Source of the DNA: Clostridia bacterium
Lineage (GTDB): Bacteria > Bacillota > Clostridia > Christensenellales > Pumilibacteraceae
Direction: 5' to 3'
Assembly: GCA_022791915.1 (NCBI GenBank)
Contig: JAAWAB010000015.1
Location: 124,001 to 188,000, forward strand
DNA: 64,000 bases
In this document: piece by piece, positions 1 to 64,000 of the stretch
How the letters are laid out: each line of letters begins with the position of its first letter
Position numbering within the stretch: position 1 is the first letter of the stretch
Program-made: the position numbers and the translations under genes
Notes under the pieces: model-generated
The model's database searches: none
What the model was told of the DNA's origin: nothing
The model's input: only the letters and a program-made list of their open reading frames with translations

Positions 1-23
1 ACGGCTACATTGTACTTTTTCAT
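1..23 (-). CDS. asd: N-terminus of aspartate-semialdehyde dehydrogenase (truncated by window edge)
   Basis: Minus strand reads gggagaaaacaagttATGAAAAAGTACAATGTAGCCGT = MKKYNVA..., preceded by an RBS and a lysine-riboswitch leader. Only 7 residues are visible, so identity rests on context. Confidence 0.55.
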
Positions 24-94
24 AACTTGTTTTCTCCCGTTAAAATTGTATGTTCGATAGGGGGCAAACGTGCCCGCGGGGTGTCTGCCGCCGC

Positions 95-170
95 AAAAAC
101 AAAAAAGACGGCACATTCTGCCGCCGAAAACACCCCAAGCGGGGAAAGTTTATCGGTTAATGTGCTCCGT
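95..170 (-). terminator. Riboswitch-controlled intrinsic terminator upstream of asd
   Basis: Minus strand: acggagcacatt ... aatgtgccgt hairpin followed by cttttttgttttt, between the aptamer and the start codon. Confidence 0.7.
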
Positions 171-179
171 TTGCCTGTA

Positions 180-332
180 AGCGTAACGACAGTTGCGCGG
201 CTTTCGCCTACGCACCCAACGACTGCCGCCAAAAGCCCGTATGCGTCCGTCGTTTCGGCGCAGATGCCCTTTTATCGGACCGTTACGGTGTGCGGTGTGT
301 TCCGATTACTCTTGCTCTGCGCTCCTCACTAA
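180..332 (-). promoter_or_regulatory. Lysine riboswitch (L-box) aptamer
   Basis: Minus strand gtGAGGaGCGCAGagcAAGAGTAatcgg...ccgatAAAAGGGCATCTGCGCCGAAACGAC...GTCGTTGGGTGCGTAGGCGAAAGCCGCGCAACTGTC. P2 gcgcag/ctgcgc and atcgg/ccgat enclose the loop-E AAGAGTA; the AAAAGGG..GCCGAA and CTGTC segments resemble B. subtilis lysC L-box. Confidence 0.85.
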
Positions 333-338
333 CAATCG

Positions 339-368
339 TATAATAGCACATGTTGCCGATAAAGTCAA
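339..368 (-). promoter_or_regulatory. Sigma-A type promoter for the riboswitch/asd transcript
   Basis: Minus strand TTGACT (368-363) - 18 nt - TATTAT (344-339). Confidence 0.7.
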
Positions 369-443
369 TCGGATAAAAAAGATTTTATGATTTTGTCGCT
401 TGTTTTGATTGAAAAATCGAACGAGATGGTATATAATCTTATT

Positions 444-1523
444 ATGGGAAATTCGGACTACCTCGTAAAAACTCGTCGGGAGTTGCATCGTATTCCCGAA
501 CCGAGCGAGCGGGAATATAAAACAAGCGACTATATTGCCGCCGAACTAAAACGCATGGGGCATAAGTTTCGCCGTATGGGTACGGGTATCGTGTGCGACG
601 TAAAGGGCGAGCGAACGGATAAAACCACGGCGCTGCGTTGCGATATAGACGCGCTTCCCATAACCGAGAAAACGGATTGCCCGTATAAATCGGAAAACGG
701 CTACATGCACGCCTGCGGGCACGACGGACACACGGCTATGCTGTTATGCGTGGCAAACGAGCTTGCTGCGCGCCGCCCCCGCAACAACGTGCGCCTGATT
801 TTTCAGTTCGGAGAAGAAGGGGACGGCGGCGCTGACAAAATGATTGGTATGGGCGCCATCGACGGAGTGGACGAGATATATGCGTTTCACATGTGTCCCG
901 AACTGGAAAAGGGAAAGATTGCGTCCACAGACGGCGCGATGTTTGCGGGCACGGTGGAGTTTGACGTTGCCTTTACGGGTAAAAGTTGCCATTGCGCCGA
1001 TGTTTCGCAGGGGAACGACGCGCTCAAATCCGCCGTGCAATTTTATTTTGCGGCACAGGAGTGCAATGCCGATTGCAAAAACAATACCGTTTTTCATATC
1101 GGAAAGCTGGAAGGCGGTTCGTCGCGCAACGTGGTGGCAGGCGATGCAACCGCATATTGCACGTTCCGCTATTTCGATTCCGCCGATATCGATAAGATTA
1201 TGATGCGGCTGGAAAACGTTCTCACCGCGTGCGACATCGAGTGGGGCACCGAACACCGCGTAACGGTGCATGCCGTTTATCCGCCGCTTGTCAACAATCC
1301 CGCGGCGCTCGCGAACGTGCGCGCGCTTACAAACGTAGAAACGTGCGCGCCTCGTTTTACCGCCGAAGATTTTGCTTTTTATCTGCAAAAGATTTGCGGG
1401 TGTATGTTGTGGCTGGGGTGTAAAGACCAAACCTATTCGTCGCCGTTACACAGCGACACGTTCGGGTTCGACGAATCGGCGCTTGCGTTGGGCGTGGAAC
1501 TGTACGAAAAACTGATATTTTAA
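444..1523 (+). CDS. M20 family amidohydrolase/metallopeptidase (carboxypeptidase/deacetylase-like)
   Basis: RRELHRIPEPSEREYKTSDYI, HACGHDGHTAMLL, FGEEGDGGADKMI motifs. Start placed at MGNSDYLVK, just downstream of a TATAAT. Confidence 0.85.
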   Translation: MGNSDYLVKTRRELHRIPEPSEREYKTSDYIAAELKRMGHKFRRMGTGIVCDVKGERTDKTTALRCDIDALPITEKTDCPYKSENGYMHACGHDGHTAMLLCVANELAARRPRNNVRLIFQFGEEGDGGADKMIGMGAIDGVDEIYAFHMCPELEKGKIASTDGAMFAGTVEFDVAFTGKSCHCADVSQGNDALKSAVQFYFAAQECNADCKNNTVFHIGKLEGGSSRNVVAGDATAYCTFRYFDSADIDKIMMRLENVLTACDIEWGTEHRVTVHAVYPPLVNNPAALANVRALTNVETCAPRFTAEDFAFYLQKICGCMLWLGCKDQTYSSPLHSDTFGFDESALALGVELYEKLIF

Positions 1524-1536
1524 TCGGAGAAACAGA

Positions 1537-2802
1537 ATGGCACAAAAAAAAGGACTTATTTACCGTCTTACCATGGGCAAGGACAACCTGCCCGATTTTA
1601 CGCCCGACAGATTGCCGGGAACACGGTTTCAACTATTTAAGGACGTGTTTTTCAATCGGATAGGCGCGCTCGTAAAAATCAATCTGCTTGTATTGCTGTT
1701 TTGTCTGCCCGCTATTGCGTGGGTGGTGCTTATGCAGTTTATCAAGCAGGCGGACGGTTCGCTTTTGCCGTATTCGGGCAACGTGGGCATAGGGTATCCG
1801 ATTGTGAACGACGTGGTTACGCTCGGGCAACAGCGCGCGTTCCAATTCGATTTGCAAACGTATCTGATTCTTATTCCGTGCATTATGATTGCGAGTATCG
1901 GATTGAGCGGTGCGTTCTACGTGATTCGCCGCTTGTCCTGGGGAGAAGGAATCAGCGTGGCAAGCCACTTTTTCCAGGGAATCAAAATGAATTTCCTGCC
2001 CTTTTTGTGGTCGTCGCTGTTTGCGGGCGTATCGCTGTTTTTGGTGCTTGCCAATATAGGCATATACAACAACATGCCCGAAATCCATATTGCCTGGCGG
2101 ATTGTAGGCATTGCCGTTTCGGTGATTCAGTTTGTACTCCTGTTCAGCATGCTCGTTTTTTTAACGACGCAGGCGGTAACGTACAAGCTCAAAACGTGGG
2201 CGCTCATCAAAAACAGTTTTCTGTTTGCTATTGCATTGTTACCCACCAATCTCATCATACTGATATTAAGCGCCATACCCGTAGTGCTTCTCATGATTCT
2301 GCCCACCTTTATATCGGTGTTCGGTTATCTGCTTTTTGCACTCATCGGATTTTCGTATATTATTTTGTTATGGACGGTGTATGCGCACTGGGCATACGAT
2401 AAATTCATCAACGACAAAGTGGAAGGCGCCGTTAAAAATCGCGGCATGTACAAAAAGACGGAAGCGGACGTCAAGGCGGCGGAAGAGCGCGACCGCAAGA
2501 ATAATAACATCCGTTTCAACAATCCCAAAAAGCGTCCCAAGAAAATCACGAGTATCGACGAAGGCGAAACGTTTACGCCGCTTCCCACCAGTTTCTCGCG
2601 TGCCGACCTCATGCGTCTGGAAGAAGAGAAAGAGGCGGTCAAACGCAGTATCGACGCCGAATACGAAGACGTGGAAGACGAGTCCGATTCCGTGCCGAAC
2701 GAAACGGAAAACGAATCTGCGGCGGGCGTTGCGGAGAACGATACGGCGGCGCTTGCCGAATCGCAATCCGATACCCCCGAAAGCGGCGCGGACGAAAAGT
2801 AA
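1537..2802 (+). CDS. Polytopic membrane protein, possibly DUF624/YesL-like, with a charged acidic C-terminal tail
   Basis: Multiple TM segments; N-terminal FQLFKDVFFNRIGALVKINLLVLLFCLPAI resembles the YesL/DUF624 N-terminus. RBS cggagaaacagaATG. Confidence 0.5.
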   Translation: MAQKKGLIYRLTMGKDNLPDFTPDRLPGTRFQLFKDVFFNRIGALVKINLLVLLFCLPAIAWVVLMQFIKQADGSLLPYSGNVGIGYPIVNDVVTLGQQRAFQFDLQTYLILIPCIMIASIGLSGAFYVIRRLSWGEGISVASHFFQGIKMNFLPFLWSSLFAGVSLFLVLANIGIYNNMPEIHIAWRIVGIAVSVIQFVLLFSMLVFLTTQAVTYKLKTWALIKNSFLFAIALLPTNLIILILSAIPVVLLMILPTFISVFGYLLFALIGFSYIILLWTVYAHWAYDKFINDKVEGAVKNRGMYKKTEADVKAAEERDRKNNNIRFNNPKKRPKKITSIDEGETFTPLPTSFSRADLMRLEEEKEAVKRSIDAEYEDVEDESDSVPNETENESAAGVAENDTAALAESQSDTPESGADEK

Positions 2803-3510
2803 ATGTATACCGCGCTTGCCGAGGTGTATGATTTGTTTGCCGAGTCGGACGCGCAGAAACGGGGCGAATATTACGCGCGGTTTCTGCCTGCGGGCGGCGA
2901 AGGCGTGGATATCGGTTGCGGTACGGGCGAGGTAACGTTGGCGCTCTATCGGTTGGGATTCCGTGTTTACGGGGTGGACGCGAGTGCCGCCATGCTGTCG
3001 GCGGCGTCCGATAAAGCGTTGCGTTCGGGCGCGGATATACGCTTTATTGCGGGTGACGCCGCGTGCGTTCCCTATGTGCACCCGCTTGATTTCGCGGTTG
3101 CGGCGAACGACGTGTTCAATTACGTGCCCCGATTGGCGCCCGCGTTTGCAAGTGTATACAAAGCGTTGCGTTCGGGCGGCGTGTTTGCGTTTGATATGAG
3201 CAGCGCGTATAAACTCGAAAACGTGTTGGCGGGCAACACGTTTTCGGAAACAAAGAACGATATCACCTACGTATGGAAAAATTTCCGCTCGGGGAACAAG
3301 CTGAATATCGATTTTACGGTATTTTCGCCGAGGGGGCAATCATATATAAAAACGAGCGAAACGCAAACGCAGTATATTCGGGACACCGAAGAAGTGACAG
3401 ACGCGTTGCGTGCGGCGGGGTTTACGGGCGTGCGTGCCTATGCGTTCGGAAAAAAGAGCAAACCCCAACCCGAAACGGAACGAATAGCGTTCGTGGCGGA
3501 AAAACAGTAA
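2803..3510 (+). CDS. Class I SAM-dependent methyltransferase
   Basis: GVDIGCGTGEVTLALYRLGFRVYGVDASAAMLSAA motif I/II; directly abuts the upstream gene. Confidence 0.85.
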   Translation: MYTALAEVYDLFAESDAQKRGEYYARFLPAGGEGVDIGCGTGEVTLALYRLGFRVYGVDASAAMLSAASDKALRSGADIRFIAGDAACVPYVHPLDFAVAANDVFNYVPRLAPAFASVYKALRSGGVFAFDMSSAYKLENVLAGNTFSETKNDITYVWKNFRSGNKLNIDFTVFSPRGQSYIKTSETQTQYIRDTEEVTDALRAAGFTGVRAYAFGKKSKPQPETERIAFVAEKQ

Positions 3511-3530
3511 GAAAAGCGGAGTAAAAAAAA

Positions 3531-5165
3531 TTGGGTACAGTCGTCAGATTCAAACCGGATATGGATTATTATTACGCGCGCGGACTCACGCAGTACGAGA
3601 GCGAGAATTTTATCGATGCGCTGAAAAACTATCGGGAGGCGTATAAATTTGCCGATAATCCCGAAGAAAAAGATTTTCAGGCAATCATAGAAGTGGAAAT
3701 GGCGAGCTGTTACCGTCATCTTCACCTTACCCGCGAAACGCAGACGCTGTATTATAAATCGCTTACCAACAAGATTCCCGACGTGGCATTCGACAGCGTA
3801 ATCGGATTGATTGAAATTTTCGGCGCCAATGGCAACGACGAGGCGCTTAAATACTATATGGATTTGGCGGCAAAAAAAGGATTCAGCCGCGAAATGGATT
3901 TCATAGACGCGGCAACGCATTTCTATGCCCAGCGCGAGTACCGCGTGGAGCCGCCGCCCGAACAGAACATGCTCGATTTGGGGCGCAAACTTCTGGAAGC
4001 GGGGCAGTATGAGTTTGCCCGTCAGCTTTTGGAAGTGATTCCGCCCGATTCGTCGGTGTATCCGCAGGCGTGTACCCGTCTTGCCACGCTCTGCAACGCA
4101 AGCGGCGACTACGAAAAAGCGCTCGAATACGTGAAAAAGGCAGACCCTGCCGACGCGGAAACAATGGTGAACACCGTGTTGGCATTGTATAAAGCGGGGC
4201 GCACCGACGAATACGAAGAAGCGGTCGAAGAACTCGCGCGCGCGGAAACGGACGACGTTACGGCGCTCGGGCAGTTTATCCGCGTGTCCGCCATTGTGGG
4301 GCGGGGCGATTTGGTCATCAAATTCGGGCGGCTGTTGATTCGCGTTTCGCCCGTTCGCACCCCCATGCTGTGCTATGCCGTGGCGCTTTCCAATGCAGGG
4401 GAACTGCGGGAGGCACGCAAAGTGATGGTGGCGTTGCAGTCGCTGTATCCGTACGACGCCGTGATACGCGTGTATTCGTCGCTGATTGCCGCGCTTACCG
4501 CGCCCGCCGATTTTTCGCTTACGTGCGAATTGCCGAACAACGCGGAAAGCGATATTTTGAGCGAGTTGAACGGCGTGTTGGCGGAATGCGGCACCGACCG
4601 TGCGTTGCTCCGCAGCCGCTTGCGCAACGAAAAGTTGCGCACGGGCATTTTGATGGTGTTTCAGGCGGGCAGCGATTCGTCCAAGCGTATTCTTGCCGAT
4701 ATCGTAGCCGATATCCCGTATTTCGAGCGGTATATCCGTCACTGTTTAATCGACCCCGGCTTTCCCGACGCCGACAAAAGAATTTTGTTGCCCGTGGCGC
4801 TCAAACGACTCAAAAAGCGCCCCGTGTATCTCACGTGCAGAGATATCTGCCGCGCACTGTACGGAAAAGCGCCTGCGCGTATCGGGTCGCGGTGGAGTGA
4901 CGCATACTATATCGCGTACAGCGCGATTGCGCTCTTCGGGTGCGAGAACTTCGAGCGCGAGTTCGACACCGTGTTTGAAAATCTGCACGCCTCGCTCGAA
5001 GGGGAGAACAACGTGGATTCGGTGGCGGTTGCCGCCGTGCTCGCGCGCAACGTGAAAAAGGTAAGCGCCTTACGCGACGACGAATGTTGTATCGAACTGT
5101 TCGGCGCAAACAGAGAAAATTATTTTTCCTATCTCGATAAAGTGAAACCCAAACGCACCCGATAA
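3531..5165 (+). CDS. TPR-repeat protein
   Basis: Helical repeats such as YYYARGLTQYESENFIDALKNYREAYKFA and ATLCNASGDYEKALEYVKKADP. TTG start. Confidence 0.65.
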   Translation: MGTVVRFKPDMDYYYARGLTQYESENFIDALKNYREAYKFADNPEEKDFQAIIEVEMASCYRHLHLTRETQTLYYKSLTNKIPDVAFDSVIGLIEIFGANGNDEALKYYMDLAAKKGFSREMDFIDAATHFYAQREYRVEPPPEQNMLDLGRKLLEAGQYEFARQLLEVIPPDSSVYPQACTRLATLCNASGDYEKALEYVKKADPADAETMVNTVLALYKAGRTDEYEEAVEELARAETDDVTALGQFIRVSAIVGRGDLVIKFGRLLIRVSPVRTPMLCYAVALSNAGELREARKVMVALQSLYPYDAVIRVYSSLIAALTAPADFSLTCELPNNAESDILSELNGVLAECGTDRALLRSRLRNEKLRTGILMVFQAGSDSSKRILADIVADIPYFERYIRHCLIDPGFPDADKRILLPVALKRLKKRPVYLTCRDICRALYGKAPARIGSRWSDAYYIAYSAIALFGCENFEREFDTVFENLHASLEGENNVDSVAVAAVLARNVKKVSALRDDECCIELFGANRENYFSYLDKVKPKRTR

Positions 5166-5191
5166 AAACCGAAGAAAGGCGGAAGATAAAT

Positions 5192-5995
5192 ATGTTTGAT
5201 TTCGACAAAAGTTTTGAAGAATACGTAATAAAGTGGTACGACGCACACCGCGACCAAACGGAAAATGCCGACGAGTTGGAAGACAAAATGCCCGAACTGT
5301 ACGAACAGTGGGCAAACGAGCCGCTCGAAGTGTTGAGCGGACTGACGCCGCATGCGTTTTTCGATAACATCGACGCGCCCGACCTTATCAAGTTAATGGT
5401 ATCGGCGTGCGAAGGCGAGCAGAATCCCAGTTCGTTGCTATTGGACCGCATTGCCGCCACGCCGCCGTGCGCACAGGGCTTGCGCGACCTGATTCGCACG
5501 TCGTCCAACGCCAAAGCAAAAATCATTGCCGCCAATCTTTTGACCGAAATGGGCGAAGACCACCCGCTCGACGTTTACGTGCGGCAAATCTGTGACACGG
5601 CGTGCGACGAAGGGTTGCGCGAACTGGGGGTGGAAGTTCTGTGCGAAAATGCCGACAACGTATCCGATTTGCTGTATAACGCGATACCTTCGGCAACGCA
5701 TGCGCAAAAGGGCATGATAGCCGAAGTGCTGGTAAACGCAAAGCGGGACGACCGCACGTTGCGTCTGTTGGAAGAACTGTTTGCACAGGGCGACAATGTA
5801 CCGTTTTATGCGGGACTCATGGGTAAATACGGCGACGAACGGGCGTCGGCAATGCTGTATCGCGCGCTCGACACCTGCAACTATGCCGAATACATCGAAA
5901 TCAAAAACGCAATCGAACGCATGGGCGGCGTGGTAGACGACGACAGGGATTTTTCGGACGACCCCGACTACCGCGTGATTAAAAATTTAGGGTAA
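5192..5995 (+). CDS. Hypothetical protein, HEAT/ARM-like helical repeats
   Basis: Full-length ORF with RBS (gaaaggcggaagataaatATG); repeated helical pattern. Confidence 0.5.
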   Translation: MFDFDKSFEEYVIKWYDAHRDQTENADELEDKMPELYEQWANEPLEVLSGLTPHAFFDNIDAPDLIKLMVSACEGEQNPSSLLLDRIAATPPCAQGLRDLIRTSSNAKAKIIAANLLTEMGEDHPLDVYVRQICDTACDEGLRELGVEVLCENADNVSDLLYNAIPSATHAQKGMIAEVLVNAKRDDRTLRLLEELFAQGDNVPFYAGLMGKYGDERASAMLYRALDTCNYAEYIEIKNAIERMGGVVDDDRDFSDDPDYRVIKNLG

Positions 5996-6030
5996 CGCCG
6001 AATACGCAGTCGGCAAAGGAGAACAAGTAA

Positions 6031-6774
6031 ATGGCGCGGAAGGTTCTGACGCTGGAAATGATACGGGCAAACGGCGAATTCCGCAAGTTAATCGACGCGG
6101 CAAACACCAATCTCGAATATATGGGGTATACCGAGCACGGCTTGCGGCACGTGGGCTATGTTTCCAAAACAACCGCCAATATTCTCACCGAGCTGGGGTA
6201 CGACGCGCGCACCGTGGAATTAGGCGCCATTGCGGGCTGGATTCACGATATCGGCAACGCAATCAACCGCAAACATCACGGACTCACGGGCGCCACGCTC
6301 GCTTTCGACGCGCTCAACCGCATGCACATGGATATCGGCGAAATTGCCACCGTTATCGGCGCAATCGGCAACCACGAAGAAGAAAACGGTTTGCCCGTCA
6401 ATCCCGTTTCGGCGGCGCTCATTATTGCCGACAAATCGGACGCGCACCGTTCGCGCGTGCGTAAAAACAAATCGATTGATTATGCCGACATTCATGACCG
6501 CGTGAATATGGCAATCAAGAAAAACTATTTGGTGGTAGATAAAGAGAAGCGGAAAATTCGCCTTGTCATCTTTATGGACGCCATTTCGTCGACTATGGAC
6601 TATATGCAGATTTATCTCACGCGCATTCTGCTGTGCGAGAAAGCCGCCGAGTTTTTGGGGTGTGTGTTCGAACTGATGATAAACGGGGCGGTGATTAACC
6701 GCCAAAAACCCATTGTGCCCGTGCCGCAGTTGACGGCCGGCGAACGCAATGTAAGCGAAGAAGAAAACGTATGA
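6031..6774 (+). CDS. HD-domain phosphohydrolase
   Basis: EHGLRHVGYVSKTTANILTELG ... GWIHDIGNAINRKHHGLTGA ... IGNHEEENG HD signature. Confidence 0.85.
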   Translation: MARKVLTLEMIRANGEFRKLIDAANTNLEYMGYTEHGLRHVGYVSKTTANILTELGYDARTVELGAIAGWIHDIGNAINRKHHGLTGATLAFDALNRMHMDIGEIATVIGAIGNHEEENGLPVNPVSAALIIADKSDAHRSRVRKNKSIDYADIHDRVNMAIKKNYLVVDKEKRKIRLVIFMDAISSTMDYMQIYLTRILLCEKAAEFLGCVFELMINGAVINRQKPIVPVPQLTAGERNVSEEENV

Positions 6775-6808
6775 AAAAAGCGGGTGCCGTGCGCACCCGC
6801 TTTTTATA
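6775..6808. terminator. Bidirectional intrinsic terminator between convergent genes
   Basis: aaaaaGCGGGTGCcgtgcGCACCCGCtttttat. Confidence 0.85.
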
Positions 6809-6828
6809 GTGTTTTCGGTATCTTGTGC

Positions 6829-7059
6829 TTATTTAACGACAAACGGTGCGAGTTCCGCAATCAAATCGTCGCATTTGTCGCTGTAAATTTCCAACACAAT
6901 CGGTTTGGATAAATCCAGACTGAAAATGCCGAGCAACGATTTTGCGTCGATTACGAAACGACCGCTGCGAAGGTCGATGTCATAAGGGTATTTGCTTGCG
7001 ATATTGACGAAACTCTTCACGCTTTCCGCCATGCTCAACGATACTTTCAAAGATTTCAT
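6829..7059 (-). CDS. HPr-like domain protein lacking the phosphocarrier histidine
   Basis: 76 aa, MKSLKVSLSMAESVKSFVNIASKYPYDIDLRSGRFVIDAKSLLGIFSLDLSKPIVLEIYSD. KSLLGIFSLDLSKP resembles the HPr Ser46 region; no GLHARPA. RBS ggaggg. Confidence 0.75.
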   Translation of the reverse strand: MKSLKVSLSMAESVKSFVNIASKYPYDIDLRSGRFVIDAKSLLGIFSLDLSKPIVLEIYSDKCDDLIAELAPFVVK

Positions 7060-7242
7060 AAAACGGTTATCCCTCCATCATATAGAATAATGTCATTACA
7101 CATAGTATAATGGAAAAACGCAAAAAAGGCAATCGTTTTACAAAATATTTTCGTATTTATTTTTTAATCGTAAAAAAAGTGCTTGTAATGCCGCATAAAA
7201 ATATGATACACTTATAGAGAAAACGGAACAGGAGTGTGTGCA

Positions 7243-8067
7243 ATGGATAAAAAACAGATATGGGCGGCTATGGAAACGGATATCGATAAGTCGCTCGACG
7301 CATTCAACGCGGCGGCTGCCGACCTTATGAACGCAACGTATATCATCATATCGGGGAAGATTTCCAAGCTACTGCAAAGTATCGCGCAGTCGCGTCCGCT
7401 GTACGAATATCTGGCGGGGGAAACGGACGGCTACAATTTTGCCGAAGGATTCCGTTCCCGACAGTTCCGCGACGAAAACGGGCGCCCGTATATAGACGTG
7501 CCCGAAGAACCGCGCGAGCAGATTCGATTTGCGTTTTGCATGCTGTTTGCCATCGATACGGGAAAACTGAACATTGAAAATCTGTTGCATACGTTCTATT
7601 ATAACGCCGACGCCAACACCGAATTGCACGATTTCTGTGCCGAAGTGGTGCGTCCGTTCGTGCGCAATCTGAACGCGGTGTTTGCCGCGCCCGACGCCGT
7701 GCCCGAGTCGCCCGCGGCGGAAGAGAGCGTTGCCGCCACGTTGCCGCTTACGGCGGAATCCGAACCGCAGACGCAATCCGATTCGTCTGCCGACAGTTTG
7801 CTGGCGTCGCTTTCCGACGTGGCAAGCGAACTGATTGACGCCGTGTCCAAAAACATCACGCTTTCCATCAGCCGCAGGGAAGAACTGCTACTCGTGTGTG
7901 ATGCGTTTAACGAAGCGGTGCGCTTTAAGGAACGCAAAACCATCCGACTCATGTACATCGCGCTCAAATACACGCTTAAATGCAGTTCGATATTTTCCGA
8001 ACTGGAAGAAAAGTACAACGACCTTGCCTACCTTATGCGCGGTTTGGGTATCGGGGGAGAAGAATAA
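7243..8067 (+). CDS. Hypothetical protein
   Basis: ORF with RBS aggagtgtgtgcaATG and an upstream promoter-like region. Confidence 0.6.
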   Translation: MDKKQIWAAMETDIDKSLDAFNAAAADLMNATYIIISGKISKLLQSIAQSRPLYEYLAGETDGYNFAEGFRSRQFRDENGRPYIDVPEEPREQIRFAFCMLFAIDTGKLNIENLLHTFYYNADANTELHDFCAEVVRPFVRNLNAVFAAPDAVPESPAAEESVAATLPLTAESEPQTQSDSSADSLLASLSDVASELIDAVSKNITLSISRREELLLVCDAFNEAVRFKERKTIRLMYIALKYTLKCSSIFSELEEKYNDLAYLMRGLGIGGEE

Positions 8068-8075
8068 CCGAAAAA

Positions 8076-8107
8076 CAAAAAGACAACCGAAAAACGGTTG
8101 CCTTTTT
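8076..8107. terminator. Bidirectional intrinsic terminator
   Basis: aaaaagacAACCGaaaaaCGGTTgcctttttc between convergent ORFs. Confidence 0.75.
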
Positions 8108-8130
8108 CGCTTTGTTTGTTGCGTATGGGG

Positions 8131-8421
8131 TCAGTCGCCCGCGTTTTCGAGTTGCAACGTATCGAAATCGACCTGTTCCACAAAATCTTCCTTGCGGAAT
8201 TTGGCGGTGTTGAACATGCAATAATTATACACGTGGCTTTTGAGAATAACGGGCGTAGGAACGTCCAATTCGTGGCAGATGTCGGTTAAATAATATAAAA
8301 AGTCGTCGGCGTTGAACTTGTCGGCGCTGTGGTACACGTAACTGCGCGTGATTTTGTGATTGTAAAGCGTTTTTGCCCAGATTTTGAACATGCGTGCGTA
8401 CTCCGAGATTTGCGTATACAT
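8131..8421 (-). CDS. Small hypothetical protein (96 aa)
   Basis: MYTQISEYARMFKIWAKTLYNHKITRSYVYHSADKFNADDFLYYLTDICHELDVPTPVILKSHVYNYCMFNTAKFRKEDFVEQVDFDTLQLENAGD. It fills the gap between the terminator and the divergent aconitase promoter; the 263-aa ORF call is an upstream over-extension. Confidence 0.65.
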   Translation of the reverse strand: MYTQISEYARMFKIWAKTLYNHKITRSYVYHSADKFNADDFLYYLTDICHELDVPTPVILKSHVYNYCMFNTAKFRKEDFVEQVDFDTLQLENAGD

Positions 8422-8505
8422 GTAGTATACAATATTTTTTCGGGTTTTACAAACGTTTGCGCGTGGGTGCGTAAAATTATCGGTATAAATGGGGTGCGCG
8501 GTTTG

Positions 8506-8535
8506 TTGACAAACGGAGCGAGAATCGGGTACAAT
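8506..8535 (+). promoter_or_regulatory. Sigma-A type promoter for aconitase
   Basis: TTGACA - 18 nt - TACAAT. Confidence 0.75.
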
Positions 8536-8565
8536 AGAACGAAAAACAGACGGAGAAACGAAAAT

Positions 8566-10485
8566 ATGAACGTAACGCAGAAAATATTGTCGGCACATCT
8601 CGTGTATGGGGAAATGAAAACGGGTAGCGAAATCGGCATAAAAATCGACCAGACGCTCACGCAGGATTCTACGGGCACGATGGCGTATCTGCAATTCGAG
8701 AGCATGGGCATGAAAAAAGTGCAAACCGAATTGAGCGTGGCGTATATCGACCACAATACGTTGCAGTCGGGATTCGAGAACGCCGACGACCACGCCTATA
8801 TTCAGTCGGTGGCGCTCAAACACGGTATCCGCGTTTCCAAACCGGGAAACGGAATCTGCCATCAGGTACATCTGGAACGGTTTTCCCGCCCCGGCAAAAC
8901 GTTGATAGGGTCGGATAGTCACACGCCCACTTGCGGCGGCATGGGCATGCTTGCAATCGGCGCGGGCGGATTAGACGTGGCGCTTGCTATGGGCGGCGCG
9001 CCGCTGTATATCACCATGCCCGAAGTGGTAAAAGTGGAACTAAAAGGGAAACTTTCGCACAATGCGGCGGCAAAAGACGTGATTTTGGAAGTGTTGCGCC
9101 TGTTGTCCGTAAAGGGCGGCGTGGGCAAGGTGATGGAATATTGCGGCGAAGGCGTGAAAAGTCTTTCGGTGCCCGAACGCGCCACCATTGCCAATATGGG
9201 CGCCGAACTGGGCGCAACCACGTCGGTCTTTCCGTCCGACGAAGTGACGCATGCTTTTTTGAAAGCGCAGCAAAGGGAGAGCGACTACGTTCCGCTTTGC
9301 GCCGACCCCGACGCGCAATACGACGCATGCGTAACAATCAATCTGAATGCGCTCCGTCCGCTTGCGGCGTGTCCGCACAGCCCCGATAACGTCAAGCCCG
9401 TTTCCGAACTCAAACATATTTGCGTAGACCAGGTGTGCATAGGCAGTTGCACCAATTCGAGTTATGCCGACATGATGAAAGTTGCCGCCATATTAAAGGG
9501 AAAAACGATTGCACCGTCGGTCAGCCTTACCGTAAGCCCCGGGTCGCGGCAGGTGTTTGCCATGCTTGCCCGCAACGGCGCGCTTGCCGACATGATTGCG
9601 GCGGGCGCTCGCGTGCTCGAATGCGCGTGCGGACCGTGTATCGGCATGGGGCAGTCGCCTAAAACGGACGCGGTGAGCGTGCGCACGTTTAACCGCAACT
9701 TTTATGCGCGCAGCGGAACGGCGTCGGCAAACGTTTACCTTGTCAGTCCCGAAACGGCGGCGTTTACCGCGCTTACGGGCACGTTTGCGAACCCTGCCGA
9801 ATATCCGCAGGTAAGCATACAAATGCCCGAACGGTTTGAAATCAACGACAATCTCATTCTGCGCCCCGAATCGTTCCAAAATATAGAAGTGGTGCGCGGA
9901 CCGAATATTCAGCCTTTTCCGCGGGCAAAAGCGTTACAAAAAGAAATGCGCGGCAAAACGCTCATTGTGTGCGAAGATAATATCACCACCGACCATATCA
10001 TGCCGAGCAACGCCAAACTGTTGCCGTACCGTTCCAATATTCCGTATTTGTCTGATTATTGCCTTGCGCCCGTCGACCCCGACTTTTCGCGCAAAGCAAA
10101 AGAAAACGGCGGCGGATTCATTGTGGCGGGAGCAAACTACGGGCAGGGGTCGAGCCGCGAGCATGCGGCGTTGGTGCCGCTGTATCTGGGAATCAAGGCG
10201 GTGCTTGCCGTGTCGTTTGCGCGGATTCACAAAAGCAATCTTATCAATAACGGAATTCTGCCGCTCGAATTCGTAAACCCCGCCGATAAAGAAAACGTTC
10301 GGGCGGGCGACGAGCTGTATATTGCCGATGCGTGTGCGCAAATCCGCGCGGGCGATACGGTTACGGTAAAAAACGAAACAAGCGGCAAAACGATTCAAAC
10401 GGTGTTGTCTTTAAGCGACCGCTTAAAAGACGTTTTGTGTGCGGGCGGCGTACTCGCGCAGATTGCCGCCGAGGCGCAAAAGTAG
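8566..10485 (+). CDS. acnA: Aconitate hydratase
   Basis: GSDSHTPTCGGMGMLAIGAGGLDVALAMGG, CIGSCTNSSYADM, CGPCIGMGQSP, NNLI-type C-terminal swivel domain. Start MNVTQKILSAHLVYG after RBS cggagaaacgaaaat. Confidence 0.92.
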   Translation: MNVTQKILSAHLVYGEMKTGSEIGIKIDQTLTQDSTGTMAYLQFESMGMKKVQTELSVAYIDHNTLQSGFENADDHAYIQSVALKHGIRVSKPGNGICHQVHLERFSRPGKTLIGSDSHTPTCGGMGMLAIGAGGLDVALAMGGAPLYITMPEVVKVELKGKLSHNAAAKDVILEVLRLLSVKGGVGKVMEYCGEGVKSLSVPERATIANMGAELGATTSVFPSDEVTHAFLKAQQRESDYVPLCADPDAQYDACVTINLNALRPLAACPHSPDNVKPVSELKHICVDQVCIGSCTNSSYADMMKVAAILKGKTIAPSVSLTVSPGSRQVFAMLARNGALADMIAAGARVLECACGPCIGMGQSPKTDAVSVRTFNRNFYARSGTASANVYLVSPETAAFTALTGTFANPAEYPQVSIQMPERFEINDNLILRPESFQNIEVVRGPNIQPFPRAKALQKEMRGKTLIVCEDNITTDHIMPSNAKLLPYRSNIPYLSDYCLAPVDPDFSRKAKENGGGFIVAGANYGQGSSREHAALVPLYLGIKAVLAVSFARIHKSNLINNGILPLEFVNPADKENVRAGDELYIADACAQIRAGDTVTVKNETSGKTIQTVLSLSDRLKDVLCAGGVLAQIAAEAQK

Positions 10486-10511
10486 AATAGGCATAAAAGG
10501 GAGATTTTTAT

Positions 10512-11006
10512 ATGGAAATGAACAATCTGTATCGCCGTATACTTTCCGTTTTGAAAGAAGACGGCAGAACGCCCGCCGAAACGATGGCGGTTATGTTGAA
10601 TAAACCGGCGGAAGAAGTAAAAAAAGCGATTGCCGACATGGAGAAAAAGGGAGTCATCGCAAAGTATACCGTGCTCGTAAACGAAGAAAAAGCGGGTATG
10701 GAAGGAGTGCAGGCGCTCATAGAAGTAAAAGTGAGTCCGCAGTATTCGCGCGGATTCGACAGCATTGCCGAAGACATTTATCAATTTGAAGAAGTGAAAA
10801 GCGTATATCTTATGTCGGGCGCGTACGACCTTGCCGTGTTTATCGAAGGCAGAACGTTGCGCGAAGTGGCTGGCTTTGTCAGCGAAAAACTTTCGGTTAT
10901 GGATAAGGTGATGAGCACCGCCACACATTTCATACTCAAAAAGTATAAGGCGGACGGCGTTCTGCTGGAAGACGAGCGGCAAAAAAGACTGGCGGTGAAT
11001 CCGTGA
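10512..11006 (+). CDS. Lrp/AsnC family transcriptional regulator
   Basis: N-terminal HTH (ILSVLKEDGRTPAETMAVMLNKPAEEVKKAI) plus RAM domain. Confidence 0.85.
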   Translation: MEMNNLYRRILSVLKEDGRTPAETMAVMLNKPAEEVKKAIADMEKKGVIAKYTVLVNEEKAGMEGVQALIEVKVSPQYSRGFDSIAEDIYQFEEVKSVYLMSGAYDLAVFIEGRTLREVAGFVSEKLSVMDKVMSTATHFILKKYKADGVLLEDERQKRLAVNP

Positions 11007-12178
11007 ATTACGATAGGTTTTTGGGTAAAACCGCCCGCGCCATTCCGCCGAGCGGTATCCGCCGCTTTTTCGGCATTGTGGAGGACGACCCCGACGCCAT
11101 TTCGTTAGGCGTGGGAGAGCCCGATTTCGTCACGCCCTGGGAAATCCGCGACGCGGCAATCAAATCCATTCAAAAAGGGTATACGGCGTATTCGTCCAAC
11201 AGCGGTATAAAGCCGCTTCGCGCCGAGATTGCCGAATATCTTGACGCTCGATTCGGCGTGCGCTATTCGCCCGACGAAGTGATTGTAACCATAGGCGCGA
11301 GCGAAGCGATTGATTTGAGTTTGCGCGCCCTGTTGAACGCGGGCGACGAAGTGATTGTGCCCGACCCTTCGTACGTGAGTTATTGCCCTGCCATCGCGCT
11401 TGCGGGCGGCGTTGCCGTGCCCGTGGCGTGCACGCCCGAAAGCGGGCTTAAACCCACGCCGCAGACGCTCGAACGGGCAATCACTCCCAAAACAAAAGCG
11501 GTTATTCTGCCGTACCCCAACAATCCCACGGGCACGGTGCTCACACGCGAAGAACTGAACACGCTGTGCGAGGTGATTATACGGCACAATTTGATTGCCA
11601 TTTCCGACGAGATATATGCCGAACTTACGTACGATGCCGTGCATACGTCGGTTGCGGCGATAAACGGCATGCGCGAGCGCACCGTACTCATTTCGGGATT
11701 CAGTAAGGCGTTTGCCATGACGGGTTGGCGTGTGGGGTATGTGTGCGCGCCTGCCGAAATTCTGTCGGTTATGCTCAAAATTCATCAGTATACCATTATG
11801 TGCGCGCCTACTATGGGGCAGTATGCCGCGCTCGCCGCGCTTACCGCGGGCAAAGCGGACGGCTACGCCGCCGTGGAAGACATGCGCAATAAGTACGATA
11901 TGCGGCGGCGGTACGTGGTGGAATCGCTCAACGATATGGGTTTGCATTGCCCTACGCCGCACGGCGCGTTTTATGTGTTTCCCTATGTGGGTTCGCTGGG
12001 TATGACGGGTGAAGAATTTGCCGAAACGCTTCTGCGCGAGCAACACGTGGCGGTGGTTCCGGGCGACGCGTTCGGAGAAGCGGGGAAATATCACGTGCGT
12101 TGCAGCTACGCCACGGGCATGCCGCAACTCAAAGAAGCAATGCGGCGCATGCGCGAGTTTGCAGTCGCCCGCAAATAA
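11003..12178 (+). CDS. Class I/II pyridoxal-phosphate aminotransferase
   Basis: SLGVGEPDFVTPWEIRDAA, YPNNPTGTVLTREEL, SGFSKAFAMTGWRVGYVCAP. GTG start overlaps the upstream stop. Confidence 0.92.
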   Translation: MNYDRFLGKTARAIPPSGIRRFFGIVEDDPDAISLGVGEPDFVTPWEIRDAAIKSIQKGYTAYSSNSGIKPLRAEIAEYLDARFGVRYSPDEVIVTIGASEAIDLSLRALLNAGDEVIVPDPSYVSYCPAIALAGGVAVPVACTPESGLKPTPQTLERAITPKTKAVILPYPNNPTGTVLTREELNTLCEVIIRHNLIAISDEIYAELTYDAVHTSVAAINGMRERTVLISGFSKAFAMTGWRVGYVCAPAEILSVMLKIHQYTIMCAPTMGQYAALAALTAGKADGYAAVEDMRNKYDMRRRYVVESLNDMGLHCPTPHGAFYVFPYVGSLGMTGEEFAETLLREQHVAVVPGDAFGEAGKYHVRCSYATGMPQLKEAMRRMREFAVARK

Positions 12179-12180
12179 GT

Positions 12181-12210
12181 TTGACAATGCCCGAAAGAAT
12201 ATGATATAAT
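12181..12210 (+). promoter_or_regulatory. Sigma-A type promoter for greA-lysS
   Basis: TTGACA - 18 nt - TATAAT. Confidence 0.8.
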
Positions 12211-12317
12211 AAAAATTACGGGTGCGCCCGAAAAAAAGACAACAAAAAAGACAACCAAACGGAACGATTCCGCCTGCGCGCGGGCTGAGTCCCGAAAATA
12301 AAGGAGAAACGGAAACA

Positions 12318-12782
12318 ATGGCAGAAATTTTCATGACTGCGGAAGGCAAAAAGCAGCTCGAAGAAAGATTGCACGACCTCAAAGTGAACGGCAGAGCGGA
12401 AATGGCGGAAAAAATTCGCGTTGCCCGCGAATTCGGCGATTTGAGCGAAAATGCGGAGTACGATATCGCCAAAGACGAACAGGCGAAAATGGAAGCGGAA
12501 ATTATCGATATAGAAGCCAAACTCCGCAACGCCATTATCATCGACGAAAAGGCGAAGGGCGACAAAGCGGACGTGGGCAGAACGGTGGAAATCAAGGAAG
12601 TAAAAACGGGTACTACGTTTACCTATGCCATTGTGGGCACGCACGAAAGCAATCCCATGGAAGGCAGAATTTCCAACGAGTCGCCCATTGGCAAAGCGAT
12701 TATCGGCAGACGCAAGGGCGACGAAGTAACGGTAAAAGCGCCTATGGGCGAAACCGCGTATAAAATCATAGATATACGGTAA
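12318..12782 (+). CDS. greA: Transcription elongation factor GreA
   Basis: MAEIFMTAEGKKQLEERLHDLK...AREFGDLSENAEYDIAKDEQ...ISNESPIGKAIIGRRKGDEV. Confidence 0.93.
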   Translation: MAEIFMTAEGKKQLEERLHDLKVNGRAEMAEKIRVAREFGDLSENAEYDIAKDEQAKMEAEIIDIEAKLRNAIIIDEKAKGDKADVGRTVEIKEVKTGTTFTYAIVGTHESNPMEGRISNESPIGKAIIGRRKGDEVTVKAPMGETAYKIIDIR

Positions 12783-12803
12783 AAAACGGTTAAGGGACAA
12801 CAA

Positions 12804-14306
12804 ATGGAAAACAATCGGAATGCGGAAAGCGAAACGCTTTCCGAAGAAAATTACAACGAAATCGTTAAAGTGCGCCGCGAAAAGCTGAAAACGCTTACCG
12901 AAAACGGAAAGAATCCGTTTGAAAAGGTGCGCTTTGAACGCAGTGCGTATTCCGCCGACGTGGCGGAAAATTTTGCCGATTACGAAAATAAGTCGGTGCG
13001 GCTTGCCGGGCGTATCGTCAGCAAGCGCGTAATGGGCAAGGCGAGTTTTGCGCATTTGCTCGACGGCAAGGGCAAAATTCAGTTATACGTGCGCGTAGAC
13101 GAATTGGGCGCCGAAAATTACGACGAATTCAAAAAGACGGACATCGGCGACATTGTGGGCGTGGAAGGCGAAGTGTTCATGACGCACAAGGGCGAAGTGA
13201 GCGTAAAAGTGAAAATGCTCGAACTGCTCTCCAAATCGCTGTTGCCGTTGCCCGAAAAATTTCACGGACTCAAAGACAACGATTTGCGTTACCGCCAACG
13301 CTATGTGGATTTAATCGTCAATCCCGAAGTGAAAGAAGTGTTTGCGTCGCGCAGTAAAATCATTGCGGCAATCCGCCGCTGTTTGGACGAGCGCGGCTAC
13401 ACCGAAGTGGAAACGCCCATTTTGAACACCATTGCGGGCGGCGCGGCGGCGCGTCCGTTTATTACGCACCACAATACGCTCGACCTCGACATGTATATGC
13501 GCATTGCGCCCGAACTGTACTTAAAGCGGTTGATTGTGGGCGGATTCGACCGCGTATACGAAATCGGTCGCATGTTCCGCAACGAGGGCATGGACGTAAA
13601 GCACAATCCCGAGTTCACCATGATGGAGCTGTATCAAGCGTTTGCCGACTACGGCGACATGATGAATCTTACCGAAGAAATCTTTTCGGCGGCGGCTTCC
13701 GCGGTGGGCAAGAGCGGAAAAATCACCTATCAGGGCACGGAAATCAATCTTGCGGCGCCCTGGCAACGGCTCACCATGATAGAAGCGGTGAAAAAATATA
13801 CGGGATTGGATTTCAACGCGCTCACAAACGACACGGCAAAAGCGGCGGCGGAAAAAATCGGCGTAACCGTAGACCCCAAAAAATCGAGTTGGGGGCACGT
13901 TCTGTACGAAACGTTCGACCAAAAGGTGGAAGAAAAGCTCATAGACCCCGTGTTTATCACCGATTATCCTGTGGAAGTCAGTCCGCTTGCCAAACGCAGC
14001 AAAGAAGACCCACGGCTCACGTATCGGTTTGAATTTTTCATCTATGCGCGCGAAATGGGGAATGCGTACAGCGAATTAAACGACCCGATTGACCAGAAAG
14101 AACGGTTTCTGTCGCAGGCGGCAATGCGTGCGGGCGGCGACGAAGAAGCGCAACTGCCCGACGACGATTTTGTTACGGCGCTCGAATACGGTTTGCCCCC
14201 CACGGGCGGATTGGGCATAGGAATCGACCGCATGATTATGCTTCTTTGCGATTGCGCGTCTATCCGCGACGTGATTCTGTTCCCCACAATGAAACCCAAA
14301 CAATAA
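12804..14306 (+). CDS. lysS: Lysyl-tRNA synthetase (class II)
   Basis: [64 protein letters not shown]. Confidence 0.95.
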
Positions 14307-14363
14307 CAACGCGGCAAAAAGGGAACTCGTTTCGCCGTAAGGCGGCAACACGGATATTTGCGA

Positions 14364-15098
14364 ATGGATAACAAAATAACAAAAAAGAGAATCAACGACC
14401 ATTTGGAATACGATTGGTATAAATATCTGATTTTGCTGATTGTGTCGGTTGTGGCGTGCTATTTTATTTTCTCGCAAATCAACCGCACGCGCGACTATGA
14501 AGACGTGACGCTGTTCGTTTCGTGCTACGAAGCCAAGAACAACGATTTTTCGGGGCGTATCATGCCCGAAATGGGAACCACCACGTACCGCGAGCAGTAC
14601 CAAAGTACGTTCGGCGAAAACGTATTGCGGGAAGTGGCAATCGAAACGCAGGACCCGCTCGGCGAAAACTACGGAACCATGTTCCAAACGCACGGCATGG
14701 TTACCAGCGATATTTTGGTTATCGGAAAAACCACGCTTGCCAATTCGGGCAGATTCGTCGATTTAACCGACGAATTGCTTACAAACTATCTCTTGCCCGA
14801 AGGAATGGAAATAGACGATTTTGAGTATTTCGAGTTGGAGTTATCGTCGGGGCAAAAGGTGCGCACGGGTATCAAAGTGAGCAATCTCGTGCACATGCCG
14901 TTTGTTTACGACTGGAACAAAGTGCCGTCGTATAAAGAAAAATACGGCGAACTCGAAGAGGACAAGCAGCCCGACACCGAATTCTATCTTGTGCTCAATC
15001 CGTCCGGCGTGAATATAGGTAAATTCGGCAAAAAGGCAAAACCGCAGAATGCGCAGGCGCTCTTTTGCGCCAACCGCTTTCTCAAATATTATCATTAA
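14364..15098 (+). CDS. Hypothetical single-pass membrane protein
   Basis: MDNKITKKRINDHLEYDWYKYLILLIVSVVACYFIFSQINRTRDYEDVTLFVSCYE: N-terminal anchor plus extracytoplasmic domain. Confidence 0.6.
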   Translation: MDNKITKKRINDHLEYDWYKYLILLIVSVVACYFIFSQINRTRDYEDVTLFVSCYEAKNNDFSGRIMPEMGTTTYREQYQSTFGENVLREVAIETQDPLGENYGTMFQTHGMVTSDILVIGKTTLANSGRFVDLTDELLTNYLLPEGMEIDDFEYFELELSSGQKVRTGIKVSNLVHMPFVYDWNKVPSYKEKYGELEEDKQPDTEFYLVLNPSGVNIGKFGKKAKPQNAQALFCANRFLKYYH

Positions 15099-15103
15099 CG
15101 GGC

Positions 15104-16177
15104 ATGCAATACCGTAGAGGACAGATTGCCCGCGCAATCGACGCATATCTCGATAAAGGATTCGACCGCTATCACACGCCCGGGCATAAGGGCGGATTGT
15201 GTGCGCGGGATATCACCGAAATCGGGAAAAGCGGCAATCAATTCCCCGCAGACTGTATCGAACAAGCGCAAAACGCATGCGCAAGGCTATACGGCGCGGC
15301 GGCAATGCGCTTTCTGACAAACGGGTCGAGCCAGGGAATCAAAGCGGCGCTCTGGCAATTCCGCGGAAAAAAAGTGTTGTATGCGTCGGGTGCGCACCGC
15401 GCGTTTGCCGAAGGGTGTGAACTTGCGTCCGTTCGGGCGGTGCCTATACAAAGCGACGGAGTGAACGCAAACGGACTTGTGTACACGTGCGGTGTGGAAT
15501 TTCTCCCGCCCCCCGTCACGGCGGAAGAGGCGGAACGCGCGCTTGATAGCCATTCCGATGCCGCCGCATTGTTTCTCACGTCGCCCGACTATCTGGGGCG
15601 GACGGCAGACGTCAAAATCGCGGAACTATGCAAGGCGCGGGGCGTGCGTCTGATTGCGGACGGCGCGCACGGCGCGCACTTTGCGTTTGCGCCCGGGTTA
15701 AAGGTATTCGACTTTTCGCCCGTTGCCGATTTTTGCAACATGAGCGCGCACAAAACGCTGGGCGCATACACGCAGACGGCATTGTTGGCAATCGGCTCGC
15801 CCGACCTTACGGAGAACGCCGACCATGCGTTGCGCCTTTTGGGCACCACGAGTCCCAACTATGTGTGGGCGGAAGAACTGGAAAACGCGGTGCTTTCGGC
15901 GGCGGAAAACGGAAAGGAATACCTGCGACTGAAAGCGTTTCGCGAGTCGGTTGCAAAGGCGGCGCGTCTGCTCGATAACACCGACTATACGCGCCTGTGC
16001 GTTTGCCCGCAATCGGGTACGGCGCGCGAACTGTACGGACGTTTGCGGGAAAAGAAAATTATGCCCGAAACGGTAATCGGCAACTGCGTGGTGTTTATTC
16101 TCACTCCGCAGGATAGCGACGAAAAATTAGACAGATTATATGAAACGTTGAAAACGGCGGCGGGGCACAAAGCATGA
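15104..16177 (+). CDS. Orn/Lys/Arg decarboxylase-like PLP enzyme
   Basis: DRYHTPGHKGG, LTNGSSQGIKAALW, ADGAHGAHF, MSAHKTLGAYTQTA. Adjacent to tmk/holB/yaaT as is common in Firmicutes. Confidence 0.85.
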   Translation: MQYRRGQIARAIDAYLDKGFDRYHTPGHKGGLCARDITEIGKSGNQFPADCIEQAQNACARLYGAAAMRFLTNGSSQGIKAALWQFRGKKVLYASGAHRAFAEGCELASVRAVPIQSDGVNANGLVYTCGVEFLPPPVTAEEAERALDSHSDAAALFLTSPDYLGRTADVKIAELCKARGVRLIADGAHGAHFAFAPGLKVFDFSPVADFCNMSAHKTLGAYTQTALLAIGSPDLTENADHALRLLGTTSPNYVWAEELENAVLSAAENGKEYLRLKAFRESVAKAARLLDNTDYTRLCVCPQSGTARELYGRLREKKIMPETVIGNCVVFILTPQDSDEKLDRLYETLKTAAGHKA

Positions 16178-16800
16178 AAGGAAAGTTCATCACAATAGAA
16201 GGTTGCGAAGGCGTGGGCAAAAGTACGCAGTTGCGCCTTTTGAAAGAGTACTGCGAAAATAACGGAATCGACGCGCTGTTTACCCGCGAGCCGGGCGGGT
16301 GCGAAGTGTCCGAAAAAATCCGAAACGTCATTCTCGACCCCGAAAACGGCGACATGACCGACATGACCGAACTGCTTTTATACTGTGCGGCGCGCGCCCA
16401 ACATACCGAACGGGTGATAAAACCCGCGCTCGAAAGCGGACGCACCGTGTTTTGCGACCGTTACTGCGATTCCACGGCGGCATATCAGGGGTATGCGCGC
16501 GGAATCGATATCGACGTGGTAAACGCGCTCAACCGCGCGGCAATGTGCGGCGTTTCGATAGACTGGACGATTTTAATGGACGTGCCGCCCGATAAGGGTT
16601 TCGCCCGCAAGGGGGGCGCGCAGGAATCGGACCGTTTGGAACGGGAAACGCTTGCCTTCCACAAAAAGGTATACGAAGGGTTTACCGAGATTGCCAAGGC
16701 AGACCGCGCGCGGTTTCTGTGCTTTCGGGCGGAAGGAACCAAATACGAAACGCACGAGGCAATCGTGCAAGCACTCAAAGAAAAAGGCGTTTTCCAATAA
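16174..16800 (+). CDS. tmk: Thymidylate kinase
   Basis: KGKFITIEGCEGVGKSTQLRLLKEYC, FTREPGGCEVSEKIR, DRYCDSTAAYQGYARG. Confidence 0.94.
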   Translation: MKGKFITIEGCEGVGKSTQLRLLKEYCENNGIDALFTREPGGCEVSEKIRNVILDPENGDMTDMTELLLYCAARAQHTERVIKPALESGRTVFCDRYCDSTAAYQGYARGIDIDVVNALNRAAMCGVSIDWTILMDVPPDKGFARKGGAQESDRLERETLAFHKKVYEGFTEIAKADRARFLCFRAEGTKYETHEAIVQALKEKGVFQ

Positions 16801-16829
16801 ACGCACGAATAGGAAACAAGAAAAGCAAA

Positions 16830-17807
16830 ATGGACCGTTTTTTTCAAACAATCGCATCGTCGCAAGCCTTTGCCAAATTGCAGAGAGATTGCGTGAGCGG
16901 ACAGCTTAAACACGCCTATGTGTTTGCGTCCGCCGATTTCGACGCGCTCAAAGCGCTTACGGCGCTTTTCATATCGTTTGCCGAAACGGGAAAAATCGAC
17001 GATTTTGTATTAAGTCGTATTGCCGACGGCGGCTATTTGGATATTGTGCGTTTGCCGCGTCCCGAAAAAAACGGCAAAATGGACGTGGAAGACGCAACGT
17101 ATTTAACCGACACGGCGTATCTAATGCCTACCGAACTCAAAACCAAATACTATATCGTGGCGCCGCGCGAGCCGCTTTCGGCGCCCGTACAGAACAAATT
17201 GCTCAAAACGCTCGAAGAACCGCCTTCGTCGGCGCGCTTTCTCATCTTTTCGGGCGGCGGGGAATTGTTGCCTACCGTATCGTCGCGTTGTGCGCTTGTG
17301 CGCCTGGAAGAATTTCCCATACAGATTATCGAGCGCGAACTGACGGACGGCGGCGCAGACGAAGTTACCGCATTGTTTGCGGCGGCGGTATCGCGGGGCA
17401 ACATGGGCACGGCGCGTAAAATCGCGTCCGACCCGACCTACCGCAAAGTGTACGAAACGGCAGTCAATTTTCTGCTTAACGTAAAGCGTTCGCCGCAGAT
17501 ATTGCCCACGGCAAGCGAACTGATTGCGTTTAAGGATAAAACGGGCGTGTTCGCCGATTATCTCGAACTGATTTTTCGTGACGTAATGGCATATCACGCA
17601 TGCGGTGCGCAGGCGGTTGTGTTAAAGCCCGCAATCCGTGATATAATAACATTGGCACGAGAGTGGGATACTGACACGGTGCTTGCCGTTCTGCCCCTGT
17701 TGACGCACGCGCGCGAACGGTTGCGGCTGTACGGCAACGCCGCAAGCGTAGTAGACGAACTGTTATTTTCCGTATTGGAGGTGAAGGCAAAATGCCTAAA
17801 ATCGTAG
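16830..17807 (+). CDS. holB: DNA polymerase III delta' subunit
   Basis: RDCVSGQLKHAYVFAS, NKLLKTLEEPPSSARFLIFSGGGELLPTVSSRC; position between tmk and yaaT. Confidence 0.85.
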   Translation: MDRFFQTIASSQAFAKLQRDCVSGQLKHAYVFASADFDALKALTALFISFAETGKIDDFVLSRIADGGYLDIVRLPRPEKNGKMDVEDATYLTDTAYLMPTELKTKYYIVAPREPLSAPVQNKLLKTLEEPPSSARFLIFSGGGELLPTVSSRCALVRLEEFPIQIIERELTDGGADEVTALFAAAVSRGNMGTARKIASDPTYRKVYETAVNFLLNVKRSPQILPTASELIAFKDKTGVFADYLELIFRDVMAYHACGAQAVVLKPAIRDIITLAREWDTDTVLAVLPLLTHARERLRLYGNAASVVDELLFSVLEVKAKCLKS

Positions 17808-18679
17808 GAATCAAATTCGATTTCAATCCCAAAGTATATTATTTCGCTCCCGGCGATTTGGAACTCGAAGTGGGCGACGAAGTGGTTGTGCAAACGGGAC
17901 GCGGGTTGGATTACGGGTCGGTGAGCATGCCGCTTTCCGAAGTGCCCGATAAGAAAATCGTGGGCAAACTGATGCCCGTGGTGCGCGTTGCCACGCCCGA
18001 AGATAAAGAAAAGCACGATAGCCTGCTCGAAAAGCGCAAAACGGCGTATCCGCAGATAGCCGAAAAAATCCGCGAGAGCAAGCTGGAAATGAAACTCGTG
18101 GGCGCCGAATATACGTTCGACGGCGGCAAGCTGATTATTTATTTTACCGCCGACGGCAGGGTGGATTTTCGGAATCTGGTGCGCGACCTCGCGTCTGCGT
18201 TTCACACGCGTATCGAACTCAAACAAATCGGCGCGCGCGACGAGTGCCGCATGATGGGCGGAATCGCGCCGTGCGGCAGAGCGTGCTGTTGCAGCGACCA
18301 CATGCCCGAATATGCGCGCGTAAGCATTAAAATGGCGAAAACGCAGAATCTTTCGCTTAATCCCGCAAAAATCAGCGGCTTATGCGGCAGGCTGATGTGT
18401 TGCCTTGCCTATGAAAACGAATACTATTCCGAAGTAAACAGGGCTATGCCCAAAGTGGGCGCAACGGTCACTACGGTAGGCGGAGAAACGGGTACCGTAA
18501 TCGGCACCAATCCGCTCAAAAAGACGGTGCGTCTGCGCGTGGAGAATAAAGACAAAGACACGATGACCATTACCGATTACGAACTCAAAGACATCAAGTT
18601 CAAGCCCAAAAACAACGCGCCCGTTAAAGACGACCCCGCCGACGACGGCGACGACCTGTCGGAATTGAAAGAAGAATAG
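17792..18679 (+). CDS. ricT: PSP1/YaaT (RicT) family regulatory protein
   Basis: FDGGKLIIYFTADGRVDFRNLVRDLASAFHTRIELKQIGARDECRMMGGIAPCGRACCCS...GRLMCCLAYENEYY. Overlaps the holB end. Confidence 0.92.
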   Translation: MPKIVGIKFDFNPKVYYFAPGDLELEVGDEVVVQTGRGLDYGSVSMPLSEVPDKKIVGKLMPVVRVATPEDKEKHDSLLEKRKTAYPQIAEKIRESKLEMKLVGAEYTFDGGKLIIYFTADGRVDFRNLVRDLASAFHTRIELKQIGARDECRMMGGIAPCGRACCCSDHMPEYARVSIKMAKTQNLSLNPAKISGLCGRLMCCLAYENEYYSEVNRAMPKVGATVTTVGGETGTVIGTNPLKKTVRLRVENKDKDTMTITDYELKDIKFKPKNNAPVKDDPADDGDDLSELKEE

Positions 18680-18741
18680 ACGCATGGGGCGCTCGGCATG
18701 CGGCAAGTATGAAAAATCATGTGATTCTTGCGGCAAAACAT

Positions 18742-18770
18742 TTTACAAATCATGGCGGGCGTGTTATAAT
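18742..18770 (+). promoter_or_regulatory. Sigma-A type promoter for ferredoxin
   Basis: TTTACA - 17 nt - TATAAT. Confidence 0.7.
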
Positions 18771-18799
18771 AAATGCAATAAAAAACGGAGGGAAACGAC

Positions 18800-18970
18800 A
18801 TGGCAAGAGTAATCAGCAGTGATTGCATCAAATGCGGCAGTTGCGAAGGTCAGTGCCCGGTGGGCGCTATCAGCGAAGGCGCCGATCAGTACGAAATCAA
18901 TGCCGACGAGTGCATCGATTGCGGCGCTTGCGAAGCGCAATGCCCGGTAGGCGCTATCAGCGAGAAGTAG
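18800..18970 (+). CDS. 2[4Fe-4S] ferredoxin (56 aa; absent from the ORF track)
   Basis: MARVISSDCIKCGSCEGQCPVGAISEGADQYEINADECIDCGACEAQCPVGAISEK: two CxxCxxCxxxCP clusters; RBS cggaggg. Confidence 0.95.
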   Translation: MARVISSDCIKCGSCEGQCPVGAISEGADQYEINADECIDCGACEAQCPVGAISEK

Positions 18971-18985
18971 AACACACACATTCGG

Positions 18986-19013
18986 AAAAGACCCCTGCGG
19001 AAAGGGGTCTTTT
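18986..19013 (+). terminator. Intrinsic terminator after ferredoxin
   Basis: aaaAGACCCCtgcggaaAGGGGTCTttt. Confidence 0.85.
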
Positions 19014-19029
19014 CTCGTAGGGAAAATAT

Positions 19030-20592
19030 ATGACGCGAGAACAGGCGGAAGAGATACTTGCGCGGATTCCCGTTCTTTCGGTTGGGCGCCCCGCAAACAA
19101 AACGGGGCGAGAAAGAAAGCGGCAATCGGACGGCGCGAAAATACGGACGGACGCAATCGAAAAAGTGCGCCCCGATTTTCCCGTAGCGTCGTTAAAGCGC
19201 AACGAAAACGTTGTATTGCCGCCGCTATGCAAAAAATCCGCACTACCCGACGACGGCGTGTTTCATACCTGGAAATCGTTGCCGCAAATCGAAAAGTTTA
19301 CCGATATTTCCGTTTTTCCCGCTGATTCGGCGGGGCGGGAAAAAGACGACCCCATGTATAAAAAGCAGGGAGAAGAATTCTTTTCCGCCGTGGCATTGCG
19401 TTTTGAAAACGCGAACGTTTCCGCAAAAGAAGAACGCAAACTGCGCGGCAGGTTGAGCACGCTCAAAACCGAAGAACAACTTCGTAAAGCCGCGCAAGAA
19501 CAAGAAAGAAGGCAGGCGGCGGCAAAAGAGCGCCGTATTGCGAGCGTACACTCCAAACGGGCAACCGCCGACGCGCGGGAAACGATGACGCCGTGGCACA
19601 AGAGAGCGGCTATGCTACTGATTCCCGTCGTGTTGGTTGCGTTTCTGCTTTTTGGCGTTGTTGTGCCGCTTGTTTCGTATAAGGCGTGTACGAGCGGAAA
19701 AAATACGTATACAGTTCAAGACGGGTTTGTATTTTTCGAATACGCCGACGGTATGGTGAGCGTGTCGGCGCCCGAATATGCCGAGAACGTGCGGTTTCCG
19801 TCGTCGTATCGGGGCAAGCCCGTTACGGTTATCGAATGCCCCGAGTCCACGAAGAAAAATGCGCGTGTGCGCAGCGTCGAAATTCCCGAATCGGTGAAAA
19901 AAATCGGAGCGCGCGCGTTTGCGGGTTGCGTCAATCTGCAAAGCGTCCGTCTTCCCGAAAAGCTGGAAAGCATAGGCGAACAGGCGTTTGCATTGTGCGA
20001 AAATCTTGACGAATTGTATTTGCCCGCCGTGTCGGAAATAGGGAATCTGGCTTTTTATAATTGCGGATCGTTTGAAAAAGTGGAGATTTTACATCCCGAA
20101 GTGCGCTTTAACAATCTTGCTTTTCACGGTTGCACGATTAAGGAAATTACGGCGTCGGTTTCGGTGATTGCCGCTCTGCCCAAGAGCAAAGTAGAAAAGG
20201 TGACGCTTATTCAAGGCGAAAGTATACCGAACTCTCTGTTTTACGGTTGTGCTACTCTTAAAGAAGTGGAGTTTCCCAAAGACGTGGAAGAAATCCATTC
20301 CAACGCTTTTTATATGTGCTCGGCGCTCGAAGAAGCGGAACTGCCCGAAGGAATCACGCTTTTGGGCGACAGCGTTTTTTCGGGTTGCGAAAATCTGAAA
20401 AGAATTACACTGCCGCGCACGCTGACTTCCGTGGGAAAATATCTGTTCGTGAATTGCGCGTGTTTGGAAGAAATCCGTTTCGGCGGTTCGGTGCGCGAAT
20501 GGGAAGAAGTGGAGAAAGACCCCGAGTGGGACGTTTACTTGCGCAACGAGCCGTATTCGATTATTTGTTCCGACGGGGAAGTAACGAGCTGA
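19030..20592 (+). CDS. BspA-type leucine-rich repeat membrane protein
   Basis: TM at AAMLLIPVVLVAFLLFGVVVPLV, then LRR_5 repeats (IPESVKKIGARAFAGCVNLQSVRLPEKLESIGEQAFALCENLDELYLP). Confidence 0.85.
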   Translation: MTREQAEEILARIPVLSVGRPANKTGRERKRQSDGAKIRTDAIEKVRPDFPVASLKRNENVVLPPLCKKSALPDDGVFHTWKSLPQIEKFTDISVFPADSAGREKDDPMYKKQGEEFFSAVALRFENANVSAKEERKLRGRLSTLKTEEQLRKAAQEQERRQAAAKERRIASVHSKRATADARETMTPWHKRAAMLLIPVVLVAFLLFGVVVPLVSYKACTSGKNTYTVQDGFVFFEYADGMVSVSAPEYAENVRFPSSYRGKPVTVIECPESTKKNARVRSVEIPESVKKIGARAFAGCVNLQSVRLPEKLESIGEQAFALCENLDELYLPAVSEIGNLAFYNCGSFEKVEILHPEVRFNNLAFHGCTIKEITASVSVIAALPKSKVEKVTLIQGESIPNSLFYGCATLKEVEFPKDVEEIHSNAFYMCSALEEAELPEGITLLGDSVFSGCENLKRITLPRTLTSVGKYLFVNCACLEEIRFGGSVREWEEVEKDPEWDVYLRNEPYSIICSDGEVTS

Positions 20593-20598
20593 CGTAAA

Positions 20599-22119
20599 TT
20601 GTTTTTACGCGCAAAAAAATGCGCGCGTTTGGCACATACTATCGGTGTGCCGCAAAAAAAAGTAAAATACAATCCCTATCTGCACGGCGGGGCGTGGTTG
20701 CTTACGGCAGCCGCGCTTTTGGGCAAACTGCTCGGCGCCGTATACCGCATACCGCTTACGCGCATTTTGGGTGCGCGCGGCATGGGGCTGTATCAGTCTG
20801 TTTTTCCCACCTACGTATTGCTTGTAACGATTACGGGCGGCGGACTCACGGCGGCAATCAGCAAACTCGTAGCCGAATCGGACGGCGAGTTTCCTTTGCA
20901 CGCGGCAGTGGGGTACACGCTCTGTTTTTCTTTGCCCGTAACGCTTATCGCGGCTCTGCTTTCGCGGGTGATTGCGTCGGCGGCGGGCGCGCCCGCGGCG
21001 GTGTGGGCGTTTTTGGCATTGTTGCCCGGTGTTCCCGTTTCCGCCGTGTGCGCCGTTCTGCGCGGACGCTTTCAGGGCATGGGTAATATGCGTCCGTCGG
21101 CGTGGGGACAGCTTATCGAACAGACGGTAAAATTGATTGCGGGATTGGGCGCCGCTTATGCGTTGTCCCGCGTGTCGCTTTCCGCGTCGGTCGTGGGGTG
21201 TGCGGTGGGCGTTACGGCGGGCGAGATTGCCGCGCTGATTTTTTACCGCCTGTATGCCCGCGGTAAAACCGAATCTACGCCCGCAACCGACTCTGCGGCG
21301 GCAACGGAAAAAGCGGGCGCCGTAGACGATATGTTTTACGGAATCGAAACGCTCACCGAAGCGTCTGCCGAACTTGCGCCGCCTGCTGCCGAGCAAAACG
21401 CCGAAACGCCGTTTGCAATCCGTAAAGATAAAAGGAAAACAAACGGGGATACGGCAAAGATTTTCCGCATGGCGTTTCCCATTACGCTCGGGTTACTCAT
21501 TTTGCCGCTTTGTCAGGTGGCGGATAGTTTTGTGATTGTCAATCTGCTTGTTCGTTACGGCGCGTCGCACGAAGTAGCCACTTCTTTATACGGGCTTGTA
21601 ACCGGTCCCGTGAACGCGCTGGTGAATATGCCCGCCGTCTTTACGGTAGGATTGTGTTCTATGCTGTTGCCCAAAGTATCGCGCATGTTGCGCAAGGGCG
21701 AAAGCATTGCCGATACGGTGAAAAAAACGTTGCTGTTTTCGGTTGCGGCGGGCGTTGTGTTCGTTGCGGGACTCGCGCTGTTTGCGCCGCTCGCCGTGAA
21801 AATTCTGTACGGTAAAAGTTTGGGGCAACCGCAACACACGGTGTCGACGCTCGTTCGTCTGGCGTCTGTGTCGGTGCTGTTTGTGGTGCTCATGCAAACG
21901 TCGGCGGCGGTGTTGCAGGGCGGCGGAAGGTCGTACGTGCCTGCGCTCAATCTGGCGATTGCCGCTATAATAAAAGAAACGCTCAATTTCGTATTGTTGC
22001 CTCGCATGGGAATTTACGGATTCGTGGTTGCCACCGATATTTTTTACGCCGTGGCTTGTCTGCTCGACGTTGCGGCTCTCTCGGGTTTTTTGCTCGGATT
22101 GCGCAAAAAGAAGGAATAA
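20599..22119 (+). CDS. SpoVB-like MOP-superfamily polysaccharide/lipid flippase
   Basis: About 12 TM protein; LLGKLLGAVYRIPLTRILGARGMGLYQSVFPTYVLLVTITGGGLTAAISKLVAE. The start may be the downstream GTG (VPQKKVKYNPYLHG). Confidence 0.8.
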   Translation: MFLRAKKCARLAHTIGVPQKKVKYNPYLHGGAWLLTAAALLGKLLGAVYRIPLTRILGARGMGLYQSVFPTYVLLVTITGGGLTAAISKLVAESDGEFPLHAAVGYTLCFSLPVTLIAALLSRVIASAAGAPAAVWAFLALLPGVPVSAVCAVLRGRFQGMGNMRPSAWGQLIEQTVKLIAGLGAAYALSRVSLSASVVGCAVGVTAGEIAALIFYRLYARGKTESTPATDSAAATEKAGAVDDMFYGIETLTEASAELAPPAAEQNAETPFAIRKDKRKTNGDTAKIFRMAFPITLGLLILPLCQVADSFVIVNLLVRYGASHEVATSLYGLVTGPVNALVNMPAVFTVGLCSMLLPKVSRMLRKGESIADTVKKTLLFSVAAGVVFVAGLALFAPLAVKILYGKSLGQPQHTVSTLVRLASVSVLFVVLMQTSAAVLQGGGRSYVPALNLAIAAIIKETLNFVLLPRMGIYGFVVATDIFYAVACLLDVAALSGFLLGLRKKKE

Positions 22120-22122
22120 AAC

Positions 22123-22166
22123 ACCGTCTCGAAAAAAATTCGGAAATTTCGGGGCGGTTATTTTAT
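22123..22166 (+). terminator. Intrinsic terminator after the flippase gene
   Basis: ACCGTCTCGAAAaaaattcggaaTTTCGGGGCGGTtattttat; 12-bp stem with two G-U pairs. Confidence 0.6.
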
Positions 22167-22280
22167 CACACCGTCCCGAATCCTTCATATTATAAAATAG
22201 AGATATCTCGTAAGCCAAAGAAAAAACGGAAAAAGTGCGCATGAAGAACGCTGTACAACGGAGAAAAAGCCGCAAAGTGC

Positions 22281-22440
22281 CGTTGTGTGCGGCGCGGGCG
22301 TGAAACCGGTGACGAACACGCTTGCATACAACGGGCTTTGTTGCTCGGATTTTTAGGCAAGAGAACGAAAAAAACAACGTTCTTTTGCAAAAGGGGGTTG
22401 TTGCCGCGACTCGGGGCGAAAAAAGCGGACTTGTCGCGGC
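22281..22440 (+). ncRNA. Structured leader RNA upstream of the Cys-rich small protein (class unknown)
   Basis: Three helices: 22281-22290/22324-22333 (10 bp, one GU; encloses gcgtg/cacgc), 22357-22367/22378-22388 (11 bp, one GU), 22403-22410/22433-22440 (8 bp perfect). Confidence 0.5.
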
Positions 22441-22482
22441 GGAAATCCTCACATTTTCCATTCTGACAAGGAGGACAAAGCA

Positions 22483-22665
22483 ATGTTCAACAACTGCGGG
22501 AACGATATGTTTCTGATTATCCTGCTCCTTTGCTGCTGCGGCGGCGGACGGGACAACGGCTGCGGCTGCTACGAAAAGAAAGGATGCGACTGCTCGGATA
22601 TGCTGTTGTGGTACTTACTTCTCAATTGCTGCTGCGGCGGCGGAAGAGATTGCTGCTGCAAATAA
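22483..22665 (+). CDS. Cysteine-rich small membrane-like protein with internal repeat
   Basis: MFNNCGNDMFLIILLLCCCGGGRDNGCGCYEKKGCDCSDMLLWYLLLNCCCGGGRDCCCK; strong RBS aaggaggacaaagcaATG; terminator downstream. Confidence 0.85.
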   Translation: MFNNCGNDMFLIILLLCCCGGGRDNGCGCYEKKGCDCSDMLLWYLLLNCCCGGGRDCCCK

Positions 22666-22713
22666 GGCGCAGGCAAAACGAAGGCAAATTACGGCGAAAC
22701 AATCCGCCGAACG

Positions 22714-22758
22714 AAAAAAAGCGAGGCTTTCCCCGTGGGGCGAGCCTCGTCTTTTTTT
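22714..22758 (+). terminator. Intrinsic terminator
   Basis: aaaaaaaGCGAGGCTttCCCCgtGGGGcgAGCCTCGTcttttttt. Confidence 0.9.
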
Positions 22759-22798
22759 GCATAAATGGGGCGCTTATCCACATATAAAGAAAAAACGC

Positions 22799-22827
22799 TT
22801 GCTAATAAACGGGTTTGGTGATACAAT
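22799..22827 (+). promoter_or_regulatory. Promoter of the HNH gene
   Basis: TTGCTA - 17 nt - TACAAT. Confidence 0.6.
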
Positions 22828-22903
22828 AATATAATTAAATAAGATTTTACGGTACAAACGGCATATATAATCAGCAGGAAACCACGTTCGGAGGATATAA
22901 AAA

Positions 22904-24475
22904 ATGACGTTGCTCGATTTTTATCTCGAAAAAAACGGACTGAAAAAATGGCAGGATACGTTAAACGGCGGCGCCGACAATACCTATCTGTTCGATTTTA
23001 CCACCAATTTCCGCACGTTGCACAAATTTGAAGAAGGATTTCGCACGTTCAAAAAAATCTGCGAGATGTCCGAAGACGAAAAAAAGGCGTATGCGGAAGA
23101 AAGCCCCGAAAAGGCGAAGTCGTTCATGAACAACATGATGCGCACCAAACTGTTTTACACCAAGGGCGGCAAACCCGTTCCCACTGTAAAGGGCGAAACG
23201 TTTGAAAAGTTTTTGGGCGAGAAGATGAGCGAAGACGACAAGTGGTTCGTGGATTTTCTGTTTGTGGCGGATTCGTATTTTTCGCTGAAAACCAACTATA
23301 TTTTTTCGCAGACCGACTACGTGTTTTCGCAGTGGGAAAAAGCGGGCTATTCGGTGGGGCAGATTTACAACGCGCTCATTTATCTTTTTAACGTGCGCGA
23401 TGCGGTGATGGAAGAGTTTTTGCGCACCGAATATATTGTAATGATTACTTTTTTGAACGACCCCGAATTTTTGAGCGCCTACCGCGAAAGCAGCGAATTC
23501 GAGAAAAACGAATTGCACGAATATTTGGTGGATAACTATTCCAAAGGGCGATATACCTGTATTATCACGTCCCGCTTTGCGCCCACCGCGCTCACCGACT
23601 GCGACACGGTGCTCGACGACGCCAAAATTCTGTTTTTCGCGCACTATCTCAAAAACAGTCACCCTATCAGTTTGGAAGATATGCTCGATATCTTCGAGCA
23701 GGTGTACACGCGGTTCTACCGATTAAACGCCAAGCGGGTGATGAACTTTATCATGATGTACGAAGACGTGTTCCGCATGACCTATCTCAATCTGTTTTCG
23801 GATATGCAGGATTTTTACATGGGGTTGCAGTTAGACGGTAAAGCGCTTGCCACCACCAAAGAAAAATTCAGCGAAGAAGAACTGAAAAAGGCGCTACTCG
23901 AACCGCTTGATTACACCACAACCGAAACGGTGGAAACGCTCGTAAAGGTGAACACCATGTTTTCGGCGGCGGCAAAGGCGGAGTCGGGGCACCGGTGCGT
24001 TTTGGAAGACGTGAACGGTTGCCGCTACTTTACCGAAAAAGAGAGCGGCTTACCCTATCTCGAAGTGCATCAGATCATTCCGCGCGATTATGCGGGCGAG
24101 TTCAACGTGAGTATCGAGCGCACGTCGAACTACGTGTCGCTTTGCCCGCATTGCCACCGCTTAATCCATAATGCGGCGGACAGCGAGCGATTCAAGGCGC
24201 TATCCGCGCTGTACTGGTCGCGCAAAGAGCGTTTGGACGCCGACGGAATCGTGCCCACAAGCGAACTTTTGTTCGCCATATACGGCATAGAGCAGGGTAA
24301 ACTCGACCCCGGGCAGAACGACTTTTCCAAACCGCTGTTGCAGGCGGCGCAACCCAAGCTGGCGGCGGGAAAGGGCGACGGCAAAACGACAACCGATAAA
24401 AAGACGGCGGAAAAGGCGGCGCCGAAAAAATCCGCAAAGCCGACTGCGGCGAAAAAGGCGGTAAAAAAGAAATAA
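22904..24475 (+). CDS. HNH-endonuclease-domain protein with Lys/Ala/Pro-rich tail
   Basis: GHRCVLEDVNG...YLEVHQIIPRDYAGEFNVSIERTSNYVSLCPHCHRLIHNA; C-terminus TTTDKKTAEKAAPKKSAKPTAAKKAVKKK. RBS cggaggatataaaaaATG. Confidence 0.8.
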   Translation: MTLLDFYLEKNGLKKWQDTLNGGADNTYLFDFTTNFRTLHKFEEGFRTFKKICEMSEDEKKAYAEESPEKAKSFMNNMMRTKLFYTKGGKPVPTVKGETFEKFLGEKMSEDDKWFVDFLFVADSYFSLKTNYIFSQTDYVFSQWEKAGYSVGQIYNALIYLFNVRDAVMEEFLRTEYIVMITFLNDPEFLSAYRESSEFEKNELHEYLVDNYSKGRYTCIITSRFAPTALTDCDTVLDDAKILFFAHYLKNSHPISLEDMLDIFEQVYTRFYRLNAKRVMNFIMMYEDVFRMTYLNLFSDMQDFYMGLQLDGKALATTKEKFSEEELKKALLEPLDYTTTETVETLVKVNTMFSAAAKAESGHRCVLEDVNGCRYFTEKESGLPYLEVHQIIPRDYAGEFNVSIERTSNYVSLCPHCHRLIHNAADSERFKALSALYWSRKERLDADGIVPTSELLFAIYGIEQGKLDPGQNDFSKPLLQAAQPKLAAGKGDGKTTTDKKTAEKAAPKKSAKPTAAKKAVKKK

Positions 24476-24480
24476 CGGAG

Positions 24481-24607
24481 CGGACGAAAGTCCGATTCCC
24501 CCATGCCCGCAAGGGCAGGCGCGGCAGATTTGGAAAAATCGCCGTTGCCGTATGTATAAACGGTAGTGTATAAGCAGGCTATTCTCGCCCGATACTATGA
24601 GAAAGCC
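24481..24607 (+). promoter_or_regulatory. Candidate structured leader (tandem hairpins) upstream of ECF S component/coaX
   Basis: cggac-GAAA-gtccg (24481-24494), tgccc-GCAA-gggca (24504-24517), cggc-a-gattt-ggaa-aaatc-gccg (24522-24544), ggct-a-ttctc...gagaa-agcc (24577-24607). Confidence 0.45.
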
Positions 24608-24621
24608 GAGCGGAGAGAAGT

Positions 24622-25263
24622 ATGAAAAATAACGTAAAAACGATTGCGGTGTGCGCCGTCACGTTCGCGCTGACCGCCGTGTTGGGGCTGTTGCCGTACG
24701 TGTTTCTGATTCCGTTGCTGTTCACCTGTGTGACACGCGACTGGAAATTAACGCTTGCCGAATCGCTGTTTTTCGGCGTGTTGAGTTTGTGTTATGCGTA
24801 TATCAGCCCCGCGCCCACGCCCGTATCGATTGCGTTCATGGAAAATCCCTGGTTGCCCATAGTGCCCCGATTGTTTGTGGGGTTGGGGTGCCACGGTGCG
24901 TACGTGCTCATGCGCCGCGCGTTCCGCGGCAAAACGGGTAAAGCGGCGGTTGCCGTGCCCGTTATCGTGGCGTGCGCCGTGGGGTCGCTACTCAATACGG
25001 GACTGATTGTGCCGCTTTTGTGGGCGGTTGCGGGTAATTCGCTCGGTTTGGGCGTTGTGTGGGTGTCGTCTACGCTTATTTCGGGCGCAATCGAATTGTG
25101 CGTCGCGCTTGCGGTTGTGCCGCCGCTCGCCGTAACGGTGGGCAAGGCGTTGCGTTTGCCCGATTACGTGCGCAAAACGGTTAAAACGGAAAACGGCGGT
25201 TCGGATTCGTCTGCGCAGGGAATTGCGCCCGCGGAACAGAGCGAGTCGCGGAAAACGGAATAA
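24622..25263 (+). CDS. ECF transporter S-component-like membrane protein
   Basis: About 6 TM; VKTIAVCAVTFALTAVLGLLPYVFLIPLLF...FMENPWLPIVPRLFVGLGCHGAYVLMRRAF; upstream of coaX. Confidence 0.7.
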   Translation: MKNNVKTIAVCAVTFALTAVLGLLPYVFLIPLLFTCVTRDWKLTLAESLFFGVLSLCYAYISPAPTPVSIAFMENPWLPIVPRLFVGLGCHGAYVLMRRAFRGKTGKAAVAVPVIVACAVGSLLNTGLIVPLLWAVAGNSLGLGVVWVSSTLISGAIELCVALAVVPPLAVTVGKALRLPDYVRKTVKTENGGSDSSAQGIAPAEQSESRKTE

Positions 25264-25278
25264 AAGGAGAAAAAGCAG

Positions 25279-26055
25279 TTGCTTCTTGTTATCGATATCG
25301 GCAATACCAATGTAAAAATGGCGGTGTTTCGCGGCGACGAAATCGTCATGTCGTTGCGCCTTGCTACCGTGGTGGGCAAAACGAGCGACGAATACGGCTT
25401 GAACGTTAAAAATCTGCTTTCGGGCGGTGGCGTGGCGGCAACCGACATTACCGCCGTGATTATGAGCAGTGTAAACCCCAATCTCAACTACACGTTCGAG
25501 CACATGGTGCGGTACTATTTTAAGGTAAAGCCCATGATTGTGGGCGCGGGAATCAAAACGGGGTTGGATATTCGCTACAACGACCCCAAAGGATTGGGAA
25601 GCGATAGGATTGTCAATTCGGTGGCGGCGTACCACACCTACGGCGGACCCGTTATTGTGGTGGATTGCGGCACGGCTACCACGTTCAACGTGATAGGCGA
25701 AAAGGGCGAGTTTTTGGGCGGGCTGATTTCGTTCGGACTCAAAACGAGCGCCGACGCGCTTTCCGATTGCACCGCAAAACTTCCCAAAATCGAACTGACG
25801 CTGCCGCCCGACGTGGTATGCAAAACCACGATAGCCAACATGCAATCGGGCGTTATTCACGGATTCGTGGGCATGGTGGAGCACATTATCAAAAAAATCA
25901 GAGAAGAAACGGGATTTTCCACCGCAAAAGTTGTGGCAACGGGCGGTTTGAGCGAATTGCTCGGCACGCAGGACAGCTCTGTGGATATATTCGACCGCAC
26001 GCTCACGTTGCGCGGACTGAACATTATATATAAGATGAACACGGCAGGCAAATAG
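25279..26055 (+). CDS. coaX: Type III pantothenate kinase
   Basis: MLLVIDIGNTNVKMAVFRGDEIV...LGSDRIVNSVAAYHTYGGPVIVVDCGTATTFNVIGEKGEFLGGLISFG. TTG start. Confidence 0.93.
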   Translation: MLLVIDIGNTNVKMAVFRGDEIVMSLRLATVVGKTSDEYGLNVKNLLSGGGVAATDITAVIMSSVNPNLNYTFEHMVRYYFKVKPMIVGAGIKTGLDIRYNDPKGLGSDRIVNSVAAYHTYGGPVIVVDCGTATTFNVIGEKGEFLGGLISFGLKTSADALSDCTAKLPKIELTLPPDVVCKTTIANMQSGVIHGFVGMVEHIIKKIREETGFSTAKVVATGGLSELLGTQDSSVDIFDRTLTLRGLNIIYKMNTAGK

Positions 26056-26086
26056 GCGGAACGCGCAAAAAGGAGAACAAAAGCAG

Positions 26087-27370
26087 ATGGCGGCAAAAAA
26101 AGTAAACGTGGCAATTTTGGGATTGGGCACCGTGGGCGGCGGCACCTATGATATTCTCACGCAAAATCACGATATGATTGTGCGCACGCAGGGGCTGGAT
26201 TTTTGCGTGCGCCGCGTACTCGACCGCGACCGTGACCGTGTGGTTGCCCGCGGCGTTTCGCCCGACGCGGTTACGTGCAATATCGACGACATAGTAAACG
26301 ATAAAGAAATCGACGTCGTGGTGGAAACTATGGGGGGCGTGGAGCCTGCGGGGTCGTTTATCGCCAAATTGCTGGAAAGCGGCAAAACGGTGGTTACCGC
26401 CAATAAAGAACTGATAGGCAAGTGCTGGCACAAACTGGAACCGATAGCCAAAGCGCACGGCGCGGGACTGTATTTCGAGGCGAGTTGCGTGGGCGGCGTT
26501 CCCATTATCCGCACGCTCAATGAAAGCATGCAGGCGAATCATATCTGCGAGTTATACGGTATAATAAACGGCACCACCAACTATATACTCACCAAAATGA
26601 CCGAAGAAGGGCTTTCGTACGAAACGGCGCTGCGCGAGGCGCAACAGCTCGGGTATGCCGAGTTCAATCCTTCCGCCGACGTGGACGGATTCGACGCGGT
26701 GTATAAACTTGCCATTTTGTCGTCGCTTGCCTTTCATACGTCTATTCCGTATACGCACATATACCGCGAAGGAATCACGCGCATAACGGCAGACGACATA
26801 AAGAGTGCGAACGAACTCGGATACGTTGTGAAATTGCTCGCTATCGGACGCAGAGAAGGAAACCGAATCGAGGCGCGCGTGCACCCCACGTTTGTGCCCA
26901 AAGACCACCCGCTTGCGTCGGTGCGCGGCGCGTTTAATGCCGTTTTGCTTACGGGCGACTTTGTGGACGACATCATGCTGTACGGCAGGGGAGCGGGCGC
27001 CCGCCCCACGGGCAGCGCCATTGTGTCGGACGTGGTGTTCGCCGCCAAACGCAAAACGCACGAATACACTGATTTTGCCGTTTCGGACAAGCCCGACGCG
27101 GGCATGGAGATTGCCGACGATTTTACGTCTAAATATTACATTGCGCTCACCGCTTGCGACCGTGCGGGCGTTCTGGCGCAGGTGGCGAAAATTCTGGGCG
27201 ACTGCGGCGTGTCCATAGGCACCATTCTGCAAAAGGAAGGAAAGGGCGAACACGCCACCATTACGTTTTTAACGCACACGGCGAGCGAAAAGGCGGTAAC
27301 CGAAGCGCTTGCAAGAATCGAAAAGCTGGAATACGTGCGCAGTATCGATAGCCTTGTGCGTTGTTTATAG
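26087..27370 (+). CDS. hom: Homoserine dehydrogenase (ACT domain)
   Basis: VAILGLGTVGGGTYDIL, VVTANKELIGKCW, GIINGTTNYILTKM, C-terminal ACT domain. Confidence 0.95.
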   Translation: MAAKKVNVAILGLGTVGGGTYDILTQNHDMIVRTQGLDFCVRRVLDRDRDRVVARGVSPDAVTCNIDDIVNDKEIDVVVETMGGVEPAGSFIAKLLESGKTVVTANKELIGKCWHKLEPIAKAHGAGLYFEASCVGGVPIIRTLNESMQANHICELYGIINGTTNYILTKMTEEGLSYETALREAQQLGYAEFNPSADVDGFDAVYKLAILSSLAFHTSIPYTHIYREGITRITADDIKSANELGYVVKLLAIGRREGNRIEARVHPTFVPKDHPLASVRGAFNAVLLTGDFVDDIMLYGRGAGARPTGSAIVSDVVFAAKRKTHEYTDFAVSDKPDAGMEIADDFTSKYYIALTACDRAGVLAQVAKILGDCGVSIGTILQKEGKGEHATITFLTHTASEKAVTEALARIEKLEYVRSIDSLVRCL

Positions 27371-27519
27371 TGTGCGCTTGCCGTTTGTGTGCCGCTCATA
27401 CACTAAAAATTCGGATTTGGGCAAAAGAGCGGGCGTGCGCCGCATAAAAACGGCGATTTGACAGATAATAGCTTTGCAATTAAATGTTAATTTGTTTGCG
27501 AAATTGATTGCTATTTCGT

Positions 27520-27549
27520 TTGACAAATACATGTCCGATAATGTATAAT
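27520..27549 (+). promoter_or_regulatory. Sigma-A type promoter of the surface protein gene
   Basis: TTGACA - 18 nt - TATAAT. Confidence 0.8.
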
Positions 27550-27598
27550 TGCAAATGTTACAGTACAAATTTTACTTTCTACCAGGAGATTTCGATTG

Positions 27599-30500
27599 AT
27601 GAAGAAGTTCAGAGGCATTTCAATGACGGTTCTTGCGGTGGTTTTGGCGGTTGCCATGCTCATGGGCACGATGACCGTAAGCGCCTTTGCCGAAGTTTCT
27701 TACGGCTACAAAGAGGGCAATATTACCACCGACGGCGCCGCAGAAAACGCAGGCGTTGCTACGTTTGTGGATAAACTTTCTTACGGCGAAACAACGAAAG
27801 CATTTGCGGGCGCTGCCAAATTGGTAACCCCCGGCGGCGTGGTATACGATACCAAGGATGCCGATACGGCAAAAGCGGACGCGGCAAAAACCAAACTTGC
27901 GAACTTTAAGGCGGAAGAAATCGGCATATATACCGTGTATTACGGCGAGAAGTCGGAATACAGCTATACGGTATCTTGCACGTTGGACGAAGAATACGAA
28001 TTGCGCGTAGACCATAGCGGCGCAGATATTCCCACGTATGTGCAAACGGGCAAAGAATTCACGCTTCCCAAAGCGTCGGTGTGGGCGCAGGTGAAAGACA
28101 AAGACGGCGAATATACCGAAAAACGCACCGAAGGCAATTTTGACGCGGGGTTTGAAGTGTTTGCAAAGGTTGTGGGCGTGAAAGATTCGGAAGCGTCGGC
28201 AAAAGACGCGCGAACCTTTAAGCTCGACCAGCCCGGCACGTATACCGTGCACTACTACTGCAAAGTGGAAGGCGGCACCAAATATTTGTTCAAAGACTAC
28301 ACCGTGAAAGTGCAGAGCACGTTCAACGATTCTACGGCGCCCAAACTCACTATTGTAAGTTTGAGCAAAGAAATCAGCCTGAACACAAAAGTAACCCTTC
28401 CCAAAGCTACCGTGACCGATAACTACGACGATAACGTTCGTATCGATATCAAGGTGGAAGAACTCGGAGCCGACGGAACCTATTCCGACGTGCAGAAAGT
28501 GGAAGTGGACGAAAACGGTTACGCCGTGAAAAAGTTGGGCGTACCCGAAGTGTTTGAAAACAACTACAATCTTTCGTTCTATCCTATGGAAGCTACCACG
28601 TACAGAGTTTCGTACGTTGCAAAAGACGATAACGGCAACGAAACGACCACGCATAACTCGTATACCGTGAAAGCGGTGGATAAATCGGCGCCCGTTCTCA
28701 AAGAAATCGACGACGAGAATATTCCCACCAAATACGGCGTTAAATCGGTTACGCGCGGAAAGAACGAAGGCGAAACGGTAGACGGCGACACGGTAAAAAC
28801 CGAGAACCCCGTAATCAACTTCCCGTATCCCGAATACGTGGATAATTCGGGCAAGGACGAAAACGACGTCTACAATAAAATCAGCGTTTCGTTCGAGATT
28901 AAAGACACGGTGAACAATCAGACCGTACTCAAAATCTCCAACATCTACGCCAAAGCCAACGAAGACGGCACCACGGCTACCGCCGCAAAGTACACCTACG
29001 ACGCGAATCTTTCCACCAACGGATTGTATCCCGAAGACGCGGAATTCGTTACCGACGAAAACACGGGAAAGAAAGTGTTGCCTGTTTCCTTCTATAAATA
29101 CGCCGAAAAACTCGGCGAAGGCAAGACCTACACGGGAACGTACACGGTGACCTACCGCGCCAGCGACGGCACCAACTCCACCAGCAAAACGTATGACATC
29201 GACCTTGTGGACGATTTCACCGATACCGACGAGGCGGCAATCAAAGTTTCGTTTACCGACGATTATCTTGTTGCTACTACTACGGAAAAAGATTTTGTGG
29301 TTCCCACGCCCGTGATTACCGACGACACCGATACCCGTCCGCTTGTTACGTATACGCTTAAAGGCAAAACCGATGCCGACGTTCTTACGGTGAAAGGCGG
29401 CGAGAAAGTCAAGATTTATCTCGACGGCGGGAATAACGCTTTCATGAAATTAGACGACAAGACCATTGCGCTCGGCGATACGCTTGCCTATGAAATCGTT
29501 GTAACCGACGATGCGGGCAACGTGAAAAAGGAAAGCGGCTCGGTGCAAATCGTAAACGCAAGCGCCATGACGATGACCAAAGATACTCTTGCTTTCAATG
29601 GAGATGGGCTTCTCAAACATGCCGATATGGTTGACGATAAGATTCTCAAACCGGGCGTGGATATAAATCTCGGCGAATTCAGCTTTGCGGTGAATTCCGA
29701 TCAGCGCGAATTCTACGGATTCGAATTGAGCCTGGTGAAAGACGGCGAACTTTGGTCGGCAGGTAAGATTTCGCTCGACACCTACTATGCAAAAACAAAT
29801 CCCAACGATGCCACCGATACGGCAGGCAGAGTGGTTGTGAAAAACATCACCGTTGCGCCTCCCGCAATCGAAAGCGATTTTGCTCTGTATATCCGCGTGT
29901 TCAATGCGGCGGGCATGAGCTTTACCACCAAAATGGATATCAACGTGGATAAACCCGATCCCGACGATGACGATAAACTCTCGGCGGCGGAAATTCCCAC
30001 CACGGGTAACGTGTATACCACGTATACGCTCAAAAACAAAGAACTCACCAAACCCGGCGATCTTACTACGAATGTAAATGAGCAATATATTATCCGTCAG
30101 ATTTCGGGTAAAGGCAAGTTCAGCCTGATGGGCACGCAGTTCACGGCTTACAATGCAGGTACGTTCACTTTTGTGGATGCGTATATCAATCAGAGCGGTC
30201 ACACGGTGCCGTTTGCCAAGAACCCCGGCTACACGCTTACCGTAACCGACGGCGGCACGCCCGCTTGGCAGGTGCAAGGCGAAATGCCTTCGTACTCGCC
30301 GCTGAACGAAAAAGTTACGCTTCCCAAAGTAGTGGCATCTTCGGCTTATGCGAACGCGGCAATCGACCTTGCGATTACCGACCCCAAGAGCAATTCGCTC
30401 AAAATCGCAAGCAGTGTAGCCGACAACACGGGCAAAGACGTAACGATTGACGAGAACGGCAACTATGTGTTCACGCCCGATAAAGACGGTTCGTACACAA

Positions 30501-31018
30501 TCACCTACACGGCGCGCTACGGTAACAACGAACAAATTACGCAGTCGTTCACCATGAAAGCAGGCGACTTCATCGCTCCCGTGTTTACGGTGGATTCCAC
30601 ACCGCCTACGCGTGCAACCGAGAACGACAAATTCACGTTCAGCGCCGTAACGCTCGGCGACGACGACAAAGCAAACGTGAGCACCACGCGGTTCGTTAAA
30701 ACGCTCAAAGCGCCCGACGGCAGCACGGTGTACACGGTAGACGGCACGGGCAATGCGTACCGCATCGCTACCACGCCTACCGATAACACGTCGGCTTACA
30801 CCTTTACCAAAACGGGTATCTACACGGTGGAATACGTGACATACGACGAAGCAAACAATTCGAGCATTATGTCGTACACCATTTCGGTGACAGCCGCAAA
30901 AGTAAACAACCCCGTGTCTACCAAGATTATCAGCACGATTCTCATTATTGTGGGCGTATTGCTGATTGCGGGCGTGATTCTCTACTTCGTGAGATTCCGC
31001 AAGGTGAAAAGCAAATAA
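27599..31018 (+). CDS. Large Ig-like surface protein, signal peptide plus C-terminal TM anchor
   Basis: MKKFRGISMTVLAVVLAVAMLMGTMTVSAFA; repeated VTYRASDG/YTVKAVDKSAPV Ig-like segments; C-terminus STIIIIVGVLLIAGVILYFVRFRKVKSK-type anchor. Confidence 0.85.
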   Translation: MKKFRGISMTVLAVVLAVAMLMGTMTVSAFAEVSYGYKEGNITTDGAAENAGVATFVDKLSYGETTKAFAGAAKLVTPGGVVYDTKDADTAKADAAKTKLANFKAEEIGIYTVYYGEKSEYSYTVSCTLDEEYELRVDHSGADIPTYVQTGKEFTLPKASVWAQVKDKDGEYTEKRTEGNFDAGFEVFAKVVGVKDSEASAKDARTFKLDQPGTYTVHYYCKVEGGTKYLFKDYTVKVQSTFNDSTAPKLTIVSLSKEISLNTKVTLPKATVTDNYDDNVRIDIKVEELGADGTYSDVQKVEVDENGYAVKKLGVPEVFENNYNLSFYPMEATTYRVSYVAKDDNGNETTTHNSYTVKAVDKSAPVLKEIDDENIPTKYGVKSVTRGKNEGETVDGDTVKTENPVINFPYPEYVDNSGKDENDVYNKISVSFEIKDTVNNQTVLKISNIYAKANEDGTTATAAKYTYDANLSTNGLYPEDAEFVTDENTGKKVLPVSFYKYAEKLGEGKTYTGTYTVTYRASDGTNSTSKTYDIDLVDDFTDTDEAAIKVSFTDDYLVATTTEKDFVVPTPVITDDTDTRPLVTYTLKGKTDADVLTVKGGEKVKIYLDGGNNAFMKLDDKTIALGDTLAYEIVVTDDAGNVKKESGSVQIVNASAMTMTKDTLAFNGDGLLKHADMVDDKILKPGVDINLGEFSFAVNSDQREFYGFELSLVKDGELWSAGKISLDTYYAKTNPNDATDTAGRVVVKNITVAPPAIESDFALYIRVFNAAGMSFTTKMDINVDKPDPDDDDKLSAAEIPTTGNVYTTYTLKNKELTKPGDLTTNVNEQYIIRQISGKGKFSLMGTQFTAYNAGTFTFVDAYINQSGHTVPFAKNPGYTLTVTDGGTPAWQVQGEMPSYSPLNEKVTLPKVVASSAYANAAIDLAITDPKSNSLKIASSVADNTGKDVTIDENGNYVFTPDKDGSYTITYTARYGNNEQITQSFTMKAGDFIAPVFTVDSTPPTRATENDKFTFSAVTLGDDDKANVSTTRFVKTLKAPDGSTVYTVDGTGNAYRIATTPTDNTSAYTFTKTGIYTVEYVTYDEANNSSIMSYTISVTAAKVNNPVSTKIISTILIIVGVLLIAGVILYFVRFRKVKSK

Positions 31019-31043
31019 TCTCGTTTGACTGACAAAAGCAACA

Positions 31044-31075
31044 ATAAAAGCGGCGACCCGATTGCCGCTTTTATG
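31044..31075 (+). terminator. Intrinsic terminator
   Basis: taAAAGCGGCgacccgattGCCGCTTTTatg. Confidence 0.75.
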
Positions 31076-31239
31076 TTTGTGTGCGGGGTTGTTCTTTGCC
31101 GAAAGAAAAGACGCGAAGGCGTATTCGGTACGCTTTGCGCGGCAAACGAAGGCAAAAACAAAACGGTACGTTTCGGGTACGTCTGTTTTGACGGCACACC
31201 CGTGGAAAACGAAATTTCGGACGGAACGTGGGAGAGAGT

Positions 31240-32601
31240 ATGGCGGAGTCGCAGGAACCGATAAGAATCAATCTGAATAAAATCGCGTCGGACGAAAAGG
31301 ACAGGTGCGTGGCGGCATGGAAAAACAGCCATGCGTTCTCCTTAAAGTCTTTTTTGCCCGTAGCCGAGGCATGCCATTTCGAGCGGTATACGTTTGCGCA
31401 CCCGCAAGGCAAGTTGGGCGTGGTATACGACACCAAAGCCGAAATGCTCACGTTAACGGCAAAGCAGGGCGTGTTGGACGCGGCGTGCCGCGAGGCGCAA
31501 CTTTGCGTGTCGAGTGCAAAGCCGCAGAGCGGGTCGGAAGAGTCGCCCGACCGTAAACCCGACCGCAAGCATGAATTTGCGGCGGACAATGCGGTACAGT
31601 CGCAAGCCGTAACCGAGCAAAAAGGCGGTTCCCGTCAACAGAGTAAGTCCGAAAACAAAACGCCCGTGAAAAATAAGGGCGCAAATAAAAAGGAAAAAGC
31701 GGAGAAAACACCCGCAAAGATACCCGCAAAAGCGTCTGCCAAAACGCCTGCGCCCGACACGAAGGGCGTGGAAAAAACGGCAGGACAGGAAACGCCCGAA
31801 TACAAAGACGGATTTGCGGTTAAAAAGTGCCCGCAAGAACGGTTAAACGGTTTTATTACGCGTATTCGCGGATTGAAAGGCGTTTCGGTATCGAGTGACG
31901 CGGCGCAGAAAAAAGACGTGATTACCTATACCGTTACCGATAAAGTACGGCACGAAAAATGTTTGGTGCGTTATGCGCCCAAAAAGCAGACGTTGCAACT
32001 GCAAGGTAAGCACAGCAATCTTTTCGGAGAAGTGCAGGTGATTTTGAGTAGCGGCTCGGGCTTTAACGAGGCAATGGGCGGCTACACGGGCGAACAGAAA
32101 AAAACGGGGTCGGTACAGCGCAGTCTGAAAAAACTGTTGCCCGCCGCGTTCGACCTATTATCCGAGCAATCCAAAATCGATTTGGGAATCGGCATGGTGG
32201 ATATAGGCAACGACGCCGTGCGATTGAGCGACTATTCGGTTCTTTTGGTTCCGCCGTACCGCGGATTGGAGCGGTTTATCTTCGATTTGCAACAGGCGTA
32301 CGCCATTTCGGTGAAAATGATTGGACAGGCATACGAGAAAGACGAGCGGGGCAATCACTGCTTAAAGTTGGCGTATCGGCGCAAAACGGGCGTGGTGTAC
32401 TCCGAAGTTATGAGCGCGCTGTATAACGAATATTTTGAAAAGCGTAATTTTTACGCCCATTCGGACAACACCGATTCGGGATTCAGCCGCGTGATTGCCG
32501 AAAAAGCTACGGCAAAAGCCATTTTCGATCACTTATGCGAAATTATCGATTATAACGCGAAAAAACTCAAAGAAATCGGTTTCAAGCCGACGGGCAAATA
32601 A
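31240..32601 (+). CDS. RnlA/RNase LS-like HEPN toxin-family protein
   Basis: C-terminus LSEQSKIDLGIGMVDIG...RLSDYSVLLVPPYRGLERFIFDLQQ...SALYNEYFEKRNFYAHSDN with Rx4H (RNFYAH). Two N-terminal TBP-like strand-rich repeats separated by a low-complexity K/A/P linker. Confidence 0.65.
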   Translation: MAESQEPIRINLNKIASDEKDRCVAAWKNSHAFSLKSFLPVAEACHFERYTFAHPQGKLGVVYDTKAEMLTLTAKQGVLDAACREAQLCVSSAKPQSGSEESPDRKPDRKHEFAADNAVQSQAVTEQKGGSRQQSKSENKTPVKNKGANKKEKAEKTPAKIPAKASAKTPAPDTKGVEKTAGQETPEYKDGFAVKKCPQERLNGFITRIRGLKGVSVSSDAAQKKDVITYTVTDKVRHEKCLVRYAPKKQTLQLQGKHSNLFGEVQVILSSGSGFNEAMGGYTGEQKKTGSVQRSLKKLLPAAFDLLSEQSKIDLGIGMVDIGNDAVRLSDYSVLLVPPYRGLERFIFDLQQAYAISVKMIGQAYEKDERGNHCLKLAYRRKTGVVYSEVMSALYNEYFEKRNFYAHSDNTDSGFSRVIAEKATAKAIFDHLCEIIDYNAKKLKEIGFKPTGK

Positions 32602-32636
32602 AATATACAAACCAAACGAAAGACGGAGGAAGCAGT

Positions 32637-34223
32637 ATGGCGAAGTTTATTTTCGTGACGGGCGGCGTGGTGTCGGGTCTGGGTAAAGGCGTAACGGCGG
32701 CGAGTTTGGCGCGTCTGCTCAAAGCGCGCGGCTATCGCGTTACGTTACAGAAGTTCGACCCCTATTTTAACGTGGACACCTCGAATTTGAGTCCGTATCA
32801 GCACGGAGAAGTGTATGTAACCGAAGACGGCGGCGAAGTCGATTTGGTGGTGGGGCATTACGAGCGGTTGCTCGGAGAGAATCTCGGCATTAAGAACGAC
32901 GTAACGAGCGGACAGATTTATTCGTCGGTTATCGCCAAAGAGCGCGAAGGCTTTTACAACGGTAGCACGGTGCAGGTGGTGCCGCATATCACCAACGAAA
33001 TCAAGGAACGCATTTATTCGCTCGATACGCCCGACAGCGATATCGTGATAACCGAAATCGGCGGCACGGTAGGCGACATAGAGTGTCATCCGTTTTTAGA
33101 GGCAATTCGTCAATTTAAGAGCGAGGCGGGCAAGGGCAACGTGATTTACATTCACGTAACGCTTGTGCCGTATATCGAAATGAGCGGCGAGCAGAAAACC
33201 AAACCCACGCAACACAGCGTGAAAGAGTTGCAAAACGTGGGCATTCAGCCCGATATTATTGTGTGCCGCTCCGATTATCCCATCGGCGTCGACTCCAAGC
33301 GCAAGTTGGGGCTTTTCTGCAACGTGGACCACGATTGCATTATTCAGAATTTAACCACCGACAATATTTTCAACGTGCCGCTCGCGCTCGAAGAAGAAGG
33401 GCTTGCGCGCGTGGTGTTGCGCAAGTTGCGTCTTGCCGACAGCCAACCCGATTTGGCGCAGTGGCGCGCTTTTTGCGAAAAGGCGCAATCGGTGCATGCC
33501 GACGCGAACGAGTTGCGTATCGGTCTTGTGGGAAAATACGTAGAACTGCATGACGCCTATGTTTCGCTTACCGAGGCGCTCGACCACAGCGGAATCGCCA
33601 TCGGAACGCACGTGAAAATCGTATGGATTTCCAGCGAAAAGTTGACGCCCGCCGCACTTTCGCGGCTTTCGTCGTTGCACGGTATGGTAATTCCCGCGGG
33701 ATTCGGCGAGCGCGGATTCGAAGGCAAGGTGAATGCGGCACGCTATGCGCGTGAAAACGGCATACCTGCGCTGATGATTGGCATGGGAGCGCAGGCGGGA
33801 CTTGTCGGTTTTGCGCGAAGTCACGGGTTGGAAAAGGCGAACAGCACCGAATTCGACCGCAAAACGGCGTATCCCGTTGTATATTCGCCATATGAATCGC
33901 CCCGTTTCCGTTGCGGCGCGTATCCCGCCGTTGTGAAAGCGGGCACCAAACTCTTTGCCGCATATAAAGAGCAGAATATCTCCGAACGGCACCGCCACAA
34001 ATACGAAATCAATCCCGAATTCGTGCGCACGCTCGAAAAAGAAGGGCTTGTATTTTCGGCAAAGTCGCCGTCGGGCAAAATATACGAGGCGTTTGAATTG
34101 CCCGACCACCCGTTCTATGCGGGCGTGATGTTTCGCCCCGAATTCAAGTCGCGCCCCGATAAGCCGCACCCGCTTATCACGGCGTTTGTAACGGCGAGTA
34201 AAGCAAATAAAGAAAAGAAATAA
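32637..34223 (+). CDS. pyrG: CTP synthase
   Basis: AKFIFVTGGVVSGLGKGVTAASLARLLKARGYRVTLQKFDPYFNVD and a glutaminase-like C-terminal domain. Confidence 0.96.
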   Translation: MAKFIFVTGGVVSGLGKGVTAASLARLLKARGYRVTLQKFDPYFNVDTSNLSPYQHGEVYVTEDGGEVDLVVGHYERLLGENLGIKNDVTSGQIYSSVIAKEREGFYNGSTVQVVPHITNEIKERIYSLDTPDSDIVITEIGGTVGDIECHPFLEAIRQFKSEAGKGNVIYIHVTLVPYIEMSGEQKTKPTQHSVKELQNVGIQPDIIVCRSDYPIGVDSKRKLGLFCNVDHDCIIQNLTTDNIFNVPLALEEEGLARVVLRKLRLADSQPDLAQWRAFCEKAQSVHADANELRIGLVGKYVELHDAYVSLTEALDHSGIAIGTHVKIVWISSEKLTPAALSRLSSLHGMVIPAGFGERGFEGKVNAARYARENGIPALMIGMGAQAGLVGFARSHGLEKANSTEFDRKTAYPVVYSPYESPRFRCGAYPAVVKAGTKLFAAYKEQNISERHRHKYEINPEFVRTLEKEGLVFSAKSPSGKIYEAFELPDHPFYAGVMFRPEFKSRPDKPHPLITAFVTASKANKEKK

Positions 34224-34290
34224 ACTTTTACGGCGCGCGAAATATTCATAAACCGCAAAAGGACAGCCCGCGTTTTTTATGGGCAAAAAG

Positions 34291-34319
34291 TTGCTTTTGT
34301 CGTATTTTGGTGATATAAT
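34291..34319 (+). promoter_or_regulatory. Upstream promoter of the isochorismatase-family gene
   Basis: TTGCTT - 17 nt - TATAAT; a second extended -10 (TGtTATAAT, 34444-34452) lies next to the ATG. Confidence 0.65.
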
Positions 34320-34458
34320 AGAAACGGGCAAAACTTGCTTACAAGGGTTTTGCGAACGAGATTGCAACATTCGGGTGTTTTGTGTAAGCGGAACGGGGCG
34401 GCAGGTTGCCGTCCGCAAAAATGCGATTTTTGTACCCGTTTAATGTTATAATAAACGT

Positions 34459-35100
34459 ATGAAGATTTCTTTCGACGAACGGGAACTTTGCGGCGCGCTG
34501 TTGTGCGGGCAGATTGAAGTGAATAATAAGCCCACGCTTATGCGCAAGACGCTTTCGGGCAAAAAAACCATGTTGGTGATTGTGGACATGGTAAAAGGCT
34601 TTTGCGAAAAAGGCGCGCTTTCGAGTGCGCGGTGTCGTGCCGTAGCGCCCGAAATCAAGCGAATTGCCGAAATTCTGCCCGATGCCGACCGCGTATTCGT
34701 GCGCGATTGCCACACCGAGCAGTCGGCGGAATTTGCTTATTTTCCCGCTCATTGCGTGGGAGAAGAGAGCCAAATCATCGGCGAACTGCTTTCGCTCGGC
34801 GGCACCGAAGTGAAAAAGAATTCCACCAATGCGTTCGTGCAACTGTTGGGCGCGCGCAGTAATCTGTTGGATTACGATAATATACTCATTACGGGCGTTT
34901 GTACCGATATTTGCGTGATGCAACTGGCGTTATCGTTGCGCGCGTACATATCGGAGTTTAACGGCAAGGGCAACGTGGTGGTATTCACCGACGCGGTAGA
35001 CACCTACGACAGTCCCGTGCACAACGCCGACTTATACAACATGACGGCAATCAAGCTGATGGAGCAGTCGGGCGTGCTCGTGTTCCGCAGATTGGTATAA
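34459..35100 (+). CDS. Isochorismatase-family hydrolase, nicotinamidase-like
   Basis: MLVIVDMVKGFCEKGALSS, VRDCHTEQSAEFAYFPAHCVGEES, LITGVCTDICVMQLAL. Confidence 0.8.
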   Translation: MKISFDERELCGALLCGQIEVNNKPTLMRKTLSGKKTMLVIVDMVKGFCEKGALSSARCRAVAPEIKRIAEILPDADRVFVRDCHTEQSAEFAYFPAHCVGEESQIIGELLSLGGTEVKKNSTNAFVQLLGARSNLLDYDNILITGVCTDICVMQLALSLRAYISEFNGKGNVVVFTDAVDTYDSPVHNADLYNMTAIKLMEQSGVLVFRRLV

Positions 35101-35167
35101 AAACCGTTTATAAAAAAAGCAAAAAGACAACAATACCTGCATAGCAGAAAAAAAGAAGGGAAGAATC

Positions 35168-36430
35168 ATGCTGGACTTGAAGTTCATTACCGAAAATGCG
35201 GAAACGGTCAAACAGGCTATGGCAACGCGCAGCGGCACGTACGACGTGGATAAAGTACTTACGCTCAACGCCCGCCGCAAAGAAATTCTCGGTAAGGTAG
35301 AGGCAATGAAAGCCGAGCGCAACCGCGTATCGGACGAGATTGCCAAACTGCGCAAAGAGAAGAAGAACGCCGACGAGAAAATCGCGGCAATGAAGAAAGA
35401 CAACGAAGAAATCAAGAAGTTGGACGAAGAACTTTCGGCGGTGGAAGCCGACCTGAAACTCGCGCAAATGAGTATTCCCAACATTCCGCACGCGAGTGTT
35501 CCCGTGGGTGCGGACGATACCTTCAACCGCGAAGAACGCAAATTCGGCGAACCTACGAAATTTTCGTTCGAGCCGCAAGCGCATTGGGATATCGGCGCAA
35601 AGTTGGGTATACTCGACCCCGTAACCGCCGCAAAAATCACGGGCGCGCGGTTTACCGTTTACCGCGGTTTGGGTGCGCGTTTGGAGCGGGCAATCGCCAA
35701 CTTTATGCTGGATACGCACAACAAAGCTGGCTATACCGAAGTGTTTCCGCCCTTTATGGTGAACCGCGACAGCATGTACGGCACGGGGCAGTTGCCCAAA
35801 TTCGAAGAAGACGCGTTTGCCGTTAAAAACACCAACTATTTTCTGGTGCCTACGGCGGAAGTGCCCGTAACCAATATGCACCGCGGCGAAGTGCTCGACG
35901 GTAATGCGTTGCCCTTTTATTACTGCGCCTATACGGCATGTTTCCGCGCCGAAGCGGGCAGTGCGGGGCGGGATACGCGCGGGCTTATCCGTCAGCACCA
36001 GTTCAACAAGGTGGAACTCGTCAAGTTCTGCAAACCCGAAAACAGTTACGCCGAGTTGGAAAGTCTTACCGCGGAAGCCGAGTCGGTTCTGAAAAAGTTG
36101 GGGCTTGCGTACCGCGTGGTGTGCTTGTCTACGGGCGACATGGGCTTTTCGTCGGCAAAAACGTACGATATCGAAGTGTGGATGCCCAGCTACGGCAGAT
36201 ACGTGGAAATTTCGTCGTGCTCTAACTTTGAAGATTATCAGGCGCGCCGAATGAATATCAAGTACAAAGAGAACGGCAAAACGGCGCTTGTGCACACGCT
36301 CAACGGCAGCGGACTTGCCGTGGGGCGTACAACGGCGGCGATTCTGGAAAACTTTCAGCAGGCGGACGGCAGCGTGAAAATTCCCGACGCGCTCGTTCCG
36401 TACATGGGCGGTATCGACCGCATAGGCTAA
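35168..36430 (+). CDS. serS: Seryl-tRNA synthetase
   Basis: [22 protein letters not shown]..., coiled-coil arm, [46 protein letters not shown]. Confidence 0.96.
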
Positions 36431-36493
36431 TGCACAGGAAACAAAAACACAAACGCGCAAAACGATAGTTCGGGCGTTGCGAAGGAACGGGCA

Positions 36494-37396
36494 ATGAAAG
36501 CATTGAAGGTGATTTTCGGCGGAATCGCAAAGGTGGTAGGATACCTTATGGGTACCCTCGGTCTTTGGTTTCCCGCGCTTTTTACCGTGGTGTTTTTTAT
36601 CACCTGTTTTGCCACCGACACCGCGCTTTCCAATAAAATCATGGCGATTTATTATTGCGGACTGGGTTTTACCGCCGTGGGCGGACTGGCGCTTGCCATG
36701 TATTTGCACAATCGGCAGAAACGGAAAAACGTGTCTGCGCCTATGACCGCACCCCCGCCCGAGCGGGAAGAAAAAGCGGCGAAAAGCAGAAAGAAAAACA
36801 AGCGGGAAACGGGGCGGGAAGAACCCGTGCCGCCGCCGTATGCAAACGGAACATATGCTCCGTATCCGCCGCAATACGCGCCGCCGAGCGGCGGTTATAT
36901 GCAGGACGGGTATTTTCCCCGATATGATTACGGCGAGCCGCCAATCCCCCAACAAAGGGCGTATGCGCAGCAGACGCAACAACCGCAACGGCAATACCGC
37001 GAGGAAGAGTATGCGCAACCCGTTCGGCGCGCCGACGTGAGCGACTTGGAACGCAAGTATTTTTCGGAGTCGGCAAACACGGTTGCGCGCGAAGAAACGC
37101 GCTACGGCAGAACGGTTACGCCCGACGCGCCGACTGTGCCTACGTCATACGGCAGAACGGTGAGCCGCGACGAGCAGACGTCATCTTCGTATGCGCTGGG
37201 GGCCGAAGAATTGTGGCGCAGGCTTTCGGGCGCCGACGTGCCCGACGAACAGCCGCTTTTGTTCCGCACGCGCAAAGACCCCGACGTGTACGTTTACGAA
37301 TATTCCGACCGCTATCAGTATTGGCGGCGAACCAAAACGGGCATGGTGCTCGAACGTACCGAATACAAAGACGCCGACGTGCGTCTGAAAAAATAA
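36494..37396 (+). CDS. Hypothetical membrane protein with proline-rich cytoplasmic region
   Basis: Two N-terminal TM segments followed by a P/Y/Q-rich, charged region. In-frame ORF with upstream cgaaggaacgggcaATG. Confidence 0.6.
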   Translation: MKALKVIFGGIAKVVGYLMGTLGLWFPALFTVVFFITCFATDTALSNKIMAIYYCGLGFTAVGGLALAMYLHNRQKRKNVSAPMTAPPPEREEKAAKSRKKNKRETGREEPVPPPYANGTYAPYPPQYAPPSGGYMQDGYFPRYDYGEPPIPQQRAYAQQTQQPQRQYREEEYAQPVRRADVSDLERKYFSESANTVAREETRYGRTVTPDAPTVPTSYGRTVSRDEQTSSSYALGAEELWRRLSGADVPDEQPLLFRTRKDPDVYVYEYSDRYQYWRRTKTGMVLERTEYKDADVRLKK

Positions 37397-37404
37397 CTCC
37401 GATA

Positions 37405-37459
37405 TTCGACAGGTTTTTCCGTTTAAGGCGAAAATATCCGTGTACGGATATGATACAAT
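37405..37459 (+). promoter_or_regulatory. Candidate spoIIE promoter region: 0A-box-like site, palindrome and -10
   Basis: TTCGACA (37405-37411; reverse complement of TGTCGAA), ATATCCG-tgta-CGGATAT (37434-37451), TACAAT (37454-37459). Confidence 0.4.
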
Positions 37460-37461
37460 AC

Positions 37462-37494
37462 AACCCGACACTTCACGAAAAGGTCGGGTTTTTT
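37462..37494 (+). terminator. Terminator-like hairpin directly before the spoIIE-like start
   Basis: AACCCGACacttcacgaaaagGTCGGGTTtttt. Confidence 0.7.
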
Positions 37495-37496
37495 GT

Positions 37497-39731
37497 TTGA
37501 TTAAACGTGCGATATGTAAATATACGGTTGTGCTTGCGGCACTCGCCGCGCTGTGCGGCGCACAGTTTGCGGGCATGCGTCCTTGCGGCGCGGGATTTGT
37601 TACCGCGCTTATCTATTGCGGCTTGCCCGCCGTTGTGGTTTTGCCCGCATTTATCGGGATTTCGATTGCCTTCGATTGCACCTGGGCAACGCTTGTGTAC
37701 GCGCTTTCGGTGAGCGTGGCGTCTTTTGCCGCCGCTTTGCTCGGTTTGCGGTTCAAGCGCGGCAGAAAAATCTTTTTCGTTGCCTTGTTTGCGGCGGCGC
37801 AGTGCGCTCTTTTTTGCATGCGCTCGCGTATCGGGTATCTGATTATGCCTGTGTGGGGTATGCTGGCGCTCGGCATGTTCGTTGCGTCGGTGTGTTTTCT
37901 GCGTCCCGTGTTCATGCAGAAACTCAAATACAAATTTCTGGAAACCGAACTGGTGTGCGGCGGCGTTCTGCTGATTTGCGCATCGCTCGGGCTGGGGCGC
38001 ATGCAAATTTACGGATTCGACGCCGCCTATCTGCTTGCCGCGTTTTTTATTCCGTTTGCCGCCGCCGTGGGGTCGGTTTCGGGAGCGGTTGCCGTGGCAA
38101 TGTGTTTCGGCACGGGCATGGCGCTTGCGAGCATGCATGCAAACGTGATTGCGTTTATGGCGTTTGCCGCGCTGGTTACCGCGATTTTCGCAAGTGCGCC
38201 CCGACCGATTGCGTCGCTTGCCGCGGCGGCGAGTTACGTGCTGATTTCCTATCTGTTTTCGTCGGCAATCGCCTGGCAACAAGCGGTATGCTTTGCGGTG
38301 GGTTCGCTCGCTTTTTCGCTCGTACCGCCCAAAGCGTTGCGCCGTGTGCGCGACACGCTCTTTTCGCCCGTTACGGCAACGGCGGCGCGCGGCATTATCG
38401 GTCGTGCCGCAACCGAAACGGGCAACAGTCTGCTGGGCGCGTCCCGCATTTTTACCGATATGAAAATCGCCATGGAACAAGTGCCCGAACAGCCCGTGCG
38501 CGACGGACTGCTGGAAAGCAAAGTGTGCGCCCATTGTCCGCGCTATGCCAACTGCTTGCAGGCGGACGGCTATCGCGAAGCGCTTGCCAAAATGGAACGC
38601 AATACCGCCGTAAAGGGGCGGGCGAGCGTATCCGAAATTCCCGCGCTTTTATCGGTATGTACCAATCTTTCCGCGCTGGTTTCGTGCGCTACCAAAGGAG
38701 CGAGCGAGCGGCACGAACAAATGCTGATAGGCGAGGCGAAAAAGGAGGGGCGCAGGATTGTGGCGCAACAGCTCGGGCTGATGTCCGACGTGTTGCGGCG
38801 AATCGGCGAACGGGTGCAAACGCCCGCCGCGTTCGATTCGTTCCGCGAAAAGCAGATTGCCGACGAGTTGGCGTACCGCGGCGCCGCCGTGCCCGAAGTG
38901 ATTGTAACGCAGGACACCGTATCGGTTGTTTTGCGCAGCGAAGATATTTCGCGCGACGACGTTGCCGACGCGGTAAGCAAAATCATGCGTTTTCCGTATA
39001 AATTCGTGCGGGGCGGTGCCGACGTGTTGCCCGGTTACACGCTCATGTTGTTTGCCCGCGCTCCGCGTTACGACGTGGCGTTCTCGGTGGCGGCAAGCGC
39101 CAAACAAGGGCGGAGCGGCGACAATCATTCTTTCATTCATTTGGGCGGCGACCGCTTTATGATGGCGCTGTGTGACGGCATGGGCAGCGGCGAAGAAGCG
39201 GAAAAGGCGAGCGAAACGGCAATCGAACTGGTGGAAAGTTTTTTCCGCGCGGGACTTGATTCGATGAGTGCGGTGGAGTGCGTGAATCAATTTCTTGCGC
39301 TGAACGAGTGCGAGCGCTTTTCCACGTTGGATATCACCGTTATCGACTTGAATTCGGGCGACGCCGAAATTATCAAACTGTCGTCGCCTGCTACGGTGAT
39401 TAAGTCGGACGAAGGAGTGCGCGCCGTGTCGGGTTCCGCTTTGCCCATAGGGGTGCTCGAACATATTTCTTGCGGGCGCACGGGCGTAAAACTCAAAGCG
39501 GGCGACGAAATCATTATGGCTACCGACGGCATAACCGACGCGCTCGGCTCTACCGAACGGTTTATTTCCGCCGCGGCGTCGCAATCGTCCGCCGACCCCA
39601 ACGTGGAAGCGCGTAACATTCTCGAAAGTGCGGTTGCCCAAATGAACGGCAAACTCAAAGACGACGGCACGGTGCTGTGCGCCCGCATTTTTGAAACGAG
39701 TCGCGGGTACAAGACCAAAAAAGCAAGCTGA
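37497..39731 (+). CDS. spoIIE: Stage II sporulation protein E-like membrane PP2C phosphatase
   Basis: N-terminal multi-TM domain, then GDNHSFIHLGGDRFMMALCDGMGSGEEAEKASETAIELVESFF and MATDGITDALGS. TTG start in frame after the U-tract. Confidence 0.85.
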   Translation: MIKRAICKYTVVLAALAALCGAQFAGMRPCGAGFVTALIYCGLPAVVVLPAFIGISIAFDCTWATLVYALSVSVASFAAALLGLRFKRGRKIFFVALFAAAQCALFCMRSRIGYLIMPVWGMLALGMFVASVCFLRPVFMQKLKYKFLETELVCGGVLLICASLGLGRMQIYGFDAAYLLAAFFIPFAAAVGSVSGAVAVAMCFGTGMALASMHANVIAFMAFAALVTAIFASAPRPIASLAAAASYVLISYLFSSAIAWQQAVCFAVGSLAFSLVPPKALRRVRDTLFSPVTATAARGIIGRAATETGNSLLGASRIFTDMKIAMEQVPEQPVRDGLLESKVCAHCPRYANCLQADGYREALAKMERNTAVKGRASVSEIPALLSVCTNLSALVSCATKGASERHEQMLIGEAKKEGRRIVAQQLGLMSDVLRRIGERVQTPAAFDSFREKQIADELAYRGAAVPEVIVTQDTVSVVLRSEDISRDDVADAVSKIMRFPYKFVRGGADVLPGYTLMLFARAPRYDVAFSVAASAKQGRSGDNHSFIHLGGDRFMMALCDGMGSGEEAEKASETAIELVESFFRAGLDSMSAVECVNQFLALNECERFSTLDITVIDLNSGDAEIIKLSSPATVIKSDEGVRAVSGSALPIGVLEHISCGRTGVKLKAGDEIIMATDGITDALGSTERFISAAASQSSADPNVEARNILESAVAQMNGKLKDDGTVLCARIFETSRGYKTKKAS

Positions 39732-39771
39732 CTGCACGCGGTTGCAAATAGCGAAAGTCCGTCGATTCCGG

Positions 39772-39800
39772 TTGACAAAACCGTGCGGCGCTTGTATAAT
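39772..39800 (+). promoter_or_regulatory. Consensus promoter adjacent to an ATG (leaderless)
   Basis: TTGACA - 17 nt - TATAAT, 8 nt before the ATG at 39809. Confidence 0.8.
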
Positions 39801-39808
39801 AATATCGT

Positions 39809-41314
39809 ATGAGTATACTTTCGGCAATACGGTTGTCATCTATGATTTTTTATGCCGTTTCGGCGGGCATTGCGGCACTTGTTGCCGCGGTGTTCTTTGT
39901 TGCCGTGTTTCGCCGTAAGCGCGTGCGCCGTGCGGGCGACGTGCTCTTTTTTGTTTTCGGTTCGGTTTTCCTGTTTGTCGGTCTGATTGTGGGGGCGTTT
40001 GCGGTTATCCGTGCGTATCCTTCCGTTTTCAAACTTTCGGTAGCGGAATCGGGCACGGGCAAATTTACTGCTTTGGTTGTTTCGCTTGCCGATAAGCGTT
40101 TGTTTTCGGTGCCGTATATAGGCAAAGCGGTTTCCATTTTCGCGTCGCTCGGGCTTTCGGGCGTGGTGATTCCGTTTGCGCTGTTCGCTCTGTTGTTGAT
40201 TGCCGTGATTACGTTGGGCGTAAAAACGTACCGCAAGAAAAAGAAAGCTACCCAACGGGCGGAAATTCTCATGCCCGTAAGCGCGGCGGAAACGGACGGC
40301 GCGGCGGAAGAAAGCGACGAGCGTCCGTCGGAGGTTGTTGCGCCTGCCGAAAGCGAGTCGGGCACGGTAATAGACGAATTGCCGCTGTTTGAAGAAGACG
40401 ACGAAAGCGCGCACGACATTGTGAACGAAATCGATAAGCTGGTAACGGGCGAGCAAAACGAGCCGCAAAACGGCGATATAGACGATGCGTTGCGTCGCGC
40501 CATAAAAGAGGGGTACGCGCTGTTCGACGCTTACGGCGACCCCGCGAATATCGACGAATATGCGCAAGGCGACGCCCAAGAATCGGACGGGCAGGAAGAG
40601 AACCAAACGGAAGAAGAACAACAATCTTCCTTCGCGCCGAAGGAAGATAGCTTACCCGACGAAGAAGAAAATAACGGGCAGGAAAGCGACGAAGTGTGGG
40701 CGTTTGAAGCGGAACACGCGGAAGAAAACGATTCGGGTGAAGAATGGGACGCCGAAGCGAATGCGGAAGCAAGCGAAGAATCAGAAGTGGAATCGGCGGA
40801 AGCGGAAATTTTGCACGGATACGTGGCGGAACGTCGTCCCAAGCAAACGGTATCGGTGGAAGAAACGGAAGAAGTGCCCGAAGAACCGCGCAAGCGTGTT
40901 CGCCCCGTTTCCGTATCGTCCGACCGTGAAATGCCGTTGCCTACGCGTGTGCGCACCATTGTGCGCAGACCTACGGCAAAGAACATAGCCGACATCGAAA
41001 AACGCGCCGAAGAAATTCTGGAAGAAAGCGAAGGACAAGCTCCCGCGGCAAACGGTAACAAGAGCGACACGGCACAAAAGAACGGAACGGAAAAAGTGCG
41101 TGCGGCTCGGCAACAGACGCCCGCGCAAAAAAAAGAGCCGCCGCGTGCGGATAAAGTGGTAGTGGCGGAAGAGAGCGGGTTGCCGCTTACGCGCAAATAT
41201 ATTATTCTCAACCGAAGAAACGCCGCCGCGATTTTCAACGACTACTTAAACAGCAAGCGCGACGTGGAAAAAGAAGAACTGAAAGGTTCGCTCAACACGA
41301 TTATCATTAAATAA
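39809..41314 (+). CDS. Membrane protein with long acidic low-complexity region
   Basis: About 3 TM segments, then a Glu/Ser/Asp-rich region and a basic C-terminal segment. Confidence 0.65.
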   Translation: MSILSAIRLSSMIFYAVSAGIAALVAAVFFVAVFRRKRVRRAGDVLFFVFGSVFLFVGLIVGAFAVIRAYPSVFKLSVAESGTGKFTALVVSLADKRLFSVPYIGKAVSIFASLGLSGVVIPFALFALLLIAVITLGVKTYRKKKKATQRAEILMPVSAAETDGAAEESDERPSEVVAPAESESGTVIDELPLFEEDDESAHDIVNEIDKLVTGEQNEPQNGDIDDALRRAIKEGYALFDAYGDPANIDEYAQGDAQESDGQEENQTEEEQQSSFAPKEDSLPDEEENNGQESDEVWAFEAEHAEENDSGEEWDAEANAEASEESEVESAEAEILHGYVAERRPKQTVSVEETEEVPEEPRKRVRPVSVSSDREMPLPTRVRTIVRRPTAKNIADIEKRAEEILEESEGQAPAANGNKSDTAQKNGTEKVRAARQQTPAQKKEPPRADKVVVAEESGLPLTRKYIILNRRNAAAIFNDYLNSKRDVEKEELKGSLNTIIIK

Positions 41315-41328
41315 GGAAACGGAAAGTC

Positions 41329-42267
41329 ATGAAAAAGTACGTGGGTATCGATATCGGCGGCACTGCGGTAAAATCGGCAATTGTGGGGGAAGACGGGAAA
41401 ATCTACGCCCGTTCGTCCGTGCCCACGCTTGCCACGCGTCCGTATACCGAAGTGGCGGCGGACATCGCAAAACAGATTCTTGCGTTGTCGGACGGCGTAG
41501 CGGTGGAAGGCGTGGGAATCGGTTGCCCGGGGGCAATCGACAGCGAGCGCGGCTTTGTGAATTACAGCAACAATCTGTACTGGAAAAACGTGCCGCTTGC
41601 CGACGAACTGCGTAAATACGTGAAAGCGCCCATTCGTATCAGCAACGACGCCAACGTGGCGGCGCTCGGCGAAGACCGTTTCGGCGCGGGCAAGGAATAC
41701 ACAGACACCGCGCTCATCACGCTCGGCACGGGCGTGGGTGGCGGCATTGTGGTGGGCGGCAAGCTGTTTGAAGGATACCGCAGTATGGGCGCCGAAATCG
41801 GGCACATGGTAATCCGTTCGGGCGGCGTGCGTTGCACGTGCGGACGGCGGGGGTGTTTCGAGGCATATGCGTCGGCAACGGCTCTCATTCGGGATACCTT
41901 GTTTGCCATGCAGACCGACCGTAACAGTTTAATGTGGGAATTCGTGGGCGGCGACTTGGATAAAGTGGACGGGCGCACAAGTTTTGAATGCGCCAAAAAA
42001 GGGGACGTTACCGCCAAAGAAGTGGTGGATAATTACATAGGATACCTTGCCGAAGGAACGCTCAACATTCTCAATGTGTTCCGCAGTCAGGCAATCATTT
42101 TGGGCGGCGGCGTGTGTGCGCAGGGAGAATATCTTACCGCGCCGTTGCAAAAGCTGGTAGACGAAAACCGCTACGGCGGCGTGGAAAGTTTGCGCACCGA
42201 TATCCGAATCGCGTCGCTCGGCAACGATGCGGGCGTTATCGGCGCGGCGAGTCTTTTAATGCCGTAA
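41329..42267 (+). CDS. glcK: ROK-family glucokinase
   Basis: [58 protein letters not shown] zinc motif. Confidence 0.88.
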
Positions 42268-42347
42268 AGCGATTTCGGCAGAAAATCGGCGGGAATTTTC
42301 ATAGAATATACATTTTTTCATATACTATAATCAAAAGGAGTATAATC

Positions 42348-42887
42348 ATGAAATCTTTGAAAGGAACGAAAACCGAAGCCAATCTCATGGAAGCGTTTGC
42401 GGGAGAAAGCATGGCGCGCAACAAGTACGATTACTATGCGAGTAAAGCTAAAAAAGACGGCTACGAGCAGATTGCCGCTTTCTTTGAAGAAACGGCGAAG
42501 AACGAAAAGGAACACGCCAAAATCTGGTTTAAGTTGTTGCACAACGGCATTGCCGATACGCAAACCAACTTAATCGACGCTGCCAACGGAGAGAACTTCG
42601 AGTGGACGGACATGTATGCACGTTTTGCCGAAACCGCCAAAGAAGAAGGGTTCGACCAGATTGCCAAACTGTTTTCCATGGTTGCCGAAATCGAAAAGAG
42701 CCACGAGGCGCGGTACTTGCAGTTGCAGGCAAACATCAAAAACGGCGAAGTGTTTGAAAAGAAGGAAGCAATCGTTTGGGTATGCAGAAACTGCGGACAC
42801 ATTCACGTGGGCGAAAAGGCGCCCGAAGTCTGCCCCGTATGCGCGCACCCGAAAAGCTATTTTATGCAAGAGTGCAAAAATTACTGA
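42348..42887 (+). CDS. rbr: Rubrerythrin
   Basis: [59 protein letters not shown]-terminal rubredoxin-like [28 protein letters not shown]. Confidence 0.95.
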
Positions 42888-42920
42888 TATTTCGGTAGTT
42901 TGCAAAGGCGAAACAGCTTG

Positions 42921-42952
42921 CGGCGTGCGGAAAATTTCCGTGCGCCGTTTTT
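42921..42952 (+). terminator. Intrinsic terminator after rubrerythrin
   Basis: CGGCGTGCGGAaaatTTCCGTGCGCCGtttttg. Confidence 0.8.
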
Positions 42953-43074
42953 GGTCTGTTTTGGCGGTTGCCGCATATATAGTAGGGAATGGCATGCGGA
43001 AAGTACATACAAAACATATTTTTGCTTTACAACGGTAAAAAGGCGTATATTCGACAAAATTCGTCGGATACCGT

Positions 43075-43103
43075 TTGCTTTTCATCGTAATATCCTATAT
43101 AAT
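43075..43103 (+). promoter_or_regulatory. Promoter of the M60-like protease gene
   Basis: TTGCTT - 17 nt - TATAAT. Confidence 0.65.
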
Positions 43104-43135
43104 AAGAGTATAAAAAATTTAACGGGATGTAATTT

Positions 43136-46100
43136 ATGAAAATTTGCGCAAAAAACACTTTGACTAAATTATTCGGTTTGATTTTTTTGCTGACTTTGTT
43201 GGCGAACGTTTTTGCAATGCTAACTGTTTGTGCGGCGATTGCCGAAAACGAGCAGAACAACATGCGCGCGGTAATGCTGAATGCGCAGGAATTTCCGCAA
43301 TATCTGAACGGTTCGTACAGAGTTGCGTACGGCATAAAAAATACGGATATCGATATTTCCAATTGCGAAACCAACGGCGGAGAACGGGGTTCTTACAGCC
43401 TTTCCAACATATTCGATTCCAACAAGGGAACGTTCTGGATTTCCGAACATGCCAACACGGAGCAGAGCACTATAAGCGTTACGGTGCGTTTTCAATCGCA
43501 ACAGCCCGTGTTCGGCATTTTATACGGCACTTCGTATTACAGTCGGAATAACGGTCGCAATTTCAGCGGATATCCGTCTACGTTGAACGTGTACACGGCA
43601 ACTGACGGCGAAGATTTCCGTTTGGCGGGAACGTGCGTGAGCACACCCGAACAAGATACCGAGTTTGTGTTGTTTTCGTTGCCCGAAACGGTACGGTGCA
43701 ATACAATCCGATTGGAATTTGCGGACGTGATAACATTTGCGGACGTGTTCGGCGGCGCGGACGTGGCTGCCATATCCGATTTGGCGTTTTTCACCCAACC
43801 CGAAAACATGGATTTGCTTGCGCCTACGGTGGCGCAAAACGATTACGGCAACGATAATTTCTTGCTGTCCAATTCCGTTTCGGGCGATTCTATAATTTGC
43901 AGAACGAACGGCGGCGGAGATATAATCAATGCGTTCGACGGCAATACGAGAACGTACTGGTCGTCGGTAAACTACAACACCGACATTTTCAAAAACAGAG
44001 TTACGGCTATTTTTAACAATCCCGTGCAGTTGGAAAGCATTGTGTATGCCTGCTCGTATTATACGGCGGGCGGCAGGCGCAATTACAGCGGCTTTCCGCG
44101 TGTTCTGAAAGTATATACTTCCGAAACCGACGACAATCTGTCGCTTGCGGCTGTATTTGCGGGCGAACCCACGGCAAACTGGGATAAGGCTCGGTTTGCT
44201 TTCCGGGAGCCGATAACGTGCAAAAGAATGGTGTTGGAATTTACGGACGTGACGACGTATGCGAACGTTGCGGACGGCGCGCCCATTGCCGTTGCGGGCG
44301 AGTTGTTTCTTGTTCAGACCGCAAATGACGACCTTTCCGAAATTTCGGAGATATTCGCCGATTATGCGCAATACGAGTTGAAACCCGAATACAACAGCAT
44401 AGAAAAACTCAACGCTTTGCGCGAACAGGCAAAGCACAGTACGAATTATGCCAACACGTACAAGCCGATTTTGGACAGAGCGGACGCGGTATGCTCGGGT
44501 GCGATTAAAAAAGACCCGCACCGTGAATTTTCTACCGAAAGCGGCGCCCGCAATCGAATTACCCAATTCGGCGACATGGTTTCGTATTGCCGCGGCGGCG
44601 GATTGAAACTGCCCAACTACGGAACCAATCAGCAACTTACGGGAATCGGCGGCACTACGGGCGAAACCATTGTGATATATGTGGAGGCGGACGAAGGCGT
44701 CCACTTGCCGCAGATTCTCTTTACGCAGATTTACGGAGCGTGGAACAGTTGGAAGGCAACCGTCAATCTTAAACCGGGCAAGAACGTTTTCACCTTTCCC
44801 AATATTAAGGCGCACGGCGGGTATTCGGTAGATATTGCCGCGGGCGGTCCGATTCATATACTCAATCCGTATACCTATGAGAGCCAGGGCGGAAACGTAA
44901 AATTATACATCGAAGGCGGGTATCTGTATCCCGTATTTCGCGACGGCGACGACGAAGAGTCGTTTCGCATGATTTTAACCGATTACTACGAAAAACTCAC
45001 CGACCCGAACAATACAGCCATTACGGTAGATGCGTTCGAGTGTGCCAGCAACTACGTAATCTGCTCTACCAGGGCGTCGCAGGCATACCAACAGTATGTT
45101 GTGAACGGTGTTTCGCCGCAGAGCAATATCGATACGTGGAATTACTGGTTGACTTCTCTTTTGTCATACGGCGGCGTGCAGTTGGACAGCACGGGCGAAT
45201 TTTACGACCCGAGAAACGAATATGCGAGCGTGAATATCCGCGCGGTGCAACCGTATGCGGGCATGTTTGCGTTTGCCTGGACAGACCACGTGGGATTGCC
45301 CGACGGCGGCATGCAGAGTCACCTTGTAAACAAAGGTATAGCAGGCTGGGCAATGGGGCATGAAGTGGGGCACATGTTGGATATCGGCGAGCGTCGCGTG
45401 GGCGAAACCACCAACAATATGTGGGCGATATACGATATCTATATGATTGACGGAAATTTCAACGACAGAATCAATGTGACCAACGTTGCCGCGAATCTTG
45501 CGTCCGATTTTTCGCCTAAAACGGGGCAATTTTACTTGAACGGCAGCGACAACTGCGATATATGGTGGATATTGGAAGGCGGACATCCGGGGTACTGGGG
45601 AAATTCGGAAAACATGTACCGCTACGAGTCGACGGGAAAATCTTTGGGCGTAACCGAACGGTTTGTATATTACGGCTCTCTTGCCACGGGCGAAGATTTG
45701 AGCGAATATTTCGAGCGTTGGGGCTTTTATCGAGGTGACGCGTTTACTGCGCAAAACCGTTTCAGTTACGAAAAAGCCTCGCAGGAATTCAAAGATTTGA
45801 TGACGGCGGCGAAAGCGGCGGGCAGAATCAAAGGAAACGGCAGAAAGTTCTGGTATGTGAATAACGACCAATACAGATACGAGTATGCGCACGGCGGAAA
45901 ACTTTCCGCGGATTGGGCGGCTTGTTATTCGGAAGCGGATAAGATTACCATATCCGCCGACTCTATCATGAAATCGGATAACGGCTATACGTTTATTCTG
46001 CCCGAGATTGCGAACGCGCAAGCGCATTTATGCTACGAAATTCAGGTGAAAATGGGCGGCGAATGGAAGGTGGCAGGTATTACGTACAGCACCGTGTTTA

Positions 46101-48823
46101 CCGACTCCCACGATTACAACGGCGCAGCGCCCGAATACAGGGTGTACGCCTACGACAGAATGCTCAATCACACGGGAGATTCCGTGTCCGTTACGCCCCA
46201 TACTACGGAACAAACCGCAGTTTGCCGTATAGGCGAAACGTATTACGATTCGCTTAAAAAGGCGGTTGCCGCCGCGGAGCGGGACGCCGTGATTTATCTG
46301 TTAAAAGATTTTCACGACGGCAGTATTACCATAAACAAGCCGCTCACCATAGCCGTAGACGAAAGCATTGCGGCGGAGAGCGTTACCATAACCAAAAATA
46401 CCGACGGACATCTGTTGAACGTAACGGGCGGCGGGTTTACGCTTAAACTGGGCGCCGCCGATTCCACAAAGAAAATCATTCTCGACGGCGGGAATTTTCG
46501 GCAGAGCGGTTCGTTGTTGCGCACGTCGGGTTCGAACTATTCGGTGGTGCGTACCGAAGCCCGCAAAGTGATTTTCCGCAACAATTACAGCAGCGGAAAC
46601 GGCGGCGGGGTGTATGTGGGGTATTGCGGTCAAATCTATCTTTTTGATAGCGTTGTGCAAAATAACCGTGCCGTAAACGGCGGCGGCGCCTATCTGGAAG
46701 GAAGCAACCCCGGTTACGGAAGGTCGCAAATGGCGCTTTTCAACGCAATTATAGAGAACAATATCGTGTCGGGAAACGGCGGCGGCATTTACAGTTCCAA
46801 CGTAAACGGAACCAATTTCGTTGTAAATACTACTTCCAACCCCGACCCCGAATTCAGCAAAGTGATTATTCGCAACAACAGTGCGGTCAACGGCGGCGGC
46901 ATTTATGCGGATAACATCGTGGAACTGCGCTTTCTTACTCTTGCCGATAACCATGCGTCCGGGCTGGGCGGCGGCGTTTACGTGGTGCGAAAAATCGTGA
47001 GTTTTGTGTCGTCCGTTATTTCGGGCAACACGGAGGCGGACCATAAGAGTAGCGCCGTGTATCTCGATAATCCCGAACGCTTTACGTTAAACGGCGGAAG
47101 CGTTGCGGGCGCGATTTCGCGCAAAACGGTGGGCGTAATGAATATCGATACGGCGTTGCCCGATTTATCGCAAGCCGTGTTTCACGTTCCCGCTATTCCC
47201 GCCGAAGGACTTACACTGTTTCAGAATATTTTGCATACCACGCTTTCGCAAGAACAGGTGGACGCCATAACAATCGAAAACGGAATAGCCCGTCTGGAAG
47301 GCGGAACCATAAAGGCAATGCGAAAGTTGGCGGATATTACGCTTTCGTTCAACGGAAAAACGGAAGTGGTGCAGTTGCCGTGGGGAGATTTTACTTTCCC
47401 CGAGCGAATGGACGTATTGCCCGAAACCGAGTATATTGTAAGTTGGCGCACGGGCGGCGTAAGCTATTCGGCGGGCGACGTGTATTGTATCAATCAAAGC
47501 CGTACGTTCGAGTTGGTAACGGGAGATTATTGTATTCTCACGCTCGCGTATCCCGACAGCACGGAAACGCACTATATCGTTCCGCAGGGCGTATATCATC
47601 TGCCCATGCGCACGCCCGACGATAAAGTTATCTTTGGTTGGGAAGACGATGCAAACAATTACTATGCGTATGCCGACGGCGTTACGATTACGAGAAGTAT
47701 CACGTTTACGGCGGTAGTAAAACAGCAACTGAAAGTGTTGTTTAACGTAAACGGGGAAACAGCCGAGTATATGTATAATATCGGCGATATGGTGATTCTT
47801 CCCATGCCGCAGGCGGAAGCGGGCAAGGTTTTCAAGCATTGGCTGATAGACGGCGCAAAATATGCGGCAGGTGCGTCCGTTATGGTGAACAGTAGCATAA
47901 GTGCGGTTGCGGAATTCACCGAAACCTGGCGGGTAACCACGGTGATTGACGAGCGGGAAGAAACTGCGGTATACGAGCACAACGCCGTCATCGTTTTGCC
48001 GTGCCCGCAAGAGTCGCTGGGCAGGGTGTTCGGATATTGGTTGGCGGACGGGGTAAAATACTATGCCGACGTACAATACGTGGTGAAAAAAGACGTGGAA
48101 TTCGTAGCGGTTTTCGTGCAGATTGACGAAAACGAAACAATCACCGTAACGCTTGTATGGAACAAAGGCACGGACGATTCGGGCGAAATCGTGGAGAACG
48201 AAACCCGAGAGATACAGGCAAGCTATTTTGAAGAAGTGGTTTTGCCGCTACCCGAAGTGAATGAAGGATATGTTTTCCGCTATTGGGAAATAAACGGCAA
48301 CAGATACAATGCGGGCGATACAATAAAAGTAACCGAGGCGTTTACCGCGAACGCCGTGGTAACTGCCGGGGATACGGAAGACGAAGAAGAATTTTTCACG
48401 GTCACTTTGGTAAAAACCGAAAACGGCGCGGAGAAAATTTATACGTATCGGTACGGGAAAGGCGAGGGTTTTCTGCTCAAAGACCCCGGGCAGGCACCCG
48501 ATGGCAAAAAGTTCGCGTATTGGCTGGTGGGCGAAACCAAATACAATACGGGTGATACGGTTGTAATCGGCGCGGATATTACGATTACTGCCGTTTACGA
48601 AAGTATATCTTTGCCCGAGAACCCTCCCGAAGAAAATAACGAGCCCGATGATAATAAAGACCCCGATAATAACGAAAAACCCGAACAACCCGACGATTCG
48701 GCGCTTAAAGAAAAAGGCAGTTCGAATACGGGACTGATTGTGGGAATCGGTATAGGGGTTGTCGTGGTTACGGGCGGAGCCGTTGCTTTTGTTATCATAC
48801 TGTTAAAACGGAAAAAAGTGTAA
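43136..48823 (+). CDS. Multidomain surface metalloprotease: tandem F5/8-type C domains, M60-like peptidase, beta-helix repeats, InlB-type repeats, C-terminal TM anchor
   Basis: Signal peptide; two discoidin-like segments; GWAMGHEVGHMLDIGERRVGETTNNMW (HExxH); five GGG(V/A/I)Y beta-helix turns; five FxxW..xx.Y repeats; GLIVGIGIGVVVVTGGAVAFVIILLKRKKV. Confidence 0.9.
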   Translation: MKICAKNTLTKLFGLIFLLTLLANVFAMLTVCAAIAENEQNNMRAVMLNAQEFPQYLNGSYRVAYGIKNTDIDISNCETNGGERGSYSLSNIFDSNKGTFWISEHANTEQSTISVTVRFQSQQPVFGILYGTSYYSRNNGRNFSGYPSTLNVYTATDGEDFRLAGTCVSTPEQDTEFVLFSLPETVRCNTIRLEFADVITFADVFGGADVAAISDLAFFTQPENMDLLAPTVAQNDYGNDNFLLSNSVSGDSIICRTNGGGDIINAFDGNTRTYWSSVNYNTDIFKNRVTAIFNNPVQLESIVYACSYYTAGGRRNYSGFPRVLKVYTSETDDNLSLAAVFAGEPTANWDKARFAFREPITCKRMVLEFTDVTTYANVADGAPIAVAGELFLVQTANDDLSEISEIFADYAQYELKPEYNSIEKLNALREQAKHSTNYANTYKPILDRADAVCSGAIKKDPHREFSTESGARNRITQFGDMVSYCRGGGLKLPNYGTNQQLTGIGGTTGETIVIYVEADEGVHLPQILFTQIYGAWNSWKATVNLKPGKNVFTFPNIKAHGGYSVDIAAGGPIHILNPYTYESQGGNVKLYIEGGYLYPVFRDGDDEESFRMILTDYYEKLTDPNNTAITVDAFECASNYVICSTRASQAYQQYVVNGVSPQSNIDTWNYWLTSLLSYGGVQLDSTGEFYDPRNEYASVNIRAVQPYAGMFAFAWTDHVGLPDGGMQSHLVNKGIAGWAMGHEVGHMLDIGERRVGETTNNMWAIYDIYMIDGNFNDRINVTNVAANLASDFSPKTGQFYLNGSDNCDIWWILEGGHPGYWGNSENMYRYESTGKSLGVTERFVYYGSLATGEDLSEYFERWGFYRGDAFTAQNRFSYEKASQEFKDLMTAAKAAGRIKGNGRKFWYVNNDQYRYEYAHGGKLSADWAACYSEADKITISADSIMKSDNGYTFILPEIANAQAHLCYEIQVKMGGEWKVAGITYSTVFTDSHDYNGAAPEYRVYAYDRMLNHTGDSVSVTPHTTEQTAVCRIGETYYDSLKKAVAAAERDAVIYLLKDFHDGSITINKPLTIAVDESIAAESVTITKNTDGHLLNVTGGGFTLKLGAADSTKKIILDGGNFRQSGSLLRTSGSNYSVVRTEARKVIFRNNYSSGNGGGVYVGYCGQIYLFDSVVQNNRAVNGGGAYLEGSNPGYGRSQMALFNAIIENNIVSGNGGGIYSSNVNGTNFVVNTTSNPDPEFSKVIIRNNSAVNGGGIYADNIVELRFLTLADNHASGLGGGVYVVRKIVSFVSSVISGNTEADHKSSAVYLDNPERFTLNGGSVAGAISRKTVGVMNIDTALPDLSQAVFHVPAIPAEGLTLFQNILHTTLSQEQVDAITIENGIARLEGGTIKAMRKLADITLSFNGKTEVVQLPWGDFTFPERMDVLPETEYIVSWRTGGVSYSAGDVYCINQSRTFELVTGDYCILTLAYPDSTETHYIVPQGVYHLPMRTPDDKVIFGWEDDANNYYAYADGVTITRSITFTAVVKQQLKVLFNVNGETAEYMYNIGDMVILPMPQAEAGKVFKHWLIDGAKYAAGASVMVNSSISAVAEFTETWRVTTVIDEREETAVYEHNAVIVLPCPQESLGRVFGYWLADGVKYYADVQYVVKKDVEFVAVFVQIDENETITVTLVWNKGTDDSGEIVENETREIQASYFEEVVLPLPEVNEGYVFRYWEINGNRYNAGDTIKVTEAFTANAVVTAGDTEDEEEFFTVTLVKTENGAEKIYTYRYGKGEGFLLKDPGQAPDGKKFAYWLVGETKYNTGDTVVIGADITITAVYESISLPENPPEENNEPDDNKDPDNNEKPEQPDDSALKEKGSSNTGLIVGIGIGVVVVTGGAVAFVIILLKRKKV

Positions 48824-49017
48824 AGATAGGACTTTTCGGTGCAATTTGTGTTTCGTTTTCCGTAATGCAATACCCCCGTAACTTTACAAAGGAGTATGTG
48901 GGAACAATGACGGACAATAAGGCAGTAAACGATATTTATATAGGGTACATTCTTACCGACAGCAACGGGAGAGTATGCAAAATCGGACGGAAAAAGCCGT
49001 GCGTACAGAACGAAAAG

Positions 49018-49041
49018 GCGCCTTTTACAAGGCGCTTTTTG
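49018..49041. terminator. Intrinsic terminator between convergent genes
   Basis: GCGCCTTttacAAGGCGCtttttg. Confidence 0.8.
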
Positions 49042-49091
49042 TGTTCGGCGGGGCGGCACAGTGCTTGCGATTTTTGCAAGGGGCGGCGGGA

Positions 49092-50018
49092 TTACGGCGT
49101 TTTATTTTTGTTTCGATGGGAATCGGGGCGGGCGTCGATACTGAAACGGTATTGCTTGGGCGTCATGCCCGTGCGCTTTCGGAACGATTTGTTGAAAGCG
49201 GAAACGGAATCGAAGCAGAGCATTTCGGCGGTTTCGGTGAAAGAAACGCCTTTACGAATCAGTTTTTTGGCTTCGTCGATTTTTAAGCGCAGGTAAGTTT
49301 CGTAGATACTGGCGCCCGTTTTCTCTTTGAAGAAAACGCTGATTTTCGCCTGGCTGTAATGCAGGCGGTCGCACAGGTCGCGCATGCGCAATCTGCCGTA
49401 TACGTTCTGCCGCAGAATGCGCACAATTTCGTCTTGCAGTTCGCCCGACGTGGAGATTTTGGAAATGAAAAAGGTTTGCGAGGCGTTTTTATCGTTCTCT
49501 TTGCGCAATAAATAAATCAGCAGCAGTTCGAGCGAGTTTTTAATCATCTGTTCGCCGCCTAAATTGGGGTGGTCTTTTAATTGCAGGCGGTTGAGGTCGG
49601 GGTCGAAGTCGGGAAGTTCGAAGGTGGCGAGCGCCTCGCTCATGATGTTTTGGAGTAGCGGCATGTAGGTTTTGGGAACCGCGATTTTTTTGCCGTGAAA
49701 AAAGCGCATGCTTTCCGAGCGGCACTCGAACGATATGATAAAGATATTCGGCTCGCTGTTTCCGCATTGCACGTAGTGGGGCAAATTGGGAGAGATGAAA
49801 CAGATTTCGCCTTGGCGCAAACAGAGTTCTTTTTCGTCCGACCAGACCGAAACGTCACCTTTGTCGGCGTAGATGATTTCCCAGAAATCGTGCCATTCTT
49901 CTTTTGCCGCATAGTTTTTTGTGAGCGCCTGATAGTGAATGGTGACGATTTTGCGCACGTTGAGCAGGTTGTCTATTTTGTGCATATAGAATTTTTTCTG
50001 CGGTGTTTGTTCGTTCAT
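49092..50018 (-). CDS. AraC-family transcriptional regulator
   Basis: N-terminal cupin-like domain and C-terminal double HTH (RMRDLCDRLHYSQAKISVFFKEKTGASIYETYLRLKIDEAKKLI...FDSVSAFNKSFRKRTGMTPKQYR). Start MNEQTPQKK. Confidence 0.92.
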   Translation of the reverse strand: MNEQTPQKKFYMHKIDNLLNVRKIVTIHYQALTKNYAAKEEWHDFWEIIYADKGDVSVWSDEKELCLRQGEICFISPNLPHYVQCGNSEPNIFIISFECRSESMRFFHGKKIAVPKTYMPLLQNIMSEALATFELPDFDPDLNRLQLKDHPNLGGEQMIKNSLELLLIYLLRKENDKNASQTFFISKISTSGELQDEIVRILRQNVYGRLRMRDLCDRLHYSQAKISVFFKEKTGASIYETYLRLKIDEAKKLIRKGVSFTETAEMLCFDSVSAFNKSFRKRTGMTPKQYRFSIDARPDSHRNKNKTP

Positions 50019-50042
50019 GGTAACAGTATACCACGGCGAAAG

Positions 50043-50092
50043 AAAGTTGTAAATATTTTCAGCGGAAAAATCGGAAAGGATTTTACAACTTT
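50043..50092. promoter_or_regulatory. Perfect 11-bp inverted repeat, candidate AraC operator
   Basis: AAAGTTGTAAA (50043-50053) and TTTACAACTTT (50082-50092). The first arm contains the minus-strand -35 TTTACA (50053-50048). Confidence 0.7.
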
Positions 50093-50177
50093 TCAAAAGG
50101 ATTTTCTATTGATTGTATGCAAATGCGTGGTACAATGATAGTATAATCCAAAATACAAAACGGAACGGAGGGAAATT

Positions 50178-51551
50178 ATGATTCAACCCAAACTCGATAA
50201 AAACTTTTATCCTATGATAAAGGCGTTAGAAGATTTTGAAAAGCGCGTGGCAGGCGAACCGAAGGAGAACACGACCGAGCTTTCCATTGTGGTGGAACGC
50301 AACGGCGGCTACAACTACGTGCACACGTACACGGCGCTCAAAGACGGCGTGGACGACGAAAGCAATTACCGCATTGCCGAACGGTTGGCGAAAACGGTGT
50401 TGTGGGTATGCGGCGGTTACAAAATCGGCATTGCGGGCAGCAAGAAGATATACGAGCGACTCAAAGCGGCATATGCGCCGAGCGGTGCGCGCGCGTTCGA
50501 CGAAGATTTTATGAGCGGCGTATACGAGCGTCCGTTTGAAGTGGTATACGTAGAAGAAGGCAAAGTGCCCGCGCAGAAAAATGCGTCTATCAAAGTGGGC
50601 GGATATCTGAAAGGGTGCCGAATAGGGTTCGATGCGGGCGGTTCCGACCGCAAGGTGAGCGCGGTAATCGACGGCAATGTGGTGTACAGCGAAGAAGTGG
50701 TATGGAATCCCAAAGTGACGGAAGACCCGCACTACCATTACAACGAAATTCTCACGGCGATGAAAACGGCGGCGAGCAAAATGCCGCGGGTGGACAGCAT
50801 AGGCGTGTCGAGCGCGGGCGTGTACGTGGACAACAAAATCATGGTGGCGTCGCTGTTTTTGAAAGTGGATAAAACCAAATACGGCGATTACGTGAAAAAC
50901 ATGTACATAAACGTAGCCAAAGAGATGGGCAACGTGCCCGTGGAAGTGGCGAACGACGGCGACGTAACGGCGCTTGCGGGCAGTATCGACTTGAACGATA
51001 CGCGCGTGCTCGGCATTGCTATGGGAACGAGCGAGGCAGTGGGATACATAAACGCGGCGGGCGGCATAAACGGCTGGCTTTCGGAATTGGCGTTCGTACC
51101 CGTGGATTTTGAAGAGAGCGCCATGCGCGACGAGTGGAGCGGCGACATAGGCGTGGGGTGCAAATACTTTTCGCAGGACGCCGTGATAAAACTTGCCGAG
51201 ATGGGCGGCTTTACGTTTGCCGAAGGACTGACGCCCGCGCAAAAGCTCAAAGTTGTGCAGGCGCTCATGGAAAAGGACGATAAACTTGCGCACGACATTT
51301 ACGAAGATATAGGCGTGTATCTTGCCTACACCATTCCGTATTATGCCAAATTCTACGACATGAAACACATTTTGTTGCTGGGACGCGTGACGGGCGGCAA
51401 GGGCGGCAACATTATTCTGGATACCTGCAAAAAGGTGCTTTCCGCCGAATATCCGCAGTTTGCGAATATAGATATTTCGTTGCCCGACGAGAGCAACAGA
51501 CGGGTGGGGCAGAGCATTGCGGCGGCATCGTTGTGTCCCGACAAACAGTAA
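50178..51551 (+). CDS. ROK/ASKHA-like sugar kinase family protein
   Basis: CRIGFDAGGSDRKVSAVIDG...VEVANDGDVTALAG...VLGIAMGTSEAVGYI; next to nagB/nagA. Confidence 0.7.
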   Translation: MIQPKLDKNFYPMIKALEDFEKRVAGEPKENTTELSIVVERNGGYNYVHTYTALKDGVDDESNYRIAERLAKTVLWVCGGYKIGIAGSKKIYERLKAAYAPSGARAFDEDFMSGVYERPFEVVYVEEGKVPAQKNASIKVGGYLKGCRIGFDAGGSDRKVSAVIDGNVVYSEEVVWNPKVTEDPHYHYNEILTAMKTAASKMPRVDSIGVSSAGVYVDNKIMVASLFLKVDKTKYGDYVKNMYINVAKEMGNVPVEVANDGDVTALAGSIDLNDTRVLGIAMGTSEAVGYINAAGGINGWLSELAFVPVDFEESAMRDEWSGDIGVGCKYFSQDAVIKLAEMGGFTFAEGLTPAQKLKVVQALMEKDDKLAHDIYEDIGVYLAYTIPYYAKFYDMKHILLLGRVTGGKGGNIILDTCKKVLSAEYPQFANIDISLPDESNRRVGQSIAAASLCPDKQ

Positions 51552-51589
51552 AGCATTTTTTCGTTTTGTGACAAAGGAGACAGCAGAAA

Positions 51590-52315
51590 ATGAAAGTGAT
51601 TGTTGTAAAAGATTACGATGCAATGAGCGCGAAAGCGTTGGAAATCATGAAAGCGGTGGTTGTTGAAAAGCCGAACGCCGTTTTGGGACTTGCTACGGGA
51701 AGCACGCCGCTCGGGCTGTATGCGAATATGATAAAAGATTGCAAAGAGAACGGCACGAGTTACAAAAAGGTGCGCACCGTGAATTTGGACGAATACGCGG
51801 GGTTGGATAAAAACCACAACCAAAGTTACGCGTATTTTATGCGCACCAACTTGTTTGAAGGAATAGACGTTGACCTTGCCAACACGAACATAGAGGACGG
51901 CACGGCAAAAGACCGCGAGAAAGAATGCGAGCGGTATTCGCGTTTGTTGGACGACATGCAGCAGGATATTCAGCTTTTGGGAATCGGCAGTAACGGACAC
52001 ATTGCGTTCAACGAGCCGGGCACGGCGTTCGACAGCGAAACGCACATTGTAGACCTTACCGAAAGCACCATAAAAGACAATTCGCGCCTGTTCGAGAAAA
52101 TCGAGGACGTACCGCGACAGGCGTTTACTATGGGACTCAAAAACATTATGCGCGCCAAAAAGATTTTGGTGCTTGCAAACGGCGCGGGCAAGGCAAACGC
52201 GGTGTACGGCATGGTGAAAGGACGGGTGACCGAAAGCGTGCCCGCGAGCATTTTGCAGTTGCACCCCGATTGCACGCTTGTGTGCGACGAGGCGGCGGCA
52301 AGCAAGATTGTGTAG
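51590..52315 (+). CDS. nagB: Glucosamine-6-phosphate deaminase
   Basis: NAVLGLATGSTPLGLYANMI, VNLDEYAGLDKNHNQSYAYFM, LLGIGSNGHIAFNEPG. Confidence 0.95.
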   Translation: MKVIVVKDYDAMSAKALEIMKAVVVEKPNAVLGLATGSTPLGLYANMIKDCKENGTSYKKVRTVNLDEYAGLDKNHNQSYAYFMRTNLFEGIDVDLANTNIEDGTAKDREKECERYSRLLDDMQQDIQLLGIGSNGHIAFNEPGTAFDSETHIVDLTESTIKDNSRLFEKIEDVPRQAFTMGLKNIMRAKKILVLANGAGKANAVYGMVKGRVTESVPASILQLHPDCTLVCDEAAASKIV

Positions 52316-52416
52316 CATCGGCGCGCAATTCGGAAGAAAGGAAAAATGCGGGTGCGTTGTTTTTTGTGCGTCTGCGGATTTGAGAGTTTATTTTATGAAC
52401 GGGGAGAACATAAAAA

Positions 52417-53559
52417 ATGAAAACGTTTAACAACGCCCTTGTGTATGTGTACGGCGAAGGGCTGAAAAAAACAAATCTTGTATTTGACGAACGGATTCGG
52501 TCGTTCGATAAAGCGGACGGCGCGGAAGAAATCGAATTACCCGCAGACGCGGTGGTGTTGCCCGGATTTATAGACAGGCACATTCACGGCGCGGGCGGGT
52601 GCGACGCCATGGACGGGACGGACGAGGCGCTTACCACGATTGCCGACACGGTGGCAAGAGAAGGCACGGTGGGATTTTTGGCAACAACCATGACGCAGTC
52701 GCCCGAGAACATTACGGCGGCGCTTAAAGCGGTGAAGGCTTACCGCGAAAAGGGTCGCAAAGACGGCGCGTCGGTGTTGGGCGTACATTTGGAAGGTCCG
52801 TTTATTGCGGCGGCGCACAAGGGCGCGCAACCGCTCGAATACGTGGCAAAGCCGAGCGTGCGCGTGTTTGACGAATACAATGCGGCAAGCGGCAATTGCA
52901 TAAAAATCGTAACGCTTGCGCCCGAAGAAGAAGGGGCGGCGGAACTGATTGCGCATTTGATACGGAAGGGAATTGCGCCGTCTATCGGGCACACGGGCGC
53001 CAAACATGCCGACGTGTTGCGTGCCATAGAGGCGGGAGCGACAAACGTGACGCACACGTACAACGCGCAGTCGCCGTTACATCACCGCGAAATCGGGGTG
53101 GTGGGCAGTGCTTTGCTGTGCGACGCGCTGGACTGCGAACTCATTTGCGATACCATTCACGTTTCGGTGCCTGCCATGAAACTACTGTACAAGTGCAAGC
53201 CCGAAGGCAAACTTACGCTCATTACCGACGCCATGCGTGCCAAAGGACTGCAAGACGGCGTGAGCGAGTTGGGCGGTCAGACGGTGTACGTGAAAGGCGG
53301 CGAGGCGCGTCTTGCCGACGGAACGCTTGCGGGCAGTGTGTTGCGCATGAACAGAGCGATAGAAAATATGGTGGAAAAAGTGGGCGTACCGCTCACGCAG
53401 GCAGTGGACTGCGCCACCGTTGTACCCGCGAAATCGCTGGGAATCGATAAGGATACGGGCAGTATTTCGCTCGGGAAACAGGCGGATTTTGCGGTGTTGG
53501 ATAAAAACTACGACGTGGTGCTCACTGTGCGCGGCGGCAACGTGATTTACAAGAGATAG
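52417..53559 (+). CDS. nagA: N-acetylglucosamine-6-phosphate deacetylase
   Basis: PGFIDRHIHGAGGCDAMDG, GVHLEGPFIAAAHKGAQP, IGHTGA, THTYNAQSPLHHREIG, LITDAMRAKG. Confidence 0.94.
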   Translation: MKTFNNALVYVYGEGLKKTNLVFDERIRSFDKADGAEEIELPADAVVLPGFIDRHIHGAGGCDAMDGTDEALTTIADTVAREGTVGFLATTMTQSPENITAALKAVKAYREKGRKDGASVLGVHLEGPFIAAAHKGAQPLEYVAKPSVRVFDEYNAASGNCIKIVTLAPEEEGAAELIAHLIRKGIAPSIGHTGAKHADVLRAIEAGATNVTHTYNAQSPLHHREIGVVGSALLCDALDCELICDTIHVSVPAMKLLYKCKPEGKLTLITDAMRAKGLQDGVSELGGQTVYVKGGEARLADGTLAGSVLRMNRAIENMVEKVGVPLTQAVDCATVVPAKSLGIDKDTGSISLGKQADFAVLDKNYDVVLTVRGGNVIYKR

Positions 53560-53599
53560 CGGGCGTAAAAAGCGATTTTCGGCGGGACGGTGAATAAGT

Positions 53600-54451
53600 A
53601 TGCAGTATACGATAGACAACGAACGCATGTCGGTTACGGCGGACAGTTTGGGCGCCGAATTGGTGCACATACGTCATAACGGCAAAGAGCGGCTGTGGCA
53701 AAACGAGAACGGCAGTTGGAGCGGACACGCGCCGCTGTTGTTTCCCGCGTGCGGCAAGTGCGGCATAACGGTGAACGGCAAAACGTATCCGCTTGCGCAA
53801 CACGGGTTTGCCCGCAGAAGGGAATTTGTGTTGACGGGTCGGGGCGATACGTTTATGGAGTTTTCGCTTTGCGCCGACGAGGAAACAAGAAAGGTATATC
53901 CGTTTGAATTCGTGCTGACGGTAACACACACGTTGCTCGATGGCGGCGTGGAAACGAAAATAAGCGTGGAGAATCCCGCGCCCGTCGATTTGTACTTTTC
54001 GTGCGGCGGACACGATTCGTTTGCGCTGGACGGCGATATAGGCGAATACGAAGTGTTGTTTGAAAAGGAAGAGAATTTCACGCGGGTAGCGCACGACGAA
54101 AACGGCAGACTGACGGGCGAAACCGTTTCGTACGGCAGGGGACGGGTTTTTCCGTTGCCCGCCGACTACATGCAGGAAGGGCGCACGGTGATTTTTCCGA
54201 ACGTGGCGTCGCGTGCTCTTACGCTCTGCAAGCGGACGGGCGAAAAGGTTGCGTCCCTTGCTTTTGAAGGGTTTTCGCACGTGCTGCTTTGGCACCCGCA
54301 CGGCTCGCGCATGGTGTGCATGGAGCCGTGGTGCACGTTGCCCGACAGAACGGACGAGAACGGAGAGTTTTGCGAAAAGGCGGGCGTGATACGCGTGCCG
54401 CCGCACGGGGTACACGCCTTTACGTTGCGGAAAACGTATGATTGCATATAG
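53600..54451 (+). CDS. Aldose 1-epimerase family protein
   Basis: LGAELVHIRHNGKERLWQNENGSWSGHAPLLFPACGKCG...YPLAQHGFARRREF. Confidence 0.85.
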   Translation: MQYTIDNERMSVTADSLGAELVHIRHNGKERLWQNENGSWSGHAPLLFPACGKCGITVNGKTYPLAQHGFARRREFVLTGRGDTFMEFSLCADEETRKVYPFEFVLTVTHTLLDGGVETKISVENPAPVDLYFSCGGHDSFALDGDIGEYEVLFEKEENFTRVAHDENGRLTGETVSYGRGRVFPLPADYMQEGRTVIFPNVASRALTLCKRTGEKVASLAFEGFSHVLLWHPHGSRMVCMEPWCTLPDRTDENGEFCEKAGVIRVPPHGVHAFTLRKTYDCI

Positions 54452-54501
54452 TGCGAACGCGACGCGGGAATCCGTGTGCAAAAAGAGAGTATGTGAAAAA
54501 C

Positions 54502-54531
54502 CCTGCCTATTACACGGGCGGGGATTTTTTC
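54502..54531 (+). terminator. Intrinsic terminator
   Basis: CCCTGCCtattacacgGGCGGGGatttttt. Confidence 0.75.
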
Positions 54532-54613
54532 CGATTCGGAGAAACGGCGGCGGTTTTTGGGTGCATTTCGGAAGCTCTTTTCACAAATCGGTCACAATCC
54601 TATTTATTTGTTC

Positions 54614-54642
54614 TTGACAAATACAACATGTAGTGTTATAAT
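54614..54642 (+). promoter_or_regulatory. Sigma-A type promoter of the giant surface gene
   Basis: TTGACA - 17 nt - TATAAT. Confidence 0.85.
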
Positions 54643-54751
54643 TACTGCAACAATAAATATTTACCGAAGATAAAGTAGTTTTTAAGTGCGAATGTTCCCT
54701 GTGGAAGAGATGTGCGGGGGGGGTGGCATTCGGAGAAAAAGGAGTGGGACT

Positions 54752-57700
54752 ATGGAACGTGTGGAAACTCTTTCGTTAAAGCGCAAGACGGCAATGGCAA
54801 TCTGCGCTTTTTTCAGCTTGTTTGTGCTCGCGTTGAGCGTAATGATTTTGAACGGGGGTACGGCTTACGCCGCGCCCGTACAAACGTATACCGCCGTAGC
54901 GGCAACGTATAAAAGCGGGCAAGCCGCATATGCGGGATACACCACGGCGGCACAGCTGAAAGAACGGCTGACCGTTGTGGGCACGTATGACGAGAGCGGC
55001 ACGCAGAAAACGGCAACGCTGACTGCCGACGAATACGAAATCGCCATTCCCGGCATGACGGTGGAAAACGACACCGTGATTCCCAAAGGAACGGCGTCGG
55101 TAACGGTGACGAGCGGGGATGCGAGCGTTACCGTGCCCGTAACCGACCCTACGAAATTAGACGGAGAAATCGCAGTATTTGTAAACACGCTATCGGCGGA
55201 CGCCGAAACGCTTGCAAGTGCGGTGACGGTGAAAAAAGGGAACACGATTCTTCCCGCGGAACTGTATACGGTGGCGGCGGGAGAAAGTTTTGCTACCGAC
55301 AAAACGTTCACCGTAACGTTTTTGCCTACGGGCGACGAGCAGGAAGTTACAATAGGCGATGCGCTCACCGCCGTGGAAGTGGGCGTGAAAGCAAATTACA
55401 CGCAAGAGAACGGCTACTACAAAGAACCCGTGAGCGACGACGGCGTGGCGTATTCGGCGTTTGTTGCGGGCATGACGAAAGAGCAATACGTGCCCGCGCT
55501 CGATGTTGTGGGCGTATACGGGAGCGTGCGCGTTGCGTTTACCGTGGGCGGAACGACGCCCGACGGAAAAACCGTTTCGGTGGATTTATGGAATTTGCCT
55601 GCTAATCGCGCCACTATTACCGTTTCGGCGGGCAGTGTGCGCGGAACGCTTACCGTGCCCGTGGAAGACGAAAAAATCGTTAAAGTGAATGCGGTGTATA
55701 ACGGGACGAAAACATTGTATCCGTACGATAAACTGACGCTTTCGGATATTACGGTTACGCTCCGTTATAATAATAAACGGGACGGCGACGTGATTACGAA
55801 CACATCTTATTACGGAGTGGAAGGCGTACTCACACCGTCGGGGGAAGAAATCGGCGCGTTGTTGGCGGGAACGCAGACGACGTATAGCAAAAAAGTGTTG
55901 GTGCGATTCGGTGAAACGCCGTCGGGCGGCGTTTTTCAGCCCGACCTTACGATTGCGCCTGCGGAAATTTTGATAGAAGGAATTAACTGGGTAGAGCCGA
56001 GCAGTTTGGGAAGTTTCAGCGGTTCGCTTGCCACGCAGACCGTTTTTCAGGATATCAATTTCAGTGGATTGAATATAGCGTTTGAATTCGAGGACGGCGA
56101 GCCTGTGACCGTGGCGCTGGACGATATTGCCGAATATTGCAGTGTGGAATATCAGACGAATAAATCGGGTTCTTACGTAAACATCGGCACAGATACGATA
56201 ACGGACGGAAAAGTAACGGAGCGGTTTAAGTTTGACCGTTCGGTAACACATTTTCGGATTACGTGTAAAATCGGTACGCTCACAAAGAGTCAGAGGTATC
56301 AGGCGGGTGAAATCAACCTTGCGTCGCATGCGTTGCCTGCGTTTAATACGGCGGAGATTTCGTATACGGACGGCTGTTTCAAGGTGATAGAAGGCGTTGA
56401 AAAAACCACGGTCATCGACGACGAAACGGTTGATTTTATGTCGGTTTCCGTTTATGACGTGGTGAGCGGGACGGAAAGCGGTATTTCGACGGGCGCGCGT
56501 TATGTGTCGGACGAAAGCGGCGACAGAATCGTGTTTACCCGCGGCGGCACCTTCCGCGTGAAAGTGACGCTGACCGATAACGAATGCCGCAACGTGTGGC
56601 AGTGGGCGAATGCGGAGAGCATGGGCGCGAAAGCGGACGGAAACTTTGTAATTTATTACGACGTGACGGTGCTCAAAGCGGACGTAACGGTTACGTTGCA
56701 AAATTACGCTACGGCGGGCGCCGCCGACCGCATATACGGCACGGTGGGCGAGAAAGACGTACCTACCGTTGCGATTTCGGGAACCACGGACGCGCTTACG
56801 GTGAACAAGGGCGAAGTGGGCGAGAGCGAGCAGAATAGTCACGTTTACGATTTCCGTTATTACGGCTTTACGGACGAGCACGGCACCGAGTATACTGCCG
56901 AAAACCCGTCCAAAGTTGCGCCCAAAAATGTGGGCAGTTATACGTTGGTGGCGGTGACGAGCGCAACACCGCAATTTAATGCGGGCAAGAGTGCGCCCGT
57001 ATCGTTTGAAATTACGCCGAAAGAACTTACGGCGGGCAATCTGACAAAAACGGTTACGTATACGCGCGGCACAAAATACGAAGGGTCGGATTTGGTGAAA
57101 CTCGGAGACGACTTGGTGAAAACGGCGGGGTACAACGACACGCTCGACAAGGTTGTGGAAATTGACGAATCGGCGATTCCGACGGGCGGTGCGACGCACA
57201 AGGGCGAATATTCGATTCCCATTACGATAATTTCGGACAACTACAAGTGGGCTGCCGACGCGGGCGCTACGGGCGCGGTTGCTACGGCGAAACTGATTAT
57301 AAGGCAACGCACGCTTTCGTTTGACGTGACGGGTGACGGGAGTTGGTATACATACGGCGAAAGCGGCAGTGTGCCTACCACGGCGAACGACTTTGAAACG
57401 AAGCAGTATGTAGACATAGAAACCACGTACTATTCGGTGGAAGGAAGTACCGAAACGGAAGTTGTGCTTTCGGCTGAAAATCCGCTATCCGCATGGAATG
57501 CGGGCGATTATAAAGCGGTATTTTCGGCAAAGGTCAAAACGAGCGACGATGCGGAGTTGAACGCCTTATATGCGGAAGAAGTGGCAAAGGGCGATTACGA
57601 ATGCGCGAGCAAGACGGCGACGTTTACCGTGTATCCCGCCAAAGTTGCCACGATGGATATCCGTATTCCCACGAATGCGATTTACAAAGCGAGTGCGTAC

Positions 57701-60700
57701 GACGTGATTTTCGGCTCGTGGGCTACGGTTGCGGGGCAGTTGAAAAACGGCGACAACATCGAAGATATTTTTGCGCTTACGGTGGCGGGTACGCGGCAGG
57801 GCGCGATTGCGTCGCCTGTGTTCGGCACGGATGCGCTCGGCAACAAGACGTTGGAATTGACGGACGCGGATACGTATACGATTAGGCTTTCGTTTAAGGC
57901 GGACAACAAGAATTACGCATACGACAACGCGACGAACGAAGGCTTGCGACCGGACGAAGAAGAAACGTTTGTGATTTCTCCGCGTGCGTTGCAATTTATA
58001 TGGAAAGTGACGGTGGGCGGCGTCGAAAAGGAATACGCCGACGGCGATTTGACGTATTCGGGCAACGTGGTGGCGCACCCCGTGGCTGTGGCGAAGATAG
58101 ACGGCTTTACGGGCGTATTGCCTACGGTTACCGCGCAACAGTACGATATTTACAAGGGCATAGACGCTACGGGCGAGAAGATTACGGCAAACGACGTGAT
58201 AGACGCGGTGGCGTATTATATTGCGGTGAACGGATTCACGTGCGACGATGAATACAATTACACTTTGGACGGAGCGGGAAACGCTGCGTTGGCGTTTGAG
58301 ATTAAAACGTTGGCGCAAAGCGCGCTTACGTTGGTTGTGCCTACCGATTTACCCGACGGCGTGACGGCTACGGTGAGCGGAAACACTGCCACGGTTACGT
58401 ACAAGGGCGTAGCGTGGACGTTTGCCGACTTTGTGGAAACGCTGAACACGAACATATACACGGTGACGGTTGCGGATGGGAAATCCATGAAAAACGTGGA
58501 TACGTACACCGTATATTTGGCGCTTACGGGCAACTACGAATGGAAGTCGGACGTAGTGACGAGCGAACTGGGCGACGGCACGAAAGTGGTTGTATACACC
58601 GTGCAAGTGGAGCCGTTTACGGTGAATCTTTCGTTTGATACCGCCGACGGAACGGACACTACGGTGGTTGTATACGACGGGCTGGACAAAGCGCCCGTGC
58701 CGCGCGTGACCAACGGATTTGCGGGCGACGTGTTTACGTTCGGTTTGAAATTTAAGGCATACAATGCGGACAAATCGGCGCTTGTGGGCGATACGTTGGC
58801 GCGAGTGGTAAACGCGGGCTATTACAAGGCTACGGTTACGGCGCTCGGCAATGGCAATTACGTATTGCCGGCGGGGGACGAAAACGTTTCTGCTTTATTT
58901 ACCGTAAAAAAAGCGGCAGTGGCTTTGCCCACGTTGCCCGAAACGGTTACGGGAATTTTTAGCGGGCACACGCAAGAATTTGTGTTCGGTGCGGCGAGCG
59001 GCGGCACGTGGTTGGGCGAAAACGACGCCGACATTGCGGCAACGGTAACGCGCACCATTCCCGCAAGTTGGTTTATGCCTTTGGGTGCGTCGGACAAAAC
59101 GTTTGCGGTGGCGAATGCGTTTGCGGCGCGCACGAGAACACTCACGATTACCGACGCGGGCATATATACCTTTGTGTTTACGTTGTCGGACGGGGCGAAG
59201 GCGAATTACTACTGGGACGGCATGGGCGGCGAGCTCGATTTTGCGGGTTCGGCGAGCGCATACATATACGACATGGGTGCGGGCAAAACGATAACGATGA
59301 ACCGCATGGAGATTTTTGCGCCCGTGCTGGGGGAACGCCGTGAGCAGGAGCAGGAAAGCGCGACGAACATTGCGGATTTGTTTACCAAACCTACGGAACA
59401 AGGCGTGACGTACACCACTTCTTACGGCAAGTACGACGGTACGGACGTGGCGGGAGATAATCCGTTTGCAAGCGGGATGCCTGAACGCGGCGAATATTAC
59501 ATTCAGTTAAAAGTGCTTGCGGCGAATAATCCGCTCAACTACGTATGGGTGGAGAATCCAAACGACAAAGTGGGGAGCAACAGCTATGTGCACGCATATG
59601 CGTCGTACACGTACGGCGAAGATACCGACGGCGTGAGTATTCGGTTATACTTTATGATAACGAGCTCGCGGTTGTTCTTCGATTACGACATGGCGGGTTA
59701 TGTGTTCGGCAACAACGGCGTGGGCGGCATTGATGATTTAGCCGAACTGCTCACGATGAAAGCGGACGCGGGGCACGATTATGGCGACGGCGGTTGGGAC
59801 TCGTATGCGCCGAGCGTGGAGAACGCAGAACCGCAGATTAAAGCGGACAGCGTGAAATTCTATGCGTCGGGCGATGCGGATACCGTAATTACCGATTTGG
59901 AAAACGGTTTGCCTTGGAATGTGGGCGAATACACCGTGAAATTCACCGTAGATTTTAGGAAGGACGATGCGGGGCAGGATATTTATCAATCGAAAAACTT
60001 TACGTTATCGTTTGCCGTAACGCCGCGCGCAATCAAGGTGGCGTGGGGCGCCGAGGTTGACGAAAAGTCGGCTTACAAAGGGGATGCGTATATTCTTACG
60101 GCTACGGTAGACGATTCGGTGATTCCGCAAAGAGCGAGCGGGAAGATTGTTGCGCCCGATTTGGAAGTGATTGTGGCGAACGGGTCGGCTACGGCGGGCT
60201 TGGGTGGAAAACCCGTGAACGCGGGCAAGTACACGCTTACGGTGCGTATTGCGGGCGGCACGAGCAATGCCGATAACTTTATGATTGTTACCGATACGAG
60301 CGACCCCGACTACGCGAGTTATGCGCTGACGCACGAATTCGAGATTTTGCCGCTTACCGTGAGCATTGTGGGCAACGCGGTAAACAATCACATGTACGGA
60401 GAAAAGATTCCGAGCGGCGCGGGCAACGGGCATTTGTGGACGTATGCTGCGGGTTCGGAGCAGTTTAAGAACGGCGACGGGCAATACATATCCGTTTCGA
60501 TTTGCGTGAAAAACGGCGAAGGCGCGAGTACGTCGTACACCGAAGTGGGCGCAAAGCCGAACGTGGGCACGTATTATATTCGTCTTGCTTGGGCGGACGC
60601 GAACGCGGCGTATGCGAAAAATTACACGGTTACGTTCGACGGATTCGACGGTACGCCGGGCACGCGCAATCCCGCCGTGTTTGTGGTGGGAAAGCGCGCC

Positions 60701-63700
60701 GTTACGGTGAATATTGCGTCGGCGAGCGCTACGAGCGTATACGGCACGGAGATGAGCGACGCATTGTTATACCGCGAAGGCGTGGTGTATACAATCACGA
60801 GCGACGTGAAACTTGCGGATAGCGCGAAAAACGTATTCTCGCTTAACGTGAAAGTGGGCGACACCGATGAACTTGCGGGGCAGTATGCGCCCGTAAGCGG
60901 AACGTACAGACTGTGTTTTGCGGCGAGCAATGAAAACTATGCCGTTACGTTTACGGTAGACGGGGCGGAAGAAACGGGCGGCAGTGTGCCGTATGTGATT
61001 ACGCCTGCGTCTATCGGCATGGGTGGTGTGACCGTTACGGATTACGACGACGTGTACGACACGGAGTGGCACGCGTTATTTACGCAGGTGAGCGGCGCGC
61101 CCGTGCTTGTGAACGGAGCGGAAAACGATTCTACGGTTGTGTGGCAAGTGGCGATTGCAAATAAGGGCGACACAGTTCCCGCCGATTGGGATTCGCTTGT
61201 TTGGACGGATTACAATGCACAAACGCACGGTGTGAAAGACTTTGGAACGCAGTACTATTTTATGAAAGTGACTGCCGAAAATCATGCGCCCGCATATTAC
61301 AACGCGCCGATTACGATGAACGTGACGAAGGCGGAGTTGACCGTTTCGGTGAATCTTACGATTACGTTCGGCGAAAAGAGTCCTGCGGCGTATGATGGCA
61401 TGAACGCATACAAAACCGAAATGAACGACTTATATGCGAAAGGCGGCATATATACGGTTACGGGATTTGCGGGCGACGAAAAAAGTAAGTTCAATCCGAC
61501 CGATTATGCGGTATTCGGGCTTTCGGGCACGTTTACGTATACTGCCGGTTACGCGGCGGGCGCCGACGTGGGAACGTATGGCGTAACGCTTAATGTGAGC
61601 GGGCTGTCGGCTACCAACTACACGTTTACGGCGGGCACGGGCGTGCTTACGGTGGAAAAGCTGGAACTGCAACTTGCCATCGACGACCAAGAAAGTGTAT
61701 ACTATACGGACGAAATGAAAGCGCTGACGTTCGGCGTGGCGTTTACGCAAAATTCCACCTATTATCCCGAGCGCAAGCTGACGGAAAGCGACTTGACGAT
61801 TGCCGCGTATGCGGACGTATTCACGCTTACCACGGCGGCGTACAAAGACGGTAAAACCGAGAAAGAGTTCACGAACGACGTGGGCGAATATGCTATCGAC
61901 TTTGTTGTGGCGGAGTCGGCGAAAAAGAATTACAGCGTGAGCAAAACGGGCAATGCGATATACGAGATTACGCCCGCGGCGCTTGTGCGTGCCGAAGTTT
62001 CGCCGTATGTTTCCGATTACGACGAAGCCGAACATGCGTTGCTTACGTTTACCAAAGAGGCGGCAACGTTGGACGGCACCGATTCGGCGCTTGTGTACGA
62101 ATATTATGTGTCGGGCAATGCGGTGAGCGAAAGCGCCGCTTTGGGTATTTGGGATACTCTTACGGGGGTTGTTTCGGATATTCCGAAAGCAATCAATGCG
62201 GGCACGTATTATGTGTATTGCCGCATAACGGCGCCCAATTACGCACCCATTTGCGTGCGCGCCGATTCGAAAATTCATCAGGCGCAAAACGGATTTACGG
62301 ACGACGGCGTGTTTAACTTTGCGAACGGCAATGCGGCGGCTTGGGATTCGGGTACGGAGTTTAATCCCGACGACTATGCGGGCGCAATCGGTTGGACGTA
62401 CGGGTTATATGAAACCACGTATCACGAAAACGGATACAACGAAAACGGCAATCAGAAAGTGAACGAGCCTGTGGCGAAATTCACGCGCAAAATCGACGCA
62501 AACGGAGATGCCGACGGCGAATACGCGCTGACGGCGGCGTTATTCCGCAGAAACGAGAGCGGCTGGGGTACGGCGCTCCACACGGTTACCCTGAACGGCA
62601 ACACCGTGCAAGGCATGCTGAACGATATTTTTGCGGGCAACGTTGCGGGCGTAACCTTTGACGCGGGCACGTATCGGTTGCATATTACCATGGACGGCAA
62701 CGCCAACTTTGTGAAAATAGACGCCGACTACATCTTTTCGGTGGCAAAGGCAACGCTTACCGTTCAAGCCGAAAACGTGACGGTGCGCTACGGCGACGCC
62801 GTACCTGCGTTTAGCGGAACGTATGAGAAAAAGCCCGAAGTTGCGGGGCTGAAAATCAACAGTACGGCGGCGGGTGCGTTGCGCGAAACGGCAGACGACG
62901 TGATATCCGTATTCGGCGGCGGCAAACTTACGTTTGTTACCGATTACGTTACGGGAAGTTCGGCAACGGGTTATGCGGGCAAAGATTGCTATATCCGTGC
63001 GAACGGGTGGGATAACGAAAATCCGTATTCGTATTATTCGTCGGCAAACTACGAACTGAATTTCGAGGAAACGAGATTCACGGTGGAAAAGCGAGCGATT
63101 GCCATTGCGATTGCCGACCAGGAAACAAACTACAATCTGTATGAAACGGCGGAAAACGGAACGGTTAGCAAGGTTACGCCCAACACGCTGACCTTTACGT
63201 TGACGGACGGAACGTTCTACGAAGGCGACACGGACGTGCGCAGTGAAACGGACGACGCCGACTGGGCGAACGCGCCTGCGGACGGAAACAACAAGCAGAA
63301 CGTATTCACGCTTACCACCGACGCGCTCAAAAAGTATAACGCCGATTTAACGGCGGACACTGCCGACAAGGGCGCATATACGATTTACGCAATGTTTGCC
63401 AACGCCGATTACCGAAACAATTACGACGTGACGGTTACGGGCAACAACACGCAGGCGGCGGACGAACAATCGCTGATTATAGGCGGCGCCATGAACGCGG
63501 GCACGTTTACGGTGTATCCCGCTACGGTGGTGATTGGGGTGAAGTCGCCCGAGAATCAGATATACAGCGGCACGGAGAAGAAGGCGGAAGCGTATATTGT
63601 GGGCGCCGAAGAGTTGGCACTTACGTTTACGTATGCGTACAGTAAAGACGGCGTAGCAATGGGCGAAGGGGAACTCCCCAAAGACGTGGGCGCATACAGC

Positions 63701-64000
63701 GTTGTGGTGAGTGCGGCGGACGAGAACTACAAGACGCAATACACGTACAGCGGATTTTCCATTACGCCCGCCACGCTTACGGTGAAAGCGGTGAATGCCG
63801 CGTACGACGGCGAAACGGTGACGGACGAAACGGTTTTCGTGCAATACGGCACCGCATTCCCCGCAGACGGAGCAAAACGGGAAGAGAACGGAAAAGTGCG
63901 GTTCGGCGGCGTGAAAGTGCTGTATTCGAGCGCGCACGTAGACGCCGACGTTTTGGCGGAACTTGCGGAGAACGGCGAAATAAGCGGCACGCCCGTATAT
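54752..64000 (+). CDS. Giant MBG/Ig-like repeat surface protein (truncated at window end; >=3083 codons, absent from the ORF track)
   Basis: RBS aaaaaggagtgggactATG; MERVETLSLKRKTAMAICAFFSLFVLALSVMILNGGTAYA signal peptide. The frame is still open at 64000 (63998-64000 = Tyr), and no same-frame plus-strand ORF in the track starts or stops in this span. Repeats such as (W/K)NAG(D/T)Y...F.V.... Confidence 0.85.
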   Translation, partial: MERVETLSLKRKTAMAICAFFSLFVLALSVMILNGGTAYAAPVQTYTAVAATYKSGQAAYAGYTTAAQLKERLTVVGTYDESGTQKTATLTADEYEIAIPGMTVENDTVIPKGTASVTVTSGDASVTVPVTDPTKLDGEIAVFVNTLSADAETLASAVTVKKGNTILPAELYTVAAGESFATDKTFTVTFLPTGDEQEVTIGDALTAVEVGVKANYTQENGYYKEPVSDDGVAYSAFVAGMTKEQYVPALDVVGVYGSVRVAFTVGGTTPDGKTVSVDLWNLPANRATITVSAGSVRGTLTVPVEDEKIVKVNAVYNGTKTLYPYDKLTLSDITVTLRYNNKRDGDVITNTSYYGVEGVLTPSGEEIGALLAGTQTTYSKKVLVRFGETPSGGVFQPDLTIAPAEILIEGINWVEPSSLGSFSGSLATQTVFQDINFSGLNIAFEFEDGEPVTVALDDIAEYCSVEYQTNKSGSYVNIGTDTITDGKVTERFKFDRSVTHFRITCKIGTLTKSQRYQAGEINLASHALPAFNTAEISYTDGCFKVIEGVEKTTVIDDETVDFMSVSVYDVVSGTESGISTGARYVSDESGDRIVFTRGGTFRVKVTLTDNECRNVWQWANAESMGAKADGNFVIYYDVTVLKADVTVTLQNYATAGAADRIYGTVGEKDVPTVAISGTTDALTVNKGEVGESEQNSHVYDFRYYGFTDEHGTEYTAENPSKVAPKNVGSYTLVAVTSATPQFNAGKSAPVSFEITPKELTAGNLTKTVTYTRGTKYEGSDLVKLGDDLVKTAGYNDTLDKVVEIDESAIPTGGATHKGEYSIPITIISDNYKWAADAGATGAVATAKLIIRQRTLSFDVTGDGSWYTYGESGSVPTTANDFETKQYVDIETTYYSVEGSTETEVVLSAENPLSAWNAGDYKAVFSAKVKTSDDAELNALYAEEVAKGDYECASKTATFTVYPAKVATMDIRIPTNAIYKASAYDVIFGSWATVAGQLKNGDNIEDIFALTVAGTRQGAIASPVFGTDALGNKTLELTDADTYTIRLSFKADNKNYAYDNATNEGLRPDEEETFVISPRALQFIWKVTVGGVEKEYADGDLTYSGNVVAHPVAVAKIDGFTGVLPTVTAQQYDIYKGIDATGEKITANDVIDAVAYYIAVNGFTCDDEYNYTLDGAGNAALAFEIKTLAQSALTLVVPTDLPDGVTATVSGNTATVTYKGVAWTFADFVETLNTNIYTVTVADGKSMKNVDTYTVYLALTGNYEWKSDVVTSELGDGTKVVVYTVQVEPFTVNLSFDTADGTDTTVVVYDGLDKAPVPRVTNGFAGDVFTFGLKFKAYNADKSALVGDTLARVVNAGYYKATVTALGNGNYVLPAGDENVSALFTVKKAAVALPTLPETVTGIFSGHTQEFVFGAASGGTWLGENDADIAATVTRTIPASWFMPLGASDKTFAVANAFAARTRTLTITDAGIYTFVFTLSDGAKANYYWDGMGGELDFAGSASAYIYDMGAGKTITMNRMEIFAPVLGERREQEQESATNIADLFTKPTEQGVTYTTSYGKYDGTDVAGDNPFASGMPERGEYYIQLKVLAANNPLNYVWVENPNDKVGSNSYVHAYASYTYGEDTDGVSIRLYFMITSSRLFFDYDMAGYVFGNNGVGGIDDLAELLTMKADAGHDYGDGGWDSYAPSVENAEPQIKADSVKFYASGDADTVITDLENGLPWNVGEYTVKFTVDFRKDDAGQDIYQSKNFTLSFAVTPRAIKVAWGAEVDEKSAYKGDAYILTATVDDSVIPQRASGKIVAPDLEVIVANGSATAGLGGKPVNAGKYTLTVRIAGGTSNADNFMIVTDTSDPDYASYALTHEFEILPLTVSIVGNAVNNHMYGEKIPSGAGNGHLWTYAAGSEQFKNGDGQYISVSICVKNGEGASTSYTEVGAKPNVGTYYIRLAWADANAAYAKNYTVTFDGFDGTPGTRNPAVFVVGKRAVTVNIASASATSVYGTEMSDALLYREGVVYTITSDVKLADSAKNVFSLNVKVGDTDELAGQYAPVSGTYRLCFAASNENYAVTFTVDGAEETGGSVPYVITPASIGMGGVTVTDYDDVYDTEWHALFTQVSGAPVLVNGAENDSTVVWQVAIANKGDTVPADWDSLVWTDYNAQTHGVKDFGTQYYFMKVTAENHAPAYYNAPITMNVTKAELTVSVNLTITFGEKSPAAYDGMNAYKTEMNDLYAKGGIYTVTGFAGDEKSKFNPTDYAVFGLSGTFTYTAGYAAGADVGTYGVTLNVSGLSATNYTFTAGTGVLTVEKLELQLAIDDQESVYYTDEMKALTFGVAFTQNSTYYPERKLTESDLTIAAYADVFTLTTAAYKDGKTEKEFTNDVGEYAIDFVVAESAKKNYSVSKTGNAIYEITPAALVRAEVSPYVSDYDEAEHALLTFTKEAATLDGTDSALVYEYYVSGNAVSESAALGIWDTLTGVVSDIPKAINAGTYYVYCRITAPNYAPICVRADSKIHQAQNGFTDDGVFNFANGNAAAWDSGTEFNPDDYAGAIGWTYGLYETTYHENGYNENGNQKVNEPVAKFTRKIDANGDADGEYALTAALFRRNESGWGTALHTVTLNGNTVQGMLNDIFAGNVAGVTFDAGTYRLHITMDGNANFVKIDADYIFSVAKATLTVQAENVTVRYGDAVPAFSGTYEKKPEVAGLKINSTAAGALRETADDVISVFGGGKLTFVTDYVTGSSATGYAGKDCYIRANGWDNENPYSYYSSANYELNFEETRFTVEKRAIAIAIADQETNYNLYETAENGTVSKVTPNTLTFTLTDGTFYEGDTDVRSETDDADWANAPADGNNKQNVFTLTTDALKKYNADLTADTADKGAYTIYAMFANADYRNNYDVTVTGNNTQAADEQSLIIGGAMNAGTFTVYPATVVIGVKSPENQIYSGTEKKAEAYIVGAEELALTFTYAYSKDGVAMGEGELPKDVGAYSVVVSAADENYKTQYTYSGFSITPATLTVKAVNAAYDGETVTDETVFVQYGTAFPADGAKREENGKVRFGGVKVLYSSAHVDADVLAELAENGEISGTPVY

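Follow-up and report, generated by a model that had tools for sequence, protein, structure and literature searches.

The window (the whole 64,000-nt stretch of DNA analysed here) carries a short open reading frame on the + strand (22483..22665) that translates into a 60-aa protein with 14 Cys residues (23% of residues), exactly as an earlier note on this DNA had written it. A search of its own genome found one copy of the gene. The Shine-Dalgarno sequence AAGGAGG (22468..22474, +) lies 8 nt before the ATG, and its GGAGG is invariant in the genus alignment. Downstream of the gene is an intrinsic terminator made up of a CGAGGCT...AGCCTCG hairpin and the T-run TCTTTTTTT (22721..22759, +). The strong RBS and separate terminator described in the note are thus both in place. 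In the window the 5′ UTR exceeds that of the congeners by ∼95 bp and includes additional GC-rich sequence close to the RBS (∼22380–22470).

The protein consists of two copies of a unit with the pattern [W/aromatic]-[I/L]n-C(C)CG. Unit 1, MFLIILLLCCCGGGRD (residues 9–24; 22507..22554, +), includes LLLCCCGGGRD at residues 14–24, and unit 2, MLLWYLLLNCCCGGGRD (residues 40–56; 22600..22650, +), includes LLLNCCCGGGRD at residues 45–56. Each has a hydrophobic run of ∼8–13 residues in which W is frequent, followed by C(C)CG(G). Between the units lies a Cys/Gly/Asn linker, and the C-terminus reads CC(K) or CGC. The hydrophobic runs together with CCCG form the best conserved part in alignments across the order, and in unit 1 both are kept throughout it. 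Two hydrophobic stretches ending in Cys clusters, as seen in the note, are therefore borne out. Its duplicated LLLxCCCGGGRD motif is genuine as regards the two units, but in its exact form the CCCGGGRD repeat is a coincidence peculiar to this species. The congeners carry CCCGGRD, CCCGCGKHD, CCCGGKD and others, so the CCCGGGRD pair, whose conservation the note would have counted as support, is not itself conserved; what is conserved is the pair of hydrophobic run and C(C)CG(G). Cys spacing also varies freely between orthologs (CCC, CGC, CIC, CFC, SCC).

Other Clostridia have single-unit proteins of 34–40 aa, some of them encoded by adjacent tandem genes (L148, L153, L166). Within family f77, L148 and L153 each hold a tandem pair of single-unit genes (MPENRGCG... 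plus a second WFIILFLLLFC gene), and several loci of this family have ACAC-N14-CATATTATA upstream. The AlphaFold model of the window protein shows two helices, and its low confidence (pLDDT 46) precluded a fold search. The membrane association proposed in the note is plausible, though with hydrophobic runs of only ∼8–13 residues and a model of such low confidence.

Orthologs were identified in 6/6 congeners searched and differ only by in-frame changes in length or sequence. Among the six distinct genus sequences dN/dS is 0.035–0.15, the changes being mainly synonymous, which indicates strong purifying selection. This is the substitution bias that the note had named as support, and neither of the signs it had named as speaking against one (no conservation in sister genomes, or frame-breaking indels) was found. 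The 22483–22665 ORF is a genuine conserved gene, far beyond chance. In the family (the Pumilibacter group) the gene is present in 28/28 genomes that are at least 90% complete, and in the order relatives occur in 143/297 genomes (about half). Among the sampled Clostridia, profile matches were obtained in 43/293 genomes (28 at E ≤ 1e-3), some of the weak ones being frames that contain stops, so relatives are present in at least a tenth of them. A reversed-sequence control profile of equal composition matched 2/293, both with internal stops. Named matches in public genomes include Pumilibacter muris and P. intestinalis (90–93% identical), Anaerostipes sp. MAGs and other Lachnospiraceae, which places the window in a Pumilibacter-like gut Clostridium. 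Weak "paralogs" in congeners (L043–L046) turned out to be noise in other frames, or nothing recognisable was there.

The note could not assign a family, and searches of the window protein against Pfam, NCBIfam and PDB (E up to 10) gave no match either. Six distant members likewise had no convincing family match in Pfam and NCBIfam. Similar Lachnospiraceae proteins presumably carry the label "chorion class high-cysteine HCB protein 13". For this label NCBIfam has no model, and we found nothing relevant to it in the openly accessible literature.

The commonest gene order around the gene is glyS (divergent), peptide, ECF-like membrane protein, coaX, hom and Ig-domain surface protein. Several genera of the family share this arrangement, and two other families of the order have all or nearly all of it (L073, L074). 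In family f1 and two other families the gene is inherited vertically at a fixed place. The window retains the downstream part, has a flippase gene at the glyS position and has gained an HNH-type gene. Since the peptide gene persists where glyS is lost, a functional tie to glyS is argued against and the adjacency looks positional. The upstream neighbours in the window are not retained in the compared loci. Upstream in the window lie, in this order, a 56-aa 2[4Fe-4S]-type ferredoxin (18800–18970), a BspA-type leucine-rich-repeat protein (PF13306; 19030–20592) and the SpoVB-like flippase at the glyS position (TIGR02900, below cut-off; 20599–22119). On the other side, between the peptide and ECF-like genes, the HNH-type gene (22904–24475) encodes 523 aa with an HNH domain that scores only weakly (PF01844, below cut-off); it is also found in Pumilibacter relatives and at L060. 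The 1140-aa surface protein (27596–31018) has Ig-like/cadherin-like domains and a C-terminal membrane segment; its synteny is conserved while it evolves fast (about 42–46% identity in the genus). Adjoining it, in relatives too, is a 457-aa protein (31228–32601) that matches the DNA-binding domain of the RnlA toxin (PF19034).

Upstream of the gene we identified a putative sigma-K-type promoter, TCACAC-N14-CATATTAT(A/G), at 22166–22194. The −35 element TCACAC with its AC core (22166..22171, +) and the −10 element CATATTATA (CATAnnnTA; 22186..22194, +) are conserved together and in register across genus and family. The six genus sequences read TCAC(A/G)C-N14-CATATTAT(A/G), with the ATG ∼195 to 297 bp away. 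Within the family, CAC-N15-17-CATA[TC][TCA]AT occurs ≤330 bp upstream of 18/31 orthologs and of 2/451 background genes (shuffle mean 0.05; reverse strand 0), and the window has the strict form. In other families of the order the motif drifts to AACAC-N14-16-GCGTATT(G/A)T. At the class level AC-N15-18-CATAnnnT(A/G) precedes 18/31 loci against 0/91 background ORFs and is often fixed at −55 to −60. About 40% of the orthologs do not have the strict match. The exact promoter occurs once in its own genome, further scan matches being at chance level, so no shared regulon emerged there.

Sigma-E and sigma-K promoters of C. difficile share a common −10 and differ at −35, which is ATA for sigma-E and AC for sigma-K (PMC3789822). 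The element in the window has the AC −35, the CATAnnnTA −10 and the spacing of 16–17 of the sigma-K form. By comparison, spoIVA of the same genomes, which is under sigma-E in B. subtilis (PMC517825), shows the sigma-E form TCATA at −35 in most readable cases. The cotJB operons, used as positive control, have the sigma-K form in 6/13 (shuffle mean 0.7). They were taken in place of YabG, which was dropped as a control since the gene was not found. The window's own genome encodes sigma-K (TIGR02846 over the curated cut-off) and SpoIVA. Because the promoter has an AC −35 and a CATAnnnTA −10 and sigma-K is encoded, we infer that the Cys-rich gene is expressed late in the mother cell under sigma-K control. 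That its expression is tied to sporulation is a well supported prediction.

The palindrome GAGATATCTC (22200..22209, +) lies where the transcript is predicted to start and stays palindromic in congeners despite changed bases. Many orthologs (L002–L009, L087–L101) have such a palindrome or short stem-loop 3′ of the −10, with paired changes (AGAGATATCTCT, AGAGGTGCCTCT, GGCGGGAAACCGTC). Folding scores across the family are modest; the palindrome could be a stabilising 5′ hairpin or a regulator site. An Rfam search of the 5′ UTRs gave nothing over the gathering score, so no known riboswitch or T-box is recognised there, even with glyS as ancestral neighbour and a product rich in Gly.

The gene co-occurs with sporulation genes. 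Among 151 genomes of the order it is found in 78/131 SpoIVA-positive and 0/20 SpoIVA-negative genomes (Fisher p 1e-7, uncorrected for descent). The other 53/131 SpoIVA-positive genomes had no profile match, so either sporulation can proceed without the gene or diverged copies escape the profile. SpoIVA and the gene are also absent together within families f11 (G046), f22 (G057) and f29. In f29 both SpoIVA-positive genomes have real members and 8/8 SpoIVA-negatives are without the gene. The f29 and f22 members were inspected by eye and are real, with a promoter-like match of the order's form. The class-level pattern is weaker than that of the order, with 27/214 SpoIVA-positive against 1/79 SpoIVA-negative genomes (E ≤ 1e-3; p 0.0015). 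Of the three guesses made in the note, the spore-related one is thus supported by both promoter and SpoIVA co-occurrence. YabG (PF05582) was found in 0/31 relatives, most of those tested having SpoIVA, and CotJB in 12/61, none of them in this genus. The coat gene set of these relatives is possibly reduced.

Cys-rich proteins cross-linked by disulfides are a recurrent strategy in spore envelopes (PMC7333573, PMC6101409). Taken together, the window protein is probably a sporulation protein of the late mother cell that becomes part of the spore envelope through disulfide cross-links, and we infer a structural role for it there. From its sequence and conservation, TCACAC-N14-CATATTATA is predicted to be transcribed by sigma-K RNA polymerase, and the mother cell would make the product at a late stage of sporulation. 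This product comprises two like units, each a short predicted hydrophobic helix ending in a Cys/Gly cluster, with CGC/CC(K) segments between and after them. The hydrophobic segments might attach either to the outer membrane of the forespore or to coat layers that are themselves hydrophobic. Oxidation of the Cys clusters could then give inter-molecular disulfides, and the protein may end up insoluble, as a cross-linker within the spore coat or outer envelope. A bolder version, to which we give only tentative credence, is that a class-wide, so far unannotated family of modular hydrophobic-CCCG micro-proteins, with one or two units per gene, enters the outer forespore membrane from the side of the mother cell and uses disulfides to weld that membrane to the coat. 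To our knowledge, no membrane-anchored disulfide cross-linker has been described as a spore-envelope component.

The promoter and the co-occurrence with SpoIVA would fit equally well with a tiny YjcZ-like membrane protein of the late mother cell. Such a protein might alter the outer spore membrane or aid the docking of coat proteins, its Cys residues serving local packing or contact with the lipid surface. Conservation is indeed highest in the hydrophobic runs and CCCG, and in B. subtilis the sigma-K regulon includes yjcZ, whose product is tiny and hydrophobic (PMC517825). Yet the high Cys content seen class-wide exceeds what membrane packing needs, and neither YjcZ nor any other Pfam or NCBIfam model is matched, so we regard this role as unlikely. 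We find it improbable that the product is a vegetative membrane-abutting peptide in which the CCC clusters bind Fe-S, Zn or Cu. The clusters themselves and the ferredoxin gene about 3.5 kb upstream might suggest it, but Cys spacing that varies freely between orthologs is unlike a ligand site, the promoter and phyletic pattern favour sporulation, and the upstream neighbours are not retained in the compared loci. Nothing points to the metal- or redox-active role put forward in the note.

A small, hydrophobic product rich in Cys and Gly could also be a secreted or membrane-active peptide, such as a RiPP precursor, a bacteriocin or a hydrophobic toxin that is paired with an antitoxin. Genes for maturation, transport or immunity were not recognised among glyS, the ECF-like gene, coaX and hom, and the vertical inheritance at a fixed place in three families argues against it further, making this very improbable. 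Low-complexity Cys/Gly-rich sequence might finally yield an ORF by chance or composition. That explanation is refuted here by the low dN/dS, the restriction to in-frame indels, the conserved promoter and position, and the near-empty reversed-profile control. A spore-envelope cross-linker is the reading that we prefer.

How spores are built in uncultured or newly cultured gut Clostridia is largely unknown, and several classical coat genes were not found in those examined. The gene family described here is a candidate component of their spore envelope. It is short and easily missed, but recognisable by sequence and promoter, and might serve as a late-sporulation marker for these lineages. It also offers a test of whether Cys-rich cross-linked shells have been invented time and again by spore formers. 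What is new is the conserved, predicted sigma-K-type promoter ahead of the Cys-rich gene, both in the window and in the family.

CYSTM is a eukaryotic Cys-rich transmembrane module, present as one C-terminal module in a tiny protein. The window protein shares with it a hydrophobic segment ending in consecutive Cys, a likeness of architecture only, and has no Pfam-A match to it at E up to 10. Metallothionein-like binders are also dissimilar, as the fixed Cys spacing is absent in the orthologs and no model matched. YjcZ and other "tiny transmembrane" sporulation proteins are Gly-rich and hydrophobic, and YjcZ is not known to have Cys clusters. YjcZ of Bacillus resembles the window protein in being tiny and, going by the predicted promoter, in its sigma-K regulation (PMC517825). 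Its Pfam and NCBIfam models (E up to 10) match neither the window protein nor the six distant members searched.

Cys-rich exosporium proteins form arrays, and we know of none with hydrophobic runs of the kind seen here, which counts against the cross-linker reading. CsxA (Clostridium sporogenes), ExsY/CotY (Bacillus cereus group) and CdeC/CdeM (C. difficile) are likewise very Cys-rich. Compared through database models rather than pairwise, the window protein shows no Pfam, NCBIfam or PDB match (E up to 10) that would link it to CsxA, ExsY/CotY or CdeC. As no homology to CsxA, ExsY/CotY, CdeC/CdeM or YjcZ was found, we file the protein in none of these families. Unlike CsxA, ExsY/CotY and CdeC/CdeM it is far smaller (60 aa, or 34 aa in the shortest single-unit gene), contains two hydrophobic runs and occurs widely across Clostridia. 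On its side the likeness to exosporium proteins includes the sigma-K-type promoter predicted for the late mother cell. The proposed cross-linking by disulfides within the spore envelope would be a further parallel with CsxA, ExsY/CotY and CdeC/CdeM (PMC7333573, PMC6101409), and additional unrelated Cys-rich spore proteins are expected in many spore formers (PMC7333573).
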